From Capsulimonas corticalis (GTDB lineage Bacteria; Armatimonadota; Armatimonadia; Armatimonadales; Capsulimonadaceae), in NCBI RefSeq assembly GCF_003574315.2, contig NZ_AP025739.1, positions 6,448,001-6,512,000 of the forward strand: a stretch of DNA of 64,000 nt. Direction: 5' to 3'. Within the stretch, counting starts at the first letter, position 1. The number at the start of each line of letters is the position of its first letter. Shown in pieces: positions 1 to 64,000 of this stretch. The notes beneath the pieces were generated by a model. The model did not search any database. It was not told the origin of the DNA and was given only the letters and a program-made list of their open reading frames with translations. The position numbers and the translations under genes are program-made.

Positions 1-413
1 ACCAGCGCCGCGCCCATCTGTCCCATCACCGCGTCCAGCGCCGCCAGCCCGATCGCGCCCGCGCTCTTCTGCTTCTCGATCCTCAGCGCGAGCGTCCCCA
101 CCTGCGCCAGCAGCGATCCCGCCGCCGCCACATCCAAAATCTTCACCGGTTTCGCCGGCCGCTCCGGGTTCCCGAACGATTCATGCCACGCGATCAGCGC
201 CGCCGAAAACCGGTCATAGCGCTCCACATAATCCGTCAGCAGCGCCCGCAGCAACGCCAGCTCCGGCAGCAGATCCAGCGGCTCCAAATCCCCCGCATGC
301 CTGGCCGCAAGCTCCTTCAGCCTCTCGCTTTGCAGCGCGCGATATCTGCCGCCGCTGCTGGGACGCTTACGCGCCGCCCCGCCGTCTTTCTTGCCCGGAG
401 CACTATCCGTCAT
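1..413 (-). CDS. Partial conserved hypothetical protein, phage small-terminase-like
   Basis: The minus-strand frame opens at an ATG (411-413) and runs off the left edge, so only the first 137 residues are visible. The start is basic and Ser/Gly-rich (MTDSAPGKKDGGAARKR). It is followed by a helical stretch rich in Leu and Ala with the motif LLPELALLRALLTDYVERYD, and then a second helical segment with QVGTLALRIEKQ. Short proteins with this layout often sit just upstream of a phage large terminase, but that neighbour would lie outside the window. Function is not proven and the prophage link is an inference from general appearance. The frame is real by its unbroken length and codon bias. Confidence 0.6.
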   Translation of the reverse strand, partial: MTDSAPGKKDGGAARKRPSSGGRYRALQSERLKELAARHAGDLEPLDLLPELALLRALLTDYVERYDRFSAALIAWHESFGNPERPAKPVKILDVAAAGSLLAQVGTLALRIEKQKSAGAIGLAALDAVMGQMGAAL

Positions 414-545
414 TACTTTCCACCCCATTCGTAATGCCAGCGAAATTACTGGATTTTGCCTTGACTGCTCCAAAACCATATGTTCCCCATGCAATCGAGC
501 CGAGAATAGTACTATCTCAGCGTCCGCCAGCCAGGGGTAGAAAAC

Positions 546-779
546 ATGATGAACCATCTCCATCGCACGATATTCGCGGTTTTGGCGTTCGCCGCAATCG
601 CCGCCACCGCCCACGCCGGCGCTCCGGTGCGCCATGCGAAAGTCAAAACGACCGCCCGGCGCCCGAACACGACGCCGCGACCGCAAGTCGCCCTCTCCGG
701 CTTCACCTTGCTCCCGATGAGCCCTACTTTGCGCGTCCTGGCAGCCTCCAGCCAAATACTCCAAACCTCCAAGCACTAA
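546..779 (+). CDS. Small secreted protein, LSxFTLLP family, copy 1
   Basis: This 77-residue protein starts with MMNHLHRT, continues with a hydrophobic signal-peptide core (IFAVLAFAAIAATA) and has a plausible AHA-G cleavage site near residue 24. The mature part is short and basic and carries the motif VALSGFTLLP. An SD-like AGGGGTAG lies just upstream of the ATG. The gene 180 bp downstream (961-1215) encodes a protein of the same size and plan with ALSPFTLLP, so the two are tandem paralogues. No known domain is recognised. The role is unknown; export is inferred from the signal peptide. The second Met could also be the start. Confidence 0.6.
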   Translation: MMNHLHRTIFAVLAFAAIAATAHAGAPVRHAKVKTTARRPNTTPRPQVALSGFTLLPMSPTLRVLAASSQILQTSKH

Positions 780-960
780 GCAGCAGTAACTCAGTTGAGG
801 CAGCCGATCGTCAAGTGTAAACATGACATTACGACCGCTTCCTTGAGAGAAAAGCTTCAGTATTTCAGGAAGTCTCAACTCATCCTGGCATGGATTCTGC
901 AAGGAAGGTTACCGACCAGCAACATTTGCTCTTGCACGCCAACACAGAGGTAGCCACATC

Positions 961-1215
961 ATGATCAAGTTCCATGGCGTCATCGCCGCGATTTTGACCG
1001 TTTCCACCCTCACGCTGCCCTGCGTCCACGCCGCCCCCGCGACCGGCCATAAAAAAGCCGCAGTCAAGCGCCGCGCCATGTCGCTGCATCGCACTCTGCA
1101 AACACCGATCCTTGCGGACAAAATCGCGCTCTCGCCTTTCACACTACTTCCGACCGAGAAACCAGGACGCACTCTGCCATCGGCGGTGCAAGTATCCAAC
1201 GACCGTTCCCAGTAA
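961..1215 (+). CDS. Small secreted protein, LSxFTLLP family, copy 2
   Basis: This 84-residue protein has a signal peptide (MIKFHGVIAAILTVSTLTL, cleavage near VHA-A at residue 25). A basic linker (GHKKAAVKRRA) follows, then the motif IALSPFTLLP shared with the upstream paralogue at 546-779. The ATG is preceded by AGAGGTAGCC, which resembles the leader of copy 1. The two genes have the same orientation and are separated by 181 bp without another gene. The mature peptide would be only about 60 residues, too small for an enzyme. A cell-surface or signalling peptide is possible but unproven. Confidence 0.6.
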   Translation: MIKFHGVIAAILTVSTLTLPCVHAAPATGHKKAAVKRRAMSLHRTLQTPILADKIALSPFTLLPTEKPGRTLPSAVQVSNDRSQ

Positions 1216-1222
1216 GACAAAC

Positions 1223-1543
1223 TCAGAAGTCCGCACTCCGTTCGACTGGATTTGCGGCTGGGGCACGCTTCTTCACCATCTGCTCAATCGCTCCAGGAGG
1301 ACACTGCAGCAGTGGCCGGTCGTCCGCGCGCAGTTGATAGGGACGCCCCGCGTACGCCTCCGTCGGCCACCGCCGCACCGTATCCCGGTCCGGCGCTCCC
1401 GTCCCCGCGTCATCCGGCGGCACATGCACCACCCGATACTCCGCCCCTGCCTCCGCACAAGCCACCTTCAGCAAATCCCGCTGTGCCCGCTCACCCGCCA
1501 AAGCCCGCATCAAATTCCGCCGGTGCTCCGCAAAAGTAGACAT
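1223..1543 (-). CDS. Hypothetical protein, 106 aa
   Basis: The frame could be extended upstream, but the ATG at 1541-1543 has a good SD (AGGAG, 1551-1555) and is the preferred start; it gives a protein beginning MSTFAEHRRNLMRALAGERAQ. No signal peptide or membrane segment is seen. The C-terminal part contains a short segment with LLQCPPGAIEQMVKKRAP. No family is recognised. A terminator-like hairpin with a T-run (1561-1587) sits between any upstream promoter and the SD, so expression may be controlled by read-through. The 3' end lies 8 bp from the end of the convergent secreted gene at 961-1215. Confidence 0.55.
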   Translation of the reverse strand: MSTFAEHRRNLMRALAGERAQRDLLKVACAEAGAEYRVVHVPPDDAGTGAPDRDTVRRWPTEAYAGRPYQLRADDRPLLQCPPGAIEQMVKKRAPAANPVERSADF

Positions 1544-1560
1544 ATGATTCACTCCTGAGT

Positions 1561-1587
1561 AAAAAATAAACCGCCTGCCCAGGCGGT
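1561..1587 (-). terminator. Terminator-like hairpin in the leader of the 106-aa gene
   Basis: On the minus strand an 8-bp stem (ACCGCCTG / CAGGCGGT, 2-nt loop, 1570-1587) is followed at once by TTATTTTTT. This is the form of an intrinsic terminator. It lies only a few bases upstream of the SD of the gene starting at 1543, so it may act as an attenuator or end a short upstream transcript. Confidence 0.55.
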
Positions 1588-1885
1588 GTCCGACATAAAA
1601 AAGCGAGCGTGAGAATGACGATCTCTCACCCAGCAGCACAATGGATCTTTAATATTGCTTCTCCATCAAGATTGAGGCGGCGGAACGTGGAGATACGCCC
1701 CGCCGCCCCAAAAAGAGGAGGAGAAGTTTCGATCACAATATTATAATACCGCACATATGTTCGTATATCTACCCTTCCGGCATAAACTCTTTTCCATATG
1801 GAAAAGGCGTGCGCGCGTGGAACTAAACCTCCCGCAATTATGCTATATAGAGGGAACCAACGCTTTACCCTCCCGGAGATCCCCT
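1588..1885. other. Intergenic region between divergent genes
   Basis: About 300 bp between the hairpin at 1561-1587 and the gene starting at 1886. It holds an AT-rich tract near 1734-1760 and a TATATA-like stretch near 1842 that could serve the downstream secreted thiol protein. No convincing gene was seen; open frames here are short and lack an SD. Confidence 0.4.
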
Positions 1886-2929
1886 ATGCGCCATTCATCG
1901 CTGAAAACCATTACACTCGCCGCGCTCGCCGCCGGCGTTCTGTCCACACCGCAAATCGCCGCGTACGCGGCCACCCCAGCGCCCGTCATCGCTGATCCCG
2001 CCTACGCTGTTCCCGCGTCCCCGCAAGACACGCATCCACTCAAAGCGGGCGACACCACGCCGAAACTGCTTTCGCTAATCGACGCCAATGGCAAACGGTT
2101 CGATCTCGACAAAGCGATCGCCTCCAAACCGACCATCTTGATCTTTTTCCGTGGCGGCTGGTGCCCCTACTGTAACGCCCATCTATCGTCACTGCAAAAG
2201 ATCGAGCCCGATTTGACCAAGCTCGGCTACCAGGTGCTCGCCATCTCCCCAGACAAAGCGCCGCTGCTGGCCGAAATGGCCGGTAAGGACAAGCTTACCT
2301 ATCAACTGCTGACCGACGCCGGCATGAGCGCGTCTCTCGCCTTTGGTGTCGCCTATTCCGTCAGTCCGGACATGGATAAATCCCTCAAAGGCTTCGGCGT
2401 CGATCTGAAGGACCGCACCGGACAGCCACAGCCCATGCTCCCCGTTCCTGCCGCCTACGTCCTCGACACTCAGGGGAACATCAAGTTCGCCTACTCAAAC
2501 CCGGACTACAAAGTCCGTGTGGATTCCGACGCTCTGCTCAAAGCCGCAAAAGACGCCATCGCCGGCGCCAAGCCGGCCGCACCGGAAACCATCACCACTC
2601 CCAGCGGTCTGCAATATCAGGACCTCGTCGTCGGAACAGGCGCGACTGCGAAGGCCGGCCAAACCGTCGATGTTCACTACATCGGCACGCTCGCGGACGG
2701 GACCAAATTCGACGCCTCCCGCGATCACGGCGACACCCCGTTCGAATTCGGTCTTGGCGCCGGCCAGGTCATTCCCGGCTGGGATGAAGGCGTCGCCGGC
2801 ATGAAAGTCGGCGGCAAGCGCAAGCTCACCATTCCGCCCGCCCTCGGCTACGGCGCAAACGGCGCCGGCGGCGTCATCCCACCCAACGCAACCCTCACCT
2901 TCGAAGTCGAGCTCATCGCCATTAAATAG
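1886..2929 (+). CDS. Secreted peroxiredoxin-like / FKBP-type peptidyl-prolyl isomerase fusion
   Basis: This 347-residue protein has a signal peptide ([20 protein letters not shown], cleavage near AYA-A). Residues about 50-225 form an AhpC/TSA-like thioredoxin fold with the active-site motif RGGWCPYCN, a CPYC dithiol pair. Residues about 235-347 form an FKBP domain ([15 protein letters not shown], then [17 protein letters not shown], then YG and [12 protein letters not shown]), which is typical and complete. The ATG at 1886 has an SD-like CGGAGA; an upstream in-frame start lacks one and would bury the signal peptide. The likely role is thiol oxidation or reduction together with proline isomerisation of proteins in the envelope. 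The two domains are individually common but their fusion is unusual. Confidence 0.88.
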
Positions 2930-2982
2930 CAACAGCCCTCTCTTCAAATCCCACGATAAAACTCGTGCGGTACAGAGTGATT

Positions 2983-3020
2983 CCTCCCTTCCCGGCACAA
3001 GATCAAAGCCGGGAGAGGGG
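2983..3020. terminator. Hairpin between convergent genes
   Basis: The arms CCCGGC (2991-2996) and GCCGGG (3008-3013) are extended imperfectly by flanking CCTCCC/GAGGGG. The structure is placed between the convergent genes ending at 2929 and 3032, so it is a plausible bidirectional terminator. Confidence 0.45.
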
Positions 3021-3031
3021 AAAAACGAGCT

Positions 3032-4087
3032 TCAGCGAGAGGGGGGGACGGGGATCTTCTGTCCCTTGCTCAACCGAAACACCCTCGGCGCGGCAGTATT
3101 CAGTCCATCCTTCTCAGGCGCCTTCCCCGGCGCTTCCGCCGGCCGCAGTTCCTCCAAATGCTGTCTCAAATAACTCAGCAGCAGCCGCTTCTTCTCGGTC
3201 ACCCGCGACGTCCCATATCCACCCGCCTCTCGCGACAGCAGCTCCGGCGCGCGTTCCGCCACCCGGCAGTAAATGCTGTCCCAGCGCTTGCGCACCGTCA
3301 CCGCCGCCACACCCAGCGACGCCGCCAGAGTCTCATCCGTCTCCCCCAGCAGCGCCTCTACCAAAAGCTCCTGCTCGCAGCGCCGAAAGAAAAACCTTGG
3401 CTCCTGATACCCGAACATCATCGACGCCAGCGTTCCCGCGCTCGCCGCCGCCTCTTCCGCCGTCACCCCATAAAGCACCGGAGCCCATTCACGCCCATCC
3501 CACTCTGGCAAATCCCTTCGATCCAAAAACTTCCCATACCGCGTTCGCACACGGAACCCCGCCCCGGCGGCCCATTGGTACTCAAAGTCCGTGTAAAACT
3601 CCTCCAGCAGCTCCTTGCATCGATACCCCGATGTAAAATAGCAGGAAAACTCCCCGATCCGATCCACCAAATATCGCAATTGATCCGAACCCCACATTCG
3701 CTCCGGCAGCCCCGAATTCAGCACCAGGATATTGACTCCACCCCCCGAATTCGCCTTCCGGATCTGCGACGCCGACAGACACGGCGACGCCCCCTTCAGC
3801 CAAGCCGTCAGCACCTGCGCCCCCACCATCGGCCCCGCCTCGGACTTCAGGAACCGGACATACTCATCCCCCACAAACACCTTGAAACAAAAGAATACAA
3901 TCCGCCTGCCGAGCGGCTCCGAAACATCCTCCATCACCGCCCCATTCGCCGCTCCCGACGCCAGCAGCTCCGACCACATCTCCAGCAGCGCCTCCCGCCC
4001 CTGATCATCATATGCAAATCCGTCCCGCAAACACCCCAAACACTCCCCCAAATCCCGGACACGCGCCGGCCGAAACTTCACGAACAT
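3032..4087 (-). CDS. Helix-turn-helix protein with LuxR/sigma-like C-terminal region
   Basis: The ATG at 4085-4087 follows a strong SD (AGAGGAG), giving 351 residues. The N-terminal part (MFVKFRPARVRDLGECLGCL) resembles the start of GNAT-type proteins but I cannot trace acetyl-CoA binding motifs. Around residues 240-285 the segment LLGETDETLAASLGVAAVTV RKRW looks like an HTH of the LuxR or sigma-70 region 4 type. The C-terminus is Ala/Pro-rich and basic. No signal peptide or receiver domain is seen. It is likely a DNA-binding regulator with an N-terminal sensing domain; its target is unknown. It is convergent to the peroxiredoxin-FKBP gene. Confidence 0.65.
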   Translation of the reverse strand: MFVKFRPARVRDLGECLGCLRDGFAYDDQGREALLEMWSELLASGAANGAVMEDVSEPLGRRIVFFCFKVFVGDEYVRFLKSEAGPMVGAQVLTAWLKGASPCLSASQIRKANSGGGVNILVLNSGLPERMWGSDQLRYLVDRIGEFSCYFTSGYRCKELLEEFYTDFEYQWAAGAGFRVRTRYGKFLDRRDLPEWDGREWAPVLYGVTAEEAAASAGTLASMMFGYQEPRFFFRRCEQELLVEALLGETDETLAASLGVAAVTVRKRWDSIYCRVAERAPELLSREAGGYGTSRVTEKKRLLLSYLRQHLEELRPAEAPGKAPEKDGLNTAAPRVFRLSKGQKIPVPPSR

Positions 4088-4318
4088 GGTGTTAGACTCC
4101 TCTGTTAGTCCGTGGACACGCCTCCGCCCCCGCGAAAAGCGGCAGTGCAAAGTCATGTGAAAACTATTACGATTAATTGCTAATTAGTGCTGGAGTACAG
4201 AAGTGCATTGAACTGCGGAGGCGCTGCAGTCCATCTGCCGAAGACAGATAATCAATTATATCCGAGAATTCTTGCAATCCATAAAACAAACGGAAAAGAA
4301 ATATATCGAAAAGTGATA
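4088..4318. other. AT-rich intergenic region
   Basis: A stretch of lower GC than its surroundings, with no open frame of note. It contains ATTAATTGCTAATTAG near 4170-4187, which could hold the promoter of the minus-strand HTH gene. Confidence 0.35.
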
Positions 4319-4348
4319 TTGTTCCTTACGGGACGCGAATGATAAAAT
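4319..4348 (+). promoter_or_regulatory. Candidate sigma-70-type promoter
   Basis: TTGTTC (4319-4324), an 18-bp spacer and TAAAAT (4343-4348). It points to the short frame at 4445 that has a strong SD. Confidence 0.4.
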
Positions 4349-4444
4349 GTCCCTGCTTTTTACGAAAACAAGAGTTCTCTAAGAAGGAGCTGAGGGTAGC
4401 CGGCCGATAGCAGCAGCCGTGATAGTAGTAAAAGGAGGGAGGCA

Positions 4445-4621
4445 ATGTCTAGTCAAGAGATAGCGCAATCATTGACTCGCCAGGCGGATCCTCTTCGCGG
4501 CAAAGTGGCGCATTAGTGCGACCATCTCAGCGGATTTCCCTATCGCGAGATCGATAAAAACTACGAAAGCTTAGTTACGTGCGAAAGTGATCTGATTGAT
4601 CGTTATGGCGGTATTCTGTGA
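4445..4621 (+). pseudogene. Short frame with in-frame stop, next to the IS256 insertion
   Basis: A very strong SD (AAAGGAGGGAG) precedes an ATG at 4445. The frame reads 23 codons (MSSQEIAQSLTRQADPLRGK...) to a TAG at 4514-4516. It then continues in the same frame as a protein-like sequence (DHLSGFPYREIDKNYESL...) to a stop at 4619-4621. The IS256 insertion falls exactly in the last stop codon: the T at 4619 belongs to the target duplication, and rejoining the flanks restores TAG. So the IS did not truncate the frame; the internal TAG did. It could instead be a genuine 23-aa peptide. No family is recognised. Confidence 0.3.
4612..4619. repeat. Left 8-bp target-site duplication of the IS256-family element
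   Basis: TATTCTGT flanks the left terminal inverted repeat and is repeated exactly at 5956-5963 beyond the right end. Confidence 0.9.
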
Positions 4622-5955
4622 TAATGCAACATCTTTTCTGTAAATTGTTGGGAGCATCCTCGAATTCTTTGCGCTGTTATTCGTTCGTGAACGTCAGATA
4701 AGCCTTGTCGCTTTGCCAATCATCGCTGATCTCCATCAGCAGCGCCGAAACAAGACGTAGGCAGGACGCCTCGTTCGGGAAGATGCTCGCCACGCGTGTG
4801 CGACGGCGCAGTTCGCGGTTCACCCGCTCCAGGCCGTTGGTGGTGCGCAACAGGCGACGGTGCGAAGTAGGAAAGGCAAACACGCTCAGTCCTTCGGGCA
4901 GATTTTGCTCCATCCAATCCGCAAGCTTCGGAGCGCTCTTCTCGTACTTCTGGACGGTTCGTTTGAGCAGCGCCTCTGCCTCTACACGATCTTGAGCGTT
5001 GAAGATCGCGCGAATGTCCGCCGCGACAGGAGTTTTGAGTTCCTGCTTAGGAACGTACTTGCTGGCGTTCTGTTGTAAATGGAACTGGCAGCGCTGCCAT
5101 GGAACACCACCCAAGACCGAACGCACCGCACATTGGATGCCTGGATGAGCGTCACTGGTCACAAGACGCACTCCACACAGTCCCCGCGCCAGCAGGCTTT
5201 GCAGAAACGAGCGCCAGTGAACTTCTTGCTCCGAGATGGCCACCGAGACACCGAGCACCTGGCGCTTTCCTTCCAGGTCCACGCCGATGGCGATGAGCAC
5301 AGCCGCCCTTCGCTGCAAACCGCTCAGGCGAACACTTTCATAACGGGCATCCAAGTAGAGATAGGCAAACTCACCCAGCGAGCGTTCCCGCCATTCTTGG
5401 AGGATGGCGTCGAGTTCCTGCGTGGCGCGTGAGACGGCGGAACTGGTGACATCGAAGCCGCAAAGCTGCTCCGTGATCGCAGCGACCTTGCGTGTGCTGA
5501 CGCCTTGGATGTACATCTCGGCCAGGGCCAGCTTCAATGCCCGCTCGGAGCGTGTGCCTTTCTCCAGGCTTTGCGGATAGAAATTCGAGCCTCCAGAAGA
5601 GAACTGAGCGTCGCGCGTCTGCGGGACTTGCACGACGGTACGACCGACACGCAGATCGAGCGTCTTGTCTTTGTAGCCGTTGGCGTAGCCTGTGCGCTGT
5701 TCGGTTCGCTCATGGGGCGCGGCTCCCAGGAACTTCTGCCGTTCGAGCTGCATGGCGTTGTTGAGGACGATGCGGATCAGTTCGGGCAAGGCATCCAATC
5801 CTTGGCCGCAGAGTTGATCTAAAAACTGCTCCGAGAGAGTACAATCGCTTTGGTAGGTCATGGTCGGTCCCCTTGGTGTGTGGTAACTTCAAGGATACTC
5901 TGTGGCCTACTATTTTTTGGCCTACGCCAATTTACAGAAACGATGATACACTAAC
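4620..5955. mobile_element. Complete IS256-family insertion sequence, 1336 bp
   Basis: The ends are imperfect inverted repeats of about 28 bp. Left reads GATAATGCAACATC then TTTTCTGTAAATTG; right, in reverse complement, reads GTTAGTGTATCATC then GTTTCTGTAAATTG. The inner 13 bp (TTTCTGTAAATTG) match perfectly. Both ends start with G and contain TGTAAA, as in IS256 family termini. The 8-bp direct repeats TATTCTGT on both sides are exact and match the family's usual duplication length. It encodes one intact transposase. Perfect ends and duplication suggest a recent insertion that may still be mobile. Confidence 0.93.
4677..5861 (-). CDS. IS256-family (mutator type) transposase
   Basis: The 394 residues match the usual length of the family. 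The N-terminal region carries the ERTGYANGYKDKTL-type motif (here RTEQRTGYANGYKDKTLDLR). The DDE residues are visible as D171 (LYLDARYESVR), D237 (VTSDAHPGIQ) and E345 in TTNGLERVNRELRRRTRV. The CQFH segment between the second and third acidic residues is present. The reading frame is intact and lies wholly inside the inverted repeats at 4620 and 5955. It catalyses transposition of its own element. No frameshift or internal stop is present, so the element is probably autonomous. Confidence 0.96.
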   Translation of the reverse strand: MTYQSDCTLSEQFLDQLCGQGLDALPELIRIVLNNAMQLERQKFLGAAPHERTEQRTGYANGYKDKTLDLRVGRTVVQVPQTRDAQFSSGGSNFYPQSLEKGTRSERALKLALAEMYIQGVSTRKVAAITEQLCGFDVTSSAVSRATQELDAILQEWRERSLGEFAYLYLDARYESVRLSGLQRRAAVLIAIGVDLEGKRQVLGVSVAISEQEVHWRSFLQSLLARGLCGVRLVTSDAHPGIQCAVRSVLGGVPWQRCQFHLQQNASKYVPKQELKTPVAADIRAIFNAQDRVEAEALLKRTVQKYEKSAPKLADWMEQNLPEGLSVFAFPTSHRRLLRTTNGLERVNRELRRRTRVASIFPNEASCLRLVSALLMEISDDWQSDKAYLTFTNE

Positions 5956-5963
5956 TATTCTGT
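5956..5963. repeat. Right 8-bp target-site duplication of the IS256-family element
   Basis: TATTCTGT, identical to 4612-4619. Confidence 0.9.
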
Positions 5964-6056
5964 AGTTGCTAGGCGCACTGCAGCGCAGTGTATAAACGTG
6001 CAAGTCGACTCTTTTGCTCTACCGTCACTCCAACTCAAAGAAAGAGCACTACTACC

Positions 6057-7796
6057 ATGACCGACATTACCTACGACATCCTCATCGTCGGCGGCAGCCT
6101 CGGCGGCGTTGCCGCCGCGCTGAGCGCCGCAAGCCGGGGGCTGGGCGTCTGCCTCCTGGAGGCGACGAGCTGGCTTGGCGGCCAGTATACCGCTCAGGGC
6201 GTCACGAAGCCGGATGAGAATGAATTTATTGAGACCGTGGGGAGCACGCCGTCGTACCGGGCGTTCCGGCATGCGGTGCGCGCGTATTATCGCGGCAATG
6301 CGCGGCTGTCGGCGCGCGGGGCGGCGCAGCCGGAGTTTAATCCAGGCGGCGCATACCCCGGATTTACAATGGAGCCGCTCGTGGGAAATTTTGTGCTCGG
6401 GCAGCTTCTCAGCAACAATCCCAACATCCATGTCCGATTGAATACAACCATCACTGCGCTTGAGATGGACGGCGACGCCGTCGCCAGCGTGACCGCCAAG
6501 GATCCGAGCGGCGTGGAGACGCGATATCTGGCCGGATTCTATCTCGACGCCACCGATCTCGGCGATCTGCTTCCGCTCAGCGGTCAACAGGAGATCGACT
6601 GGACGATTGGGGCGGAAAGCAAGGCCGAGACCGGTGAGCCGGAAGCGCCGGATGTGGCGCATCCAGAGTGGATCCAATCCATCACCATGCCGTTTGCGAT
6701 GGAGCATCGACCGCGCGGCGAGGATCACACGATCGATAAGCCGGAGGAATACGATAAGTTCAAGACGGAACAGGATTACACGATCGTCGACGGCTATATC
6801 AGCACGATGTTCGTCGCCGGCAAGGACTTCTGGTCGTATCGCAGCATCATTGACGCCGACAACTTCGCCGATCCCGGATACCCCTTTGACGTGACAATGG
6901 TCAACATGGTCGGCAACGATTATCAGGCGGCGACCATCCCCACGGGAGATCCGGCAAAGGACGCCGCCATTGTCGCCCGCGCCCGCCAGGCGTCCCTGGG
7001 TTATCTCTACTGGCTGCAAACCGAATGCCCGCGCGACGGGGAGCCAGGACGTTTCGGCTACCCCGAATTCAAACTGCGCGCCGATCTGTTCAATACATCC
7101 GACGGGACCTCCGCGCAGGCCTACATTCGCGAATCCCGGCGCATCAAAGCCCTCAAAACCGTCGTACAGCAAGAAGTCGACGCCCAGTACGCCGGCGGTC
7201 CGCGCGCCGCGCTTTTCAAAGATTCCTGCGGGGTCGGCTACTACGGCGGCATGGATGTCCACGCCTGCGCGGGCGTCGGCACGCCGGAGAAATTTCTGAA
7301 AGCCCTGCCCTATCAGATCCCCGTGAGCGCCCTCATTCCGCGACGGCTGACCAACCTTCTGCCCGCCTGTAAGAACATCGGCGTCACACACCTGACCAAT
7401 GGCGCCTATCGCCTTCACCCGAGCGAATGGGCCATCGGCGAAGCCGCCGCCGCGCTGGCGGCCTTCTGTCTGCAAAACAGCATCGCGCCCGCCGCTGTCC
7501 CCGCCGATCCCGCCGCCCTCAAAGCATTCCAGCACGGCCTGCTGGGCGCCGGCGTTCCCCTCTTCTGGTGGACGGATATCACCGAAGACTCTCCCTACTT
7601 CGCCGCTGTCCACCTCCTGGGAATAAACGGTCTCGTCAGCGGTTACTCCGACATGAGCTACCGCCCGAACAACTTGCTCACGGATGAAGACCGTCAGGAC
7701 CTCGACAACGCCGTCGGCCAGGCCCTCCCCTGGCCCGACGCGCCCATGACACGCGGTCAGGCCGCCCGCTGGCTCGTTCAGCAGCTCGGACTCTGA
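6057..7796 (+). CDS. FAD-dependent oxidoreductase with S-layer-homology-like C-terminus
   Basis: This 579-residue protein starts MTDITYDILIVGGSLGG, a Rossmann FAD-binding motif (GGSLGGVAAALSAASRG) followed by the LLEATSWLGGQ segment of the FAD_oxidored group. The ATG at 6057 follows a purine-rich SD (AAAGAAAGAG); an upstream start would place a long tail before the Rossmann fold. Residues about 510-579 (SPYFAAVHLLGINGLVSGYS, then YRPNN, then MTRGQAARWLV) resemble an S-layer homology repeat, which is odd because no signal peptide is seen. The substrate is unknown. The gene lies about 100 bp from the right end of the IS256 element, so its promoter region has been altered by the insertion. Confidence 0.85.
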   Translation: MTDITYDILIVGGSLGGVAAALSAASRGLGVCLLEATSWLGGQYTAQGVTKPDENEFIETVGSTPSYRAFRHAVRAYYRGNARLSARGAAQPEFNPGGAYPGFTMEPLVGNFVLGQLLSNNPNIHVRLNTTITALEMDGDAVASVTAKDPSGVETRYLAGFYLDATDLGDLLPLSGQQEIDWTIGAESKAETGEPEAPDVAHPEWIQSITMPFAMEHRPRGEDHTIDKPEEYDKFKTEQDYTIVDGYISTMFVAGKDFWSYRSIIDADNFADPGYPFDVTMVNMVGNDYQAATIPTGDPAKDAAIVARARQASLGYLYWLQTECPRDGEPGRFGYPEFKLRADLFNTSDGTSAQAYIRESRRIKALKTVVQQEVDAQYAGGPRAALFKDSCGVGYYGGMDVHACAGVGTPEKFLKALPYQIPVSALIPRRLTNLLPACKNIGVTHLTNGAYRLHPSEWAIGEAAAALAAFCLQNSIAPAAVPADPAALKAFQHGLLGAGVPLFWWTDITEDSPYFAAVHLLGINGLVSGYSDMSYRPNNLLTDEDRQDLDNAVGQALPWPDAPMTRGQAARWLVQQLGL

Positions 7797-7834
7797 CCGC
7801 CATCCGGCAAATGTCATGAGAGCGAGCAAGCAAC

Positions 7835-7878
7835 AAACGACAGGAGCGCCGTCACATGCGACGGCGTCCCTGTCGTTT
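7835..7878. terminator. Bidirectional terminator
   Basis: A long stem: AAACGACAGG pairs with CCTGTCGTTT, and inside it CGCCGTC pairs with GACGGCG. The T-rich tail on each side fits termination of both convergent genes (ending at 7796 and 7878). The stem abuts the stop codon of the minus-strand gene. Confidence 0.75.
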
Positions 7879-8435
7879 CATTTCGCCTCATCCTCCTGAA
7901 TTACTACGACCTCATCCTCAAGCGACTCAGACTTGACGACGTACACATCACAGCGCTTGCGTCCCGGAGTGATCGGGATATCGAGGTACTCATAGTTGTA
8001 TGTCGGCAGCGGACTATCCGCGCCCACTTGCAGCCGCATGACCGGGTCCATAACTTCCAGCGACAGCGAACGCTCGGGATTACCCGCATTCAGACGCTCC
8101 ACAATCCTCGGAAGGACGTCCGCCAGGTCGGCCTCATCGTACCCCAAGGTCAAAACGATGGCGCCCGGGGGAAGCGACAGCGCTTCCGAGGCAAGACGAG
8201 TCGCCGTAAACTCACTGTCCCACAAGACCAGCATATCGCGGTCATAACGATGGACGACTGTGATCTCTCCCACGTCCGAGCAATCGCAGATGACATCATA
8301 GTCGGTTTCAACATCGCCTCCATTCATCAGGCTATTGTCGAAATCGTTCGCCCCTTGCCACTGCGCCGCCGCCGTCGATTGCAGCACGATCAAAGGGCCG
8401 CCATCGCCGCCCACGCACACATCCGTTACCGCCAT
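7878..8435 (-). CDS. Imm21-like immunity protein
   Basis: 185 residues, acidic, with no signal peptide. The N-terminal segment CVGGDGGPLIVLQSTAAAQW followed by YDVICDCSDVGEITV and DMLVLWDSEF matches the layout of the Imm21 group (a GGPLI motif, W-G, then a DY-D-C segment). Such proteins neutralise toxins of polymorphic toxin systems, but no toxin gene is adjacent. It is an orphan like the other immunity-type genes in this window. The family call rests on motif resemblance only. Confidence 0.6.
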   Translation of the reverse strand: MAVTDVCVGGDGGPLIVLQSTAAAQWQGANDFDNSLMNGGDVETDYDVICDCSDVGEITVVHRYDRDMLVLWDSEFTATRLASEALSLPPGAIVLTLGYDEADLADVLPRIVERLNAGNPERSLSLEVMDPVMRLQVGADSPLPTYNYEYLDIPITPGRKRCDVYVVKSESLEDEVVVIQEDEAK

Positions 8436-8585
8436 ACGCTCCCTCGCTCATCACGCCATAAAGTCCATGCGGTCACCCGAATCTTCTTCGGCGACTGGTT
8501 CACCGATCTCCACCGCGATTACGTCGATACTAACCTGATCTGATCTTCATCTTGTCAGTAGGCTTCAACTGATTGCGTGACAGTA

Positions 8586-8614
8586 TTGACATCTTTACTA
8601 TTTACCGTTAAAAT
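8586..8614 (+). promoter_or_regulatory. Sigma-70-type promoter of the LamG gene
   Basis: TTGACA (8586-8591), 17-bp spacer, TAAAAT (8609-8614), 70 bp upstream of the ATG at 8684. The consensus -35 and ideal spacing make it one of the clearest promoters in the window. Confidence 0.75.
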
Positions 8615-8683
8615 GGGCGCGGGCGGGCGCCAGTCCCATTTTGGTGTTACCGTACTGCATCGTCGCGGATCAAGGAGAAGCAG

Positions 8684-9421
8684 ATGATAGAAAAATCGAC
8701 CCTCTCACGAGTTCAGAAACTTAGTTTTACTTTGACACTCGGCGTGCTGACGTACACTCCTCAGTCAGCGTTCGCGGTCACTCCAACCGCATCCCACGAC
8801 TACGAGTTTCATGGCGAGGGATCTGGGGGCTCATTCGCCGACACTGCCTCGGCCCCGGCGATTACCGATAACGGCGTGGCCGTCGGAGGCGCGTATATCC
8901 CGCTGGAGAACAATATCCTCATCACGAACGGCGCCGTGGGCGCTGGCGGCAAGCTCCCTCAGGATGTCTTCGTCACCGGGTTCTACACCGGCAGCTTCTC
9001 TATCTCGGAAGTTTTCGCCTACCAGAACACTACAACCGCGTTCCAAACGCTGTTCTCGTTCTCGACGGACACCGCTCACTACTTGATCGCCCATCCGTTC
9101 CGAGGCGACACCGGAAAACTCAGCGTGGACTTCAACAATGGCGGCGGCGAAGTCAGTCTGCAAGCAAACGCGCCACTCTCGAACAACAATGTCCGCCTCA
9201 CCGTAACCTATGACGCATCCACAACGCAGGCGACCCTTTATGTCAACGGCGTCCTGTCTGCACAGCACGCCGTCCCGGGCGGCTTTAATATCTCCGCAAT
9301 CGCCGGACCGAACTACAGCGGCGTCGCCGGATTATCTCCTTATGGCGATCCGAGTCTGATCGGATACACCAACTCGTTCCGGATCTTCAACACCGCGCTT
9401 ACGGCGAGCCAGATCCCCTAA
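8684..9421 (+). CDS. Secreted LamG / concanavalin A-like domain protein
   Basis: This 245-residue protein has a signal peptide (about residues 1-27, ending SAFA-V). The rest is a single jelly-roll domain of the LamG type, seen from HDYEFHGEGSGGSFADTA at the start, YDASTTQATLYVNGVLSA in the middle and GYTNSFRIFNTALTASQIP at the end, the typical closing strand of LamG_3 domains. A strong SD (AAGGAG) precedes the ATG, and a consensus promoter lies upstream. It probably binds glycans or surface structures outside the cell. It ends with no anchor. A long hairpin follows the stop codon. Confidence 0.8.
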   Translation: MIEKSTLSRVQKLSFTLTLGVLTYTPQSAFAVTPTASHDYEFHGEGSGGSFADTASAPAITDNGVAVGGAYIPLENNILITNGAVGAGGKLPQDVFVTGFYTGSFSISEVFAYQNTTTAFQTLFSFSTDTAHYLIAHPFRGDTGKLSVDFNNGGGEVSLQANAPLSNNNVRLTVTYDASTTQATLYVNGVLSAQHAVPGGFNISAIAGPNYSGVAGLSPYGDPSLIGYTNSFRIFNTALTASQIP

Positions 9422-9429
9422 TCGCCAAA

Positions 9430-9488
9430 CGCCAATTCGGATGCGCGTCTGCGGTTACTACAAATCGCGATGCGCATCCGAATTGGCG
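9430..9488. terminator. Long perfect inverted repeat after the LamG gene
   Basis: Seventeen-base arms (9430-9446 and 9472-9488, CGCCAATTCGGATGCGC and its complement) around a 25-nt loop. There is no T-run, so the role as terminator, mRNA-stabilising structure or bidirectional element is uncertain. It lies between convergent genes ending at 9421 and 9505. Confidence 0.6.
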
Positions 9489-9504
9489 CGCCGCGCTGAA
9501 CGCG

Positions 9505-9810
9505 TCAGGCGCGCGTATCCATTAAGACGCTGGACGAGAGGACGCTGCTCACCGGCGCGGATTGCGCCGGAGCGCTGGCGCCGCCGCTCGAACTGCTGGA
9601 TTGCGTCTGCTGTTGAATCTGCGCCTCGATCTGCATCACCTGCATTTGCAGCGCGGCAATTTTCTGCGCCTTCGTTTTGGCGTCGTCCGCTTTATTGGCG
9701 TTCTCTTGCTCGATCAACTTCTCAAGCGCCTGTAGCTGCTTTTCAAGCTGGGCCGTACTGGTGCTGCTTCCTGTGGAAGAAGTTGTGGACGAAATGGATG
9801 ATACTGTCAT
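9505..9810 (-). CDS. FlxA-like small coiled-coil protein
   Basis: The preferred ATG (9808-9810) gives 101 residues: a Ser/Thr-rich start (MTVSSISSTTSSTGSSTST), a central coiled coil (LEKQLQALEKLIEQENANK and KIAALQMQVMQIEAQIQQQ) and a Ser/Ala-rich tail. This arrangement matches FlxA-like proteins. The function of that family is unclear. An upstream in-frame ATG exists, but the internal one has GGGAGAG at a good distance. It is convergent with the LamG gene. Confidence 0.6.
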   Translation of the reverse strand: MTVSSISSTTSSTGSSTSTAQLEKQLQALEKLIEQENANKADDAKTKAQKIAALQMQVMQIEAQIQQQTQSSSSSGGASAPAQSAPVSSVLSSSVLMDTRA

Positions 9811-9922
9811 TGATGCTCTCCCTGCCCTGCCCGCCATGCGACCGACAGAGTTTATCGTTTCCAATATCGGTAGAATTACCAGGTTTCTTTAGGGCATGGG
9901 AGAGTTGGGGGAATAGGCAGTC

Positions 9923-11137
9923 CTACTCATACCGTAGCGCCGTAATCGGGTCCAGCCGCGATGCCCGCCACGCCGGATAAATCCCAAAGAACAACCCCAC
10001 CGCCATCGCGAAGCCGAATCCCAGTCCCACGCCCCACAGAGGAATAAACGCGTGGATCACTTTTTGCGGCAGCGCGTTGATCACGCCGACGATCCCATAG
10101 CTCTGCGCGATGCCCAGAGCGCCGCCGAAGCCGGACACGACAACGGCTTCGACCACGAATTGCAGCAGGATCATATTGGGGGTCGCGCCCACGGCTTTTC
10201 GGATACCGATCTCGCGCGTGCGCTCGGTGACAGACACCAGCATGATGTTCATGATCCCGATGCCGCCGGTTAAGAGCGCCAGGCCGCCGATCCCGCCGAG
10301 GACCAATTGGAAGATCGCGATGAAGGTATCGAGCTGTTTGAGAAGACCTTGCTGGGTGTCGACCACGTAGTTCGTGATCGTGGTGGGGTGGCGCCGCTGG
10401 AGAACGCTCCACACTTCGTCGGCGGCGGCGTTCGTCTGCGTCACATCCAGGGATTTGGTGCTGAATCCGTTCAGCTTGTCGCTGCCCGTAAACCGCTTTT
10501 GCACGGAGCGCAGAGACAAAAACACACTGTTGTTCGGATCGGTGTCGAACGCCCGGTCCTTGTCGGCGAGCACCCCAACCACCGTCAGCGAGACCTTCGA
10601 GTCGCCCGCCATGCACACGATCTCGCGGCCGATCGGGTCCGCCGTCCCAAATAAATCCTCGCGTACCTTGCGGCCGATCACGCACGCCTTGCTCCACGTG
10701 TCGTCATCCACTGCCTGGATAAACCGCCCCCGCGCCACAGTGATATTGCTCACGGACTGATACGCCGCCAGCACTCCAATCAGCGTCAGCGACTTGGTGT
10801 GCGTCCCCGCGCTCGCCTGCACGCCCGTATTCGCCGTCGGACTCACCGGCCCGATCAGCGTACACTGCCTTGCAATCGCTGTCACGTCCGGCATCACCAA
10901 GCCATCGACGCCTCCGTGCGCCGCGCTTCCCGGCTTCGGATCGTAGAAGGCAAAGATCTGGTTGGACCCATTGCTCTCCAATTGCGCGATGAGCTTCTGA
11001 CGCGCTCCCTGCACGATCGCGATCATCAAAATCACCGACGACACACCGATGATCACGCCCAGCATCGTCAGGATCGTCCGCAGCTTATTCGCCCACAACG
11101 CCTCCAGCGCCACGCGCAGAGACTCAAAAAACGCCAT
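9923..11137 (-). CDS. MacB-like ABC transporter permease
   Basis: 404 residues with the MacB/FtsX plan. TM1 is near residues 20-43 (LRTILTMLGVIIGVSSVILMI), followed by a large periplasmic MacB_PCD domain (about 50-250). Three C-terminal TM segments cover about 275-395, including the GGIGIMNIMLVSVTERTREI motif that is a hallmark of this permease group. It has no nucleotide-binding domain of its own, unlike MacB. The HlyD-like adaptor gene lies upstream on the same strand, 249 bp away. The two probably form part of a tripartite efflux or export pump, with the ATPase encoded elsewhere. Confidence 0.9.
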   Translation of the reverse strand: MAFFESLRVALEALWANKLRTILTMLGVIIGVSSVILMIAIVQGARQKLIAQLESNGSNQIFAFYDPKPGSAAHGGVDGLVMPDVTAIARQCTLIGPVSPTANTGVQASAGTHTKSLTLIGVLAAYQSVSNITVARGRFIQAVDDDTWSKACVIGRKVREDLFGTADPIGREIVCMAGDSKVSLTVVGVLADKDRAFDTDPNNSVFLSLRSVQKRFTGSDKLNGFSTKSLDVTQTNAAADEVWSVLQRRHPTTITNYVVDTQQGLLKQLDTFIAIFQLVLGGIGGLALLTGGIGIMNIMLVSVTERTREIGIRKAVGATPNMILLQFVVEAVVVSGFGGALGIAQSYGIVGVINALPQKVIHAFIPLWGVGLGFGFAMAVGLFFGIYPAWRASRLDPITALRYE

Positions 11138-11164
11138 ATGATAATCTCAGAAAACAACAGGCAG

Positions 11165-11184
11165 AAACCCGCGCAGGCGGGTTT
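11165..11184. terminator. Hairpin in the leader of the permease gene
   Basis: AAACCCGC (11165-11172) and GCGGGTTT (11177-11184) with a 4-nt loop, close to the permease start at 11137. It resembles an intrinsic terminator with a short T-tract and could reduce read-through from the adaptor gene. Confidence 0.5.
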
Positions 11185-11207
11185 ATCACCGAAGGTGATT
11201 CTTCTCG

Positions 11208-11332
11208 TAGGCGCGGTTTCAACCGCCGGCGCTTTGTAGGCGTTCGCGGAATGAACGCCGGCGCTTTGTAGGCGCTCGCGGAATGAACGCCGGCGCTACT
11301 TCCAGCGTTCGTGGGATGCACGCCTGCGCTAC
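11208..11332. repeat. Tandem GC-rich repeats between the adaptor and permease genes
   Basis: A unit of about 32 bp (GTAGGCGyTCGCGGAATGAA then CGCCGGCGCTTT) is present in three to four increasingly degenerate copies. The two central copies (about 11236-11267 and 11268-11299) are almost identical. The repeats fill the gap between the adaptor and permease genes. No coding frame fits them. Confidence 0.7.
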
Positions 11333-11386
11333 TAACGGCGTCGCGCGAATGCTCCTTGGCGTTAGGCGCAGACGGGGGATAGGTTC

Positions 11387-12871
11387 CTATCCCCCGTCCG
11401 GACCGCCGCTGATATCAATCGTCCGGCGCTCCACGCTTGGAGCGGGGACGATCACTTTATCCCCTGCCCCAAGCCCCGTCTTCACCTCCACGCGCGTGTC
11501 GTCGCGCAGGCCCAGCGTCACCGTCCGATCCTCGGGCTTCCCCGCCGCGTTCAAAACCTGGACCTTGCCTGTGTTCCCCGTGAACGGCGTGACCTCCAGC
11601 GGGACCACGACCACATGTTTGCGCTGGTCACTCAGGATCGTGACGTTCGCGCTCATCCCAGGACGAATACGCGCGTCGTACTTTTGGAAGGCGATGCGGA
11701 CACTGAACTTACTGATGCTGGTGGTCGCGGAGGCTGTAGACGTATCCGCGAAGGCGTTCGTGGAGGCCGGCGCGATCTCCGTCACCGTCCCCGCGAATGC
11801 GACTCCCGGCGCGGCGTCCACCGCGATCGTCACCGGCGCGCCGACACGGATCTTCGCGACATCCACCTCATTGATCCCGACCTGCACTTCCAGACGGCTC
11901 CCCAGTGTCGCCACAATGCTTTGCGCATCCGAAAACCCCGTCGTCGCGCTCTGCACGATCTCGCCCGGCTGCCGATACTTCTTCAGAACAATTCCTGAGA
12001 CGGGAGCGGAGATCTTCGTATCCCCCACCTGGACTTCCAATTGCGAGAGGTTGCCGGCGATCTGCTGGACGTTCCCGCGCGCCTGATCGATATCGGATTT
12101 GCGGACTGCGTCCTGCAAGGCGTTCGCCCGCGCCGTCGCCAGCTGCACCTCGGCGGCGTGAACGCCCACCCGCGCATCGTTCACATCCTCCGCGCGTGGC
12201 CCCGCTTGCGTCAGCGACAGCGCCTCCTGCGCGGCCGCCACATTGCTGCGCGCCGTGTCCAGCGCCACCTGCGACGTATCCGCCTCGGACTGCGACACGA
12301 ACCCCTTCACCACCAGCGCCTGCTTACGCGCCTGCGTGCGGACCGCGTCATCCAATGCGATCTGCGCCCGCGCCAGCGCCTGCTTCTGCTGGGCAACCTC
12401 CTGCGGGCGGGCTCCCGCCGCAACGCTCGCCAGGTGCGCCTTCGCGGTCGCCAATCCCGCCACCGCCTGCTCGATCGCCCACTTCGTCTGCGCCAACTGT
12501 AACTGGTATGACGATTCTGCCTGCGTCAGCCTCGCCTTCGCCTGGTCTAGCTGCGCCTGCGTCTGCTGGATCTGCGGGTCCAGCAGCGTCCGGTCCACCA
12601 TGGCGATCAGCTGCCCGGCATGCACCGTCTGCCCCGCCTCGATCGGCATCACCAGAATGCGCCCCGCGACCTTGCTCCGCACGTCCACCTTGTCCACCGG
12701 CTGAACCGCTCCCACCTCCTGGACGGACACGGAAATATCCCCAAGAGCCGCCGGAACCGTTCGCGGCGGCGGAGCCGGCTTATGCAGATTATGACTTACT
12801 CGCGATCCCGCCGCCGCCACAGCCGCCAGCACGATCACCGCCCCAATCGCCGTCTTCACAGATTTCTTCAT
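11387..12871 (-). CDS. HlyD/MacA-like membrane fusion protein (efflux adaptor)
   Basis: Starting at the ATG at 12869-12871 the protein has 494 residues. A single N-terminal membrane anchor (MKKSVKTAIGAVIVLAAVAA) is followed by a biotinyl-lipoyl-like half (VQPVDKVDVRSKVAGRI, IEAGQTVHAGQLIAMVD). A long helical hairpin rich in Ala and Gln follows (about 110-290), then the second lipoyl half (GDTKISAPVSGIVLKKYRQPGE) and beta-barrel domains. The hairpin is longer than in MacA. It most likely pairs with the downstream permease to couple substrate export through the envelope. An alternative start 19 codons upstream is possible. Confidence 0.88.
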   Translation of the reverse strand: MKKSVKTAIGAVIVLAAVAAAGSRVSHNLHKPAPPPRTVPAALGDISVSVQEVGAVQPVDKVDVRSKVAGRILVMPIEAGQTVHAGQLIAMVDRTLLDPQIQQTQAQLDQAKARLTQAESSYQLQLAQTKWAIEQAVAGLATAKAHLASVAAGARPQEVAQQKQALARAQIALDDAVRTQARKQALVVKGFVSQSEADTSQVALDTARSNVAAAQEALSLTQAGPRAEDVNDARVGVHAAEVQLATARANALQDAVRKSDIDQARGNVQQIAGNLSQLEVQVGDTKISAPVSGIVLKKYRQPGEIVQSATTGFSDAQSIVATLGSRLEVQVGINEVDVAKIRVGAPVTIAVDAAPGVAFAGTVTEIAPASTNAFADTSTASATTSISKFSVRIAFQKYDARIRPGMSANVTILSDQRKHVVVVPLEVTPFTGNTGKVQVLNAAGKPEDRTVTLGLRDDTRVEVKTGLGAGDKVIVPAPSVERRTIDISGGPDGG

Positions 12872-13025
12872 GTATCCCCGCTGACGCCCCACCACAGCCA
12901 CAATCATTCGTCTCTCAGAGTGTGACATACGCAGACAAATAAAGTTGCACGCCAGGCAAAGAACCTTCCGTCGAAACGATAACGGAGCCGCCGAACGCCC
13001 CTTCGTTTCAGCCCGATTCCCAGCG

Positions 13026-13532
13026 TCAGCCCGCGCGCTGGATCATCTGAATGGACCGCGCGGCCTCCGACCGAATCTCCGCCGCCTCATCCCGCAGCGC
13101 CTCCTCCAGCACCGGCAGAGCGCGCTGGTCGCGAAGCACTCCTAGCTCACTCACCGCCCAGAGCCGCGCGCCGCGCTGGGGAAGCTTGGCGGCAATAATA
13201 CAGGCCTCGGTCAAGAAATCCCAGTCCGGATTGACGATCGCTTCCAGGCGATGGCGCAGGCCGCGCATCATCTCGCCAGGATCGCCAAAACAGGCGCGCT
13301 CCAGCAGCAGCAGAACCGCAGGGCGCAGCCGCCGCTCGGCGGCGATATCCGCCAGCGCGACAAAAAGATCTGCATGATCGCGCCACGTCCGTTCATCGCT
13401 CCACGCCGGATCGCCCTCATCCGGCAGCACGGGCATTGCCGTCAAAACCGCAATCACGTCATCGTTCGACCAATCCCGACTCCGGTCCACAAGCTCCTGA
13501 ATGTGATCCGCTGGCGTTTGTGTATCGTCCAT
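13026..13532 (-). CDS. HEAT-repeat-like protein, 168 aa
   Basis: An acidic all-helical protein. The C-terminal half contains two HEAT-like repeats (GARLWAVSELGVLRDQRALP and VLEEALRDEAAEIRSEAARS). The N-terminal half (DDTQTPADHIQELVDRSRDW) has no recognised motif. No signal peptide is seen. It lies in a set of small minus-strand genes that look like immunity or scaffold proteins. The role is unknown and the HEAT call is structural only. Confidence 0.65.
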   Translation of the reverse strand: MDDTQTPADHIQELVDRSRDWSNDDVIAVLTAMPVLPDEGDPAWSDERTWRDHADLFVALADIAAERRLRPAVLLLLERACFGDPGEMMRGLRHRLEAIVNPDWDFLTEACIIAAKLPQRGARLWAVSELGVLRDQRALPVLEEALRDEAAEIRSEAARSIQMIQRAG

Positions 13533-14075
13533 GAGAAACCGCCTCCTACAACCTTAAAACGCTGGCTCGGCGCTTTCCATCGCCGACAAACACCAACAAC
13601 GCCACAGCGAACGCGCATCGCTTGAATCCATCACTCGTCATGAGCCTTCGCCTCTTGGCGCGCCTTCCATCCGCGTATCCGCACTTTCTTCTTTGGGTAA
13701 AGCTCTGGCCAAGCCTCCCGAACCAGCGCCAAAACCTCACTCGTTTGCCCACCATGGGCGACACCGCCGGGGATATGAGAGAGTACAGATTGCCCGTCCG
13801 CAAAACAAGCCGCCAGCCAGATCTCTACATGCCCCGTCGTGCATTGTTTTTCCTCACGCTCCAGGTCCAATATTCCTGTCCGCGCGAGATTGCCCATGAT
13901 CTCCCGAAACTCCGCTTCTTCGATCCGCTGATAAACGATCGGCTTCACCAAAAGCTTCTTTTTGATTTCCCGCTCCCCCAGACGCGCGCCCAGTCGATAA
14001 CATTCCTCCGCCGTATCCTTCCAGACGATTTCGACTTCCTGTCCCACGGGATCCCAAAATTCACGGAAGTAGTAG

Positions 14076-14083
14076 AAATATTC
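14076..14083. repeat. Left 8-bp target-site duplication of the IS1-family element
   Basis: AAATATTC, repeated exactly at 14873-14880. Confidence 0.88.
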
Positions 14084-14123
14084 GGTAGTGGTCTAGTTCT
14101 GTCTGATTGGGTAAGAAGTCTTT

Positions 14124-14447
14124 ATGCTTACCCAAACTCTGCGCTGCACTCATTGCGGCAGCGATCATCTGGTCAGTAACGGTCATGCAAAGAATGGCAA
14201 GCTTCGCTTTCAATGCCTGGACTGCAAAAAGTATGGGCGCGAAAATCCAGGATCCAATGCCTACAGCGAAGAAGAGAAAGCCACCATCTTAGCCGCTTAC
14301 CATGAGCGCACCTCGATCCGAGGGCTCAGGCGCATCTTCGGAGTGAGCCGCGCGACTGTGTCGGATTGGTTAAAAAAAAGCCAACCTGCTCCCTCCCTTG
14401 GAGCAGACACTCCTCACAGCACAGCCGCAAGAGCCGATGGAACTTGA
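14124..14447 (+). CDS. insA: IS1-family InsA-like protein
   Basis: 107 residues in the unshifted frame. It starts with a zinc-finger-like segment (LRCTHCGSDHLVSNGHAKNG then RFQCLDCKKYG, four Cys) and continues with an HTH (SIRGLRRIFGVSRATVSDWL). In IS1 this product binds the terminal repeats and represses transposition. The last residues after the A-run are probably translated only when no frameshift occurs. The downstream frame overlaps from 14398. Confidence 0.88.
   Translation: MLTQTLRCTHCGSDHLVSNGHAKNGKLRFQCLDCKKYGRENPGSNAYSEEEKATILAAYHERTSIRGLRRIFGVSRATVSDWLKKSQPAPSLGADTPHSTAARADGT
14372..14379 (+). other. Programmed -1 frameshift site of the IS1-family transposase
   Basis: A run of eight A follows TTGGTT. 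Slipping back one base at this run converts the reading from DWLKKSQ to the frame LKKKANLLPPLEQTLL, which joins the InsA frame to the catalytic frame. This matches the known IS1 strategy. Confidence 0.75.
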
Positions 14448-14847
14448 TGAAATCTGGTCGTTCGTGTTGCGCCGTAAGAGTAAACGGTGGGTTTGGCTGG
14501 CGATGTGTCGCCGCACTCGCCAAATCGTAGCCTATGCTATCGGCGATCGTGGCCGAAAGACTTGCCGTATTCTGCGGGAGCGTATTCCCGAGGCGTACAA
14601 GACAAGCTTAATGTTCACGGACTTCTGGGACGCCTACCAAACCGTTCTGCCTGACGAGCAGCATGTTATCACAGACAAGGGCGATGGTGAAACCAATCAC
14701 ATCGAACGGTTCAATAATGTGCTGCGCCAGCGGCTGGCTCGGTTCGTGCGGCGAACCCTGTCGTTCTCCAAAATCGACACGATGCATGACAATTGCCTGA
14801 GGCTGTTTTTGCACGAGTACAATCTGCTCATCAAGAATAGCACATGA
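14398..14847 (+). CDS. insB: IS1-family InsB-like catalytic frame
   Basis: 149 codons are open from an internal ATG, but by IS1 biology the frame is mainly read as the C-terminal part of the InsA-B' transposase after a -1 frameshift at the A-run. It shows the DDE-type residues: D in MELDEIWSFV, D in LMFTDFWDAYQTVLP and E in the GETNHIERFNNVLRQRLARF segment. The frame has no internal stop. It is the catalytic part of the transposase. Confidence 0.92.
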   Translation: MEQTLLTAQPQEPMELDEIWSFVLRRKSKRWVWLAMCRRTRQIVAYAIGDRGRKTCRILRERIPEAYKTSLMFTDFWDAYQTVLPDEQHVITDKGDGETNHIERFNNVLRQRLARFVRRTLSFSKIDTMHDNCLRLFLHEYNLLIKNST

Positions 14848-14872
14848 AATCAGACTATACTAGGCCACTACC

Positions 14873-14880
14873 AAATATTC
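14873..14880. repeat. Right 8-bp target-site duplication of the IS1-family element
   Basis: AAATATTC, identical to 14076-14083. Confidence 0.88.
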
Positions 14881-14962
14881 TATCTCATTGGTTATGAGCG
14901 ACGCGAACGGCCAAGCAAGGTCTAACCGGGTATCCACTGCCACAATCTCCTCAGAAACGCCT

Positions 14963-15418
14963 CTAAACTTCGGCGCTCGTCGCGCCGGAAGCAAGCAAAA
15001 GCCATTCCAGCGCGCCCCACGGGAAAGGCCAATCCGAGACTTCAATCTGGATATTGATCGTGTCTGCATCAATCACCGACGCATCCCACCAACGCCAGCT
15101 TCGATCCTCATCCTCGGGACGAAACCAGTACACCCATCCATCCACCGACCATGCGTCCATCATCTCCGGCGTGTGAGCCTGCTCAGACACACACTGCGAC
15201 ACAAACCACGACGGCAATATCGTCAGCCATTCTTCATCCGTTGGCCATCCCGCGTCATGGCCCATCACAATCCGCAGCGTCTCCCGAACCTTCTCCAAAA
15301 CCTCGTGCGCATTCCCTGGACACGCCACGATCACTGTGACCAAGCCGAACTCGCCCGGCGTCTCGTCAGGCAGCCGAATGCTATCGAGCCTTACTCGTTC
15401 GAGCTTTGCGCTAATCAT
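14963..15418 (-). CDS. Hypothetical immunity-type protein, 151 aa
   Basis: A soluble acidic protein rich in Trp, with the motifs GWPTDEEWLTILPSWFV and VDGWVYWFRPEDEDRSWRWW. No signal peptide is present. Its start overlaps the end of the upstream gene (15411-15821) by 8 bp, and the gene split by IS1 follows directly, so these genes form one minus-strand operon. The size, composition and context resemble small immunity proteins of polymorphic toxin systems, but no named family is recognised. Confidence 0.6.
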   Translation of the reverse strand: MISAKLERVRLDSIRLPDETPGEFGLVTVIVACPGNAHEVLEKVRETLRIVMGHDAGWPTDEEWLTILPSWFVSQCVSEQAHTPEMMDAWSVDGWVYWFRPEDEDRSWRWWDASVIDADTINIQIEVSDWPFPWGALEWLLLASGATSAEV

Positions 15419-15821
15419 CGCGGCTTCTCCCGAAATTCGGCGGTCTCACGAACAGCCTCGGATGGTAGTGCTCTTCCACATACCGAGCGATCGCAAAGCG
15501 CTCCTCCAGCGTTATCTCCACGCGAAAATCCACCCACATTTCGGTCGTTTCGAACAGCTCGCTCGCCTCCACGGAGTCGTCAATAAACTGGCGTATCGTG
15601 ACATCCCGTTGTTTTGTTGGATCAAGCTTCAGAGGCCGGAATTCATTCTTCGCTGCCGGAAAACTCGTTTTGAGACGCGCCTGACCAAGCAGCCAGCCCG
15701 CGAGTTCGGAGCAGATCAAATGCGCCGTCTTACGACCATACTTCTGGATAATTGCCATCAGCAATGGGGATGTTTGGTGATTTTCTTCATAATCAACAAT
15801 ATCTCGGATGAGTGCGTGCAT
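15411..15821 (-). CDS. Hypothetical protein, 136 aa
   Basis: It starts MHALIRDIVDYEENHQTSPL only 6 bp after the TPR gene stop, with GTAGGCGATC as a weak SD. The protein is soluble and mostly helical at the N-terminus (MAIIQKYGRKTAHLICSELA). The C-terminal part (EMWVDFRVEITLEERFAIA then HYHPRLFVRPP) is mixed. It overlaps the next gene by 8 bp, a sign of translational coupling. No family is recognised; an accessory or immunity role is suggested only by context. Confidence 0.6.
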   Translation of the reverse strand: MHALIRDIVDYEENHQTSPLLMAIIQKYGRKTAHLICSELAGWLLGQARLKTSFPAAKNEFRPLKLDPTKQRDVTIRQFIDDSVEASELFETTEMWVDFRVEITLEERFAIARYVEEHYHPRLFVRPPNFGRSRDD

Positions 15822-15827
15822 GATCGC

Positions 15828-16247
15828 CTACGGGATGTTCATGTACCGACGAAGAAACTCGATGTATTTCACCGGCTCCGAATCAAAAATCTCCGGCCCG
15901 CCGCCCATGTAAGCGCGCGCCAGTTCGTCCTTGGCGCGCGATTCATTTCCGAGTTCCAACTGCGCCTCACGCAGCCGCAGATGGATGAACGGATTCCCGA
16001 GTCCTCCAGGGCAGGTGATTGCATCCGTAAAGGCTTCCCGAGCGCGCTCATAATTTTGCATTTGATAGTAAGAATCGCCAATCGCCGACAAGATCCACGT
16101 CGTCTCTTCCCATGCCTCCGCAGGCTGCGGAACGGCCTGGATCGCTTTTATATATTGTACGAGCGCCCCATGAAAATCGTTCTGATCGAACAGAACATTC
16201 CCCTGCTCGCAAATTAATCCGATACTCGTTTTCCAATCGTTATTCAT
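15828..16247 (-). CDS. Tetratricopeptide-repeat protein, 139 aa
   Basis: Two TPR-like units are visible: LICEQGNVLFDQNDFHGALV with YIKAIQAVP, and ILSAIGDSYYQMQNYERARE with AFTDAI. A third helix pair carries LRLREAQLELGNESRAKDEL. The closing segment AYMGGGPEIFDSEPVKYIEF is typical of a family of small TPR proteins found beside immunity genes. No signal peptide is seen. It probably acts as a protein-binding partner, with the target unknown. It heads a tight operon of three genes plus the IS1-split gene. Confidence 0.75.
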   Translation of the reverse strand: MNNDWKTSIGLICEQGNVLFDQNDFHGALVQYIKAIQAVPQPAEAWEETTWILSAIGDSYYQMQNYERAREAFTDAITCPGGLGNPFIHLRLREAQLELGNESRAKDELARAYMGGGPEIFDSEPVKYIEFLRRYMNIP

Positions 16248-16280
16248 GTCGATTGCAGCTCCAATCCTCGCAGCCGCGCT

Positions 16281-16640
16281 CTACTTTAAAAACTGCGCAA
16301 AATTCGTCTGCACGATCATGTCCGCGAAATCGTCGGCGGTCAGCGTCACCGCGCGTTCTTTCGCGACGACTTGATTACGCTCCCACATCCCCTGGATAGA
16401 GCCATCAAGTGACTCGCCCAGACGCAGCGTCGTCCGGATCGTCGTGCGCCAGTCGGGACCACCGCCATAAACTTTCTGCACGATCTCCCGCATCGCCTCC
16501 TGCTTCTCCAGACACAGTTCTCCGATGCAGTCCAGCACATAGGCGTGCAGCAGCATCAACAGCGGCGCCTGTGCGCCAGCGGTTGCCGTCGGCGCCGAAG
16601 GGGATTTCTTGCGAGAAAACAAAGAAGACAACAATGACAT
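16281..16640 (-). CDS. Hypothetical protein, 119 aa
   Basis: The ATG at 16638-16640 has GGAG at good spacing. The N-terminus (MSLLSSLFSRKKSPSAPTAT) is short and basic but is not a signal peptide. The body is helical (LLHAYVLDCIGELCLEKQEA, then VYGGGPDWRTTIRTTLRLGE) and ends TADDFADMIVQTNFAQFLK. It could be a small adaptor or immunity-type protein. It lies 33 bp upstream of the TPR gene on the same strand and may be the first gene of that operon. Confidence 0.6.
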   Translation of the reverse strand: MSLLSSLFSRKKSPSAPTATAGAQAPLLMLLHAYVLDCIGELCLEKQEAMREIVQKVYGGGPDWRTTIRTTLRLGESLDGSIQGMWERNQVVAKERAVTLTADDFADMIVQTNFAQFLK

Positions 16641-16901
16641 GGGAGGCTCCAATCAATACGGTATTTCGTCTACGATATCACAATTCCTACTTGCGCGTCT
16701 CTTCCGGGCGTGGTTCAAATTTCAGGCAGGCAGACATATATTACCATTAGCAAGCCATAGGCTTGGCTTATCTCGCCTCAACGGAGATGAATATTGACAT
16801 CTTCGGCTGAAAGTTCTGCTCGTGAAGCGCCAAGATCCCGAAAAATGGCAACACCAAAGGCGTAAACGATCAATTTTTGGCGTTTGAATGGATTTCTATG
16901 C

Positions 16902-17957
16902 TTACCTACCTGAACTTTGAATTGCACTCGACTCTTCCCCAGCCGGCGTCAGCCGCCACAATCGCACGCTTCCGTCCTGCGATGCCGCCGCCAGCAGCCT
17001 CCCGTGCGGGGAAATCGACAGGGCATTGATTTGCGCGTCACTATTCGTCTTGATCGTCGTCACCAAATGGCGGGTTTTGACGAGCCAGAGCTTGATCAGC
17101 GCATGGTTGTTTTTATCGAGATCATCGGACGCAAGGTATTCGCCGAGCGGCGAAAAGGCGACGGCGTGGGCATCGCTCTGAAGCGGCAGTCGATACTTCC
17201 GCTTGCCGATTGTGTCAAGCAATCCGATAAAATCTCCCGCTACCGCAAGAAGTCTCCCCATGGGCGCAAACGCGACTTGGACCGGAGCGCCCTCGGAGAC
17301 AGGAAATAGATCGGCCATTGTCCGCCGCGCCGTCAAATCTCGTATTTTGATTTGGGATGTATCTCCATCCCAATCTCCACCCCCTCCGGCAACAACGCCG
17401 CCGTCCGGTGAAAAGCTCAGTGATGTCACACTGTCCGCGTTTTCAAACGTGGTGATCAGCCGATACGCACCGGTCTTCATATCCCAAATGATAATCTGCG
17501 GAGGCTGCTGCCGTTCGACATCCCCAGTTCCCAGGGCGACGCTGCCCCCATTCGGCGCAATGGCGAAGCAGATGATCGTAAGATGCTTCGGATTGGGCGC
17601 GCTCTTTAGCACCCCATGCGTTTTGACATCCCAGATCCGCAGCGTCCGTGGGGTATCCGAATCATCAAGGCTCAAAATACGCGAGCCGTCACCCAGAAAC
17701 GCGACCTGAGTAAATCCATAGCGTTTCTCAATCCGCCACACCAATTTCCTCGACACGAGATTCCAAAGCGCCATGCCGCCTGCGCCATCATCTCCATACG
17801 CCGCCACGAGCAGTTTCCCATCCGGCGAAAACGCGAGTGAAGAAACACCCTGAGGATGATGCATCGTCCAGACCAGATACTGTCCCGCCGGAGACTGCGC
17901 TCCCGAAGCGATCGGACACGCAAGACCCCACGCCAACAACACGATCGCCAATTTCAT
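16902..17957 (-). CDS. Secreted WD40-repeat protein
   Basis: The ATG at 17955-17957 has a strong SD (GGAGGAG). A signal peptide (MKLAIVLLAWGLACPIASGA) precedes about 325 residues of beta-propeller. Repeated blades are visible as SSLAFSPDGKLLVAA, TLRIWDVKTHGVL, TSLSFSPDGGVVAGGG, IKIRDLTARR, HAVAFSPLGEYLAS and INALSISPHGRLLAAASQDG with SVRLWRL. That is six to seven blades, enough for a closed propeller. It probably binds proteins in the periplasm or at the surface. There is no enzyme motif. A longer start with MMLGGAVR is less likely. Confidence 0.85.
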   Translation of the reverse strand: MKLAIVLLAWGLACPIASGAQSPAGQYLVWTMHHPQGVSSLAFSPDGKLLVAAYGDDGAGGMALWNLVSRKLVWRIEKRYGFTQVAFLGDGSRILSLDDSDTPRTLRIWDVKTHGVLKSAPNPKHLTIICFAIAPNGGSVALGTGDVERQQPPQIIIWDMKTGAYRLITTFENADSVTSLSFSPDGGVVAGGGGDWDGDTSQIKIRDLTARRTMADLFPVSEGAPVQVAFAPMGRLLAVAGDFIGLLDTIGKRKYRLPLQSDAHAVAFSPLGEYLASDDLDKNNHALIKLWLVKTRHLVTTIKTNSDAQINALSISPHGRLLAAASQDGSVRLWRLTPAGEESSAIQSSGR

Positions 17958-18443
17958 TCGCACGGCTCCTCCCAACATCACTCATTCTTGTTCAACGATT
18001 ACATTCTGGCAGTCAAAATCGTTGACGGCGCGCGTTATGCAGGTAACGCTGTAAAAAAAGGCATCTGAGCGAATAGATACCTTTAGCTTTCTTTGCGCGA
18101 GAAGCGCCTGCTCGTCCGTCAGCATCACAAACCACGCACGCAATTATTCTACAAGCAAGGCGGGCGCCACTTCATCCGGCATAGACCGCGCTCGCTCTCA
18201 GACTTCCAGCTCGTATTTCTTCACCACGCTCAAAAGACGATCCTCGCACTTGTGCGAGCCAATTTGAGTCTTCTGATCCTATACCAAGATCTGTACGGAA
18301 AAATTTCGAGATCGCGACCCAATTCACCAACAAGGTCTTATTCGCCTACAGCGGCGCTATAGCAATTGTCTGGTTAATGTATTTCAAACAACGCCGGTGG
18401 AAATGACACTCAATGAGGACTTTCGATGAAGCGATGGCTCCGG
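17958..18443. other. Intergenic region without a clear gene
   Basis: About 485 bp. A plus-strand frame at 18093-18362 (89 codons) is open, but it has no SD and its composition does not look like a protein of this genome. The minus strand has no long frame. No repeat or terminator stands out. Confidence 0.4.
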
Positions 18444-19358
18444 TCACGATCCTCGCAGGCGCGCCAGATCCCGCAGCGGCGGCGCGCCGTATAATCGGCG
18501 GTATTCGCGGCTGAACTGGGACGGGCTTTCGTAACCAACTTGCAGTCCGGCGGTCGCGGCGTCCAGGTCTTCCCGCAGCATCAGTCGGCGGGCGGCCTCC
18601 AGACGCAGATGCTTCTGATATTGAAGCGGACTCATCGCCGTCACGGCTTTGAAATGACGGTGCAGACCCGCCGGGCTCATATTTGCCTCCCGCGCGATGT
18701 CGTCAATATGCACGGGTTTGTCGAAGTGCCGTCCCAGCCAATCAATCGCCCGCGCGATCCGCTGGGTCTGACTGTTTTCCAAAGCGATCTGGCAGAGCCG
18801 CGCGCCATGCTCACCTCGCAGCAGCCGATAGTAGATCTCCCGGATCGCCATTGGGGCCAGAATGGGAATATCGTCCGGCGTCTCCAGCAGACGCAGCAGA
18901 CGCACCACGGCGCCCAGCAGCGAACCGTCAATCGGACTGACGGCCACGCCGCGCCCGGACGCCGCCGCCTTTCCCATCTTCCGGTCCGCCTCCACGATCA
19001 GCGCGCCGATCTCCCCGGCGTCCAGATCCAGCCGCATGCTCAAACACGGCTTCTCCGGCGTCGCCTCCATCACCTCCGCAAACAACGGCAGGTCCACGGA
19101 CATCAGTAGGCAATGCGCCGTATCATACACATAAGTCTCATCCGCCAGGGTCACCCGCTTCCGCCCCTGCGCCACCACGCATAACGACGGCTGGAACAAG
19201 CCCGAAACCGGCCGGAACGCCCCGGACACCGGCAGCGACGGCTCCGAAAGTCGATACAGACTCAGCGGCCCGATTGCCGTCGGAAACGCCCCATCCCCGT
19301 TCGTAAAGCGCTCGATCAGCGCCGCAAGCTCTTCTTGTGGTGTGAGTGGTGGTGTCAT
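18444..19358 (-). CDS. AraC-family transcriptional regulator
   Basis: 304 residues from the ATG at 19356-19358 (SD AAGAGAAG). The N-terminal AraC-type cupin region (about 20-180) includes PSLCVVAQGRKRVTLADETY and YDTAHCLLMSVDLP. The C-terminal double HTH (about 205-300) shows PVHIDDIAREANMSPAGLHR and DAATAGLQVGYESPSQFSRE with YRRLYGAPPLRDL. It is divergent from the aldo/keto reductase at 19515, a pairing often seen when AraC_N-type regulators control a neighbouring oxidoreductase. Regulation of that gene is an inference. Confidence 0.92.
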   Translation of the reverse strand: MTPPLTPQEELAALIERFTNGDGAFPTAIGPLSLYRLSEPSLPVSGAFRPVSGLFQPSLCVVAQGRKRVTLADETYVYDTAHCLLMSVDLPLFAEVMEATPEKPCLSMRLDLDAGEIGALIVEADRKMGKAAASGRGVAVSPIDGSLLGAVVRLLRLLETPDDIPILAPMAIREIYYRLLRGEHGARLCQIALENSQTQRIARAIDWLGRHFDKPVHIDDIAREANMSPAGLHRHFKAVTAMSPLQYQKHLRLEAARRLMLREDLDAATAGLQVGYESPSQFSREYRRLYGAPPLRDLARLRGS

Positions 19359-19514
19359 TGTGCTTCTCTTGGGATTCGCCCGTTCCATATTACCAGCATC
19401 GCCTCCGTTCACAAGACCTTTGAGAGAATCGTGCAAGAATTTGCGAGGATCCGGTTACACGCCACGACGGCCTTAGCTCCATAATCCACTGTATCGAATT
19501 CGAAGGAGAGCGCC

Positions 19515-20585
19515 ATGAAATACAAACTGTTAGGACGCAGCGGACTGCGCGTTTCGGAGATTTGTCTGGGAACAATGACCTTCGGGGAAGACTGGGGCTG
19601 GGGCGCGTCCAAGGACGAGAGCCAGGCGGTTTTCGACGCCTTTGTTTCTGCAGGCGGAAACTTCATCGACACCGCCAATCTCTACACAAACGGCAGCAGC
19701 GAGAAGATCACCGGCGAGCTGATCGCGCATGACCGGGATCGCTTCGTCCTCGCGACCAAGTTCTCGCTGCAGGACACTCCCGGCGCGCCCGCGAACGCTG
19801 GCAATCCCAACGCGGCGGGCAACCACCGCAAAAACCTACGTCGGTCCGTCGAAGGCAGCTTGAAGCGGCTCGGCACGGATTATATCGACCTGCTCTGGCT
19901 GCACGCCTGGGACTTCACCACACCGGTCGAGGAAGTGATGCAGTCGCTCGACGATCTCGTGCGGGCAGGCAAAGTGAACTACGTCGGCGTCTCGGACACA
20001 CCTGCGTGGATCGTCTCGCAGGCCAACACCCTTGCCGAGCTGCGCGGGTGGTCGCCGTTTGTCGCCCTGCAAATCGAGTACAGCCTGATTGAGCGGACGC
20101 CCGAGCGCGACTTAATCCCCATGGCGAACGCCCTGGGGCTCAGCGTCACCCCTTGGTCGCCCCTCGGGATGGGAGTGCTCACCGGCAAGTATAACGACTC
20201 AACACAGCAGGCCGGAACCCGCCTCGGCGCGGCCGATGGGAATTTCGGAGACAACCAGTTTGCGAGTATCCTGTCCGAGCGCAACCTCGCCATCGCGCGG
20301 ACCGTATCGGACGTCGCCGCCGAAATCGGCAAAACCCCATCCCAGGTCGCCCTCGCCTGGCTGCTGGCGCAAGGTCCCAGCGTCATTCCCATCATCGGCA
20401 CGCGTAAAGTCCACCAGCTCGTCGACAACCTCGGCAGCGTGGACATTACCCTCACCGCCGACCAGCTCGCGACGCTCGACGCCGCCAGCAAAATCGAGCT
20501 CGGCTTCCCGCACGACATGATCGCCTCCCCTATGGTCCGCAGCTTCGTCACCGCCGGCAACGACGACGCCATCGTCAAGCGATAA
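19515..20585 (+). CDS. Aldo/keto reductase
   Basis: 356 residues with the full TIM-barrel AKR pattern: MKYKLLGRSGLRVSEICLGT at the start, then the tetrad Asp and Tyr in GGNFIDTANLYTNGSSE, Lys in FVLATKFSL and His in DLLWLHAWD. NADPH-binding elements follow (SPLGMGVLTGKY, VIPIIGTRKVHQL). It reduces aldehydes or ketones with NADPH in the cytoplasm; the substrate is unknown. A strong SD (GAAGGAGAG) precedes the ATG. The neighbouring divergent AraC gene is its likely regulator. Confidence 0.93.
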   Translation: MKYKLLGRSGLRVSEICLGTMTFGEDWGWGASKDESQAVFDAFVSAGGNFIDTANLYTNGSSEKITGELIAHDRDRFVLATKFSLQDTPGAPANAGNPNAAGNHRKNLRRSVEGSLKRLGTDYIDLLWLHAWDFTTPVEEVMQSLDDLVRAGKVNYVGVSDTPAWIVSQANTLAELRGWSPFVALQIEYSLIERTPERDLIPMANALGLSVTPWSPLGMGVLTGKYNDSTQQAGTRLGAADGNFGDNQFASILSERNLAIARTVSDVAAEIGKTPSQVALAWLLAQGPSVIPIIGTRKVHQLVDNLGSVDITLTADQLATLDAASKIELGFPHDMIASPMVRSFVTAGNDDAIVKR

Positions 20586-20615
20586 ACCACGCAATCGCCG
20601 TCAAGCAATCTCCAG

Positions 20616-20650
20616 ACACGCAGCAAAGCTAGCCGCCTTGCTGCGTGTTT
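20616..20650 (+). terminator. Intrinsic terminator after the aldo/keto reductase
   Basis: ACACGCAGCAA (20616-20626) pairs with TTGCTGCGTGT (20638-20648) across an 11-nt loop, followed by TT. The perfect 11-bp stem fits a terminator with a short T tail. Confidence 0.7.
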
Positions 20651-20760
20651 GGATTCTCGCTCCATGAGAATTGCGGACAATCTCTTGCCCTCTTACTCCG
20701 TGGTGTGTTCCCGAGCGCTTACCTGATGGTAATATGAGGCGTCAAAGCAAGGAAGAGGCC

Positions 20761-20937
20761 ATGACCAACATCAGCGCCGCTTGGGCTCGCATCGATATTT
20801 GGCTTAGCCGCAACGCGCCCCAGATCCTCGCAGGCATGGCGTCCGGCGCTTCGGAGGACGAGGTCGCCGCCGCCGAACAAGAGATGGGAATAATCGTTCC
20901 CGATGACGTACGCGAACGGTTGGAGACGAAAAGATGA
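20761..20937 (+). CDS. Truncated SUKH (SMI1/KNR4-like) N-terminal fragment
   Basis: The ATG at 20761 follows GGAAGAGG. Only 58 residues are present (MTNISAAWARIDIWLSRNAP ... SGASEDEVAAAEQEMGIIVP, then DDVRERLETKR). This is the start of a SUKH domain (the E-E--lg--LP-d-r segment), but the usual hundred or more residues after it are missing. The stop overlaps the start of the ankyrin gene by 4 bp. It is probably a deletion remnant of an immunity protein, perhaps still translated as a leader to the ankyrin gene. Confidence 0.6.
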   Translation: MTNISAAWARIDIWLSRNAPQILAGMASGASEDEVAAAEQEMGIIVPDDVRERLETKR

Positions 20938-21746
20938 AGCGCAGAAGAGAATTGGATAAAGTGATCGAAACGGGAGACGCCGTACGGCTATCAGCTCTAC
21001 TGCAAGCCGGAGGCGATAACGAAGAGCACAATCACCTCGGCTGGACACCGCTGATGTCGACGGCGTACAAAGGCAACCTCAATGCAATGCGCGCCCTGAT
21101 CTCCGCCGGCGCGGATCGATATACTCTAACCCGAGACGGAGAGTGCGCCCTGCACATCGCAGCTCGTGGCGGCCAGGCGGACGCAATCCGTTACCTTATC
21201 AGCTTGGGGCTAAATGTGAACGCTACAGACCATTATGGAGAAGTCACGCCGTTGCACATCGCAGCAGCAGGGTCAAGGCATGACATCGCCTCGGAAGCCT
21301 GCGCCGCGCTCCTGGATGCTGGAGCTAAAATCGACGCGCGAAACAAAGACGGCGCTACACCACTTTACTTTGCGTCTCTCAGTATGCGCGAAAAAGTCAG
21401 TAGGTTTCTTGTAAGCCGCGGCGCGGACACAAACGTCCGCGCTTCAAAGGGCCGAACCGCACTCATCACGGTCACCAAACTGGCGATGAAACCGGAAACC
21501 GCATCACTACTCGTAGAGATTGGAGCCGAACTCGATATTCAAGACGACGATGGCTGCACCGCCCTGATTTACGCCGCACGCCACACAACCATCGGCTTTT
21601 TGGACATCCTAATAAACGCCGGCGCGAACCCACTCCTCCAAAATAACGAAGGCAAAACCGCGCTGGACATCGCGGAGGAAATTGCGCGAACGTCAAGCAG
21701 CGGTCACTCGGAAACCATCGCCATTCTGCGCAGAGCGATGATATAA
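20934..21746 (+). CDS. Ankyrin-repeat protein
   Basis: 270 residues made of about seven ankyrin repeats, visible as LGWTPLMSTAYKGNLNAMRA, DGECALHIAARGGQADAIRY, GEVTPLHIAAAGSRHDIASE, KDGATPLYFASLSMREKVSR, KGRTALITVTKLAMKPETAS, DGCTALIYAARHTTIGFLDI and EGKTALDIAEEIA. No signal peptide is present. It overlaps the SUKH fragment by 4 bp (ATGA). Ankyrin proteins next to SUKH genes are known in bacterial immunity arrays, so a toxin-binding role is possible. The protein is otherwise a general binding scaffold. Confidence 0.9.
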   Translation: MKRRRELDKVIETGDAVRLSALLQAGGDNEEHNHLGWTPLMSTAYKGNLNAMRALISAGADRYTLTRDGECALHIAARGGQADAIRYLISLGLNVNATDHYGEVTPLHIAAAGSRHDIASEACAALLDAGAKIDARNKDGATPLYFASLSMREKVSRFLVSRGADTNVRASKGRTALITVTKLAMKPETASLLVEIGAELDIQDDDGCTALIYAARHTTIGFLDILINAGANPLLQNNEGKTALDIAEEIARTSSSGHSETIAILRRAMI

Positions 21747-21767
21747 GATGCGCTCCCGCTCACGATG

Positions 21768-21796
21768 TTACTAAAGTATCGTCCGCCCAGTATAAT
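21768..21796 (+). promoter_or_regulatory. Promoter giving a leaderless mRNA
   Basis: TTACTA (21768-21773), a 17-bp spacer and a perfect TATAAT (21791-21796). The expected transcription start is about 7 bp downstream, at the A of the ATG at 21803. There is no SD, so this gene is probably translated from a leaderless transcript. Confidence 0.6.
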
Positions 21797-21802
21797 GGTT
21801 GT

Positions 21803-21997
21803 ATGACCACGCAAGAATTACTGCTCGGCGAACCACAGACATTGCGCAAGCGCCTGATCCGTCTGGCGCAGATGTGGACGGCCTTCGTCCTGATTCATCT
21901 GTTCTTCCGATTTGTATTTCACTATGATCGCCTCGAAACCACGCTCATCTTCATGGTGGGCGCCCTGTTGATTTTCCGAATCGCTCCGCCGAAATAG
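21803..21997 (+). CDS. Small membrane protein, 64 aa
   Basis: The protein starts MTTQELLLGEPQTLRKRLIR and has two hydrophobic segments, about residues 25-42 (MWTAFVLIHLFFRFVFHY) and 48-61 (LIFMVGALLIFRIA). Its N-terminal segment LLGEPQTLRKRL matches two segments of the next gene product (LLGSPETRSVR and ILGDPGTLRSRL), so the two proteins share a repeated membrane module. It seems to be leaderless, starting at the promoter at 21768-21796. The function is unknown. Confidence 0.6.
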   Translation: MTTQELLLGEPQTLRKRLIRLAQMWTAFVLIHLFFRFVFHYDRLETTLIFMVGALLIFRIAPPK

Positions 21998-22028
21998 CAT
22001 CGCCTACCCTTCGCACAAACAATAACCC

Positions 22029-22682
22029 ATGAAAAAATATCTGGCAGCGCAAAAGACGGCGCACTCGCAGGCTCTGCTTCCCTACGAAAGCATCTTCGGC
22101 AGCCGCGTTACTCTGCCCGCTCGTTTGGGAGTAGCCGCCCTGGCGGCGGGGGCGTTTGGCGCTTCTCTCGCCTGGATCAGCAGCGTCTATGACATGCCCT
22201 TCGGCGCCATCCAGGGTCTGATCACCGCTCTGATTGGCATTCACGCCTTTGCCATGGCGACAGCCCACGAACAAGCGCCGGCAAAACTCAGGCGTCACGG
22301 TCTGCTTGGCTCTCCGGAAACCCGATCCGTTCGTATCACCGTCTCCACCTTGTCGGCCGCGCTCGTGAGCGCTCCCACGGCGTGGGACACCCTCACGCAC
22401 CGTCACCCCTTCATCCCGGCGCTCTATTCGCTCTCACTCTGCATCGGTCTCTACTGTTATTACGCCGCCACCATGAACGATCACAGCAGCAAGAATAGCG
22501 ACATCCTTGGCGATCCCGGCACGCTGCGCAGCCGCCTCAGGCATACCGGACTGCTGCTTGCTATCTACGCTGTTCTTTTCGGCGGCATTTGGCTCACCAC
22601 CCGCCAGTCCATCGTCCCATCGTACGTTATCATCCCATGTGTGATGAGTGGCGTCTACTGGACATTTTATAAAACGAAATAG
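22029..22682 (+). CDS. Membrane protein with repeated LGxPxT module, 217 aa
   Basis: Several hydrophobic segments are visible: about residues 34-55 (LGVAALAAGAFGASLAWISS), 60-80, 98-115, 130-150, 173-190 and 195-213. Two copies of a short cytoplasmic-looking motif, LLGSPETRSVRITVS and ILGDPGTLRSRLRHTG, each precede a membrane hairpin. The same motif begins the 64-aa protein encoded 31 bp upstream. Translation probably follows that gene. No transporter family is recognised. Confidence 0.65.
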   Translation: MKKYLAAQKTAHSQALLPYESIFGSRVTLPARLGVAALAAGAFGASLAWISSVYDMPFGAIQGLITALIGIHAFAMATAHEQAPAKLRRHGLLGSPETRSVRITVSTLSAALVSAPTAWDTLTHRHPFIPALYSLSLCIGLYCYYAATMNDHSSKNSDILGDPGTLRSRLRHTGLLLAIYAVLFGGIWLTTRQSIVPSYVIIPCVMSGVYWTFYKTK

Positions 22683-22762
22683 CCATTCGCGCATAAAAAC
22701 GACGCACGCACGTTCCGAATGCCCTCACTCCTCCAACTCCATAGCCTTCGTATTCCCATGGC

Positions 22763-22969
22763 TCACGCTAGCCAGTCCTGACGTAATCCCGTGAACCATG
22801 CCCACGCTGCGATCGCGTTTGCGGCGTCGCCGGCTCGAAAGAATACGGCCAGTCCAAAACGTTTCTCACGTTTGCCGTCTTCGCCAGACAAAGCACATAT
22901 CTCCAGCGAAACGTGCGCCGTAAATCGCCCTCTTAAGGCGATAAAGCGGCTTACCGAGTGCGTGATCAT
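22763..22969 (-). CDS. Possible small protein, 68 aa
   Basis: The start codon overlaps the stop of the upstream gene (22966-23517) by 4 bp in the ATGA form, which is the usual sign of an operon gene in this genome. The sequence (MITHSVSRFIALRGRFTAHV, ending WAWFTGLRQDWLA) is basic and contains no known domain. The 4-bp overlap is the main support; the frame could be chance. Confidence 0.35.
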   Translation of the reverse strand: MITHSVSRFIALRGRFTAHVSLEICALSGEDGKREKRFGLAVFFRAGDAANAIAAWAWFTGLRQDWLA

Positions 22970-23517
22970 CCGTGCGCCGTGGATAAGAAGCCCTCAATTT
23001 CCGCCTTCGCTCGCTCTGCGGATTCTGGAGTTTTGAATATGGCGAGTAGGATTTGCGCGTTCTTTCGGTCTGCGTCGCCCGGTATTTTCAATTCAAGTTG
23101 GTAGAGCTTGCTTCCCAATCGCCCTGCGGAAAAGAGCGAGTCCGCCAACAGTGGGCGTTCGGGTTCGCTTCCGATCTGAAACGTTCTGGGACTTCGGCGG
23201 ATGCAAAATGGCTGATGCGTCTTTCCGCTGGCGAAGATCTGCCTGGCCAAAAGATATCCCAGCGGTACTGCAACGCCGTAACAGATAAGCTGTGGAAGCA
23301 GCACGGACAGCGGCGCCTGGAAATATTTGTGCTGATAGAGATAATAGAGCGGGGCGAACGTGTAAAAGACAGCCAGAATGATCCGCTTGTTGCGGGTGTC
23401 CTTCTCATAATACGGCTGCGTCGCCCGCAGGCTCTCACCATCGATTATCATTTCCAAATATTCAACGGTCACATCCTCTTGCCCCGCTTTCGGCGCGGGC
23501 GGCCACAGATTGCTCAT
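22966..23517 (-). CDS. Membrane protein, 183 aa
   Basis: The ATG at 23515-23517 has AGGAG upstream. A soluble N-terminus (MSNLWPPAPKAGQEDVTVEY) is followed by two membrane segments, about residues 44-62 (RIILAVFYTFAPLYYLYQHK) and 68-90 (PLSVLLPQLICYGVAVPLGY). The C-terminal domain has the pattern QIGSEPERPLLADSLFSAGR. The function is unknown. Together with the possible 68-aa gene it forms a short minus-strand operon. Confidence 0.65.
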   Translation of the reverse strand: MSNLWPPAPKAGQEDVTVEYLEMIIDGESLRATQPYYEKDTRNKRIILAVFYTFAPLYYLYQHKYFQAPLSVLLPQLICYGVAVPLGYLLARQIFASGKTHQPFCIRRSPRTFQIGSEPERPLLADSLFSAGRLGSKLYQLELKIPGDADRKNAQILLAIFKTPESAERAKAEIEGFLSTAHG

Positions 23518-23615
23518 CGCGTTTTCTCCTGATAGCTTTCTTTCCATCTATCAGACATCTGAATGAGCGTTTCCTTCTCAAACCGTCCCGTGGCGGCGAT
23601 AGTATCAATAATACA

Positions 23616-24440
23616 ATGAAGAAATCAACACGAATACAAGCCGCGCAGGAGACGCTGGCGATTTTTGAGGCGGGGCGTTACACGGCGCCGTCGGGGCGGG
23701 TGGTGGAGGTCCGGGACGCGCAGGCGGCGGCGATGGCGGGAACACGGCTGTACTTGCCGTCGGACTTTCCCGATCCGCTCCCATTGTACGCGAAGCGCAT
23801 TGGAGCGACGGTGATTGAGGTGACGGCGGAGACGACGCTGGAGGCCGCGCGCCGCCTCGCGCCGTCCAATCCCATGGCGCTCAACTTCGCCTCGGCCAAG
23901 AACCCCGGCGGCGGTTTCCTCAATGGCAGCCAGGCGCAGGAAGAATCGCTCGCGCGGTCATCGGGACTGTATCCCTGCCTCCTGCATGGCCGCCCCATGT
24001 ACGATTATCACCGCCAGCTGGGCACATGCCTGTACTCGGACCACATGATCTACTCACCCGATGTCCCCGTAATCCGCGAGGACGAAGGCGCACTGCTGGA
24101 CACTCCGTACACAATGTCGTTTCTCACGTCTTCAGCAGTCAACGCCGGTGCGCTCTATCGAAATGAGCCGCACAATATCTCCCAGATACAACCGACGATG
24201 GCGGAACGACTGCGTAAAGTCCTCTGGCTGGCCTCGGAACACGGCCACAACACCTTGATCCTCGGCGCATGGGGCTGCGGCGTCTTCAGAAACGATCCCG
24301 CCATGATCGCCGGCCTCTTCGCCGAAGCCCTCGGCCCCGGCGCCCCCTTCGATCGCTGCTTTGCACACGTCACCTACGCGGTCTATGACGGCAGCGAAAA
24401 CCAGGAAGTCATCCGCGCCTTTCAAACCCGCCTGAGCTGA
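23616..24440 (+). CDS. TIGR02452-family protein, bacterial-type poly(ADP-ribose) glycohydrolase-like
   Basis: 274 residues, full length for the family. The macrodomain catalytic signature is complete: NPGGG at residues 96-100 and QEE at 108-110, within SAKNPGGGFLNGSQAQEESL. Other family segments are LAPSNPMALNFASAKNPGGG, YDYHRQLGTCLYSDHMIYSP and LILGAWGCGVFRNDP. Related enzymes remove ADP-ribose from proteins. The likely role is reversal of ADP-ribosylation, for example as defence against ADP-ribosylating toxins or phage. There is no clear SD before the ATG. Neighbouring genes are immunity-type unknowns. Confidence 0.88.
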   Translation: MKKSTRIQAAQETLAIFEAGRYTAPSGRVVEVRDAQAAAMAGTRLYLPSDFPDPLPLYAKRIGATVIEVTAETTLEAARRLAPSNPMALNFASAKNPGGGFLNGSQAQEESLARSSGLYPCLLHGRPMYDYHRQLGTCLYSDHMIYSPDVPVIREDEGALLDTPYTMSFLTSSAVNAGALYRNEPHNISQIQPTMAERLRKVLWLASEHGHNTLILGAWGCGVFRNDPAMIAGLFAEALGPGAPFDRCFAHVTYAVYDGSENQEVIRAFQTRLS

Positions 24441-24501
24441 TAGAAGCATGCCTCACGAACAGGCGCAAATGCCTGGCGAATCGAAGACGCCCGGCACGGG
24501 G

Positions 24502-24993
24502 CTAAGATTGTTCGGACTCCCGCAGAAGTTTCGCTTCATATGCTCGGCGCTGCGCCAATTCTTCGTCGCTCATTCGCCATTGGTTCGGCAGCGCGGGGTC
24601 CAGCTCGTATGGCTCGGAGTAGTAAGGGACGCCCGACATATCGACAAACACCGCGACCAGCGACACCGCGCCCTCATAACGCCGATCGGCTATGAGATCG
24701 CAGAGCCGCTGGCGGCACAGCTTAAACTCGCAATCTTTACCCGGGCGCAGCCAGAATGGAAACGCCGGTCCGGCGAGGACAATCCCCTTGGCCCCGGGCG
24801 CGAATTGCAGCGGCAGGATCTCGCCGCTTGGCAGCGCAATCCCCGCCTGCTGAAGCAGAAAGGGACTGAGCTTCGCGCTCGCCAGTGGACATACCCATTC
24901 CTCGACCAGGTTATCGTCAGCCGCCACATACATCCCGCGACTGATCTGAACGCGGATATCGTCGCTTCGGTCGAAAGGATTCTTGTTCCACAT
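24502..24993 (-). CDS. Hypothetical protein, 163 aa
   Basis: A soluble protein starting MWNKNPFDRSDDIRVQISRG, with features LVEEWVCPLASAKLSPFLLQ and LVAVFVDMSGVPYYSEPYEL. No signal peptide or known domain is seen. It has only a weak SD. It is the last gene of the long minus-strand island at 24.5-28.9 kb and is convergent with the TIGR02452 gene. An immunity-type role is inferred only from context. Confidence 0.55.
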   Translation of the reverse strand: MWNKNPFDRSDDIRVQISRGMYVAADDNLVEEWVCPLASAKLSPFLLQQAGIALPSGEILPLQFAPGAKGIVLAGPAFPFWLRPGKDCEFKLCRQRLCDLIADRRYEGAVSLVAVFVDMSGVPYYSEPYELDPALPNQWRMSDEELAQRRAYEAKLLRESEQS

Positions 24994-25068
24994 CAGTAAT
25001 TTTCACCGTTCCAACGGACATTCAAATCCCCGCGAACCTCGCACGCCAGAACAGAAGACTGGGACGGA

Positions 25069-25305
25069 TTAGGTATGACGCAATAACATCTCGCGGAATT
25101 TTCGACCTGGCGTATCCAGCGTCGCCGACCTCTCAAAAATGACCGTTGTTTCAAGATTCGAGGGGTCGAAACAGATTTCCTCCCACACCCGATCTCCGGG
25201 ATCACGCTCAGCACTAAACAACAAATCACTCAAAAGCACCAACATAAAGACGTTATTGCCGGTCCGCGAATCCAATATCGAAAAACAGGCAGATTCACCG
25301 GCCAT
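25069..25305 (-). CDS. Hypothetical protein, 78 aa
   Basis: The sequence MAGESACFSILDSRTGNNVF, then MLVLLSDLLFSAERDPGDRV and KFREMLLRHT, looks like a genuine soluble protein. The ATG has no good SD. The frame remains open upstream to about 25365, through a dispersed repeat, without a better start codon. It may therefore be a gene whose 5' end was replaced by the repeat at 25319-25368. No family is recognised. Confidence 0.45.
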   Translation of the reverse strand: MAGESACFSILDSRTGNNVFMLVLLSDLLFSAERDPGDRVWEEICFDPSNLETTVIFERSATLDTPGRKFREMLLRHT

Positions 25306-25318
25306 TCTCAGTGCGATT

Positions 25319-25368
25319 CCTGGTATAAGGTTAGATGGATCTTTCAGCCGTTCGCGGCTGAGGGATCC
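25319..25368 (+). repeat. Orphan copy of the GGTATAA leader element
   Basis: CCTGGTATAAGGTTAGATGG followed by ATCTTTCAGCCG and CGGCTGAGGGATCC. It matches the element in front of the first PAS kinase (29361-29410) at most positions and has the same small hairpin (CAGCCG/CGGCTG). No plus-strand gene follows it here. Confidence 0.6.
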
Positions 25369-25397
25369 CCACCCTCATTCGCCAACTCACTCCATGT

Positions 25398-25619
25398 TTA
25401 CGCCGAGCAGCCTTGCACATGCAGCCTCAGGCAGTCCGGGCACAGGAAAAAGTAGAGCGCGTCTTCGCGGATAAAAAACGTCTCGCCGGTTAGAAAATGT
25501 CCTCCCTGGAACTTCTCCTGGCCAATCCCCGCGATATAATCCATCTCGTGGCGCGCCAGCCGCAGCGCAGGTTCGTCTTTTCGCCTTCTCGCACCAAACG
25601 CAGCCGAGCACAGTTCCAT
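25398..25619 (-). CDS. Hypothetical protein, 73 aa, possible metal-binding CxxC
   Basis: The start at 25617-25619 lies 8 bp after the stop of the upstream gene. The sequence begins MELCSAAFGARRRKDEPALR and ends with ALYFFLCPDCLRLHVQGC, which has a CPDC pair plus a third Cys like a small metal-binding or redox knuckle. No known family is recognised. The tight spacing suggests it shares an operon with 25627-26304. Confidence 0.45.
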   Translation of the reverse strand: MELCSAAFGARRRKDEPALRLARHEMDYIAGIGQEKFQGGHFLTGETFFIREDALYFFLCPDCLRLHVQGCSA

Positions 25620-25626
25620 ATCAGTG

Positions 25627-26304
25627 TCACAGCCAGCGCCAATCGAACCGGCCGGCCCCCTGCTCCAGCACCGCAACACGCTCGCCTTGGCGCAGCAGCG
25701 CTTCCTTTACCGCGTCATTCGCGCCAAGCATCCGGTGACCAGTCACGAATATGGCGTAGTTGACTTCGCAGCCAAATGGAATATACGCCCAGCCGATCTC
25801 TTCAATCCATTTCGGCGCGGATTCCGTCATATACAATTCTTTGCTGGGGTAGGAATAATAATGTATCTCTCCATTCGGATGATACACCGTATGAGACTTT
25901 AGTGGAACGCGCTGCAAAATCTGCGGCGGCGTCGACGCTGGGTAAGCAAAGCTGAAGTTGTCGTCATATCGGCCGATATTGTCCTTCAGGATCTCCTGCA
26001 TTTCCGGAAGCAGCCAGAGGCGGCTGGCCTCAGGCGTAGCTAGAAAATCGTCCAGCGCGTCTTCGTCTGGATATCGCCGATTGAGATCCGCCAGTAAATC
26101 AGGCGCCCGGTCGAGATAACTCCACAGCGGGCCGGCCCCATACCACAACGGCGTGTCGGCGACATGCGCCAGCGCCGTTTCCAAATTACCGCGCGTGGAC
26201 CGCATCAAACAATGTGGGAACTTTGCAATGGGAGGATCCAGCGTCCCAAGAAATCGCAGCATTGTCTGATCTTCCCACGAGATCGATGAATCATTGCTTT
26301 TCAT
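25627..26304 (-). CDS. Hypothetical protein, 225 aa
   Basis: The frame could start further upstream, but MKSNDSSISWEDQTMLRFLG at 26304 lies after the upstream gene's stop and gives a normal start. The sequence is soluble and rich in Trp and Tyr (ADTPLWYGAGPLWSYLDRAP, SAPKWIEEIGWAYIPFGCEV). There is no known domain. It sits within the immunity-type island; a weak SD and the 43-bp gap to 26348 suggest coupling. Confidence 0.55.
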   Translation of the reverse strand: MKSNDSSISWEDQTMLRFLGTLDPPIAKFPHCLMRSTRGNLETALAHVADTPLWYGAGPLWSYLDRAPDLLADLNRRYPDEDALDDFLATPEASRLWLLPEMQEILKDNIGRYDDNFSFAYPASTPPQILQRVPLKSHTVYHPNGEIHYYSYPSKELYMTESAPKWIEEIGWAYIPFGCEVNYAIFVTGHRMLGANDAVKEALLRQGERVAVLEQGAGRFDWRWL

Positions 26305-26347
26305 TGCATTACTTTGGAGTTGATGGGGAATAGCTTCTGTCGCGAAC

Positions 26348-26863
26348 TCAGTCGCCGGAGCACCCTTCGATGTAGTATTCGGTGGGCGTCTCTCCCGTAA
26401 ACAGCACCAGATAAACGGCGCTCCACCGGCCGTACAGATTGCAGTCGTAAAGCCGTAAGCCCCCGCCGTTGTCCGGCGACAGGAGATCTCGCGACGGATA
26501 CGGCGTGCCGAAGATCTCGACAACGCAGTCCTCCGGAACGGGACTCAATCCCCCATATTCAGGCGCCGCGCAGATATGATCGATATCCAGGACGGAATGC
26601 GCCCCGGTGTCGCCATATTTCTTAAGAAGCGATTCAATCGACTTCGGACGGCGGGACTTGGTGATATTGGGACTCAGCAGCGCAAGCCGCTCGCGGTACT
26701 TTCTTCCCGCTTCCGGATCTAGCCGTTCGATGGTCGCGGCAAGAGTATCCAGTCCGCCGTACGAATAATCTCCGCGTTCAAACACCTCATTCCGAAGCTG
26801 TTTCAACGCAGCCTCAATATCCGGCTGATAAGGAATAAAATGCCGCCACTGCGTTGCTCCCAA
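26348..26863 (-). CDS. Conserved hypothetical protein, 171 aa
   Basis: The best start is a TTG at 26861-26863 with GGAGGAGGA just upstream, giving MGATQWRHFIPYQPDIEAAL. The body includes NEVFERGDYSYG, PKSIESLLKKYGDTGAHSVL with DIDHICAAPEYGG, and CVVEIFGTPYPSRDLL. I recognise this as a recurring small-protein type in genomes with immunity arrays, with the same W-yFiPYq-Di--aL--Lr--vF opening, but I cannot give a family number. The function is unknown. Confidence 0.65.
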   Translation of the reverse strand: MGATQWRHFIPYQPDIEAALKQLRNEVFERGDYSYGGLDTLAATIERLDPEAGRKYRERLALLSPNITKSRRPKSIESLLKKYGDTGAHSVLDIDHICAAPEYGGLSPVPEDCVVEIFGTPYPSRDLLSPDNGGGLRLYDCNLYGRWSAVYLVLFTGETPTEYYIEGCSGD

Positions 26864-26956
26864 TCCGCTCCTCCTCCGCACCTGTTGTCAAAAAAATGAT
26901 GCTCGACGATTATGTGCAGCTGACTTTGGCGTCGCGGATCGCGCAAATGGCGCACT

Positions 26957-27532
26957 TCAGTACATTTCTGCTGGCTGCTCCCACGTTAGCTTTTCGAGGC
27001 TGTAATGCTGAAACCCATGGCGTTTGATCAGATCGAAGGCGCGCTGTGTGACTACTAATCCGCAGCTGGGGCGAACCGGCCCCGGCGCGCCGATTCTCTG
27101 GGGGTCGAACACAAAGTCAATTCGTTTTGCGTAGATCAGATCGTCTCCAGAAGTAGCCTTGATTGTCGACGCCATGGTAATTTCTCCGGTTCCCTCAAGA
27201 CGAAGCCATTGAAATTCGGGCAGACTGGCTAACTCCGGCCGGGATCTCTGGCTGTTCTTAAAGGACGGCTTTCCAGAGACGATTACGGGATCCAGACGAA
27301 ACCCGGTGATGCCCTCGGCAAGCAGATCCGCGCCCAGCGACGCCGTCACCAAAAATTGCTGGCCATTTGTGACCAGCGAATCGCCCTTCCATCGCTCAAA
27401 ACGAAAATCCAGTTGCTGTATGTCCGCCACACCCGTTTCGCTCGCGCGCAACGCTTCTGTATTCAGAATAATCGTCTCAGGTCCATAGACACCTGAGCGC
27501 TCCAGCAGCAAAAAATAGTGCGCGCTTTTCAT
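26957..27532 (-). CDS. Hypothetical protein, 191 aa
   Basis: It starts MKSAHYFLLLERSGVYGPET. The middle part (VADIQQLDFRFERWKGDSLV) and the C-terminus (CGLVVTQRAFDLIKRHGFQH then YSLEKLTWEQPAEMY) resemble the imm11-type small immunity proteins (DUF1629-like), but I am not certain. No signal peptide is present. It follows the 117-aa gene by 15 bp, so the two are probably cotranscribed. Confidence 0.6.
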   Translation of the reverse strand: MKSAHYFLLLERSGVYGPETIILNTEALRASETGVADIQQLDFRFERWKGDSLVTNGQQFLVTASLGADLLAEGITGFRLDPVIVSGKPSFKNSQRSRPELASLPEFQWLRLEGTGEITMASTIKATSGDDLIYAKRIDFVFDPQRIGAPGPVRPSCGLVVTQRAFDLIKRHGFQHYSLEKLTWEQPAEMY

Positions 27533-27547
27533 AAGGGGCCCACGATC

Positions 27548-27901
27548 CTAAGACTTTCGAACGACGAGCTCCTTAGAAGTTTTCGTCACGCCGTCGAGCA
27601 GTAAGATCCGAATATCGCGCAGCCGATCGATCTGCGGTTTCCATTCGAAATCTTGGAGGAGCAGGTGAGAAATAGCCAGCTGGATCGCGGTTTCCTGCTG
27701 AGGGCTGGCGGTGAAAACGAACGTCAGTCCCCACGCGGCGTTCTTTCGACTCTTCAGCCACTGGATCATCGCCTCGTTCACGTGGCGCATTTCGCTTTCC
27801 AGCGGATAGGGGTTGTCAATCACGGCGGTAATCGCGAGCATATACCCCTTGGAAAACAGCTGTCTCTTCGAAGCTTCCATGACGGTCACTGAAGTGGACA
27901 T
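27548..27901 (-). CDS. Hypothetical protein, 117 aa
   Basis: It starts MSTSVTVMEASKRQLFSKGY with a GGAG upstream. Other segments are MIQWLKSRKNAAWGLTFVFT and IRILLLDGVTKTSKELVVRK. No known domain, signal peptide or membrane segment is recognised. It is first in a two-gene unit with 26957-27532. Confidence 0.5.
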   Translation of the reverse strand: MSTSVTVMEASKRQLFSKGYMLAITAVIDNPYPLESEMRHVNEAMIQWLKSRKNAAWGLTFVFTASPQQETAIQLAISHLLLQDFEWKPQIDRLRDIRILLLDGVTKTSKELVVRKS

Positions 27902-28071
27902 TTCGTTTCTTGGCTCCGTTCATCGTTGATGTGGATCCCGCATCCCAGCGGCGTTCACGAGATGCGGACAAGCAGACGTGCGAGACATCTCATCATACGA
28001 CAGCCAACGAGCAGACGTCAAGTTTTTCAAGAAAATCTAATCATTCCGCGTAACAGACACGGACCGCCTCC

Positions 28072-28923
28072 CTAATCTTTGTCGATCTGGACGGGCGCCC
28101 AGCCAATCGTCAGTTTATGCAGGACGCAGAATTGGTAGAACGTTTGCGAGAACACCGTATGCGGGGCGTTGAGGCCAAAGTTCTCATATGTCAGCGCGAT
28201 ATCGAACGGCGGGATGCTCGCCAAATCCTTCGCCCGGTAGTGCAGTTCAGGAATGGCGAATAGCGCCTCTGGAAAGTCGATGCCTTCGCGCAGCACTGAT
28301 GGCTCCGGCGCATCGCGATCGAGGAGGCGGCTTGGGCCCCGCGCGCTCAAAAAGACGTTCCGATCGGAAAGCGGCGGCAGGACGATCTCGCTCGTGAGCT
28401 CCCAGAACTGCCCCGACAGCTTCTTCGCGCCCGCCCCATACAGTTCGATGGGCTGGAGTTTGGCTCCCCGAAACGCGCCCTCTTCCACGGCGGCCCGAAT
28501 GCGTTCGGAGATCAACACCGCCATGCCCCATCCCCCACCGATATCGGACTTCGGCTTGATCTTCGCGGCGTCTTTGCTCAGCAGGCCACTCGGCAGTCGT
28601 TCATCAAACCCAAACGTCCGCGTAAAATATGGCGACAGATACCGGCATTGCTCCAGGTCGCGTTTGCTGTAAGATCGCTCGATCCTCATCAAAAAGTCAT
28701 GCTTACCCGGCATCGTCCCAGGGTCGGGCGTGCAGTCGTAGCGCCGCAGCAGATCGAAGATCTGGGTGTTCCGTTCATCTTCCTGCGGCATTTGACTGTC
28801 GAAGACCTGCACCCCATGCGCGTTGGTCCGCGCTCCTTCGGGATAAATCGCGGCAATCTCCTCAAACAGAGCGCCGCCGACTTCATCAAAACTCCCAAAG
28901 TGAATCGTGACGATGGTTTTCAT
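28072..28923 (-). CDS. Hypothetical protein, 283 aa
   Basis: A soluble protein starting MKTIVTIHFGSFDEVGGALF. Notable segments are MPGKHDFLMRIERSYSKRDL with EQCRYLSPYF, VLPPLSDRNVFLSARGPS and IPPFDIALTYENFGLNAPHT. The mid-region resembles proteins of the double-CXXCG or related immunity type in general layout, though no Cys knuckles are present. It has no clear SD. No family can be named with confidence. Confidence 0.55.
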   Translation of the reverse strand: MKTIVTIHFGSFDEVGGALFEEIAAIYPEGARTNAHGVQVFDSQMPQEDERNTQIFDLLRRYDCTPDPGTMPGKHDFLMRIERSYSKRDLEQCRYLSPYFTRTFGFDERLPSGLLSKDAAKIKPKSDIGGGWGMAVLISERIRAAVEEGAFRGAKLQPIELYGAGAKKLSGQFWELTSEIVLPPLSDRNVFLSARGPSRLLDRDAPEPSVLREGIDFPEALFAIPELHYRAKDLASIPPFDIALTYENFGLNAPHTVFSQTFYQFCVLHKLTIGWAPVQIDKD

Positions 28924-28953
28924 ATTGGGTTATGGATTCTTCCGGGGAATTAA

Positions 28954-29153
28954 TCATGAAACTCCTGCCTCAGTAGGGATCTCGTACACCTGCTTCAGAT
29001 AAGGAGAGATCAGTAAATTGATTGCGGATGCAATGAGCAGCATGGGGATTTGGACGTGAAGAAAGTCCATCCGCTAGCGGACATATCAAACGAGATCGCC
29101 AGGATGAGGAAGAATGGGAATTGCGCAAGCCCATACGCACTTTTGGTGTTCAT
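28954..29153 (-). pseudogene. Possible small membrane protein split by a frameshift
   Basis: One minus-strand frame starts at 29153 (MNTKSAYGLAQFPFFLILAI SFD) and looks like a membrane segment. Its sense is lost after about 29075. An overlapping frame from 29070 reads MDFLHVQIPMLLIASAINLL then ISPYLKQVYEIPTEAGVS to 28954, another membrane segment. Joining them by a one-base shift gives a two-helix protein of about 65 residues. It may be a disrupted gene or two tiny membrane peptides. Confidence 0.3.
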
Positions 29154-29270
29154 TGTCTCTCGCTATCCTGCATTTCTGTTTATGATACCATGGGCGCCCA
29201 GCGCATCCAGAGTATGCACGCCAGAAAACGTCTGGTCCTGGTGTAAGGATGCGGCGGGATGAAGGCAAGG

Positions 29271-29304
29271 ACATGTTAACGAAAGTGCGTTTTCGTTAAC
29301 ATGT
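29271..29304. promoter_or_regulatory. Perfect 14-bp inverted repeat upstream of PAS kinase 1
   Basis: ACATGTTAACGAAA and its exact complement TTTCGTTAACATGT enclose 6 nt. It lies about 150 bp upstream of the kinase start. It could be an operator. The core TTCGTTAA also occurs in the promoter of the XRE gene at 46917-46926. Confidence 0.5.
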
Positions 29305-29360
29305 TCTTTCTCGTCCGATCCAAGGAGCCAAAAAAGATCAGGTGGCATTCTTGGGGCGAA

Positions 29361-29410
29361 TCCAGGTATAAATTCTATGGATCTTACAGCCGACGCAGGC
29401 TGAAGGATAC
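29361..29410 (+). promoter_or_regulatory. GGTATAA leader element of PAS kinase 1
   Basis: TCCAGGTATAAATTCTATGG is followed by ATCTTACAGCCG and a short hairpin (CAGCC/GGCTG). It ends 45 bp before the ATG at 29455. Similar elements precede kinases 2 and 3, and a nearly identical orphan copy lies at 25319-25368. Confidence 0.55.
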
Positions 29411-29454
29411 AAATTCCCGCAAGTCGCGCAACAAACGCCGGATGTAGAGACGCA

Positions 29455-30804
29455 ATGACCGTTCCAAGCTCCGAGGATGAAGAGGATGGACTGGACGCCG
29501 CCAAGCGCGCGCTTGCCGAAAGCGAGCGGCGGTACCAGACGCTGTTTGAGACGATGGCGCAGGGCGTCGTCTACCAGGACAAAAATGGGCGCATTATTTC
29601 CGCCAACCCGGCGGCCGAACGGATGCTGGGAATGACGCTGGAGGTCATGCAGGGCCGCACGGCGACCGATCCCCGATGGCGCGCCGTCCGCGAAGACGGT
29701 TCACCATTTCCCGACGACGAGCGTCCCTCCGTCCGGGCGCTGCGAACGGGCAAGCCGGCGCTGGGCGTCATCACCGGCTTCTATCACCCCGAACTTAACG
29801 AGACGCGCTGGCTGCGCAACGACTCCACTCCCGAACTCGATCCCGTCGATGGCTCCCCGGTGCGCGTGTACTCCATTTTGGAGGACATTACCGACCGCCT
29901 CAAGGCCGAGAAGGCGGCGGCGGAGGCGTCACGCACCGTCGTCACCATTTTGGAAAACGTCACCGACGCCTTCTTCGCGCTGGACAAGGAATTCCGATAC
30001 ACCTACGTCAATCGGCGAGGCGAGGAGATCACGCACAAAACGCGCGAGGAGCTGCTGGGGCGCCGGGTGTGGGATGTCTACCCCGACCTGATTGGATCGG
30101 TCTTTTACCACCAGTACTATCGGGCCATGGCAGGCGACGGCCCGGTCACGTTTGAGGAGTTCTACGCCGGATCCCAAACCTGGTACCGCGCGCACGCCTA
30201 CGCCACCCCAGACGGACTGGCCGTCTACCTGCGCAATATCACCGCCGAGCGCCGGGCGGCGGAAGAGCGCGCCGCCACCGAGCAGCGGCAGCGCGAATTC
30301 ATGCGCGATGTCCTCGCCAGCGTCACCAACGGCAAGCTGCACCTGTGTTTCAGTGACGCCGATCTGCCCGGCCCATGTCCCGATTGCACCGGCGTGACGC
30401 TCACACCCACCGAAGGATTACGCGCGCTGCGCCTCACCGCCGACGAAGCCGCCGGCGCGCAGGGCTTCAGCGACGATCGCCGGCACGACCTGGTCACCGC
30501 CGTCAGCGAAGCCGGCATGAACGCCATCGTCCACGCCGGCGGCGGCGTCGCCTGCGTCCGCACCCTCCCCGATCACATCGTGCAGGTCTGGATCGTCGAC
30601 GAAGGCGCGGGCATCTCCGTCGAGAACCTGCCCCGGGCCACCCTCGAAAAAGGCTACACCACCGCTGGCACCCTCGGCCACGGCATGAAGATGATGCTCC
30701 GCTCCACCGACCGCGTTTACCTGCTCACCAGCCCCACCGGCACAACCGTCGTGCTCGAACAAGGCCCCAACTCCCAATCGCCGCTCCTGCAAAACGAATG
30801 GTGA
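29455..30804 (+). CDS. PAS-PAS-HATPase sensor kinase (RsbW-like), paralogue 1
   Basis: 449 residues. PAS 1 (about 22-148) contains RYQTLFETMAQGVVYQDKNG, and PAS 2 (about 160-272) contains ENVTDAFFALDKEFRYTYVN. After a linker (RQREFMRDVLASVTNGKLHL) comes a HATPase_c domain (about 325-440) with an N-box SEAGMNAIVHAGGG, a G1 box VDEGAGIS and a GTLGHGMKMM lid. There is no HisKA domain, so it belongs with RsbW/SpoIIAB-like serine kinases rather than histidine kinases. It is cytoplasmic. It probably phosphorylates an anti-sigma antagonist or binds a sigma factor in response to a PAS ligand. Two close paralogues follow at 32923 and 34396. Confidence 0.92.
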   Translation: MTVPSSEDEEDGLDAAKRALAESERRYQTLFETMAQGVVYQDKNGRIISANPAAERMLGMTLEVMQGRTATDPRWRAVREDGSPFPDDERPSVRALRTGKPALGVITGFYHPELNETRWLRNDSTPELDPVDGSPVRVYSILEDITDRLKAEKAAAEASRTVVTILENVTDAFFALDKEFRYTYVNRRGEEITHKTREELLGRRVWDVYPDLIGSVFYHQYYRAMAGDGPVTFEEFYAGSQTWYRAHAYATPDGLAVYLRNITAERRAAEERAATEQRQREFMRDVLASVTNGKLHLCFSDADLPGPCPDCTGVTLTPTEGLRALRLTADEAAGAQGFSDDRRHDLVTAVSEAGMNAIVHAGGGVACVRTLPDHIVQVWIVDEGAGISVENLPRATLEKGYTTAGTLGHGMKMMLRSTDRVYLLTSPTGTTVVLEQGPNSQSPLLQNEW

Positions 30805-30970
30805 GACGCCTCACTTCAACGTCCGCCCTCCGGCCCTTCGATCAGCGCCTCCGCCTGGCCCGCGTACTGGTCCAAGACACATTTCACGAACAGCAAAACA
30901 AGCACGTCATCTTTAATATTGCGAGACGTCCCTGCCGCCGCGAACCTCATCGCAGCTTGCCCAAAGCGAC

Positions 30971-31117
30971 CTACCCCGCGCCACTGTCGAACGTGACACG
31001 AAAGACGACATCGACCTCTGCGGCTTCCTCCGTCACAACGCCGTAATGGATAACCACAACGATCTCATTCCAGCGGCGGACGGCCAATATCTCCGTGAAG
31101 CAGTCGCCGATTCTCAT
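30971..31117 (-). CDS. Possible small protein or displaced tail of the upstream membrane protein
   Basis: A frame of 48 codons starting MRIGDCFTEILAVRRWNEIV with beta-strand-like composition (VVVIHYGVVTEEAAEVDVVF). It starts 11 bp after the end of 31128-31838 and stays open upstream of its Met in a different frame. The sequence looks more protein-like than the Arg-rich tail of the 31128-31838 product, so a frameshift between the two cannot be excluded. Confidence 0.3.
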   Translation of the reverse strand: MRIGDCFTEILAVRRWNEIVVVIHYGVVTEEAAEVDVVFRVTFDSGAG

Positions 31118-31127
31118 TTGCGCAATC

Positions 31128-31838
31128 TCACCGTTCGGAAAACACCCCGAGCGGCCGCCAGCGGCGGCCGCGCCAGTGGTTGCTGCGGCCACGGCGTGAG
31201 CGGAGAAAAGAATCCCAAAATATGAGCTGTAACAACAGCACAATGATGGCCGCTGGAACGATGAGCACGCCGTAGGAGAGATAACCAGCCAGGGCGAAGA
31301 TGATTCGCGAACGCGATGTCTCGGGCAGGCGCCGAAGCGCCCCATGGCTGGGATTATGCCGGCCTTCGCGGAGATAATCGCGCGGCGTCCCATGCGTGTC
31401 CAGCGCCCAAACGCCCGACGATTTCCCATCGTCGGATTGGCAGAGGATGTCTTGCCGCCCGTCGCCGTTCACATCGAGAAAGCTGAAGTAAACCGGATGC
31501 CGCCCCCCGAGATAGGCGACCGCCACGTTGCCGCGATAGAACGTGCAGCCCGCGCCGGCGTGACGTCCCTGGAAGAAATCGTACTCCAGCCGGTCGGCGG
31601 AAATCCCTACGCGCCGCGAATCGATCCCATGCGTATCCGGGCCGTCATCGTCCGTCTCGATGAAACGGAATTGGAACCATGGGTCAACTGCCCGAATCGC
31701 AAATCCGCCGAAGAGCGAAAACAAAAGTACAGCAGCGTTCAATGACAAAGACATGAGGCGGACGTACTTCCAAAAACGCAGTCGACTCGGTCCAGTTCTA
31801 TTGCTCGGATTGTCCCCCGATCGCACCTCGGCGCTCAT
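31128..31838 (-). CDS. Membrane protein with FG-GAP-like segment, 236 aa
   Basis: The ATG at 31836-31838 follows GGAGAAGGGG. TM1 is about residues 30-48 (LMSLSLNAAVLLFSLFGGFA) and TM2 about 180-205 (FALAGYLSYGVLIVPAAIIV). The exported loop between them contains YFSFLDVNGDGRQDILCQSD, a calcium-binding-like DxNxDGxxD segment as in FG-GAP/VCBS repeats. The tail is very Arg-rich and may come from a frameshift. It is convergent with kinase 1. No known function. Confidence 0.55.
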   Translation of the reverse strand: MSAEVRSGDNPSNRTGPSRLRFWKYVRLMSLSLNAAVLLFSLFGGFAIRAVDPWFQFRFIETDDDGPDTHGIDSRRVGISADRLEYDFFQGRHAGAGCTFYRGNVAVAYLGGRHPVYFSFLDVNGDGRQDILCQSDDGKSSGVWALDTHGTPRDYLREGRHNPSHGALRRLPETSRSRIIFALAGYLSYGVLIVPAAIIVLLLQLIFWDSFLRSRRGRSNHWRGRRWRPLGVFSER

Positions 31839-31911
31839 ATGTCCCCTTCTCCTACTTCGGCGACTTCGTGTACAAAGATAAACAACGTGGCGCGGCGCCC
31901 GCAGGTTTCGC

Positions 31912-31959
31912 CAATCCAAGCGCCCCGAGTTTCTTTCGAAACGCGGGGCGCTTGGATTG
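31912..31959. terminator. Long perfect inverted repeat after the secreted 202-aa gene
   Basis: Sixteen-base arms (31912-31927 and 31944-31959, CAATCCAAGCGCCCCG and its complement) around a 16-nt loop, 17 bp after the stop codon of the minus-strand gene. There is no T-run. It resembles the inverted repeat after the LamG gene. Confidence 0.6.
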
Positions 31960-31975
31960 TGTACAATCTCAGAAC

Positions 31976-32584
31976 TTACTGCACGGAGACGCTGTAGCTC
32001 AGCTCGCCGGAATAGCTGCCGCCGCCGGTGATTGCGCCGTAGTCCGTCAAGTGGCGGGTGATCGTTAGGGAGCCGCCGGGCGTGACGGGGACGGTGGAGA
32101 CGTGAGCCGCCGTCTTGCTGCCGCTCACGGTTTGCTGGGAAATGCCCCGCCCGGTGTAGTAGGTGGTGATAGGCGCATCGCCCAGGCCGTTGTCGGCGCT
32201 AGTCGTGCGTGTGGCTCCATACTGCGCGCCGCCGGCGGCGTAGGAGTATTCGGTGATTGTGACGCTGGCCGGCGCGGGGTCGCGCGCCAGATCGCCGTTG
32301 TTCGGGACCCACGCGATGGTCCCGGTATAGGAGACACTGCCTGTCAGACTGCCGCCGCCGCCGCCCGCGCCGATATCAAAGCTCATCGAGCTGGCCGTGT
32401 ACGATGGGCTGAGCGGCCCGCCGCCGCCGCTCCCCGTCGGATTGTACGTAAATCCGCCCGTCGGCGCGCCTGTCAAACCCCAGTGGCCCGCATAGGCCGG
32501 CTGAGAAATCAAAACGGGAGCCGCCGTGAATAGGACCGCTCCGAGAAAGAAGGACCGACCGCCAAGCATTTTGCTAACGTTCAT
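31976..32584 (-). CDS. Secreted Gly-rich hypothetical protein, 202 aa
   Basis: A signal peptide (MNVSKMLGGRSFFLGAVLFT AAPVLISQPAYA, cleavage after AYA) precedes a Gly/Ser/Thr-rich beta-type mature protein (GSGGGGPLSPSYTASSMSFD, SVSYTGTIAWVPNNGDLA). There are no Cys and no known domain. A small beta-sandwich surface protein is likely. It lies between PAS kinases 1 and 2 on the opposite strand. Its promoter faces that of kinase 2. Confidence 0.65.
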   Translation of the reverse strand: MNVSKMLGGRSFFLGAVLFTAAPVLISQPAYAGHWGLTGAPTGGFTYNPTGSGGGGPLSPSYTASSMSFDIGAGGGGGSLTGSVSYTGTIAWVPNNGDLARDPAPASVTITEYSYAAGGAQYGATRTTSADNGLGDAPITTYYTGRGISQQTVSGSKTAAHVSTVPVTPGGSLTITRHLTDYGAITGGGSYSGELSYSVSVQ

Positions 32585-32922
32585 AGATGTCGCCTCTCAA
32601 CGTAGATTGCGATTCGCAGCATTGAGAACCACGCTGCCCGCAGCCTATTATGTCACGCAAGTATACGTATACGCTACCCAGGATACAAGATTTTTGCAGC
32701 ATGCGATAACCATTGTGGCAATTGGTGAGTACGATCGGGGCAAAGAGCGAATTCGCCGGCGTTTCTGCATTCGCCGCAGGCGAGAATTGGCGCGGGGTTA
32801 CGGCTCCCAAATTACCGCTCGGAAGTATCCGGCGAAATCCGGGTATAAAGATTTGAGACATTCCCATCGGCGTCGATCGGGGACACGTCGTATCCAATCT
32901 TAAGCAGCCATACAAAGGATCG
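32585..32922. other. Divergent intergenic region between the secreted protein and PAS kinase 2
   Basis: 338 bp. It contains an AT-rich stretch near 32640-32700 that probably carries the promoter of the minus-strand gene, and the GGTATAA element of kinase 2 at 32838-32862. No convincing gene is seen. Confidence 0.4.
32838..32862 (+). promoter_or_regulatory. GGTATAA leader element of PAS kinase 2
   Basis: TCCGGGTATAAAGATTTGAG, about 80 bp before the ATG at 32923. It shares the core CC-GGTATAA with the other kinase leaders but lacks the full hairpin half. Confidence 0.45.
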
Positions 32923-34269
32923 ATGAACTTGTCGAACGCACAGGATGAAGCCGAGCGTCAGGACGCCGCGCAGGCGCTTTTGGAGAGCGAGCGCAGATAC
33001 CTGACCCTGTTCGAGACGATGGCTCATGGCGTCGTCTGGCAGGATCACGCCGGCCGAATCACATCGGTCAACGCCGCCGCCCAGCGCATGCTTGGAATGA
33101 CGCTGGAGCAGCTTCAAAACATGTCGAAGCTCGATCCCAGCCGGGCTGGCGTCCACGAGGACGGCTCCCCGTTTCGTGATGAAGATCGTCCTTCGATTCT
33201 AGCGCTTCAAACCGGGCGTCCGGTTCGGAACGTTCTCCTCGGCTTCCAGCATCCCACCCTGCCTGGAACCCGCTGGCTTCGCATCGACGCCACCCCAGAA
33301 CTCGATCCCGCCGGCGGACCGCCGCTGGGCGTCTACTCGGTCCTGGAGGATATTACCGACCGTGTGCGCGCCGAGCGTGAGGCGACGGAAGCGGCGCGCA
33401 CCGTAACCACCATTCTGGAGAATGTGACTGACGCCTTCTTCGCGATCAACAAAGAATGGCGCTATACCTATGTCAACCGGCGCGGCGAGGAAGTATCCGG
33501 ACACACCTCCGAGCAGCTCATCGGACGCAGTATTTGGGACATCTACCCAGATATCATCGACACGATGTTTGACGAGCAGTTCCACAACGTCATGAACGGG
33601 GGCGACCCGGTGACATTTGAAGCGCTCTACACGGCGTCGCAGACCTGGTATCGCGCGCACGTTTATCCGACACCCGACGGGATCGCCTTTTACCTGCGCA
33701 ATATCATGCACGAGCGCCGCGCCGCGGAGGAGCGTCAATCCGCCGAGATACGCCAGCGCGAGTTCATGCGGGATGTCCTCGCCAGCGTCACCAACGGCAA
33801 ACTGCGCCTTTGTTTCCGCGAAGCCGATCTGCCCGGCGCGCCGCCCCGCGCCGAGCGCATTACCCTGACACCGGAGCAAGGTCTGCGCCGCCTGCGCCAG
33901 GTCGCCGAAGAAGCCGCCCGCGCGGAGGGATTCGCCGACGAGCGCTGCCACGATCTGGTGACCGCCGCCAGCGAGGCGGGCATGAACGCCGTGGTCCACG
34001 CCGGCGGCGGCGCGGCGTACGTCGGCGTCCTCCCCGAAAAGATCGTGCAGATCTGGATCGTCGATGAAGGCCCCGGAATCTCGATGGAAAACCTTCCCCG
34101 CGCCGCGCTGCAAAAAGGCTACACGACCGCCGGAACTCTCGGCCACGGCATGAAGATGATGCTGCGCGCCGTTGACCGCGTCTTCCTCCGCACCAGTCCT
34201 AGCGGAGCCACCGTCGTCCTCGAACAAGAGCCAGTCCCCAAGCCCTCCCTCCTGCTCAACGATTGGTAA
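32923..34269 (+). CDS. PAS-PAS-HATPase sensor kinase (RsbW-like), paralogue 2
   Basis: 448 residues, colinear with paralogue 1 over the whole length. PAS 1 has RYLTLFETMAHGVVWQDHAG, and PAS 2 has NVTDAFFAINKEWRYTYVNR. HATPase_c has SEAGMNAVVHAGGGAAYV, VDEGPGIS and GTLGHGMKMM. The PAS domains differ more from paralogue 1 than the ATPase does, which suggests different signals but one type of output. There is no membrane segment. The gene is preceded by its own GGTATAA element, so it is probably transcribed separately. Confidence 0.92.
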   Translation: MNLSNAQDEAERQDAAQALLESERRYLTLFETMAHGVVWQDHAGRITSVNAAAQRMLGMTLEQLQNMSKLDPSRAGVHEDGSPFRDEDRPSILALQTGRPVRNVLLGFQHPTLPGTRWLRIDATPELDPAGGPPLGVYSVLEDITDRVRAEREATEAARTVTTILENVTDAFFAINKEWRYTYVNRRGEEVSGHTSEQLIGRSIWDIYPDIIDTMFDEQFHNVMNGGDPVTFEALYTASQTWYRAHVYPTPDGIAFYLRNIMHERRAAEERQSAEIRQREFMRDVLASVTNGKLRLCFREADLPGAPPRAERITLTPEQGLRRLRQVAEEAARAEGFADERCHDLVTAASEAGMNAVVHAGGGAAYVGVLPEKIVQIWIVDEGPGISMENLPRAALQKGYTTAGTLGHGMKMMLRAVDRVFLRTSPSGATVVLEQEPVPKPSLLLNDW

Positions 34270-34317
34270 AGCATCCGCTTTGCCATTCGTTGATGAACTG
34301 ATTACACGCGCGAGGAA

Positions 34318-34366
34318 ACCTGGTATAAATCCTGTGTAAGTTCTCAGCCGCCGGCTATTCTGACAT
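34318..34366 (+). promoter_or_regulatory. GGTATAA leader element of PAS kinase 3
   Basis: CCTGGTATAAATCCTGTGTA followed by TCTCAGCCGCCGGCT, again a GGTATAA core plus a small hairpin, ending 30 bp before the ATG at 34396. Confidence 0.5.
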
Positions 34367-34395
34367 TTCCGAACTTATATGAAGACGAGGGGTCG

Positions 34396-35757
34396 ATGAC
34401 CTTGCGGAAACCCGAGGACGAAAACTCTACCGAAGACAGTTCCCAGGATGCGATGCGAGCGCTGGAGGAGAGCAAGCGCAGATATCTGACGCTGTTCGAA
34501 ACGATGGCTCAGGGAGTCGTCTGGCAGGACAACACGGGGCGCGTGACCTCGGCCAACCCCGCCGCTGAGCGTATTCTGGGCTTCACGGAGGCGCAACTCA
34601 AGGCGAGGTCACCCGCGCTCGATCGCGCCAATTTCCCGCTGCGCGACGACGGCTCCCTGTACACCTATGAAGATCGCCCTACGATCAAGGCGCTCTATAC
34701 CGGCCAGCCCGTGCTGGGCGCGATCCTGGGATTTCCGCATCTCAAACTCGGCGAACTGCGCTGGATTCGCGTCGACGCGATTCCGGAGATCGACCCAAAC
34801 GGCGGCCCGCCGCTGGGCGTTTATACGGTCTTTGAAGACATCACCGATCGACGCCGCGCCCGCATGGAAGCGGCGGAGACGGCCCGCAAAGCCGTCACGA
34901 TTTTAGAGAACGTCACCGACGCCTTCTTCGCGCTGGACAAGGATTGGCGTTACACTTTTGTCAACGGGCGCGGCGTCGAGATGGCGGGCCGCGCCGCCCA
35001 GGAGCTCATCGGCCGATGCATCTGGGATATCTATCCGGACCTTGTCGGCACGGTGTTCGAAGCCCAGTACCAGAGCGTCATGAATGGCGGCGCTCCCGTC
35101 ACATTCGAGGCGTACTACGCCGCGTCCCAGGTCTGGTATCGCGTCCACGCCTATGGAACGGGCGACGGCGTCGCCTTTTACCTGCGTGACGTCACGGCCG
35201 AGCGGCGGACCCGAGAAGACAGCATCGCGGCGGCGCGGCGCCAGCGCGAATTCATGCGCGACGTGCTTTTCAGCGTCACCAACGGCAAGCTGATCCTCTG
35301 CCTGGAGGAGCGTGACCTGCCCGGCCCGCGTCCGGAATGCCCCGGCATCCTGCTCACCCAGACCGAAGGCCTGCGCGGGCTGCGCCGCGCCGCCGAGGAG
35401 GCCGCCCGTGCGGAGGGCTTCATTGACGACCGCTGCTTTGATCTGGTCACGGCGGTCAGCGAAGCCGGCATGAACGCCGTCGTCCACGCCGGCGGCGGCG
35501 TCGCTTTCGTCCGCACTCTCCCCAGCCAGATCGTACAAACGTGGATCATCGACGAAGGCCCCGGCATCTCCTTCGAGAACCTCCCCCGCGCCGCCCTCGA
35601 AAAAGGCTTCACCACCGCCGGCACCCTCGGCCATGGCATGAAGATGATGCTCCGCTCCACCGACCGCATCTTCCTGCGCACCACCCCAACCGGCGCCGTC
35701 GTCGTCCTCGAACAAGGCCCTCACGCCGAACCTTCCCTGCTCCTCAACGAGTGGTGA
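34396..35757 (+). CDS. PAS-PAS-HATPase sensor kinase (RsbW-like), paralogue 3
   Basis: 453 residues with the same order of domains as paralogues 1 and 2: PAS 1 (RYLTLFETMAQGVVWQDNTG), PAS 2 (NVTDAFFALDKDWRYTFVNG) and HATPase_c (SEAGMNAVVHAGGGVAFV, IDEGPGIS, GTLGHGMKMM). The gene is 126 bp from paralogue 2 and has its own leader element. The three genes are clearly products of tandem duplication. The likely activity is serine phosphorylation in a partner-switching circuit. The last residues (PSLLLNEW) are also conserved among the three. Confidence 0.92.
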   Translation: MTLRKPEDENSTEDSSQDAMRALEESKRRYLTLFETMAQGVVWQDNTGRVTSANPAAERILGFTEAQLKARSPALDRANFPLRDDGSLYTYEDRPTIKALYTGQPVLGAILGFPHLKLGELRWIRVDAIPEIDPNGGPPLGVYTVFEDITDRRRARMEAAETARKAVTILENVTDAFFALDKDWRYTFVNGRGVEMAGRAAQELIGRCIWDIYPDLVGTVFEAQYQSVMNGGAPVTFEAYYAASQVWYRVHAYGTGDGVAFYLRDVTAERRTREDSIAAARRQREFMRDVLFSVTNGKLILCLEERDLPGPRPECPGILLTQTEGLRGLRRAAEEAARAEGFIDDRCFDLVTAVSEAGMNAVVHAGGGVAFVRTLPSQIVQTWIIDEGPGISFENLPRAALEKGFTTAGTLGHGMKMMLRSTDRIFLRTTPTGAVVVLEQGPHAEPSLLLNEW

Positions 35758-35769
35758 GAAAAAAGCGCC

Positions 35770-36378
35770 TCATCCCGGCATGCGGAACGAAGGATGGGTC
35801 ATCCACCAGCGCAGGAACGCAGCGTCGGCGTACTGGCTCACCCAGTGGCAGTCCCAATAGTCGTTGTAATCAGGAATCGTGACCAGACGCCCCTGCATCC
35901 CCGCGAGCATTTCGCGCTGATACGGTTCACACTCGCTCCAGGCCGCCTTGTTGACCCACACCGAGCGTTGAAGGCGTTGGGGTAAATCGCGGGTAGGAAG
36001 CAGCACTTGCATCGGGATAATCCCATCCAGAAGATCGGCGACGCCGGCGAGCAGTTCGGCCAGGATCACATGATCGACTTTATCCTTGCAGTTCGCGCAT
36101 ATTACCACCGCTATGTCCGCCGGAGTGAACCCGAACGCCGCCATGAATTTCGCCTGCACCACCGGATGCATGGCGTCCGACAAATCGAATGGCGATGTCC
36201 CGATAATAAACGACCGGCCGTGTGTCAAGACCGTAATCCCATGGACCGGGCGGGTGTCCGCCACCCAGCAGTCGCGCCCCGTATGCTCGGCGCTCACGGC
36301 GTCGATCACTTCATCCAGCTTCTTCTCGTCGTTATCCGTCCATGCGCGCGGCAGCAATATTTGGTAACACGGCCCCAC
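35770..36378 (-). CDS. Hypothetical protein, 202 aa
   Basis: The start is a GTG with an excellent SD (GGAGAGGAGGG), giving MGPCYQILLPRAWTDNDEKK. The protein is soluble. Notable parts are DIAVVICANCKDKVDHVILA with ELLAGVADLLDG, and DYNDYWDCHWVSQYADAAFL. It is convergent with PAS kinase 3, 12 bp away. The type matches the immunity-like unknowns of this genome. No family is assigned. Confidence 0.65.
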   Translation of the reverse strand: MGPCYQILLPRAWTDNDEKKLDEVIDAVSAEHTGRDCWVADTRPVHGITVLTHGRSFIIGTSPFDLSDAMHPVVQAKFMAAFGFTPADIAVVICANCKDKVDHVILAELLAGVADLLDGIIPMQVLLPTRDLPQRLQRSVWVNKAAWSECEPYQREMLAGMQGRLVTIPDYNDYWDCHWVSQYADAAFLRWWMTHPSFRMPG

Positions 36379-36571
36379 AAAGCCCTCCTCTCCGGCTCAT
36401 TTACCATCCCAGAAACTCCGTGGAGAGCACACGCATCCCGAAATGGGAACCCAGATACTCCAGTATACCGCGCCAAAGTCACACGTGATCGTCAACGTTC
36501 CGCGCCACGGGTCGCGTCTTACCGACCGCCGGAGACCACCACTGAGATCGTCGCATACCGCGCTGAGTGGG

Positions 36572-37159
36572 TCAATGCAGTCGTGTGCTCTCATAAATTC
36601 GGGACGCGTGCAGGCGGCGGTCGGCGAGCGTGAAGAGTTCTTCGCGGTTTGCCGCGTCGTACGGAAAGATCGACAGGCCGACCGCCAGCATGTGCGGGAT
36701 ATTCTCCGGGTAACCCGCGCGGCGGTACTTGACGTAGGCGAGCGAGGCGCGGATCTGAGACAGGATGGCGCGGATATCCTTGAGGTCCCCGGGCGTCACG
36801 ACCGCAAATTCCTGGTCGCCATAACGGGCGACAATCGCCTCCGAGGATCCGCACGCGGCGATCGCCGAGGCGATCACGCGCATGACTTCGTCGCCCTGCG
36901 CCTCGCGGTTCGCGCGGCGGACCATCGGAAAGTCTTCCACCCCGATCAGCGCAAGCGACAACGGCGTGCGCTCGCGCTCGGACTTCGCGCATTCCTTGTC
37001 CATGCGCTCCTGGAAGACATCCGGATCCACCAGGCTCCGCAGCGCCCCATGACCCGATGTCAGCCAGAGCGGAACCGAGAAATCACCGTTTTCCGGCTCC
37101 GCCCGCAGCCCGTCATTTACTTTCGTGTTCTTCACTTCCATCTTCGTTTCCATTCTCAT
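36572..37159 (-). CDS. Degenerate GGDEF-domain protein
   Basis: 195 residues from the ATG at 37157-37159. Residues about 50-190 form a GGDEF fold (LVDPDVFQERMDKECAKSER, then SLALIGVEDFPMVRRANREA, then VMRVIASAIAACGSSEAIVA). The active-site motif is RYGDQEF where RYGGDEF is expected, so the loop that binds GTP is altered and cyclase activity is doubtful. It may act as a c-di-GMP or nucleotide sensor. The gene starts 15 bp after the chemotaxis receptor gene and is probably cotranscribed with it. Confidence 0.82.
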   Translation of the reverse strand: MRMETKMEVKNTKVNDGLRAEPENGDFSVPLWLTSGHGALRSLVDPDVFQERMDKECAKSERERTPLSLALIGVEDFPMVRRANREAQGDEVMRVIASAIAACGSSEAIVARYGDQEFAVVTPGDLKDIRAILSQIRASLAYVKYRRAGYPENIPHMLAVGLSIFPYDAANREELFTLADRRLHASRIYESTRLH

Positions 37160-37174
37160 TGACGAACCCATCCA

Positions 37175-39124
37175 TCACGCCGCCTTTAAGAGCGAGGCCG
37201 GCTCGGACGGCGTTTCTTCGGTGACAAACCGGCTTGCGGAGCATTTGAGATCGCCCGCGATCCCGGACAGTCTGACGGAGGACGTCACAAGCTGCTGCAC
37301 GGCCAGGCTCTGTTCGGTGATGGCGCTGGCGACGGTCTGCACGGACGCCGAGACCTCCTCGGCGGAGGCGGACATCTCTTCGGCGGCCGCGCTGCTTTGC
37401 TGGACGATAAACTCGACGTCGGAAATCGACTTCGAGACTTCCTGCGACGAGGCCAGCATCTCCTCGGCCGCCGCGCAGATGCTCTGGACTTGATCGTCCA
37501 CACGCGTCATTTCCACGCGGATCTTCGACAGCGCCGCCCCCGCGCCCTCGGCCAGCGCGCAGCCTTTGACAACTTCCTGAGAGCCGGTTTCCATGGCGCG
37601 CACCGCATCACCGGTATGAGACTGGACGCGCGCGATCAATTGGCCGATTTCATGCGTCGCCTGGCGCGACCGCATGGCGAGCTTGCGCACCTCGTCCGCG
37701 ACAACGGCGAAACCGCGTCCGGATTCCCCGGCCCGGGCCGCCTCGATTGCGGCGTTGAGCGCCAGCAGATTGGTCTGCTCGGCGATGTCTTCGATGGTCC
37801 CGACGATCTCGCCGATCTGCTTCGAGGCGTCGCCCAATTCCTGGATCACATGCGCGGATTCGCCGACGGCTTCACGGATGCGCTGCATCCCCACAATCGC
37901 TTCGCTCACCGCGCCGGCGCCTTCCGTGGCGGCGCTGTTCGCCTGAGCCGCCGACTGCGCGGTCGTCCCGGCGTCCCGCGCGACGGAGTTGACGGCCACG
38001 ACAAGATGCCGCACCAGATCCGCGCCCTGGCTGAGCGCCTCCGCCTGATTGGATGCACCCTGCGCTACTTCGCTGGCGCCGCGCGCCGACTGGTCGGTGG
38101 CGATGGCGACTTCCTGCATCGTATCGGCGATCTCACCGGATCCGGCGCGAATCTGTTCGGCCGAAGAAGCAAGGGTCGCCGAAGCCGACGAAACTTCGGA
38201 CGCGGTTGTCTGGATCGAACGAACCATCTCCCCCATCGTCGCCTGCGACGTGCGGAACGAAGCGATCGTCGCCTCAATCTGCCCCAGCATTCCATTGAAC
38301 GTCTGAGCCATCGCGCCAACCTCGTCGCGGGAGCGCGGCGAAAGCTTCTGCGTGTGGGACAGCACCGGAACCGTCAGGTCGCCGTTCTCCATGGCGTGGA
38401 CAGCCTTGCGCAGGCTGTCAATATCCACCGTCTCCAGGCTCGTCAGCCGTTCGGCGACATCCGCGATAGAGCGCGTGATCAGCCGCGTGATGTAAAACCC
38501 CAGAAATGAGGCAAACAGCAGGGCAAAGATAAGAGCGGCGCATACGGCTTTGCTGGCCGCTCGAAATGTCTGCTGAACCTCCCTTCCGTACCAGTCGCCG
38601 TGCGCGTGGTTCCACTCCAGCATCACATCCAAATTGTCCGTGAGCGCGTGAAACTGCGTGCGCATGGACCCGTTGAGCAGCGTCACGGCGTCCTTTTCCT
38701 CAAACCGGCGGCTCATCGGCATCAGCATGGCGTCATGCGCCCCGGTATACTCCCGCCACTCAGACTGGAGCGCCGTGAAGTTTTTCTGATCGACCGAATC
38801 GGTCGCGCTGGATCCATACTCCTGCATCGCCAGGTCGACTTCGGCCCGGCACTCCGTCATATCCCGTTCAAAGCCGGCGATGGCTTTGGGCGAGCTCTCA
38901 ATCGCGTGCTGGAACTCCAGTGTCCGCAGCCGACGCGCTCCCGCATTGATCCGAGCCAGCGCATGCAGTCCAACGACCGAATCGCCGATCGCCCTGTGCA
39001 TGGTCGCGTTCATTGTCCCCATGCGGTTGACGGCGGTGGCGCCGACCAGCGTGCAGAAGAGCAAGCATAAGCCAAATCCCAGCGCCAGCTTGCGCCCGAT
39101 CTTCAAATCCGTGAACCAGTTCAT
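37175..39124 (-). CDS. Methyl-accepting chemotaxis protein
   Basis: 649 residues. TM1 is about 12-32 ([20 protein letters not shown]). A periplasmic four-helix sensor domain follows (about 35-190), then TM2 at about 194-215 ([20 protein letters not shown]), a HAMP-like segment and a long coiled-coil signalling domain. The MCP hairpin tip is canonical ([37 protein letters not shown]). It senses a ligand in the envelope and controls CheA. No che genes lie in the window, so it is an orphan receptor. An SD (GGAGGTC) precedes the ATG. The GGDEF gene downstream forms an operon with it. Confidence 0.95.
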
Positions 39125-39199
39125 TCGAGACCTCCGTGTGATGCGCGCTGCAAAATCGCGCTACTGGTATGGTTATGGGCGCGAACAGGCGGCCTATGC

Positions 39200-39220
39200 A
39201 TGCGTATCGGTACGCATTTT
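39200..39220 (+). terminator. Small hairpin with T-run in the divergent intergenic region
   Basis: ATGCGTA-TCGG-TACGCAT followed by TTTT. The UUCG-like loop and T-run look like an intrinsic terminator, but its position between divergent genes (MCP and LuxR) is unusual. It could end a small transcript or act in the LuxR leader. Confidence 0.35.
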
Positions 39221-39339
39221 TGCCTTCACGGGGCTTAATCATACTAAATCACCCCGCATATCACCCATTCGGGTGACGCCGTTTCCGCGCGAATCGACCA
39301 CAATCCAACCATAAAGATCTCAACGAGGAAATCCATCCA

Positions 39340-39987
39340 ATGCCAACGCGCATTATTCTCGCCGCCCGCCGCCGCCTCATCCGCGATGGCCTTCGCTCTC
39401 TGCTGGACGGCGTTCCCGACTTCGACCTTTTGGACGATGTGGGAACGCTGACGGATCTCCACGACAATCCCGTGCTGCGCAAGGCGGATGTCGTGATCCT
39501 GGAGATGACGATACTGGGCAGCGCATGCTTTCAGGGCCTTCAGCGGCTCATTGCCCGAAGCCGCAGCTTCCGGGTTGTCCTGATCTGCGCGCACGCCAAT
39601 GCCCCCCTCGCGGAACAGGCTCTTCGCAGCGGCGCGTCGGCGTTTGTGAGCATGGATGATGGTTTTGCGGAGCTGGAAAACGCGATTCGCGCCGTCGCCG
39701 ATGGAGAGACTTACGTGACGAGCGAGCTTACGCCCGCGCCCCCGTCACTGACGGAGGGTGTGACCGGAGGCGGAGCACACGCCGAAGAATCCCTCACACC
39801 GCGCGAATATGAAGTGATCCGAATGGCGGCCGAAGGTGTGACAAGCAAGCAGATCGCCGAGCGCCTGGCGATCAGCGAACGGACCGCCGAAACGCACCGC
39901 GCCCGCGCCATGCAGAAGCTGGGACTGATGTCGGCGGTTGGGTTGGTCCGCTACGCCCTATCGCGGGGAATGGTGTTTTTCGAGTAA
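39340..39987 (+). CDS. NarL/FixJ-type LuxR regulator with pseudo-receiver domain
   Basis: 215 residues. The N-terminal 120 residues have the receiver fold (RIILAARRRLIRDGLRSLLD), but the acidic pocket (normally DD near residue 8-10) is AR. The phosphorylated Asp is replaced by Glu (E55 in ADVVILEMTI), and the conserved Lys of GY-LK is absent (SAFVSMDDG). The C-terminal LuxR HTH is intact (LTPREYEVIRMAAEGVTSKQ with IAERLAISERTAETHRARAM). It is thus likely phosphorylation-independent, perhaps constitutively active or ligand-controlled. No histidine kinase partner is adjacent. Confidence 0.9.
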   Translation: MPTRIILAARRRLIRDGLRSLLDGVPDFDLLDDVGTLTDLHDNPVLRKADVVILEMTILGSACFQGLQRLIARSRSFRVVLICAHANAPLAEQALRSGASAFVSMDDGFAELENAIRAVADGETYVTSELTPAPPSLTEGVTGGGAHAEESLTPREYEVIRMAAEGVTSKQIAERLAISERTAETHRARAMQKLGLMSAVGLVRYALSRGMVFFE

Positions 39988-40012
39988 GCAGGAATTCGTA
40001 TGCGGCCGCTCC

Positions 40013-40624
40013 CTACGCGCCGGCGGCGGGGCGAGCGCCGCGAAGCGTCTGTGTGACCAGCTCCTCGCCGTATTGCTCGGTGAGCGGCGCGGATCGCAGC
40101 AGCAGGCGGAAGTAGATCGGGCCGAAAATCGCGTCGATCAGCAATTCCGGATCGAGATCGGCGGCGAATTCGCCGTTCGCCTTGCCGCGCTCGATTTCGG
40201 CGACCGTCGCTTCCCGGCGGGCGCGCATGTGCCGCTCGTAAAGCTCGCTCAGAATCCCCGGATCGCTCTGCCCCTCGGCGATCAAGTCCGCCATGACCTT
40301 GCCGAAGAAGCCATGGAACTGACGAATCAGAAACCGGACCTTGCTCCGGAGGATCTCCTCCACCGTCCCATCCGACGACGGCGCCAATTCAGACCCGATC
40401 CGCTCGTGGAACATCGCCAGGATCAGCGCGGATTTCGAAGGCCACCATTTGTAAAGCGTCGGCCGCCCCACATGCGCCCGCCGCGCCACCGCCTCCAGCG
40501 TCAGATCGCGAACGGGCGTCTCCTGAAGCATCTGATAGACCGCATCCATGATCGCCGCATGCGATTGCGCCGCCTCACCGGGAGGACGTCCCCGGCGCCC
40601 GGCGCCTGCCGCCGTTTTTTCCAT
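40013..40624 (-). CDS. TetR-family regulator
   Basis: 203 residues from the ATG at 40622-40624 (SD GAGAGAAGG). The N-terminal HTH is clear: LTLEAVARRAHVGRPTLYKW WPSKSALI. A basic start (GRRGRPPGE) precedes it. The C-terminal domain resembles TetR_C_11-type ligand domains (AILGSELA-like region and PELLIDAIFGPIYFRLLL). It is divergent from the esterase gene at 40748. An AT-rich imperfect palindrome overlapping the esterase promoter is the likely operator. Confidence 0.93.
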   Translation of the reverse strand: MEKTAAGAGRRGRPPGEAAQSHAAIMDAVYQMLQETPVRDLTLEAVARRAHVGRPTLYKWWPSKSALILAMFHERIGSELAPSSDGTVEEILRSKVRFLIRQFHGFFGKVMADLIAEGQSDPGILSELYERHMRARREATVAEIERGKANGEFAADLDPELLIDAIFGPIYFRLLLRSAPLTEQYGEELVTQTLRGARPAAGA

Positions 40625-40679
40625 CACAAAACCTTCTCTCACAATTTTCAATAATTCAGTATACAGACAGGACAGAGTA

Positions 40680-40708
40680 TTGACAAGTATTCTATTTTAT
40701 ATTACAAT
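40680..40708 (+). promoter_or_regulatory. Promoter and candidate TetR operator for the esterase
   Basis: TTGACA (40680-40685), 17-bp spacer and TACAAT (40703-40708). The -10 is overlapped by an imperfect palindrome centred near 40711 (TACAATACATAATGTA), which would let a bound TetR block transcription. Confidence 0.65.
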
Positions 40709-40747
40709 ACATAATGTAAATATAAATAACGAGATAGGACACGAAAC

Positions 40748-41755
40748 ATGGATACTAGCGTTCACGGAAATCAGAGTTTGCCGCAGGCGTGGTCGGTCGT
40801 TCACCCAATCAGCGACAAGGACGCGGCGGCGGTCGCGGCGATGCGCGCGGAGCTAGGCTCCATCAAAGGCGTCCTGGAGGGGATTGCCGCGCGGCCGATA
40901 TTCGACGACGTTATGGGGCGTGTCCTCGCGCCGGACGCGGTGACATACGAGCAGGATACGGTCGGCGGCGTCCCCGGCTGGTGGTGCCGTCCCGCCGCCG
41001 CTCGTCCATCAAGCGCGATCCTCTACCTGCACGGCGGATGGTATTCGCTGGGATCCGCCCTGGCCTATCGCAATTTCGCGGGCCAATTCGCCGCCCGGGC
41101 CGGGGCGGACACGTTTGTCCCCGACTACCGGCTGACGCCGGAGCACCCGTTCCCGGCGGGCCTGCTCGACGCCGAGGCAAGCTGGAACGGGCTTGTCGCG
41201 CGCGGAATGACGCGGATTGCGATTGCGGGTGACTCGGCGGGCGGCGGCCTGACGCTCTCGCTGCTGTCGCGCTTCGCGGCGCGGCCGGCGGGCGGTGTCG
41301 TTCCCGTCGGCGCCGTGGTCCTGTCTCCGCTCACGGATGTCGCGCTGACCGGCGCGAGCTGGGAGACCCGCGCCGAAGCCGATCCGTATTTCACGCTCGC
41401 GCAAAGCGTGGGGTACGCCCGCCTCTTCCTGGGCGACCATGACCCGAAGGACCCGCTCGCCTCGCCGCTTTACGGCGATCTGGCCGGCCTGCCCCCGATC
41501 CGCGTGCATGTGGGCGATGACGAGACCCTGCTCGACGATTCCCGCCGTTACGCCGAACGCGCCGTCTCCGCCGGCGTCGACGTCCGGCTCGACATCTGGA
41601 CCGGCCTTCCCCACGTGTTCCAATCCAGCGTCGGCGCCCTGGACGCGGCGGGCGCCTCGCTCGACATGCTCGGCGCATTCCTCGCCGAGCGCCTGACGCC
41701 GCCGTCACTCGGAGCCGACGTCGATCACATCCCCACGCAAAGAAAAAGCGACTAA
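40748..41755 (+). CDS. Alpha/beta hydrolase, HSL-type esterase
   Basis: 335 residues. The HSL-family signatures are present: LYLHGGWYSLGS (oxyanion HGG), the nucleophile elbow IAGDSAGGGLTLSLL, then VGDDETLLDDSRR (Asp) and GLPHVFQSSV (His). The length and the alcohol/acyl-binding regions match bacterial acetyl or aryl esterases. It probably hydrolyses short-chain esters in the cytoplasm. It is under likely TetR control (40013-40624). A perfect 18-bp inverted repeat follows the gene. Confidence 0.92.
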   Translation: MDTSVHGNQSLPQAWSVVHPISDKDAAAVAAMRAELGSIKGVLEGIAARPIFDDVMGRVLAPDAVTYEQDTVGGVPGWWCRPAAARPSSAILYLHGGWYSLGSALAYRNFAGQFAARAGADTFVPDYRLTPEHPFPAGLLDAEASWNGLVARGMTRIAIAGDSAGGGLTLSLLSRFAARPAGGVVPVGAVVLSPLTDVALTGASWETRAEADPYFTLAQSVGYARLFLGDHDPKDPLASPLYGDLAGLPPIRVHVGDDETLLDDSRRYAERAVSAGVDVRLDIWTGLPHVFQSSVGALDAAGASLDMLGAFLAERLTPPSLGADVDHIPTQRKSD

Positions 41756-41769
41756 ATCCAGCCGGCGCG

Positions 41770-41825
41770 CTGAACTTTCATTTGAGTCCGTGATAAAGTG
41801 AAATGAAACTCAAATGAAAGTTCAG
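41770..41825. terminator. Perfect 18-bp inverted repeat after the esterase gene
   Basis: Arms 41770-41787 and 41808-41825 (CTGAACTTTCATTTGAGT and its exact complement) with a 20-nt loop. It has no T-run, but by position it is the terminator of the esterase or an operator upstream of the next gene. Confidence 0.6.
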
Positions 41826-41924
41826 TTCTCGTTTCCCCTCTCGCCGCCGGCGCGGACACGAGAGCACGGAGAATTCTTGTATAATGGGAGGACGCAACGA
41901 ACGCGAACACGAAGGCGACAAATC

Positions 41925-43637
41925 GTGAGTAATCAATGGGCGGGATTTTTGGCGGCGGCAGTCGGGGTAATCGTCGGTGCGGTCCAGCCCGCCGTGCGCG
42001 CGGCGGCGATCTCGGGCGAATCCGTGTCCACGTTCGATCCGTTTACCTGGCCTAACGATATTCCGGATAGCTGCCCGCTGCAAAAATCCCTGCTCTTTGA
42101 CGGCGTCACGTTCACCGGCCGCTACGCCGACTACGGAGCCGCCGACACCTGGTTTCCCTGCTGGCTGCCGAGCGGGGATCTTCGTTCGCCCTTTACCGAC
42201 GGTAAGGTTGGGGAGATCGGCGCCGGAACTCCGAATCCCGGCGCGGCGCGCATCGCCGGCGATGATCCACTGAAGCTGGAGGTCGCGCCGCTGACCACGG
42301 TAAACTCAAACCTTGGCGGCGGGACAAAGGGCTGCGGCAGGTACCCAAGCGCCTCGCTGGTCTCACGCTCTGTCTGGTATTACGGCACATATCTCCTGAC
42401 CAACCACGACAATTCGGTTGCTATGCCGCACAGCGACTGGCAGGTCCTGGAGCCGTTCGCCGGCTTTCGCTACTCAATCGACGACGGCAAACGCTGGACG
42501 GACACAACCGATCCCGACCACGGTCTCTTCGAGGACTATCATCACAGCGACGCCATAAACGCCGATCACGAAATTATGATCGGCGCGCCTCACTTCGTCG
42601 ACTTCGGCAAGAACATGCAGTTTGCGCCCACAGACCCAAAGACGAGCCGCAAATACGCCTACATGACCGCCCACGGCGCGGACGCGAGCGCGACCGCCGC
42701 AAGAAACTCCTGGGTGATGGGCGACAACGTTTACCTGCTCCGGATCCTCCTACCGGCCGGCGCGGACGCCAAGCACGGCGCCGCGTACCTGAACACCGCG
42801 CAAAATTGGCAATACTATACGAAAAGCAGCGGCTGGCTCCCCTGGGATAAAAACCATCTGGACGCCGTTCGCCTCGCCATCCAGCCGATCGTCCACTGGG
42901 AGGATCCCGCGCCGGCGTCATCGGACCAGCCAACCTTCGGCCTGGGCGAAACCACCGTTACCTACGACGCCCCGCTCAAAACCTTCCTGATGTGTATCGC
43001 CCGCTGCATCACCGCGAACCGCTTCGACACCATGATCCTCGAAGCGCCCAGAATCACCGGCCCCTATCGAATCGCGCATTACCTCACCGGCTTTGGCCCC
43101 GTCGCCTACTTTCCGGCCATCCCCTCGAAGTTCATCTCGGGGGACGGCCGGACCATGTGGCTCAGCTACTCCGCCAACTACGGCGGCCAGAAAGCAAATG
43201 TCGCCGGCGCGGCTTACGCCCTCTGCCTGCGCGAGTTCACGCTAAACGCGCCCGGCGAAGCCGAGCGGAAATATCAAGCCGAATCCGGAACCCTCGCCGG
43301 CGGCGCCGCCATTTACGGCGACCCAGCGGCGTCCAACGGCAACATCGTCGCCTACCTGAACTCCCCGGGCCGCTCCGTCAGCTTTCCCCACTGTCCGGCG
43401 GCCTCCCGCATCGGCGTAACCTACGCCAGCATCGCCGCTGGCGCGTTCAGCCTCTACATCAACGGCAAAAAGATCCAGGAAATCCAATTTCCCGCCACCG
43501 GCCAGTGGACCGGCCCCGGCGCATACCGTAAAGTCTGGACCGCGGTTCCCGTCCCCGAAGGCGCAAAGGTTACCCTACAATGCGACGAAGGCGACACCGG
43601 CCTCAACCTCGACGCCATCGAACTTCCGCAGAATTAG
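41925..43637 (+). CDS. Secreted glycan-active protein with C-terminal CBM-like domain
   Basis: The preferred start is a GTG at 41925, giving 570 residues with a signal peptide (VSNQWAGFLAAAVGVIVGAV, cleavage near VRA-A). A TATAAT at 41880-41885 could be its -10. The N-terminal 400 residues look like a DUF4185-type beta-propeller (DTWFPCWLPSGDLRSPFTDG, VWYYGTYLLTNHDNS, TAHGADASATAARNSWVMGD, WLSYSANYGG). The C-terminal 125 residues (EAERKYQAESGTLAGGAAIY through DTGLNLDAIELPQN) are a CBM6/35-like beta-sandwich that typically binds sugars. It likely acts on or binds polysaccharide outside the cell. The catalytic residues cannot be assigned. Confidence 0.75.
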   Translation: MSNQWAGFLAAAVGVIVGAVQPAVRAAAISGESVSTFDPFTWPNDIPDSCPLQKSLLFDGVTFTGRYADYGAADTWFPCWLPSGDLRSPFTDGKVGEIGAGTPNPGAARIAGDDPLKLEVAPLTTVNSNLGGGTKGCGRYPSASLVSRSVWYYGTYLLTNHDNSVAMPHSDWQVLEPFAGFRYSIDDGKRWTDTTDPDHGLFEDYHHSDAINADHEIMIGAPHFVDFGKNMQFAPTDPKTSRKYAYMTAHGADASATAARNSWVMGDNVYLLRILLPAGADAKHGAAYLNTAQNWQYYTKSSGWLPWDKNHLDAVRLAIQPIVHWEDPAPASSDQPTFGLGETTVTYDAPLKTFLMCIARCITANRFDTMILEAPRITGPYRIAHYLTGFGPVAYFPAIPSKFISGDGRTMWLSYSANYGGQKANVAGAAYALCLREFTLNAPGEAERKYQAESGTLAGGAAIYGDPAASNGNIVAYLNSPGRSVSFPHCPAASRIGVTYASIAAGAFSLYINGKKIQEIQFPATGQWTGPGAYRKVWTAVPVPEGAKVTLQCDEGDTGLNLDAIELPQN

Positions 43638-43692
43638 ACGTTCCCGCAAAACGTGTCGGATCGCCCTCAATCGCCACATGAATGGCGGCAAG

Positions 43693-44271
43693 CTACTTCC
43701 AATAGCCCGCGCCAGGATTCAAACGCGCTCCGATCTCGTTAAACTTCTTGTAATCAGTGGACCACTCGATGCGGTCGTTGACGATCGTGTAAAGACCTTC
43801 GCTCCAGAATTCGTGGACGGTCAAAAACATCGACTCCAGAGAATTGAATTGGACGCAAATCCCGGATTCCACATCATAATCGAGGACCTTCCCTTGGTTC
43901 GATCCTTCTCCACATTCAACCACACGGTAGGAGCCGGAATCCGAGAATAAAAGTGGAAACCATGTATTTTGATAGTCTTCTGGGTCATCTCCAGTATCCA
44001 ACGTCAGCTTCTGGTAATTTCGGATCGCTGCTTGAAGAGAAAGGATTTTATGACCAACAATTAAGTGATCGGATCTCTTTGATCGTTCGGCTATCCCATT
44101 GCAATACTCGTAAAAATCGAATAGATCATTTATCAGCGGAAATGGGAGCGACACTGTAAGATTTACGACTTCTTGTTGTGACAAGCCGCTCAAGAGATCA
44201 TCCTTTATCCTTGAGCCCGCTTGTTCCATGGCTGACGCAAGGGTTTCCATCAGAATCGATATCTTTGACAA
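43693..44271 (-). CDS. SMI1/KNR4 (SUKH) family protein
   Basis: 192 residues. The SUKH pattern is visible as LTVSLPFPLINDLFDFYEYC NGI, then a mid-part with WFPLLFSDSGSYRVVECGEG and an acidic segment GKVLDYDVESGICVQFNSLE SM, ending with LTVHEFWSEG. These match the typical SUKH LP-d-l---y---nG, pl---G-d-y and v--y blocks. SUKH proteins usually neutralise secreted nuclease or other toxins. It has no toxin next to it. Confidence 0.8.
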   Translation of the reverse strand: MSKISILMETLASAMEQAGSRIKDDLLSGLSQQEVVNLTVSLPFPLINDLFDFYEYCNGIAERSKRSDHLIVGHKILSLQAAIRNYQKLTLDTGDDPEDYQNTWFPLLFSDSGSYRVVECGEGSNQGKVLDYDVESGICVQFNSLESMFLTVHEFWSEGLYTIVNDRIEWSTDYKKFNEIGARLNPGAGYWK

Positions 44272-44400
44272 AATTTGTTTCCAGCCTCGTTTTTCAAGCG
44301 CAGGCGAGTGTGTCGATTTCCAGTACGCGGCGATAGAAATCCGCGCGTCATCGTCTGGGAATCATATCAGCGAATAAGGACATATCGTGATGAGGGTGCC

Positions 44401-45111
44401 TTAAGATCTCTCGCGAGCTTCCAGAATACGAATCGCCGTCTGTTGAAAGACTTGCCTCATTGGCGACGCCGCTTCACCGCTATTCGGCTCACGGATATTA
44501 TTGAGAATGGGCGCGACTCGTGAATCCACTTCGGCAAGACAATGCGACTTTTCCACCAACTGATGGATCGCGTGAATGGCGAAATGAGCGAGAACTCCAT
44601 CGTCCGTCTCCAGAACGTCGGCAAGTAAATCCAGATATTGACACTCGCCGAGTCGGCAAAGCGCTTCCGCCGCCCGCAATCGGATTTCGAATACCGGGCT
44701 GGCCGCCAGACGGATCAGCGCGGAAATGGCGTCGGGGCCGGCAAACGCAAGAAGCATGTAAATACAAGCGGTCGTTGTGCGGGTATCGCCGCCGTCCAAT
44801 CGCGCAAGAACATATTCCAGCGCGGGACGCCCGAAATTGGCGAGCGCGATCTGCGCCTGCGGCCGGACATGCCGGATGTCCCAGTCAAATAGCGCCTCAA
44901 AAAGAGCAGGGATTGCCAGGGGATCGCCAATCTTGCCGAGCAAAACGCACGCATCGGTCCGGACTCCATACTCATCGTTGTCCTGGAGCTGCGCGATCAG
45001 CGGCTCGACGGCTTCGGAGCCGTAGGCCAGGATCCCATCCAAAACCGGATGCTCGTCCGCGTATACACTCTCCAATTGCGCAATGAGCGCGGCCAGCTCG
45101 TTCTCAGGCAT
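44401..45111 (-). CDS. HEAT-repeat protein, 236 aa
   Basis: The start at 45109-45111 follows GGGGCGAG and overlaps the upstream gene's stop by 8 bp. Five to six HEAT repeats are visible: DGILAYGSEAVEPLIAQLQD, CVLLGKIGDPLAIPALFEAL, AQIALANFGRPALEYVLARL, IYMLLAFAGPDAISALIRLA and AAEALCRLGECQYLDLLADV. The protein is acidic, with no signal peptide. It is coupled to the 217-aa gene. HEAT proteins in such arrays probably bind toxins or nucleic acids, but this is not proven. Confidence 0.8.
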   Translation of the reverse strand: MPENELAALIAQLESVYADEHPVLDGILAYGSEAVEPLIAQLQDNDEYGVRTDACVLLGKIGDPLAIPALFEALFDWDIRHVRPQAQIALANFGRPALEYVLARLDGGDTRTTTACIYMLLAFAGPDAISALIRLAASPVFEIRLRAAEALCRLGECQYLDLLADVLETDDGVLAHFAIHAIHQLVEKSHCLAEVDSRVAPILNNIREPNSGEAASPMRQVFQQTAIRILEARERS

Positions 45112-45757
45112 CTCGCCCCTCACTCTGCTTCTGCTCGGAATCAGCGCCGCCAACCATCTCCCGATAGCTGTCGATCATGAGCGCCCAAAAACCTCTTGGC
45201 TGCATAACGTCGTCCGGCTTGAGAAAAGCCTCGGGATCGGTTGTCTCTAGAGCCGCCCATAAATCTCGTACGAGCGCCGCTTCGGCGGCTTCGGATATCT
45301 GTGGGCCGTCCCAGTATCGCTTGCAGAACAGCCGGTGAATCCAGAGCGATTCCACAAACGCCTCCACTGACTTATTCACGGGAAAGATCATCGTGTGGGA
45401 ATGGGGCGGAAGGAACGATTCGATGGCGTTCGTGGCTTTGTTGACGCCAATCAGAAACGGATGATAGATCGAGATATAGGGGTCCGGCGCATCGCAAGCG
45501 ATCAGCCAGTAGTCCCCCGCCGGCCGGCGTCCCGCCGCAGGAACGGTATGCGACTGGAGGAAGGTGTAATCATCGGCGCCCTGGGGATGCGGATCTGCGG
45601 ACTTAGGAAGCGGCAGCGGCGTAATCGCGAAGCCCCAGAACACCTCCGCGCGAACGGGCAGACCGCGCTCCGCCAAAAACTCCCTCAAGGATAGCGGCGG
45701 CCCCGGTGTGACCTCAAGCGGAAAAAAGACGAGTTCCTCGCCTGGCCATGAGTTCAT
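45104..45757 (-). CDS. SUKH-4-like protein, 217 aa
   Basis: Segments PLSLREFLAERGLPVRAEVF, DYWLIACDAPDPYISIYHPF, FPVNKSVEAFVESLWIHRLF and ETTDPEAFLKPDDVMQPRGF with WALMIDSYREM match the general SUKH-4 layout (leaf-lGlP, then value of G-D, then lv-iN-s---f---l). It is the middle gene of a three-gene immunity-type operon and overlaps the HEAT gene by 8 bp. The family call is moderate. Confidence 0.65.
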   Translation of the reverse strand: MNSWPGEELVFFPLEVTPGPPLSLREFLAERGLPVRAEVFWGFAITPLPLPKSADPHPQGADDYTFLQSHTVPAAGRRPAGDYWLIACDAPDPYISIYHPFLIGVNKATNAIESFLPPHSHTMIFPVNKSVEAFVESLWIHRLFCKRYWDGPQISEAAEAALVRDLWAALETTDPEAFLKPDDVMQPRGFWALMIDSYREMVGGADSEQKQSEGRDA

Positions 45758-45789
45758 TGAAAATCGCCTCGCACCATCTTGGAGTTACC

Positions 45790-46341
45790 CTAATCGACAT
45801 CGCACTCGTGATAGGCTTGAATCTCGCCGGGCCAATAGTAGAACAGGCTGCGCAGGGCGCGGCGATCCGCGACATAAAGCCGGCGGCGGAACTGCTGATA
45901 CAGCGCCAGAAGCGCTTCTTGGTCCTCAATCTCATCTCGGGCTTCCAAAAGCTCACAAAACGCTGTCGCCGAGGCCGCGAACTGTTCGACGCTCGAATTC
46001 ACAAACGTCGAAGGCGCCCCGTCGGGATAACACCAGACGACGGAGCCGGTCCCTTCTTCCAGGCAAAGCAAGCCGCCCGCGTTCACAATCTCGCGATCGC
46101 TTCGGTAAAGCGCTCGATAGGCGTTCTCGCCGACACAATCGAACAAAGATCCCACGCCGACTTGGATGGATGGAAGAAGGGTGAGTCTTCGGCTCTGATC
46201 CATGGGGATGCTCGCCGGCAGGCCCGCCCCTCGGAGAAACTCGTGCGATCGCGCCGGAATATTAAGCGCTTTGAGCGCACTGCCGTCGATGCGAATGAGG
46301 TCGCCATAGCGCCAGGAGGCGATGAACTGATCCGCGGTCAT
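45790..46341 (-). CDS. SUKH-4-like protein, 183 aa
   Basis: It starts MTADQFIASWRYGDLIRIDG after AAGGTGAG. The segments ALNIPARSHEFLRGAGLPAS, YRSDREIVNAGGLLCLEEGT with GSVVWCYPD, and FVNSSVEQFAASATAFCELL match the SUKH-4 order (FL---GLP, g--i----G-v, fvNss---f---l). It shares this architecture with the downstream gene, which suggests an old duplication. It is the first gene of the unit 44401-46341. Confidence 0.75.
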   Translation of the reverse strand: MTADQFIASWRYGDLIRIDGSALKALNIPARSHEFLRGAGLPASIPMDQSRRLTLLPSIQVGVGSLFDCVGENAYRALYRSDREIVNAGGLLCLEEGTGSVVWCYPDGAPSTFVNSSVEQFAASATAFCELLEARDEIEDQEALLALYQQFRRRLYVADRRALRSLFYYWPGEIQAYHECDVD

Positions 46342-46546
46342 GAATGAACTCACCTTCGCGCAAAACAAGAATTCGAGACCACGCTTACTACTATACCGCC
46401 AATCTCCCGATCCTCGGCCTGTGGAGGCAGGTTCAGCTTAGCCGCTGGACCGCAGCGACGCGATCTGGTCTTTCGTCCGTTGTCTCCATCACGTGAGACT
46501 CGAAGCCCCATAAAACATATGTTCTGATCCAAATAAAAGCACAGCC

Positions 46547-46780
46547 TCAATTTCCCTTGCTCCGTTCCGACCGCGCGGCCACCAGCGCCCTGTGCGCGGT
46601 GCCCTGCCCCACGTCGGCCTGATGCATGATCTGCTTGATGGACGGCCACTGGCCACTGTGCGCTTGGTGGTATTCACCGATCCACAATTGCGCCTTCTCA
46701 CTGCGCGTCCACCGTCGAAGCGTGTGCGCGTCATAAATGGCGACTTCAGTGGACGTAATCGTTCCCGGCGGGCTTTGCAT
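46547..46780 (-). CDS. Small HTH-like protein, 77 aa
   Basis: A good SD (AGGAGAG) precedes MQSPPGTITSTEVAIYDAHT. The C-terminal half (WPSIKQIMHQADVGQGTAHR ALVAARSE) reads as a helix-turn-helix of the GntR- or phage-repressor-like type with a WP-S-I entry. It is divergent from the XRE gene at 46966 and shares the AT-rich control region between them. Possible roles include regulating the XRE-ImmA genes. Confidence 0.6.
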   Translation of the reverse strand: MQSPPGTITSTEVAIYDAHTLRRWTRSEKAQLWIGEYHQAHSGQWPSIKQIMHQADVGQGTAHRALVAARSERSKGN

Positions 46781-46900
46781 CGTGGTTACTCTCCTATGAT
46801 TGGGATCTGCGTTCTATTCCTTTGCGCTAGAACGAACGACTTCATAACTTTATATTAACACATAAATCCCAGGAAAAACAAGCAAATTCGCCCTGCCCAC

Positions 46901-46929
46901 TTGCTTTTTTGTTAACTTTTCGTTAATAA
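46901..46929 (+). promoter_or_regulatory. Promoter of the XRE gene
   Basis: TTGCTT (46901-46906), 17-bp spacer and TAATAA (46924-46929). The spacer includes GTTAAC and TTCGTTAA, half-sites similar to the palindrome at 29271-29304. A -10-like TAATAT for the divergent gene lies nearby on the minus strand. Confidence 0.55.
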
Positions 46930-46965
46930 TAGGAACACGGATCACGACACGCGGGACGAAACCCT

Positions 46966-47391
46966 ATGGCGATATCGGCAGGGACGGAATTTGGGGCGTG
47001 GCTCAGGCAGGCGCGCACGACGCGCGGGCTTTCGGTGAACGCTCTGGCGGACCGGGCGGGCGTCAGCAACGCGTCGATTTCGAAGTTTGAAGCCGGCAAG
47101 CTGAACCCGCGCAAGCGCACGGTCGAGCAGGTTGCTGCGGCGCTCGCGCCGGATGAAGCTGCGGCGCAAGTATCGGACGCGCTGCTGCGGGCCGCGCTCG
47201 CGGCGGCGGGTTACACTGCCGGCCCCGCGCGCGAACTCGAACGCGATCCGATCTTCGACGACGGTTTCGAGGCGGGATACGACGCCGACGACGGCCTGAC
47301 CGAGGAAGACCGCGAGAACCTGCGCCAGGAGGCGCGCGATTACTATCGCTTCAAAGCCGAGCAGTTGCGCCAGCAGCGACGGCGAGCTTAA
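46966..47391 (+). CDS. XRE-family HTH regulator
   Basis: 141 residues. The HTH_3 domain at residues 8-62 reads FGAWLRQARTTRGLSVNALA DRAGVSNASISKFEAGKLNP, a canonical phage-repressor-like motif. The C-terminal half is acidic then basic (EDRENLRQEARDYYRFKAEQ) and may form a helical dimerisation region. It is followed by a strong terminator and then an ImmA/IrrE-like gene. The pair resembles repressor and protease modules such as ImmR/ImmA of mobile elements, but no integrase is seen. Confidence 0.9.
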   Translation: MAISAGTEFGAWLRQARTTRGLSVNALADRAGVSNASISKFEAGKLNPRKRTVEQVAAALAPDEAAAQVSDALLRAALAAAGYTAGPARELERDPIFDDGFEAGYDADDGLTEEDRENLRQEARDYYRFKAEQLRQQRRRA

Positions 47392-47415
47392 GACGGCAAA
47401 GACGCTCACAGTCAC

Positions 47416-47440
47416 GGCGCCCCAACGGGCGCCTTTCTTT
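47416..47440 (+). terminator. Intrinsic terminator after the XRE gene
   Basis: GGCGCCC-CAAC-GGGCGCC (47416-47433) followed by TTTCTTT. It separates the XRE gene from the promoter of the next gene. Confidence 0.85.
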
Positions 47441-47444
47441 ACAC

Positions 47445-47473
47445 TTGACGATGGATCATATGTACACTATAAC
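47445..47473 (+). promoter_or_regulatory. Promoter of the ImmA/IrrE-like gene
   Basis: TTGACG (47445-47450), exactly 17 bp, TATAAC (47468-47473). The expected transcription start is near 47480, only a few bases before the ATG at 47484, so a leaderless message is possible. Confidence 0.65.
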
Positions 47474-47483
47474 AGACACATGC

Positions 47484-47903
47484 ATGGTGCGAACGGCGGC
47501 GGCGAAGATACGGGCGATAATGGCGACGCGGGCCGGGGGGCGGCTGCCGCGCACCGAGAGGGGATGGGAGCGCTTGCTGGCGTCCTTCGGCGTGGATATC
47601 TGGGAGTGCCGCCGCCACACCCGCCACTTTCGCGCCCGATTGCGCATAGACCCGCGCGGCGCGGCCGTCTACCTCTCTCCTCGCCTCACCCCCTACCAGA
47701 AAATGCGCGTGCTGTGTCACGAACTGGCGGAATACATCGCCGTCACCCTTTACCCGAGCCCGGCGGACGACCTCTGCGCCGATTACCACTACGACGGCGG
47801 CGCGCAGCCCCAGGACTACCGTCACCTTGTCGCCCGCGAAGTCGAACGCCTCGCCTTTCCGCGACTGCCGCTCTTCTGGGCGGTGCGACCAACGCCCCGA
47901 TAG
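47484..47903 (+). CDS. ImmA/IrrE-like protein with altered HEXXH
   Basis: The upstream promoter makes a start before 47480 unlikely; the ATG at 47484 gives 139 residues, and the ATG at 47520 is another possibility. The central helix MRVLCHELAEYIAVTLYPS matches the metal-binding helix of ImmA/IrrE peptidases, but reads HELAE instead of HEXXH, so the second His ligand is Glu. The following segment HLVAREVERLAF fits the E-A-fA helix of the family. It may be a metalloprotease variant or a non-catalytic relative. It pairs with the XRE gene. Confidence 0.65.
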   Translation: MVRTAAAKIRAIMATRAGGRLPRTERGWERLLASFGVDIWECRRHTRHFRARLRIDPRGAAVYLSPRLTPYQKMRVLCHELAEYIAVTLYPSPADDLCADYHYDGGAQPQDYRHLVAREVERLAFPRLPLFWAVRPTPR

Positions 47904-48057
47904 GCCCATCTTGCGAAACTTTTCAAATTCGCGTACAATATGCTCGTAAGCGACGCCGCGCCCGCAATTCCAAGGCGTGTGATTGGCGAAAGATGTACGC
48001 GCCTGCGCCGGACCGGATCGAACGACAGACTCTGTCCTAGAAACTTAGCGCAAATCG

Positions 48058-49962
48058 ATGACATCTCAGCAACCTAATCCTCCGCCGACGCCCGAACCGA
48101 ACAACGACTCCGTCTTGCCCGGACTTCGCATCCTCGACAGCGTCACCGACGCCTTCTTCGCACTCGACCGCGAGTGGCGATTTACCTACCTTAACTCCCA
48201 CGCCGAACGACTGTTAATGCGCACCCGCGAGGACCTCTTGGGGCAAAGTATTTGGGACGAATTTCCCGACGCCGTCGGTTCGGCATTCGAATACGCTTAT
48301 CGGCGTGCGATGAATCAACAGGAGATCGTGCAGTTCGAAGCCTATTACGATCCCAAGGACAACTGGTTCGAAGTGCGCGGCTTCCCCTCGGAGGACAGTC
48401 TGACGGTCTGTTTCCGGGAGATCGGCGATCGGAAGCGGGCGGAGCAGGATCGACTGCGCGTGGACGAGGAGCTGCGCGACGCCCACGAGCGCACGATCGA
48501 TATCTTGGAAAGCATCGGCGACGCCTTTTACACCCTGGACAGCCAGTTCCGGCTCACGTACGTCAATCGGCGCTCGGCGGAGCTCTGGGAGCGGACACGC
48601 GAGGAACTGATCGGTCAGCGCATTCAGGACGTGTTTCCGCAATGGGAAGGCAGCATTTCGCACGGGCATCACATCGCGGCGATGACCGAGCGCACGCCGC
48701 GCCACTACGAAACCTTTTCCCTGGTGCTCAACAAATGGCTGGAGGTCAATATCTATCCAGCCGCCGATGGTCTGAGCGTTTATTACCGCGATATCCACAG
48801 CCGAAAAATGGCCGATGACGCTCTGCGCGCCAGCGAGGAGCGCTTTCGGCGCGTTGCCGACACCATCCCCCATATCGTTTGGACGGCCCAGCCCGACGGC
48901 GCTTTGGACTATGTCAATCAGCGCTGGCTCGACTATACCGGCCTGAACGCGCGGGAAACATATGGGTGGGCGTGGCGGCGGGTGATCCATCCGGACGAAC
49001 TGCCGCGCGTCGCCGCCATCTACGCCGAGGCCATCGCGGACGGCGAGAACTACGAAGATGAGTTTCGGATGCGACGGCTCGACGGTGTGTACCGAACCTT
49101 TCTCGTGCGCGGCGCCGCGATCAAGGGCGAGGCGGGCGAGACCGTCAAATGGGTCGGGACCTGCACCGATGTCACCGAGCGCCGCATCGAGGCTGACCGC
49201 CAGGCGGCGATTTTTGAGCGAGAGCACACTATCGCGACACAGCTTCAAGAAGCGCTGCAGCCGCCGATCCCCCGCGCCATGCCGGGCCTAAGCCTGGCAA
49301 AGTATTACGAGCCCGCGCTGCCCGAAAGCGGCGTCGGCGGCGATTTCATGGACTGCTTCGCGGTGCGCCCAGGCGTCACGGCGATCGTGGTCGGCGACGT
49401 CTCCGGCAAGGGTCTGGCGGCGGCGGCGCAGGTCGCGACCGTGCGTAATATGCTGCGTTACGCCATGCACAACGAGCACGCGCTGGCCGATTCGGTCGCC
49501 CGCTTAAACGATACGATCGCCGCCAATCTCCTTCTCTCGGGCTTCTGCACGCTGTTCGTCGGCTGTTACGACGCCGACACGCGCACGTTCACCTACGTCA
49601 ACGCCGGCCAGGAATCCGCGCTGCTGCGCCGCGCCGCGACCGGCGAAATCGAACAGCTTGCCTCCACCGGCTCCGTCATCGGCGCGTTCACGCCCGTGGA
49701 GTACGACTCCGTCACCCTCACGCTTACGCCGGGCGACGCGCTGGCGATCTTCACCGACGGCCTTACCGAATGCGGCCCTACCCGCGAAACCATGCTCGGC
49801 GTCGACGGCGTCTCCGCCCTCCTGCGAGATCCGCCCGCTCCCAACTCCGACGCATCTATCGCCGAAGTTCTCGCCATGCGTCTCATCGACGGCGTCGACG
49901 CCATCGCGCAGGACGGTCTCGTCCGCGACGACGTCTGTCTCATCATCGCCGTCGCCGAGTAA
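48058..49962 (+). CDS. PAS-containing SpoIIE-type phosphatase (RsbU-like)
   Basis: 634 residues. Three PAS domains are visible: about 20-132 (LDSVTDAFFALDREWRFTYL), about 150-262 (SIGDAFYTLDSQFRLTYVNR) and about 268-390 (RFRRVADTIPHIVWTAQPDG with the PAC end). A SpoIIE phosphatase domain (about 400-634) follows, with LPESGVGGDFMDCF, VGDVSGKGLAAAAQVATVRN, NAGQESALL and FTDGLTECGPTRETMLG. The metal-binding Asp residues GGDF-D and VGDVSGKG are present. It should dephosphorylate a STAS antagonist and oppose RsbW-like kinases such as the three at 29-36 kb. It is cytoplasmic. Confidence 0.94.
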   Translation: MTSQQPNPPPTPEPNNDSVLPGLRILDSVTDAFFALDREWRFTYLNSHAERLLMRTREDLLGQSIWDEFPDAVGSAFEYAYRRAMNQQEIVQFEAYYDPKDNWFEVRGFPSEDSLTVCFREIGDRKRAEQDRLRVDEELRDAHERTIDILESIGDAFYTLDSQFRLTYVNRRSAELWERTREELIGQRIQDVFPQWEGSISHGHHIAAMTERTPRHYETFSLVLNKWLEVNIYPAADGLSVYYRDIHSRKMADDALRASEERFRRVADTIPHIVWTAQPDGALDYVNQRWLDYTGLNARETYGWAWRRVIHPDELPRVAAIYAEAIADGENYEDEFRMRRLDGVYRTFLVRGAAIKGEAGETVKWVGTCTDVTERRIEADRQAAIFEREHTIATQLQEALQPPIPRAMPGLSLAKYYEPALPESGVGGDFMDCFAVRPGVTAIVVGDVSGKGLAAAAQVATVRNMLRYAMHNEHALADSVARLNDTIAANLLLSGFCTLFVGCYDADTRTFTYVNAGQESALLRRAATGEIEQLASTGSVIGAFTPVEYDSVTLTLTPGDALAIFTDGLTECGPTRETMLGVDGVSALLRDPPAPNSDASIAEVLAMRLIDGVDAIAQDGLVRDDVCLIIAVAE

Positions 49963-50127
49963 GATCCCCTGCCCGCGTTGCCCAAAAGTCTGCTTTTGCT
50001 GACGCCAACTCTGCCTAATCCGCTGCCTGCCATCCATGGGAACGAAGCACCCCACGCAAACACACAGATTTGGGTAGATTATTCTTCGGAGCCCAAGTCT
50101 CAAAGTCTTGGAGAAGGAATCATCACC

Positions 50128-50421
50128 ATGAAAGGCTACGTCATCTCGGAAGTCGAAGTGCTGGATGAGGCGAGGGCCGCCGAATACCGACGCCTAGCGG
50201 AGGCGTCGATCCACGAATATGGAGGCCGCTACCTTGTCCGAGGATCCGAGGCACATGTCATCGAAGGCGAACCAAATCCACGCCGAGTTGTGATCGTCGA
50301 ATTCCTATCCCTCGCCGCCGCCCGCGAATGGTACGCCTCCGAAGCCTACGCCGAAGCGCTGCGCGTCCGCCAGACCGCCCTCGACCGCCAGCTCACCTTC
50401 GTCGAAGGCGTAATTCCATAG
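50128..50421 (+). CDS. DUF1330-family protein
   Basis: 97 residues from the ATG at 50128 (SD GGAGAAGG). The DUF1330 pattern is clear: MKGYVISEVEVLDEARAAEY then YGGRYLVRGSEAHVIEGEPN and REWYASEAYAEALRVRQTAL. Family members form a ferredoxin-like dimer; their reaction is unknown. It lies 165 bp after the SpoIIE phosphatase and may be cotranscribed with it. Confidence 0.88.
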   Translation: MKGYVISEVEVLDEARAAEYRRLAEASIHEYGGRYLVRGSEAHVIEGEPNPRRVVIVEFLSLAAAREWYASEAYAEALRVRQTALDRQLTFVEGVIP

Positions 50422-50595
50422 TCGCGCCGCGCCGGTTCTTTGCTGCGGACAAAAATGGCGCGCCACCTCACGATAGATCTTGCCAGGAACTACGAAGAAA
50501 AGAAAGAGGAGATGAACTCGGTCTTCGTCGCAACACGCCATGAGCCATGTCGCTCATAATGATTAGCTGTCAAATCTCATTCACGACCACGAAAA

Positions 50596-50889
50596 CTACG
50601 ACTCCGCCAGTATATACTGCGTTCCATCGTATTTCACATGCATCGGCGGCTTCCGGTCCGCTGGCGCCCATCCTAATCGAAAGGCGGCGCAGATCGCATT
50701 ACGTATCGTCGCCTGTCCTGGCTCGAAATCGAGAGAATACGGATTAATGAAAAGACGCTGCCCAAGAGCCCCATGTTCTCGAACGGCGATCCAATGACTT
50801 TTACGATGCCATTCGCGATCCAGACGCCATTCAAACGTTTGCCCGTTGCGCAATGAAATAATATGCGTATCTTTTTTTGTGAATCCCAT
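50596..50889 (-). CDS. Hypothetical protein, 97 aa
   Basis: A good SD (GAGGGAAGG) precedes MGFTKKDTHIISLRNGQTFE. The sequence is basic and Trp-rich (DREWHRKSHWIAVREHGALG, CAAFRLGWAPADRKPPMHVK). No family is recognised. It follows the 177-aa gene by 37 bp in the same direction, so the two may be one unit. Confidence 0.6.
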   Translation of the reverse strand: MGFTKKDTHIISLRNGQTFEWRLDREWHRKSHWIAVREHGALGQRLFINPYSLDFEPGQATIRNAICAAFRLGWAPADRKPPMHVKYDGTQYILAES

Positions 50890-50926
50890 TACCTTCCCTC
50901 TCAGAATCGTAATTCAATCAGTCAGT

Positions 50927-51460
50927 TTAAGGCCACTTACGATTGTCGATCGCCGCAAGCCATTGCGCGCGTGCTTCTCCGTAGGGCGTTGGATCGCCGA
51001 ACTGCGAATCGTCCAGTAGGACCAAGCGCACGGCGCCGAAGATGCGCCCTTCGGTCACCATTTTTCCTTTCTCCCAACGCCCAAGACGACGAATTACGCG
51101 AAATGCTTTGGCGAATTCGGACTTGGTGACGTAGAAGTCGAGCCGCTCATTTTGACGTTTGTACCCCAGTGGATGGCGCTTCGTTCGCAGCGCGGCGTCC
51201 TTGGTAGGCAGGACAATTGTCTCGCTGTAGGGGATCCAATCGCGGAAGTTCGTCAGCGATGCATAGAACTCATTGGTCAGCGACGGGTCCTCGCCGATAG
51301 GAGACTCGGCGTAGTTGAACCATGCCGTCCAGAGCAGATCCGACTGGCAGGGACGATTGATGTAATATGTCAGCCTATCTCCGACAAATGTCAGGCAGCC
51401 TTTCCATTGAGCTTCGTCATGTGAACATGGGGGTTCCTGGATGTCTCTGAGTCCGGTCAT
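50927..51460 (-). CDS. Hypothetical protein, 177 aa
   Basis: A soluble protein starting MTGLRDIQEPPCSHDEAQWK with many aromatic residues (DLLWTAWFNYAESPIGEDPS, SEFAKAFRVIRRLGRWEKGK). GAGG is present upstream of the ATG. There is no signal peptide or known domain. It is most similar in kind to the immunity-type unknowns of this window. Confidence 0.6.
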   Translation of the reverse strand: MTGLRDIQEPPCSHDEAQWKGCLTFVGDRLTYYINRPCQSDLLWTAWFNYAESPIGEDPSLTNEFYASLTNFRDWIPYSETIVLPTKDAALRTKRHPLGYKRQNERLDFYVTKSEFAKAFRVIRRLGRWEKGKMVTEGRIFGAVRLVLLDDSQFGDPTPYGEARAQWLAAIDNRKWP

Positions 51461-51600
51461 CGTCGCGTATCCTCGGCAGATTGCTTTTTCGTTATGGGAG
51501 CGATCAAGGTTTGGACACGAATCGGGCCCACGCCTGCTTTATCGTCATAGCGGAGAGGAGTGGTAAAGAACGGAGCGGAACGATTGTGGAGGATACCAAA

Positions 51601-51631
51601 CAAGGCCGCTCTCGCAATGAAAGCGGCCTTG
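51601..51631 (-). terminator. Terminator after the first GH76 gene
   Basis: CAAGGCCGCT (51601-51610) pairs with AGCGGCCTTG (51622-51631). On the minus strand it is followed by TTTGG. It lies 27 bp after the stop codon at 51658. Confidence 0.75.
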
Positions 51632-51657
51632 GAGGCGTCAGGTATTTCTGATCGGCG

Positions 51658-53184
51658 TTACTTCAAATACCATTTCTGGTTGCTTCCGCCATTCCAGGTC
51701 CATTGGATCAATGGCGCGCCATTCGAGCTCATATTGTCGTCATCCAGCGCCAGGCTGCTGGATTGATTCCAAATTTTGTAGGATCCGTCGGACTGCTGGT
51801 CCACCCACCAGCGCTGGTTGGACGCGCCGTTCACGCCCCATTGGATGATCTGGGTCCCATTCGTCGTGGAGCCGCCGGGATCGTCGAGGGACTGGCCGCT
51901 GTATTTGTTGATGATGTTCCAGGAGGTGTCCGAGTTCTGAGAGAAGATCCACTTTTGCTGCACGCCGCCGTTCCAGCCCCATTGCAGCATGCCGGCGCCC
52001 TGCGTCGTCGTGCTGGCGTTGTCGATCACCAGGCCGTTCGCCTGGTTGAAAATCGTGTGGACTCCCGTGATCGGACTGATCTGGGAGACGGCCTGCACGA
52101 CGACCGAGCCTTCGGCCTCCATGGCGTCGAGGTTGCCGGTCGTGGTGGGCGAGGTGAAGTTGTTCCAGGTGATGTTGTAATCGGTGCGCCGGTTGTTCCA
52201 GGAGGACGCCGCGTTGTTCTCCAGCCACTGCCAGTAGGTGTTCCAGAGATTATTCTGCCGCGCGAAGAGGCTCAAGCCACGATAGAACTGATCTCCGCCG
52301 AAGTCCCCGTTCGCCGGATGATCTTCGTTCAGGATCGGATACTTATTGATCACATGAGCGGCCGCCGTCTGCGCATCGCTAAAATACTGCGATGTGTTCG
52401 TAATCTTATAAAGGGAGTTGGCCGCATTGACAAGCAAGCCGCTGTTGTAAGCGTTGTCGTCACCGTAGATGCCCGATGCGTTCCAGCCTTCGTACACTCG
52501 CCCGCTGTTCGGGTCATAGCAATGGGTGCGCGCCCAGGCGTAGATCGACTGAGACTTCGATAGGATCCCCGAGTCCCCGGTGGAGTTATAGATGAAGCCG
52601 CCGGCGATCACCATCGGCCAGTTGCTCAGACCGCCTTTGCCGCCTGCGGGAACATTTCCCATATTCTCCCAAATCCCGCCGCCATAGGTGCTGTCCCAGC
52701 CTCGATTATAGACGACATTCCAGTTCGTCACGGCGGCGTCGCGATAAGCGGTGTTCCCGGTATCCTGGTAGCCGCGAATCAGCGCGATCACTGCCCACGC
52801 GAGGTCATCGTCCCAACTGTCCCACGCCAGGTTTTTGTTGGGGTCCGGTGTAATTTCATTGGCGATGAAGGTGTTCAGCAAGTCGCTGATGAGCTGCTTG
52901 TTGGCCGCGCTGGGCGTTCGGTCGTAGGCGTCCTCCACGCCGGTGATCATATAAGCCTGGCCCCACATGAACGCTCGTGAGCGGTCGGTCAGGCTGTTGC
53001 AGAAGTAAGTTTGTCCGCCCGAACGGATCAGGTAGGCGTTCAGCCAGCCGTTGTAAGCCGCATCGGCGTTCGCGCCGTTTTGAGCGTGGGCGACAGGAGC
53101 GCCGAGGAACGCCGTCGATCCGGCCAGCGCCGCCGTCGCGAAGATCAAAGAAGACGCGGATTTGAAAGTTTGACGATATCTCAT
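51658..53184 (-). CDS. Secreted GH76 alpha-mannanase-like protein with RICIN domain (first of four)
   Basis: 508 residues with a signal peptide (cleavage near AHA-Q, residue 35). The GH76 domain (about 38-370) has the catalytic aspartates in LAWDSWDDDLAWAVIALIRG, plus NRGWDSTYGGGIWEN and the FMWGQAYMITGVEDAY segment. A ricin-B trefoil (about 375-508) shows the repeated QxW signature (MLQWGWNGGVQQKWIF, IIQWGVNGASNQRWWV, LIQWTWNGGSNQKWYLK). It probably cleaves alpha-1,6-mannan outside the cell, with the RICIN domain binding sugar. It is last in the minus-strand glycan locus. Confidence 0.93.
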   Translation of the reverse strand: MRYRQTFKSASSLIFATAALAGSTAFLGAPVAHAQNGANADAAYNGWLNAYLIRSGGQTYFCNSLTDRSRAFMWGQAYMITGVEDAYDRTPSAANKQLISDLLNTFIANEITPDPNKNLAWDSWDDDLAWAVIALIRGYQDTGNTAYRDAAVTNWNVVYNRGWDSTYGGGIWENMGNVPAGGKGGLSNWPMVIAGGFIYNSTGDSGILSKSQSIYAWARTHCYDPNSGRVYEGWNASGIYGDDNAYNSGLLVNAANSLYKITNTSQYFSDAQTAAAHVINKYPILNEDHPANGDFGGDQFYRGLSLFARQNNLWNTYWQWLENNAASSWNNRRTDYNITWNNFTSPTTTGNLDAMEAEGSVVVQAVSQISPITGVHTIFNQANGLVIDNASTTTQGAGMLQWGWNGGVQQKWIFSQNSDTSWNIINKYSGQSLDDPGGSTTNGTQIIQWGVNGASNQRWWVDQQSDGSYKIWNQSSSLALDDDNMSSNGAPLIQWTWNGGSNQKWYLK

Positions 53185-53220
53185 GAGTTTGTCTCCGATT
53201 GGAATCTCAGAATGGCCGGG

Positions 53221-54357
53221 CTATCTCGGGGTGCTGACGAACTTCTGATTGTTTCCGCCATTGCCGCCCCATTGGTCGAATTGCGTCCCCTGCGCCTGTG
53301 AGAAGCCGGGCATGTCCAGCGCCAGACCGCTGTTGCGATTATAGAACGAATACGTTCCATCGGAGTTTAGCGACGGGAACCACTGATCGTTCCCGGCTGC
53401 GCCGAACTGCCACTGGACAATGGCGGCTCCGTTCGACTTGGAGGCGGCGGTCACATTGATATCCATGCCGCTGTTGGCGCTCTTGATCTGGTAGTAGCCG
53501 CTGCTGGTGGGGATGAAGTTCCACATCTGGTTGCGAGCGCCGGTGTAAGGCCACTGAATAATGGGGGCGTTGCTGTTGGTGGAGCCTCCGGAGACATCGA
53601 TCACCTGACCACTCCCAACGTTCTGGATCGAGTAGACGCCCGCCCACGCCAAGTTCGTAACCCAGCCTTTGCCGATGACCTGCTGGACGGCTCCGTCCCA
53701 GTTATCGGCCATCTTCTGATAGCCGCCGTCGTTGGGATGCGTTCCATCCTTGAGATCCCCCGTATTGAGAGAGCTCATGCTGACCAGGTAAACATGCTTG
53801 CCCGCGTTCGCCCGCGCCTGCACAATTCCAGGGATCTGACTGTTGTAGGAATTGATGCGGGACTGGGTCGCTGCGTCCGCGTTACAGATGATTTGCGCCA
53901 CCACGATCGTGACGCCGGGATCGTCGGCGAGGATCTGGTCGATCATCGACGCCAGCCGGTTCGGCGCGGTGGACAGCTGATAGCTTTGCAGCATGTCATT
54001 CGTGCCGATATGCAGCGTGACGACATTGGGTTGATATGTCGCTAAGGCTCCGTCCAGCAGGCTGGCGACCTGATCGATTCGATAACCAGAGTGTCCTTCG
54101 TGATCGGGGTCGAACGTGTCCCCATCCCGAATCGAGCCCACGAAGTCGGTTCGGTTTCCCTGCGCGACCAGCTCATTGTATAATCCCGCCCGGTAACCGT
54201 TATTGGTCGAGCTTAAGTAGCCCGAGGTAATCGAATCGCCAATCGGCATCAATCGCAGTGTCGCGCTTTGCGCGGGCGCCGAGATTCCGATCGCCAGTGC
54301 GCCCAATACCATCGCGGCGAGAGAGCCGCCAATGTTCTTTCGCAGGGTTGAAGTCAT
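53221..54357 (-). CDS. Secreted SGNH/GDSL hydrolase with RICIN domain
   Basis: 378 residues from the ATG at 54355-54357 (SD AAGGAGGCT). A signal peptide (cleavage near AQS-A) precedes an SGNH hydrolase (about 33-235). Block I is LMPIGDSITSGY (Ser), block III VTLHIGTNDMLQSY (Gly-Asn) and block V DGTHPNDGGYQKMAD (Asp, His). The C-terminal 135 residues form a ricin-B trefoil (IIQWPYTGARNQMWNF, IVQWQFGAAGNDQWFP, FDQWGGNGGNNQKFV). It is likely a carbohydrate esterase that removes acyl groups from the polysaccharide attacked by the neighbouring GH76 and GH92 enzymes. Confidence 0.92.
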   Translation of the reverse strand: MTSTLRKNIGGSLAAMVLGALAIGISAPAQSATLRLMPIGDSITSGYLSSTNNGYRAGLYNELVAQGNRTDFVGSIRDGDTFDPDHEGHSGYRIDQVASLLDGALATYQPNVVTLHIGTNDMLQSYQLSTAPNRLASMIDQILADDPGVTIVVAQIICNADAATQSRINSYNSQIPGIVQARANAGKHVYLVSMSSLNTGDLKDGTHPNDGGYQKMADNWDGAVQQVIGKGWVTNLAWAGVYSIQNVGSGQVIDVSGGSTNSNAPIIQWPYTGARNQMWNFIPTSSGYYQIKSANSGMDINVTAASKSNGAAIVQWQFGAAGNDQWFPSLNSDGTYSFYNRNSGLALDMPGFSQAQGTQFDQWGGNGGNNQKFVSTPR

Positions 54358-54391
54358 ATCAGCCTCCTTGAGATAAGCCGTTCCGCGAAGT

Positions 54392-54429
54392 TTACTTGAG
54401 ATACCGTTTCTGGTTGCTTCCGACATTTC
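54392..54429 (-). pseudogene. Remnant of a RICIN-domain gene 3' end
   Basis: Just upstream of the SGNH gene the minus strand reads VGSNQKRYLK-stop (TTACTTGAGATACCGTTTCT on the plus strand). This matches the last residues of the first GH76 gene (GGSNQKWYLK-stop). Nothing before it resembles the rest of a RICIN domain, so a gene has been deleted, leaving its end. Confidence 0.6.
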
Positions 54430-55063
54430 AGGCTCACGGAATCCGCAGGGAGTGATTCAAATGGGGCCTGTCGACTTCCCCCCATGAACGCCATCAATAC
54501 GATCAGCAAGCGCCGGCGAGGCCATTATCCGCCGCCGGCCACAACCTTTCCCCTTCATTTTGATGATCCTCCTCGACTAGATAGCGATTGTTACTATCAC
54601 ATCACCATGCACGATATCCGCGCATTGTCAATTCGAACAAGGCTGCGCAAATATTGCAATTATAGCAAAACAAGCACCTTTCATTTTGCTCTGCTCACAA
54701 CCGCTCCGCTGGTGTATCCTCCAACAGCAGCGCCATTGTATCATGCAATGGTTCCATTGTCAAGCGATATGGATCCAGATTTGCGAACCAAAATTATGAA
54801 AGCAAACCCGGAGATGGCGCAGCACGCGCGCCGCGAGAGCAACAAATTCTAAGGTGCATCAAAGACGCGCACTTCCAGCAAATGTTATCATCATCAAATC
54901 TTGGCGCCAGCACAGCAAAAAAAGGCTCCATAAACGTATGAGGCCGAACAAGTACTGGCGCCAACTCGAACAGATCGTTCCCAGGCGGCGTTTGTTTTTT
55001 ACTGCCCTCGCCCCTGCGGGGATTTGTGATTGCAGCAGCGCGAGCGGAGATTCGGCGCGACGC
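54430..55063. other. Long intergenic region in the glycan locus
   Basis: About 630 bp with lower GC than the flanking genes. The plus-strand frames at 54484-54852 and 54854-55195 have no SD and a composition unlike real genes here; the second runs into the GH76 gene. It holds the motif ACTAGATAGCGAT (54576-54588) shared with two other leaders of the locus. The rest probably results from loss of the gene whose 3' end lies at 54392. Confidence 0.45.
54576..54588 (-). promoter_or_regulatory. Shared motif ACTrrATAGCGAT, copy 1
   Basis: ACTAGATAGCGAT. It lies about 220 bp upstream of the SGNH gene start (minus strand). The same motif with two variable bases occurs at 57054 and 60114. Confidence 0.45.
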
Positions 55064-57037
55064 CTATCGCTGGATCAAATTGAACTTCTGATTGGATCCG
55101 CCATTCGTGATCCACTGGTCGAATTGGGCGCCTTGCGTCGCCCCGCCCGGGTTGTCCAGCACCAGGCCGCTATTGAGATTGTAGAACGTAAATGATCCAT
55201 CGCTGTTCAGCGCCGGGAACCACTGGTCGTTCGTCGCGCCGCCGGCCGGCCACTGGACTGTCGAACCGCCGTTGAAGAACGAAGACGCAGTCACGTTCAG
55301 CGCCTGGCCGCTGCTCACGCTCTTGATCCGGTAGTAACCTCGGCTGGTCGGGGTGAAGTTCCAGAGCTGGTTGGAGGCGCCGGAGTACGGCCACTGGATG
55401 ATGGAGGCGCCGTTCGCCGTGGAGTTTCCATTCACGTCCAGCGCCTGCCCGCTGGAGACGCTTTGGATCTCATAGTTGCCGGGGAAGCTGACCACGGGGA
55501 CGAACTTCCAAAGTTGATTCGCGGCGCCCGCGCCGCCCGAAGGCCACTGCACGATCTGCGTTCCATTGGCCGTTCCGCCGCCGGCGTCGTCGAGCACCAG
55601 ACCGCTGTTGACATTCTTGATGTCATACCAGCCGTTGCCCTCCGGGACAAAGTCGAACTGCTGGCTGGCGTCGCTGGTGGAGTATGGCCAGTCCAGCAGC
55701 GGCGCGCTGTTGCTCTTGGAGGCGGCGGAGATGGAAGCCGCCATCCCGGTCGCCGCCGAGATAATCGCGGAGTGGCCGCCCGGCGTCGGGATCACCATCC
55801 AGTGCTGCGCGCCATCTAGGTAATTGCTCACCGACCATTGATTGATCGGGGCGTTATTGGCCGCGCTGCCGCCGATCAGATCCATCGCCAGCCCGCTGTT
55901 TTCGTTGACGATGATCGACTGCGCGGGAACATTGAGTGTCTGCCAGATACCGACCGCGCTCGAAACCGTCAGTGCGGCGGGATTCGAAAGGTTTGTGGGG
56001 CTGGTCCAATCGTTCCAGGTGATATTCGAGCTGTTTCGTTCGCCCCACGCCGCGTTGGCGTTGGCGAGCATCCAGGGATAATACTGCGCCCAGAGGTTGT
56101 TGTCCGTGCAGACATCGCTCAGTCCCTTGACAAACCAGTAGGCCCACGCATTGCTGGAATCCTCGCCGTTATTGTGCAGAATGGGACCTTCATTGACGAT
56201 ATGGTTGATCGCTAGGATCGCGTCATTGTAATACTGGGCGTTCCCGGTGACCTGGTGGAGGCAGTTGGCGGCTTCGATGAAACACCCGCTGTCGTAGACA
56301 TTGTCCGAAGTCTGCAAAACGCCGGCGGCGGTGCGGGCGCCGTTCACCTGTCCCGTCGTTTGATCGAAGATGTTGCCGCGCACCCACGCATAGATATTCT
56401 CGCTCTTCGTCAGATACGTGGAGTCTTGCGTGGCGGCGTACAGAGCGCATCCGGCGATAATAAACGGATCGTTGCTGAGTGGATTTTTGGTTTGCTTATC
56501 GGAATTCTCCCAGATTCCGCCGCCCACCACATTGTCCCATCCCCGGTTATAAGCCATATTCCAATTGTTCGCGGCGGCGGTCAAAAAGGCGCCGTTGCCG
56601 GTCGCCTGATAGCCGCGCATGCACGCAATGACCGACCAGCCGATGTCGTCGTTCCACCCGTCCCAGGACCAACTCCCCGGGTTATTCGCCAAAAACGTCG
56701 TGACCAAAGCATTGACCTGCTGCTGCTGCGCCGTGGTATGGGTGCGCTCGAAGGCGTCTGCGGCGATCACAATGTCCAGCGCCTGTCCCCAGAGAAACGC
56801 CGGAGTGCGGTCGGACAGCGTGTTGGCGTAGTAGGTTTGCCCATTGGACTGCACCAAAAAGTCCGAATTGTAAGCATTGAACGATGCGTCGGCTTCATAG
56901 GGCGTATAAGATTGGTTCAACTGGGCGTGCGCGGACGCCCCGGAGAAGACGCACGCCGCCGCAAGCAGCGCAGCCGCCCACCCTTTTCCGGGCCTGGAGT
57001 AAGCGTTCTTCATATTGCTTTTCGTATACGTCGTCAT
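55064..57037 (-). CDS. Secreted GH76 protein with two RICIN domains (second of four)
   Basis: 657 residues from the ATG at 57035-57037 (SD AAGGAGAT). A signal peptide (cleavage near AHA-Q) leads to a GH76 domain (about 40-375) with the catalytic pair in WSWDGWNDDIGWSVIACMRG and NRGWDNVVGGGIWEN. Two ricin-B trefoils follow (about 380-525 and 526-657), with QxW-type repeats such as LLDWPYSTSDASQQFDF, IVQWPSGGAGAANQLWKF, IIQWPYSGASNQLWNF and FDQWITNGGSNQKFNL. It shares this layout and about the same length with the gene at 61922-63985. The likely substrate is alpha-mannan. Confidence 0.93.
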   Translation of the reverse strand: MTTYTKSNMKNAYSRPGKGWAAALLAAACVFSGASAHAQLNQSYTPYEADASFNAYNSDFLVQSNGQTYYANTLSDRTPAFLWGQALDIVIAADAFERTHTTAQQQQVNALVTTFLANNPGSWSWDGWNDDIGWSVIACMRGYQATGNGAFLTAAANNWNMAYNRGWDNVVGGGIWENSDKQTKNPLSNDPFIIAGCALYAATQDSTYLTKSENIYAWVRGNIFDQTTGQVNGARTAAGVLQTSDNVYDSGCFIEAANCLHQVTGNAQYYNDAILAINHIVNEGPILHNNGEDSSNAWAYWFVKGLSDVCTDNNLWAQYYPWMLANANAAWGERNSSNITWNDWTSPTNLSNPAALTVSSAVGIWQTLNVPAQSIIVNENSGLAMDLIGGSAANNAPINQWSVSNYLDGAQHWMVIPTPGGHSAIISAATGMAASISAASKSNSAPLLDWPYSTSDASQQFDFVPEGNGWYDIKNVNSGLVLDDAGGGTANGTQIVQWPSGGAGAANQLWKFVPVVSFPGNYEIQSVSSGQALDVNGNSTANGASIIQWPYSGASNQLWNFTPTSRGYYRIKSVSSGQALNVTASSFFNGGSTVQWPAGGATNDQWFPALNSDGSFTFYNLNSGLVLDNPGGATQGAQFDQWITNGGSNQKFNLIQR

Positions 57038-57053
57038 ACCAGTGATCTCCTTA

Positions 57054-57066
57054 ACTGAATAGCGAT
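57054..57066 (-). promoter_or_regulatory. Shared motif ACTrrATAGCGAT, copy 2
   Basis: ACTGAATAGCGAT lies immediately upstream of the SD of the GH76 gene starting at 57037. It is too close to the start codon to be a -10 box with a normal leader, so an operator or mRNA element is more likely. Confidence 0.5.
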
Positions 57067-57167
57067 GAGTGTGACTAAAACGTGTCATTTATCGACATCT
57101 GCACAGCGTTCCAGAGCCCCTATGTATCTCATTGGATATTTTTTCCGATATTGTAAATGCCAGCATC

Positions 57168-57289
57168 GTGTTATTGGGCGCCATGCCGGCGGCTCTGCGC
57201 AGGCATGTACTACGCACGAAGCGGAATGCATTTCCTCTCGATCGCAAGACATGCCTGCGCAGAGCCGCCGGCATGGCACCCAATAACAC
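57168..57289. repeat. 122-bp element with 41-bp inverted arms
   Basis: Arms 57168-57208 and 57249-57289 are complementary over 41 bp with a single mismatch (GTGTTATTGGGCGCCATGCC ...), around a 40-nt loop. It sits after the stop codon of the GH92 gene and before the GH76 gene. It could be a strong terminator, or a miniature transposable element; no clear target duplication is seen. Confidence 0.75.
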
Positions 57290-57322
57290 AACTGCCGAGC
57301 AAAAACCTATCTCAATAGCCCC

Positions 57323-60073
57323 CTATTGCAGATTCCAGAGCTGGTTGTTCCCGCCATTCCAAGTCCACTGGATCAGCGGGGAGCCATTCCCGGTCATATT
57401 ATCGTCGTCCAGCGCTAAGCTATTGGCTTTGTTCCAAATCTTGTAGCTGCCGCTTGGCTGAATGTCCACCCACCAGCGTTGATTGTCGCCGCCGTTCGCT
57501 CCCCATTGAATGATCTGGGTTCCATTCGTCGTGGAGCCGCCGGGAACATCCAGGGATTGGCCGCTGAACTGGTTGACGATATTCCAGGAGGTGTCCGAGT
57601 TCTGCGTGAAGGTCCACTTCTGCGCCGAGCCGCCATTCGGCCCCCACTGGATCACGCCGGCTCCCTGAGTGGTGGTGGACCCGTTGTCAATCGCCAGGCC
57701 ATTCGCATGATTGACAATGAGATGCGTGCCGGCAATTCCCGTCACCGTCATTCCATCCGTGTCGGAAGGCGGTAGGCTCGATGTGCCCCAGCCGGTATTC
57801 GCCGAAGCGCCCATGCTGTAGGAGAGCGTTCCGCCATTCACAAAGTTGGCGAAATGAATCCATGACGCATTCGACGATTGCCCATTCACGGACAAGCTCT
57901 GGACATAAGGGGCGCTATCACTCGCCCCACTGCCGGTAATGGTGATGGTTCCATGCTGTAGATTGAGTGTGGCCTGCGGAAAGAGCGGGCCATGCAAAAC
58001 CAGGACATCGCTGCCGGGAATCGCCGGATACATCCCCAGCGCCGCCCAGACATACCAGGAAGATTCCGCCCCAAAGTCGTCGTTGCCGGGATATCCGTTT
58101 GAAGACGCATTGAAAAGCTGCGTCATGATCTGCCGGACGGTGCTGGAGGCTTTATAGGGCTGGCCCAGCGAAGTATAGATCCACGGAGTCGCCGCACAGG
58201 GTTCATTGCCCATGAACGCGTACTGGCCGTTGCTGGTGTCGCTATCATTGATTTGCGTAAAGAAGTTGTTCAGACGGCTGAGCGCAGTGGACGCACCGCC
58301 CATGGAGTTAAACAGTGAACTCAAATTGAATGGAACCGCCCACACATATTGATAGACGTCGCCGTCCGCGAAGGCGGAACCATTATAGGTGGGGAACCCG
58401 GACGACCAGGCGCCGTTAGAGTCGCGCATTTGAATATAACCGGTGCTGGAGTTATACAAATTGCGCCAGTTTTGGGCGCGCTGCATGGAGGGCAGATAAT
58501 CGCCGGTGCTTCCAATCGCATTGGCGAACTGCGCCAGGGCGTAATCGTCAATACAATATTCCAGAGTCATACAGACGGGAGCGTAACCGCCCTGGGTCGG
58601 GCCGGAGGGAACGTAGCCGAGGGAAAGAAAACTGCTTTCATTCGGTCGCTCGTAGGTTCCGTTTCTCGCCTGGACATTCGGCGTCAGCGCCGCGCGCTTC
58701 ATATCCGCCAGCGCGGAAGCGGTGTCAAAGCTTCGGGCGCCAAACGCATACATGTCGCCAATGATGGGGGTGGAGCAATCTCCCAGCATTAACCCGCCAT
58801 CGCCAAATGTATCCGCCCAGCGCGGCATCGCCCCGCAATCGGCGGCGTCCTGCACCAGAGACTGCGCCATATCGCTGGCGCGCACCGGATCGATCATCGC
58901 CAGAAACTGGCATTCATTGCGGTAAATGTCCCACCCGGAATACCATCCATACTGGGTGCGTCCGGAAAGCGTGTGAACACTGCCGTCAAACCCCATGTAT
59001 TGACCATTGACATCGCTGACCACGTTGGGCGCCAGCAAGGTGCGATACATCATCGTGTAAAACGTTTGCGTATCGGCGGCGGAACCGCCGCTCACTTGAA
59101 TCTCATTCAGGTAGGCGTTCCAGGCGTTATTGGCCGCAGTCACTTCAGCGTTAAAACCGTTGTTGTTAAACGAGGAACCCGGACTTTCCGCCGCCAGATT
59201 GGCCCTGGCGTTCGCGACGCTGACGCTGGAAAGCGCCGTATGCGCCAGCACTACCCCGCCGCCGGACAGATTAAAACTGAACGCCGCGCCGGAAGAAGCG
59301 CCCGTAGTGGTCTGCCCGTTGGCGTAGTAGGTGGAGCCGTTCCATACTCCGTAGGAGGAAAACGAGTGATCAAAAACCACATCGAAATACATAATCCCCG
59401 GAGCCGTGCCGCACATGCCGGACATTTGTGTCCAGCCGCTAATTTCATTTCCGCCAGGATTGATCTGAATGGAGGCGTTGATCGTTCCATTCGTATCCCC
59501 GCCCAAATTGATTAGCATGCTGGCGGTATTGCCGGACGGATAGGTGAATCGGCCAAATCCCGTTCGAGTCGTCGCGGTCAACTCTGTCGTGATCCCGTTA
59601 AACTGCATCGAGTAGTAACCGGGATTGGCGTGCTGGCTGCCCCCGGTAATGTTGGCGAAATAGCTGGTGTTCAAATGGCTGTAATTGCTGCTGCTATACG
59701 GCGAGCTGTTCACCGTTCCCAGAATCGGCATGAAGCTAAAATCGGAGCCGTAATTGCAGCCGCCGCCGCTGCCATGGGTCAGGCTGAAGCCATGGACTTG
59801 AGTATCGGAATACTGATAGCCGCTGGGATTTTGGGAGGTATCCGGGCTCCACTGCACCATGCCAAACGGCGCCACGGCGCCCGGATAAAGAAACGCAGCG
59901 TTGCCGCCGCCGGCTGTGCCGCAGAACGGGTTCACATATTGTGTCAAATTTTGCAGAGTATACGCCTGAAGCGGCGCGCAAAACCCAAGGATCACTCCCG
60001 CAATTACGGTGAACATGAAACACTTCAGACAGCGGACAGAGGGATTAACCAGTTTGCTCAGTAGTCGGTTCAT
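57323..60073 (-). CDS. Secreted GH92 alpha-mannosidase with RICIN domain
   Basis: 916 residues with SD AAGGAAA and a signal peptide (cleavage near LQA-Y). The GH92 domain covers about 40-765: VNPFCGTAGGGNAAFLYPGA VAPFGMVQWSPDTS at the start, YGWYSGWDIYRNECQFLAMI in the helical barrel and YPGNDDFGAESSWYVWAALG, the hallmark catalytic segment. The C-terminal 135 residues are a ricin-B trefoil (VIQWGPNGGSAQKWTF, IIQWGANGGDNQRWWV, LIQWTWNGGNNQLWNLQ). GH92 enzymes are calcium-dependent exo-alpha-mannosidases. It would trim mannan side chains so that GH76 enzymes reach the backbone. Confidence 0.95.
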   Translation of the reverse strand: MNRLLSKLVNPSVRCLKCFMFTVIAGVILGFCAPLQAYTLQNLTQYVNPFCGTAGGGNAAFLYPGAVAPFGMVQWSPDTSQNPSGYQYSDTQVHGFSLTHGSGGGCNYGSDFSFMPILGTVNSSPYSSSNYSHLNTSYFANITGGSQHANPGYYSMQFNGITTELTATTRTGFGRFTYPSGNTASMLINLGGDTNGTINASIQINPGGNEISGWTQMSGMCGTAPGIMYFDVVFDHSFSSYGVWNGSTYYANGQTTTGASSGAAFSFNLSGGGVVLAHTALSSVSVANARANLAAESPGSSFNNNGFNAEVTAANNAWNAYLNEIQVSGGSAADTQTFYTMMYRTLLAPNVVSDVNGQYMGFDGSVHTLSGRTQYGWYSGWDIYRNECQFLAMIDPVRASDMAQSLVQDAADCGAMPRWADTFGDGGLMLGDCSTPIIGDMYAFGARSFDTASALADMKRAALTPNVQARNGTYERPNESSFLSLGYVPSGPTQGGYAPVCMTLEYCIDDYALAQFANAIGSTGDYLPSMQRAQNWRNLYNSSTGYIQMRDSNGAWSSGFPTYNGSAFADGDVYQYVWAVPFNLSSLFNSMGGASTALSRLNNFFTQINDSDTSNGQYAFMGNEPCAATPWIYTSLGQPYKASSTVRQIMTQLFNASSNGYPGNDDFGAESSWYVWAALGMYPAIPGSDVLVLHGPLFPQATLNLQHGTITITGSGASDSAPYVQSLSVNGQSSNASWIHFANFVNGGTLSYSMGASANTGWGTSSLPPSDTDGMTVTGIAGTHLIVNHANGLAIDNGSTTTQGAGVIQWGPNGGSAQKWTFTQNSDTSWNIVNQFSGQSLDVPGGSTTNGTQIIQWGANGGDNQRWWVDIQPSGSYKIWNKANSLALDDDNMTGNGSPLIQWTWNGGNNQLWNLQ

Positions 60074-60113
60074 CGAAATTTCCTTTCAGCGAGTCATTAC
60101 CGTTCTCAGTTTC

Positions 60114-60126
60114 ACTAAATAGCGAT
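60114..60126 (-). promoter_or_regulatory. Shared motif ACTrrATAGCGAT, copy 3
   Basis: ACTAAATAGCGAT, about 40 bp upstream of the GH92 start codon on the minus strand. Confidence 0.5.
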
Positions 60127-60244
60127 TAAAGCAACAAAACCATTGATATCACTTAGTGCTAACGTCTTCGTTGCAATACTGACATTATAGAATGGAAGGA
60201 ATGACTGGTCAATCTGGCAACTGTGATTTGAAGTATCATTTTGT

Positions 60245-60278
60245 GATTTCTCTTCTGAGCTAGCCCAGAAGAGAAATC
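60245..60278 (-). terminator. Hairpin after the third GH76 gene
   Basis: GATTTCTCTTCTG (60245-60257) and its exact complement (60266-60278) with an 8-nt loop, about 75 bp after the stop codon at 60355. Confidence 0.6.
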
Positions 60279-60354
60279 GAGGGGTGCGTGAGAGGGTTAT
60301 GGAAGCGGAGGGCGGAAGCCTTGCCCTGGTTCCCCAGAATGGGGCGGATCGACT

Positions 60355-61854
60355 TTACCGAAGGAGCCAACGCTGCTGATTTCCGCCATTCCAATCCCAC
60401 AGAACGATCTTGTATCCATCTGCGGTCGAGCTGGAATTATCCAGGGATTTGCTGTTGGCCTTGCTCCAGATCTTAAAGGAGCCGTCGGACTGCCCGTCCA
60501 CCCACCAGCGTTGATTGTTGTTGCTGCTGTCGGCGGGCCACTGGATGAGTTGCGTTCCGTTCGTTGTGGAGCCGCCGGTATCCAGGCCCTGGGTGCTGTA
60601 CGCGTTGACGATGTTCCAGGAGGTGTCCGAGTTTTGAGTGAACTCCCAGGTCTGCCATGGCTGGCCGCCCTTGCCCCATTGGATGATTCCGGCGTTATTG
60701 GCCAAACTGCCGCCGTTCTCCATCGCCTTGTTGCTCAGCTTGTTCACGACCACATGGGAGCCGGTCAGAGGATTGATCTGAGTCACGAGCTGGACCACCA
60801 CCGCGCTGAGGGCGTTCATGGCGTACGTCTCGCCGCCAGGGGTATTTTGCAGCCAGTTGTTATCCGTGAGGTTTAGGTCGGTGCGTCGATGGTTCCACGC
60901 GGCGGCCGCTTGATTATTCAGCCAGCCGCTGTATGTACCCCAGAGGTTGTTTTCACGCGCGAATCGGCTCAAGCCGCGCACGAACTGGTCCGCCCAAGAT
61001 CCATCCGTGCCATTGTGATAGAGAGTCGGTGTGGAGTTGACGATAAAATCGGCCGCGAGTTTCGCGTCGTTATAATACTGCTGGTTCCCCGTGGCTTTGT
61101 AGAGAGCGTTTGCCGCAAGGATAAAGGCCCCGCTGTTATAAACGTTTTGGGAAGGCTGAAGGGCGCCGGTGTTGTCCACCCCTTCGTTCACCTGTCCCGT
61201 GGAAGTATTGAAGACATGGCTTCGCATCCAGGGATAGATTTGCTGCGTGCACTTGTTCAGGTAGGTGGCGTCGCCCGTGGCTTGATAGAGCATGCAGCCG
61301 GTGATGATCAAGGGATCGTTGCTCAGGGCGCACTTGCTGAACTTGTCCTGGTTCTCCCAGACGCCTCCACCCAGGGCGCCGTCCCACGCACGGTTCCAAA
61401 CCATGTTCCAGTTATTGGCGGCCACATCGCGATAAGTGGTGTTGCCGGTGAGCTTGTAAGCGCGAATCGCCGCGATGATTCCCCATTCCACGTCATCGTT
61501 CCAGCCGTCCCACGACCAACTGGTGGTATCCTGATTGATCTGAGAATTTTCCAGATCAATAATGAGTTGTTTGTTGGCCGGCGTTGGAGAACGATCGTAA
61601 GCATCCTCCACCATGGTGATCATGTAACATTGGCCCCAGAAGAACGCCTTGTCGCGTTTGTTCAAGCCATCGACGAAATAAGTCTGCCCGCCGGATCGCA
61701 CCAGGTAGGCGGAGAGGAAGCTGTTGAAGGCGGCGTCGGCGTTGGCGGCGTTTTGGGCGTGGACCGCTGGCGCGGAGAGAAGGGCCGCCGCGGCGAGCAG
61801 CGTCGCCGCCAAGCCCTTCAGTGGGCCGGCGATCGTTCTTGTTCTCATTGACAT
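60355..61854 (-). CDS. Secreted GH76 protein with RICIN domain (third of four)
   Basis: 499 residues. Signal peptide cleavage is near VHA-Q. The GH76 domain (about 36-365) has the catalytic pair in WSWDGWNDDVEWGIIAAIRA and NRAWDGALGGGVWEN. The RICIN domain (about 370-499) has QxW repeats (IIQWGKGGQPWQTWEF, LIQWPADSSNNNQRWWV, VLWDWNGGNQQRWLLR). It is colinear with the first GH76 gene at 51658. The SD is GGAAAGAG. It is probably an alpha-1,6-mannanase of the same locus. It lies 67 bp downstream of the last GH76 gene and may be cotranscribed with it. Confidence 0.93.
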   Translation of the reverse strand: MSMRTRTIAGPLKGLAATLLAAAALLSAPAVHAQNAANADAAFNSFLSAYLVRSGGQTYFVDGLNKRDKAFFWGQCYMITMVEDAYDRSPTPANKQLIIDLENSQINQDTTSWSWDGWNDDVEWGIIAAIRAYKLTGNTTYRDVAANNWNMVWNRAWDGALGGGVWENQDKFSKCALSNDPLIITGCMLYQATGDATYLNKCTQQIYPWMRSHVFNTSTGQVNEGVDNTGALQPSQNVYNSGAFILAANALYKATGNQQYYNDAKLAADFIVNSTPTLYHNGTDGSWADQFVRGLSRFARENNLWGTYSGWLNNQAAAAWNHRRTDLNLTDNNWLQNTPGGETYAMNALSAVVVQLVTQINPLTGSHVVVNKLSNKAMENGGSLANNAGIIQWGKGGQPWQTWEFTQNSDTSWNIVNAYSTQGLDTGGSTTNGTQLIQWPADSSNNNQRWWVDGQSDGSFKIWSKANSKSLDNSSSTADGYKIVLWDWNGGNQQRWLLR

Positions 61855-61921
61855 TGTTTTTTCTCTTTCCTGGCGATGGTGTAGTCAGTCAGTCGTTCGA
61901 TTCCGAGTTGGATAGAAAGAT

Positions 61922-63985
61922 CTATCTTGCGATCAAGTTGAACTTTTGATTGGAGCCGTTATTGGTGATCCACTGATCGAACTGCGCGCCCTGCGTCGAG
62001 CCGCCAGGATTATCCAGCGTCAGGCCGCTGTTCAGGTTATAGAACGTGTACGTCCCGTCGCTGTTGAGCGACGGAAGCCATTCGTCGTTCGTCCCGCCGC
62101 CGGCCGGCCACTGCACCGTCTTCGCGCCGTTGGTAAACAAGCCCCCCGCCACATTCAGCGCCTGACCGCTGTTGACGTTGATGATCCGGTAGTAGCCCCG
62201 GCTGGTCGGCGTGAACGTCCAGAGCTGGCTCGTCCCGCCGCCGTATGGCAATTGCACGATCGGCGCGGAGTTGGCGGTGGAGCTTCCCGACACGTCGAGC
62301 ACCTGACTGCTCGACACGCTCTGGATCTCATATCGACCGGGGAAGCTGACCACTGACTGGAGCTTCCACAGTTGGTTGGCCGCGCCGGCGCCCCCGGATG
62401 TCCACTGAATGATCTGGCCGCCATTGGCCGTGCTGCCGCCTGAGACATCGAGCACCAGTCCGCTGTTGACGTTCTTGATGTTGTACCAGCCACTGCCCAT
62501 GGAGACCAGGTCGAACTGCTGACTGGCGTCGCCGGTCGAGTAGGGCCAGTCCACCAGCTGCGCCCCGTTGGTCTTGGACGCGGCCGAAATGGTGGCGGCC
62601 ATGCCGGTGACCGACGAGATCAGCGCATAGTGACCGTTGGGGGTGGGAATGACCATCCAGTGCTGCGCGCCGTCCAGGTAATTGCTGACGGACCACTGGT
62701 TGATCGGCGCGTTGTTGGCCGTGTTGCCGCTGATCAGGTCCATCGACAGGCTGCTGTTCTTATTGATGATTAGGGACTGCTGCGGAACGTCGAGCAGCTG
62801 CCATATGCCCGCCCCGCTCGACATCTCCATGGCGTCGCTGGGAGGAGAGTTCGGGGTGGTGGGCGCCGTCCACTGGTTCCAGGTCACGTTTAGGCTGCAT
62901 CGCTCCTGCCACGCCTGGTTGGCGTTCGCCAGCAGATAGGGATAGTAAGTGGCCCACAGGTGGTTGTCCGTGGCGAAGTCGCTCAGCCCCTTGACGAACA
63001 AGTACGCATACTGCGCGCCGCCGCTTTCGCTCCCGTCGCTCAGGATCGGCTCGACGCTCATTCGGTGACTGATGTCCAGGACCGCGTCGTTGTAGTACAT
63101 GGAGTTCCCGGTGATATGATAGAGAGCGTTCGCCGCGATTAGGAACGACCCGCTGTTGTACGCATGGTCGCCGTTTTCCAGCGAGCCGTCCGCGGTATGT
63201 TGCCCCTGGCTAAACGAGCCGGGAGCGCCCACGGCGTTGTTGGAGTTGGTCGGGTTGAAGAGATGGGTGCGCACCCAGGCATAGATGTTCTCGGCCTTCG
63301 TCAGATACGTGCTGTCGCCGGTGATCTCATAGAGCCAGACGCCTTCCCAGGCGATGTTATCGTTGCTCAGGCACTCTTTGTCGCCTTTCGTGTCCATGAG
63401 CTCGTAGATACCGCCCCCGAGCGCGTTGTCCCAGCCCCGGTTGTAGACGGTGTTCCAGTTTTGAATGGCGATGTTCAAATAGGTGGTGTTGCCGGTGATC
63501 TTGTATCCGCGCAGGTAGGCGTTGACCATCCAGCCCAGGTCGTCGTTCCAGCCGTCGCCGGACCAGTCCGTGCCGGAAGAGGTTTCAAAGGTGTTGAGCA
63601 GATTGCTGACCAGCGCCAGCGCGGCCGGCGTTCGGGTGACCTCATAGTTGTCCTCGGCGATGACGATGGTCAGGGCCTGGCCCCAGCCGCCGGTGTCGTC
63701 CGCGCCGATGCTGTTGAGCTCGCTGTTATAGAACGTGTTGCCGGTGGCCTGCCACAGGTAGTTCTGGTTGAAGGCGTTGTACGACGCCGCAGCCTCGTAG
63801 GGGGTGACGGACTGGTTCAGCTGCGCGTAAGCCGTCGATGGAGCAAACGCGGCGGCCGCGCCAAGGAGCGTGATTGATAGGCCAACCAGGGGTTTCGCGT
63901 GGGGCACCGTCGGGGCTGTATCGAATTTGGCGGGCTTCCTCAGACCGGCAAATTCGAGGATCTTGCTGAGCGTGTTCGTCGCCAT
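61922..63985 (-). CDS. Secreted GH76 protein with two RICIN domains (fourth of four)
   Basis: 687 residues with an excellent SD (AAGGAGAA). The N-terminus is long (MATNTLSKILEFAGLRKPAK) before a hydrophobic core (LVGLSITLLGAAAAFAPSTA) and cleavage near AYA-Q. The GH76 domain (about 55-405) has WSGDGWNDDLGWMVNAYLRG and NRGWDNALGGGIYEL. Two ricin-B trefoils follow (about 408-555 and 556-687), near-identical in order to those of the gene at 55064. The extended N-region before the hydrophobic core is unusual for a signal peptide. The likely substrate is alpha-mannan. Confidence 0.93.
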   Translation of the reverse strand: MATNTLSKILEFAGLRKPAKFDTAPTVPHAKPLVGLSITLLGAAAAFAPSTAYAQLNQSVTPYEAAASYNAFNQNYLWQATGNTFYNSELNSIGADDTGGWGQALTIVIAEDNYEVTRTPAALALVSNLLNTFETSSGTDWSGDGWNDDLGWMVNAYLRGYKITGNTTYLNIAIQNWNTVYNRGWDNALGGGIYELMDTKGDKECLSNDNIAWEGVWLYEITGDSTYLTKAENIYAWVRTHLFNPTNSNNAVGAPGSFSQGQHTADGSLENGDHAYNSGSFLIAANALYHITGNSMYYNDAVLDISHRMSVEPILSDGSESGGAQYAYLFVKGLSDFATDNHLWATYYPYLLANANQAWQERCSLNVTWNQWTAPTTPNSPPSDAMEMSSGAGIWQLLDVPQQSLIINKNSSLSMDLISGNTANNAPINQWSVSNYLDGAQHWMVIPTPNGHYALISSVTGMAATISAASKTNGAQLVDWPYSTGDASQQFDLVSMGSGWYNIKNVNSGLVLDVSGGSTANGGQIIQWTSGGAGAANQLWKLQSVVSFPGRYEIQSVSSSQVLDVSGSSTANSAPIVQLPYGGGTSQLWTFTPTSRGYYRIINVNSGQALNVAGGLFTNGAKTVQWPAGGGTNDEWLPSLNSDGTYTFYNLNSGLTLDNPGGSTQGAQFDQWITNNGSNQKFNLIAR

Positions 63986-64000
63986 AACGACATTCTCCTT

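Follow-up and report, generated by a model that had tools for sequence, protein, structure and literature searches.

What kind of output do three related sensor genes of Capsulimonas corticalis (Armatimonadota) share, and do they form an array with different inputs and a common control? The genes, called A, B and C here, lie in a window of 64,000 nucleotides (the whole stretch of DNA analysed), which is positions 6448001-6512000 of a genome consisting of a single contig of 7.65 Mb. An earlier note had read them from the sequence alone as a tandem triplication of RsbW-like sensors, perhaps a new type of multi-input partner-switching system. Gene calls beyond the window were made with a simple caller on fetched genome stretches.

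Three sensor genes with a shared layout

The three genes are as follows.

29455..30804, plus strand: gene A, PAS-PAS-RsbT-like ATPase sensor, 449 aa (open reading frame, Pfam, full-length relative in MAG RYN_270)
32923..34269, plus strand: gene B, PAS-PAS-RsbT-like ATPase sensor, 448 aa (open reading frame, Pfam, 66% identity to C)
34396..35757, plus strand: gene C, PAS-PAS-RsbT-like ATPase sensor, 453 aa (open reading frame, Pfam, full-length model)

The lengths and the common direction agree with the three co-directional proteins of 448-453 residues described before. Each protein contains two PAS regions and a HATPase_c_2 domain (E 4e-9 to 4e-12; 37-46.5 bits, above the curated Pfam cut-off of 27.4). 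The Pfam scan found no HisKA domain in A, B or C, as the earlier note had said. The tandem triplication is less regular than was proposed: the three copies are colinear, but only B and C are strictly tandem. They are the sole adjacent pair (126 bp gap), and the 2.1 kb between A and B hold two minus-strand open reading frames (31128-31919 and 31976-32584). Further along the window, a GGDEF-family protein with a degenerate site (RYGDQEF) is encoded at 36572-37171 and adjoins a methyl-accepting chemotaxis protein gene (37175-39124).

Pairwise identity among the three proteins is 56-64% in PAS1, 63-66% in PAS2 and 75-79% in the ATPase. The contrast between a conserved ATPase and diverging PAS domains is thus real, although it is moderate, and the "nearly identical" ATPase of the earlier description was too strong. 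These values also bear on a simpler reading, in which A, B and C are recent, redundant duplicates that have input and output in common and are kept for dosage, and no multi-input array exists. The PAS-PAS layout and the leader common to all three would suit such copies; an overall identity of 64-66%, with the PAS domains diverging more than the ATPase, is a lot for them, and we regard this reading as quite unlikely.

A full-length relative with 59% identity to C was found in Capsulimonas sp. MAG RYN_270. This MAG, the other Capsulimonas genome that was searched, is 69% complete and yielded one full-length copy, which points, without certainty, to a local triplication. On balance, and as part of the preferred explanation judged as a whole, A, B and C would be local duplicates of one soluble sensory serine-kinase gene.

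A serine-kinase-type module closest, within the genome, to RsbT

The conserved C-terminal portion of about 165 residues (approximately 278-440 of C) defines an output module.

30277..30768, plus strand: output module of A, a helix-strand extension followed by a GHKL ATPase (32-module alignment)
33742..34233, plus strand: output module of B (32-module alignment)
35230..35721, plus strand: output module of C (32-module alignment; model; SpoIIAB/RsbW fold match)

Eleven positions are invariant across the 32 aligned modules, nearly all of them in or around the ATP site: the N-box E and N, DxGxG and the lid glycines. The same alignment revealed no conserved histidine beyond the ATP site. When the module profile was compared with the PDB, SpoIIAB and RsbW were the best sequence matches, and the same two proteins were the closest folds to the structural model of the module of C (mean pLDDT 90). 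In the full-length model of C, a single continuous helix (267-294) connects PAS2 to the ATPase, with no DHp bundle.

Comparison within the genome refines this placement. The module HMM gave 48 bits for RsbT, 47 bits for an RsbT-PP2C fusion and 59 bits for a further ATPase, all encoded in a stressosome-type operon, against 21-32 bits for four RsbW-type proteins of the same genome. A tree, in which the branches are long, makes the same split between RsbT-type and RsbW-type and places the module nearest the RsbT-type. The higher profile scores and the matching tree split indicate that "RsbT-like" fits better than "RsbW-like". Of the earlier assignment as RsbW-like instead of histidine kinases, the serine-kinase-type ATPase and the missing histidine-kinase core are retained, but the RsbW label is not, since RsbT-type proteins outscore the RsbW-type.

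One module behind many sensors

A search with C matched 63 places in the genome, and a genome-wide paralogue count, which had been suggested as a check, gave about 34 proteins that carry the module. Their inputs are PAS, GAF, REC, CHASE3 or membrane regions, and the idea of one output with different inputs is borne out at this scale. Among the 33 own-genome module proteins scanned, PAS occurs in at least 19, GAF in 13, REC in 5, DUF4118 in 3 and CHASE3 in 1; a SpoIIE phosphatase (PP2C) domain is fused to the module in 2. One module gene (L071, 8090-9421), which stands beside intact copies, ends at a TGA that directly follows the lid motif (GTLGHGIK) and is probably a pseudogene.

Some copies are linked to two-component signalling. 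A REC-bearing copy (519776-520750) is flanked by genes for a HisKA-REC hybrid kinase and a REC-TPR-LuxR regulator, and one relative (L145, 3477-5783) is a single PAS-HisKA-HATPase_c-REC-module chain. The earlier note had named HisKA-like or response-regulator partners in close homologues as evidence against its reading; such links exist in part, as the REC fusions in 5 of 33 copies and the L145 chain. They suggest that the module can sit downstream of phosphorelays, as a possible two-component target. These fusions, together with the neighbouring hybrid kinase, could also be taken to mean that A, B and C act as atypical histidine kinases or as members of a phosphorelay, with a phospho-acceptor located elsewhere. 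We consider this very improbable: A, B and C have no HisKA or DHp, the modules have no histidine conserved outside the ATP site, and in the L145 hybrid a full histidine kinase and REC precede the module, the order expected of an output. Judged from domain order, the fusions fit an output-domain role for a module that would not itself be a histidine kinase.

Partner-switching components and their linkage

The components expected of partner switching are present in the genome. It has 44 SpoIIE-type PP2C matches, 14 STAS matches, with STAS genes that bear a DS[ST/A]G site, and two SigB/F/G factors above the curated cut-off, one of which is encoded in an rsbV (LDSTGLG)-rsbW-sigB operon at 6859281-6860899. 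A stressosome-type operon at 495123-500382 (L059) encodes REC-PP2C, RsbR, RsbS, RsbT, an RsbT-PP2C fusion and a further protein, which starts with an RsbT-like ATPase.

A PP2C is fused to the module or lies within 500 bp in 9 of the 34 module genes, where 0.6 would be expected (2000 random placements, maximum 5). At 6968122-6972477, genes for a STAS protein (IDSAGLA), a REC-PAS-GAF-PP2C protein and a PAS-GAF-kinase (6971047-6972477) form a co-directional cluster, of which a near-identical copy is found at 3158982-3163341. The two clusters are copies of one evolutionary event. They are about 3.8 Mb apart (L068 4123-8478 and L070 6986-11341), and a transposase-like open reading frame adjoins the L070 copy.

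The linkage of STAS, kinase and PP2C seen at the two clusters is absent at A, B and C, beside which no STAS, PP2C or sigma gene was found. The proposal that STAS and sigma-factor partners could be found by co-occurrence applies to the genome, which has STAS, PP2C and SigB/F/G proteins, but not to the immediate surroundings of the three genes. PP2C linkage as a phylum-wide rule was rejected, as it was seen for 3 of 22 in relatives. In two relatives (L156, 3911-4270; L157, 3745-4104), a STAS gene and the start of the module gene share an ATGA overlap. These two belong to another family, and in their coupled STAS the phospho-site Ser is replaced by Gly (IDGAG).

The PP2C linkage also suits another mechanism, in which the module takes up RsbT's second role: its binding would switch a PP2C on or off, and phosphotransfer to STAS would be secondary or absent. 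RsbU is activated by RsbT via the RsbU linker (PMC12143880), RsbT-type ATPases outscore the RsbW-type in agreement with the tree, many module copies adjoin a PP2C or form one chain with it, and the STAS coupled in L156 and L157 is without the phospho-site Ser. However, the linked PP2C proteins own PAS, GAF or REC inputs and have no evident need of an activator, most module genes have no adjoining PP2C, and the tree branches are long. We judge this mechanism unlikely as the main role of the module, though it deserves more weight than dosage copies or histidine kinases.

Upstream elements

The following elements were mapped upstream of the sensor genes and nearby.

29340..29415, plus strand: leader of A, CCAGGTATAAA with a predicted 5' stem-loop; a similar leader precedes the RYN_270 relative's gene
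32817..32892, plus strand: leader of B, CCGGGTATAAA; stem-loop no better than shuffles
34297..34372, plus strand: leader of C, CCTGGTATAAA; stem-loop no better than shuffles
25297-25372: orphan leader copy, with no module gene after it
29275..29300, no strand assigned: palindrome GTTAACGAAA-N6-TTTCGTTAAC upstream of A, a possible operator and the only copy in the genome

GGTATAA was found at 29365, 32842 and 34322, which is 90, 81 and 74 bp before the ATG of A, B and C and matches the 74-90 bp reported; a fourth copy in the window is at 25322. The element is not specific to the sensor genes, as it stands before many unrelated ones. The intergenic sequence in front of 408 called genes (47.8 kb) contains it 19 times, a density of about 400 per Mb compared with about 11 per Mb in coding sequence, and upstream of genes TATAA is preceded by GG more often than by any other dinucleotide (19 of 65). 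GGTATAA is most simply, from its placement, an ordinary -10-like element of this genome. By eye, no SigB-type -35 was seen at the right spacing at the leaders of A, B and C.

The long leader of A, B and C consists of CCNGGTATAAA followed by a stem-loop region. A model of 76 positions (the -10-like element and the 5' stem-loop), built from the window copies and the RYN_270 copy, had only four matches in the genome, namely A, B, C and the orphan, all within 9 kb; the long leader also precedes the relative's gene in RYN_270. The stem-loop is clearly better than shuffles in A and the orphan, weakly so in RYN_270, and not in B or C. In the orphan it is a perfect 14-bp stem-loop of -24.4 kcal/mol that no shuffle equals, and this copy could be the driver of a small RNA or the remnant of a lost copy. 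An Rfam search of the window from 24 to 37 kb gave no matches, and CCNGGTATAA showed no clear enrichment genome-wide (46, compared with 37 for the reversed control). Because GGTATAA is general here and the long leader is confined to this locus, common control, as proposed for the sensor family, is not supported.

The palindrome GTTAACGAAA-N6-TTTCGTTAAC recurs in front of the RYN_270 gene (L085), in a similar position, which suggests that A is its positional counterpart. As to which copy is nearest to the RYN_270 gene, the module tree and the common palindrome disagree.

Distribution of the module

The module was detected in 67 of 291 Armatimonadota genomes at E<=1e-10, in many cases at about 1e-40 or better over the whole length. 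The full form was absent from 17 genomes of other phyla and archaea, where one partial match was without the N-terminal extension. Because these 17 genomes were picked by PAS similarity and Firmicutes were not among them, the module may well exist elsewhere. Among plasmids, tblastn with the module of C gave no match, and with the divergent L054 module it gave only partial ATPase matches.

A broader proposal, put forward tentatively, is that the extended module (RDVLxSVTxGKL helix-strand and ATPase) serves signalling in Armatimonadota as a general, hitherto undescribed output domain. It would be a serine-kinase counterpart to the histidine-kinase core, placed on PAS, GAF, REC and HisKA-REC inputs, and dozens of sensors would converge on a few STAS and sigma switches. 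The open-access literature search found no paper joining an Armatimonad term with "partner switching", a weak sign that the system is undescribed.

A proposed expanded partner-switching network

Our preferred explanation, to which the balance of the evidence inclines us, is that A, B and C are sensory serine kinases, three of about 34, of a greatly expanded partner-switching network. The two N-terminal PAS domains would sense a cytoplasmic cue, with inputs that may differ among A, B and C. The single signalling helix would pass this cue directly to the C-terminal RsbT/RsbW-superfamily GHKL ATPase, with no DHp phospho-acceptor in between. The ATPase would then phosphorylate a STAS-domain protein encoded elsewhere, and the opposing step would fall to a SpoIIE-type PP2C phosphatase, of which the genome has many. 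The presumed outcome is that a sigma switch of the SigB/F/G type, or a related target under STAS control, is tuned in its activity.

This explanation draws on the single helix without HisKA or DHp, the SpoIIAB/RsbW matches and the invariant ATP-site residues; on the excess PP2C linkage and the STAS/PP2C/kinase cluster with its copy; and on the DS[ST/A]G STAS genes, the rsbV-rsbW-sigB operon and the overlap of STAS and module genes in two relatives. Counting against it are the lack of partner neighbours at A, B and C, the single origin of the trio clusters, the low PP2C linkage in relatives and the L156/L157 STAS without a phospho-site Ser.

Partner switching in this genome would run on a scale that raises a real question of specificity and crosstalk if the roughly 34 kinases, together with the 44 phosphatase domains, have their targets among about 14 STAS proteins and two SigB/F/G factors. 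The REC-module and HisKA-REC-module proteins would, if the explanation is true, be clean cases of two-component signals turned into serine phosphorylation.

Comparison with known systems

RsbT is the nearest ATPase type in the genome and has the lid motif GYST-x-G-x-x-G-x-G in common with the module. RsbT is a free single domain, whereas the module is extended by a helix and strand and joined to PAS, GAF, REC or other inputs. RsbW and SpoIIAB are its best PDB matches in sequence and fold and have equal ATP-site motifs, but their profile scores are below those of the RsbT-type, the module has fused sensors, and no sigma gene lies beside A, B or C. With PAS sensor histidine kinases the proteins share PAS inputs, a signalling helix and a GHKL ATPase; unlike them, A, B and C lack both HisKA/DHp and a phospho-acceptor histidine.

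In SypE of Vibrio fischeri and Rv1364c of Mycobacterium, sensor or REC domains are joined to an RsbW-type kinase and a PP2C. PA3346 of Pseudomonas is a multidomain partner switch in which sensor/REC domains are likewise joined to an RsbW-type kinase and a PP2C (PMC8256260). The own-genome copies L058 and L078 are comparable in make-up to these three, but neither PP2C nor STAS is part of the chain in A, B and C, and the family has been multiplied here to about 34 members, most of them sensors with a kinase alone. Since known systems already join these parts, a "new type" of system claims too much; the family, which probably feeds stress-type sigma switches, is a large yet recognisable variant of known partner switching.
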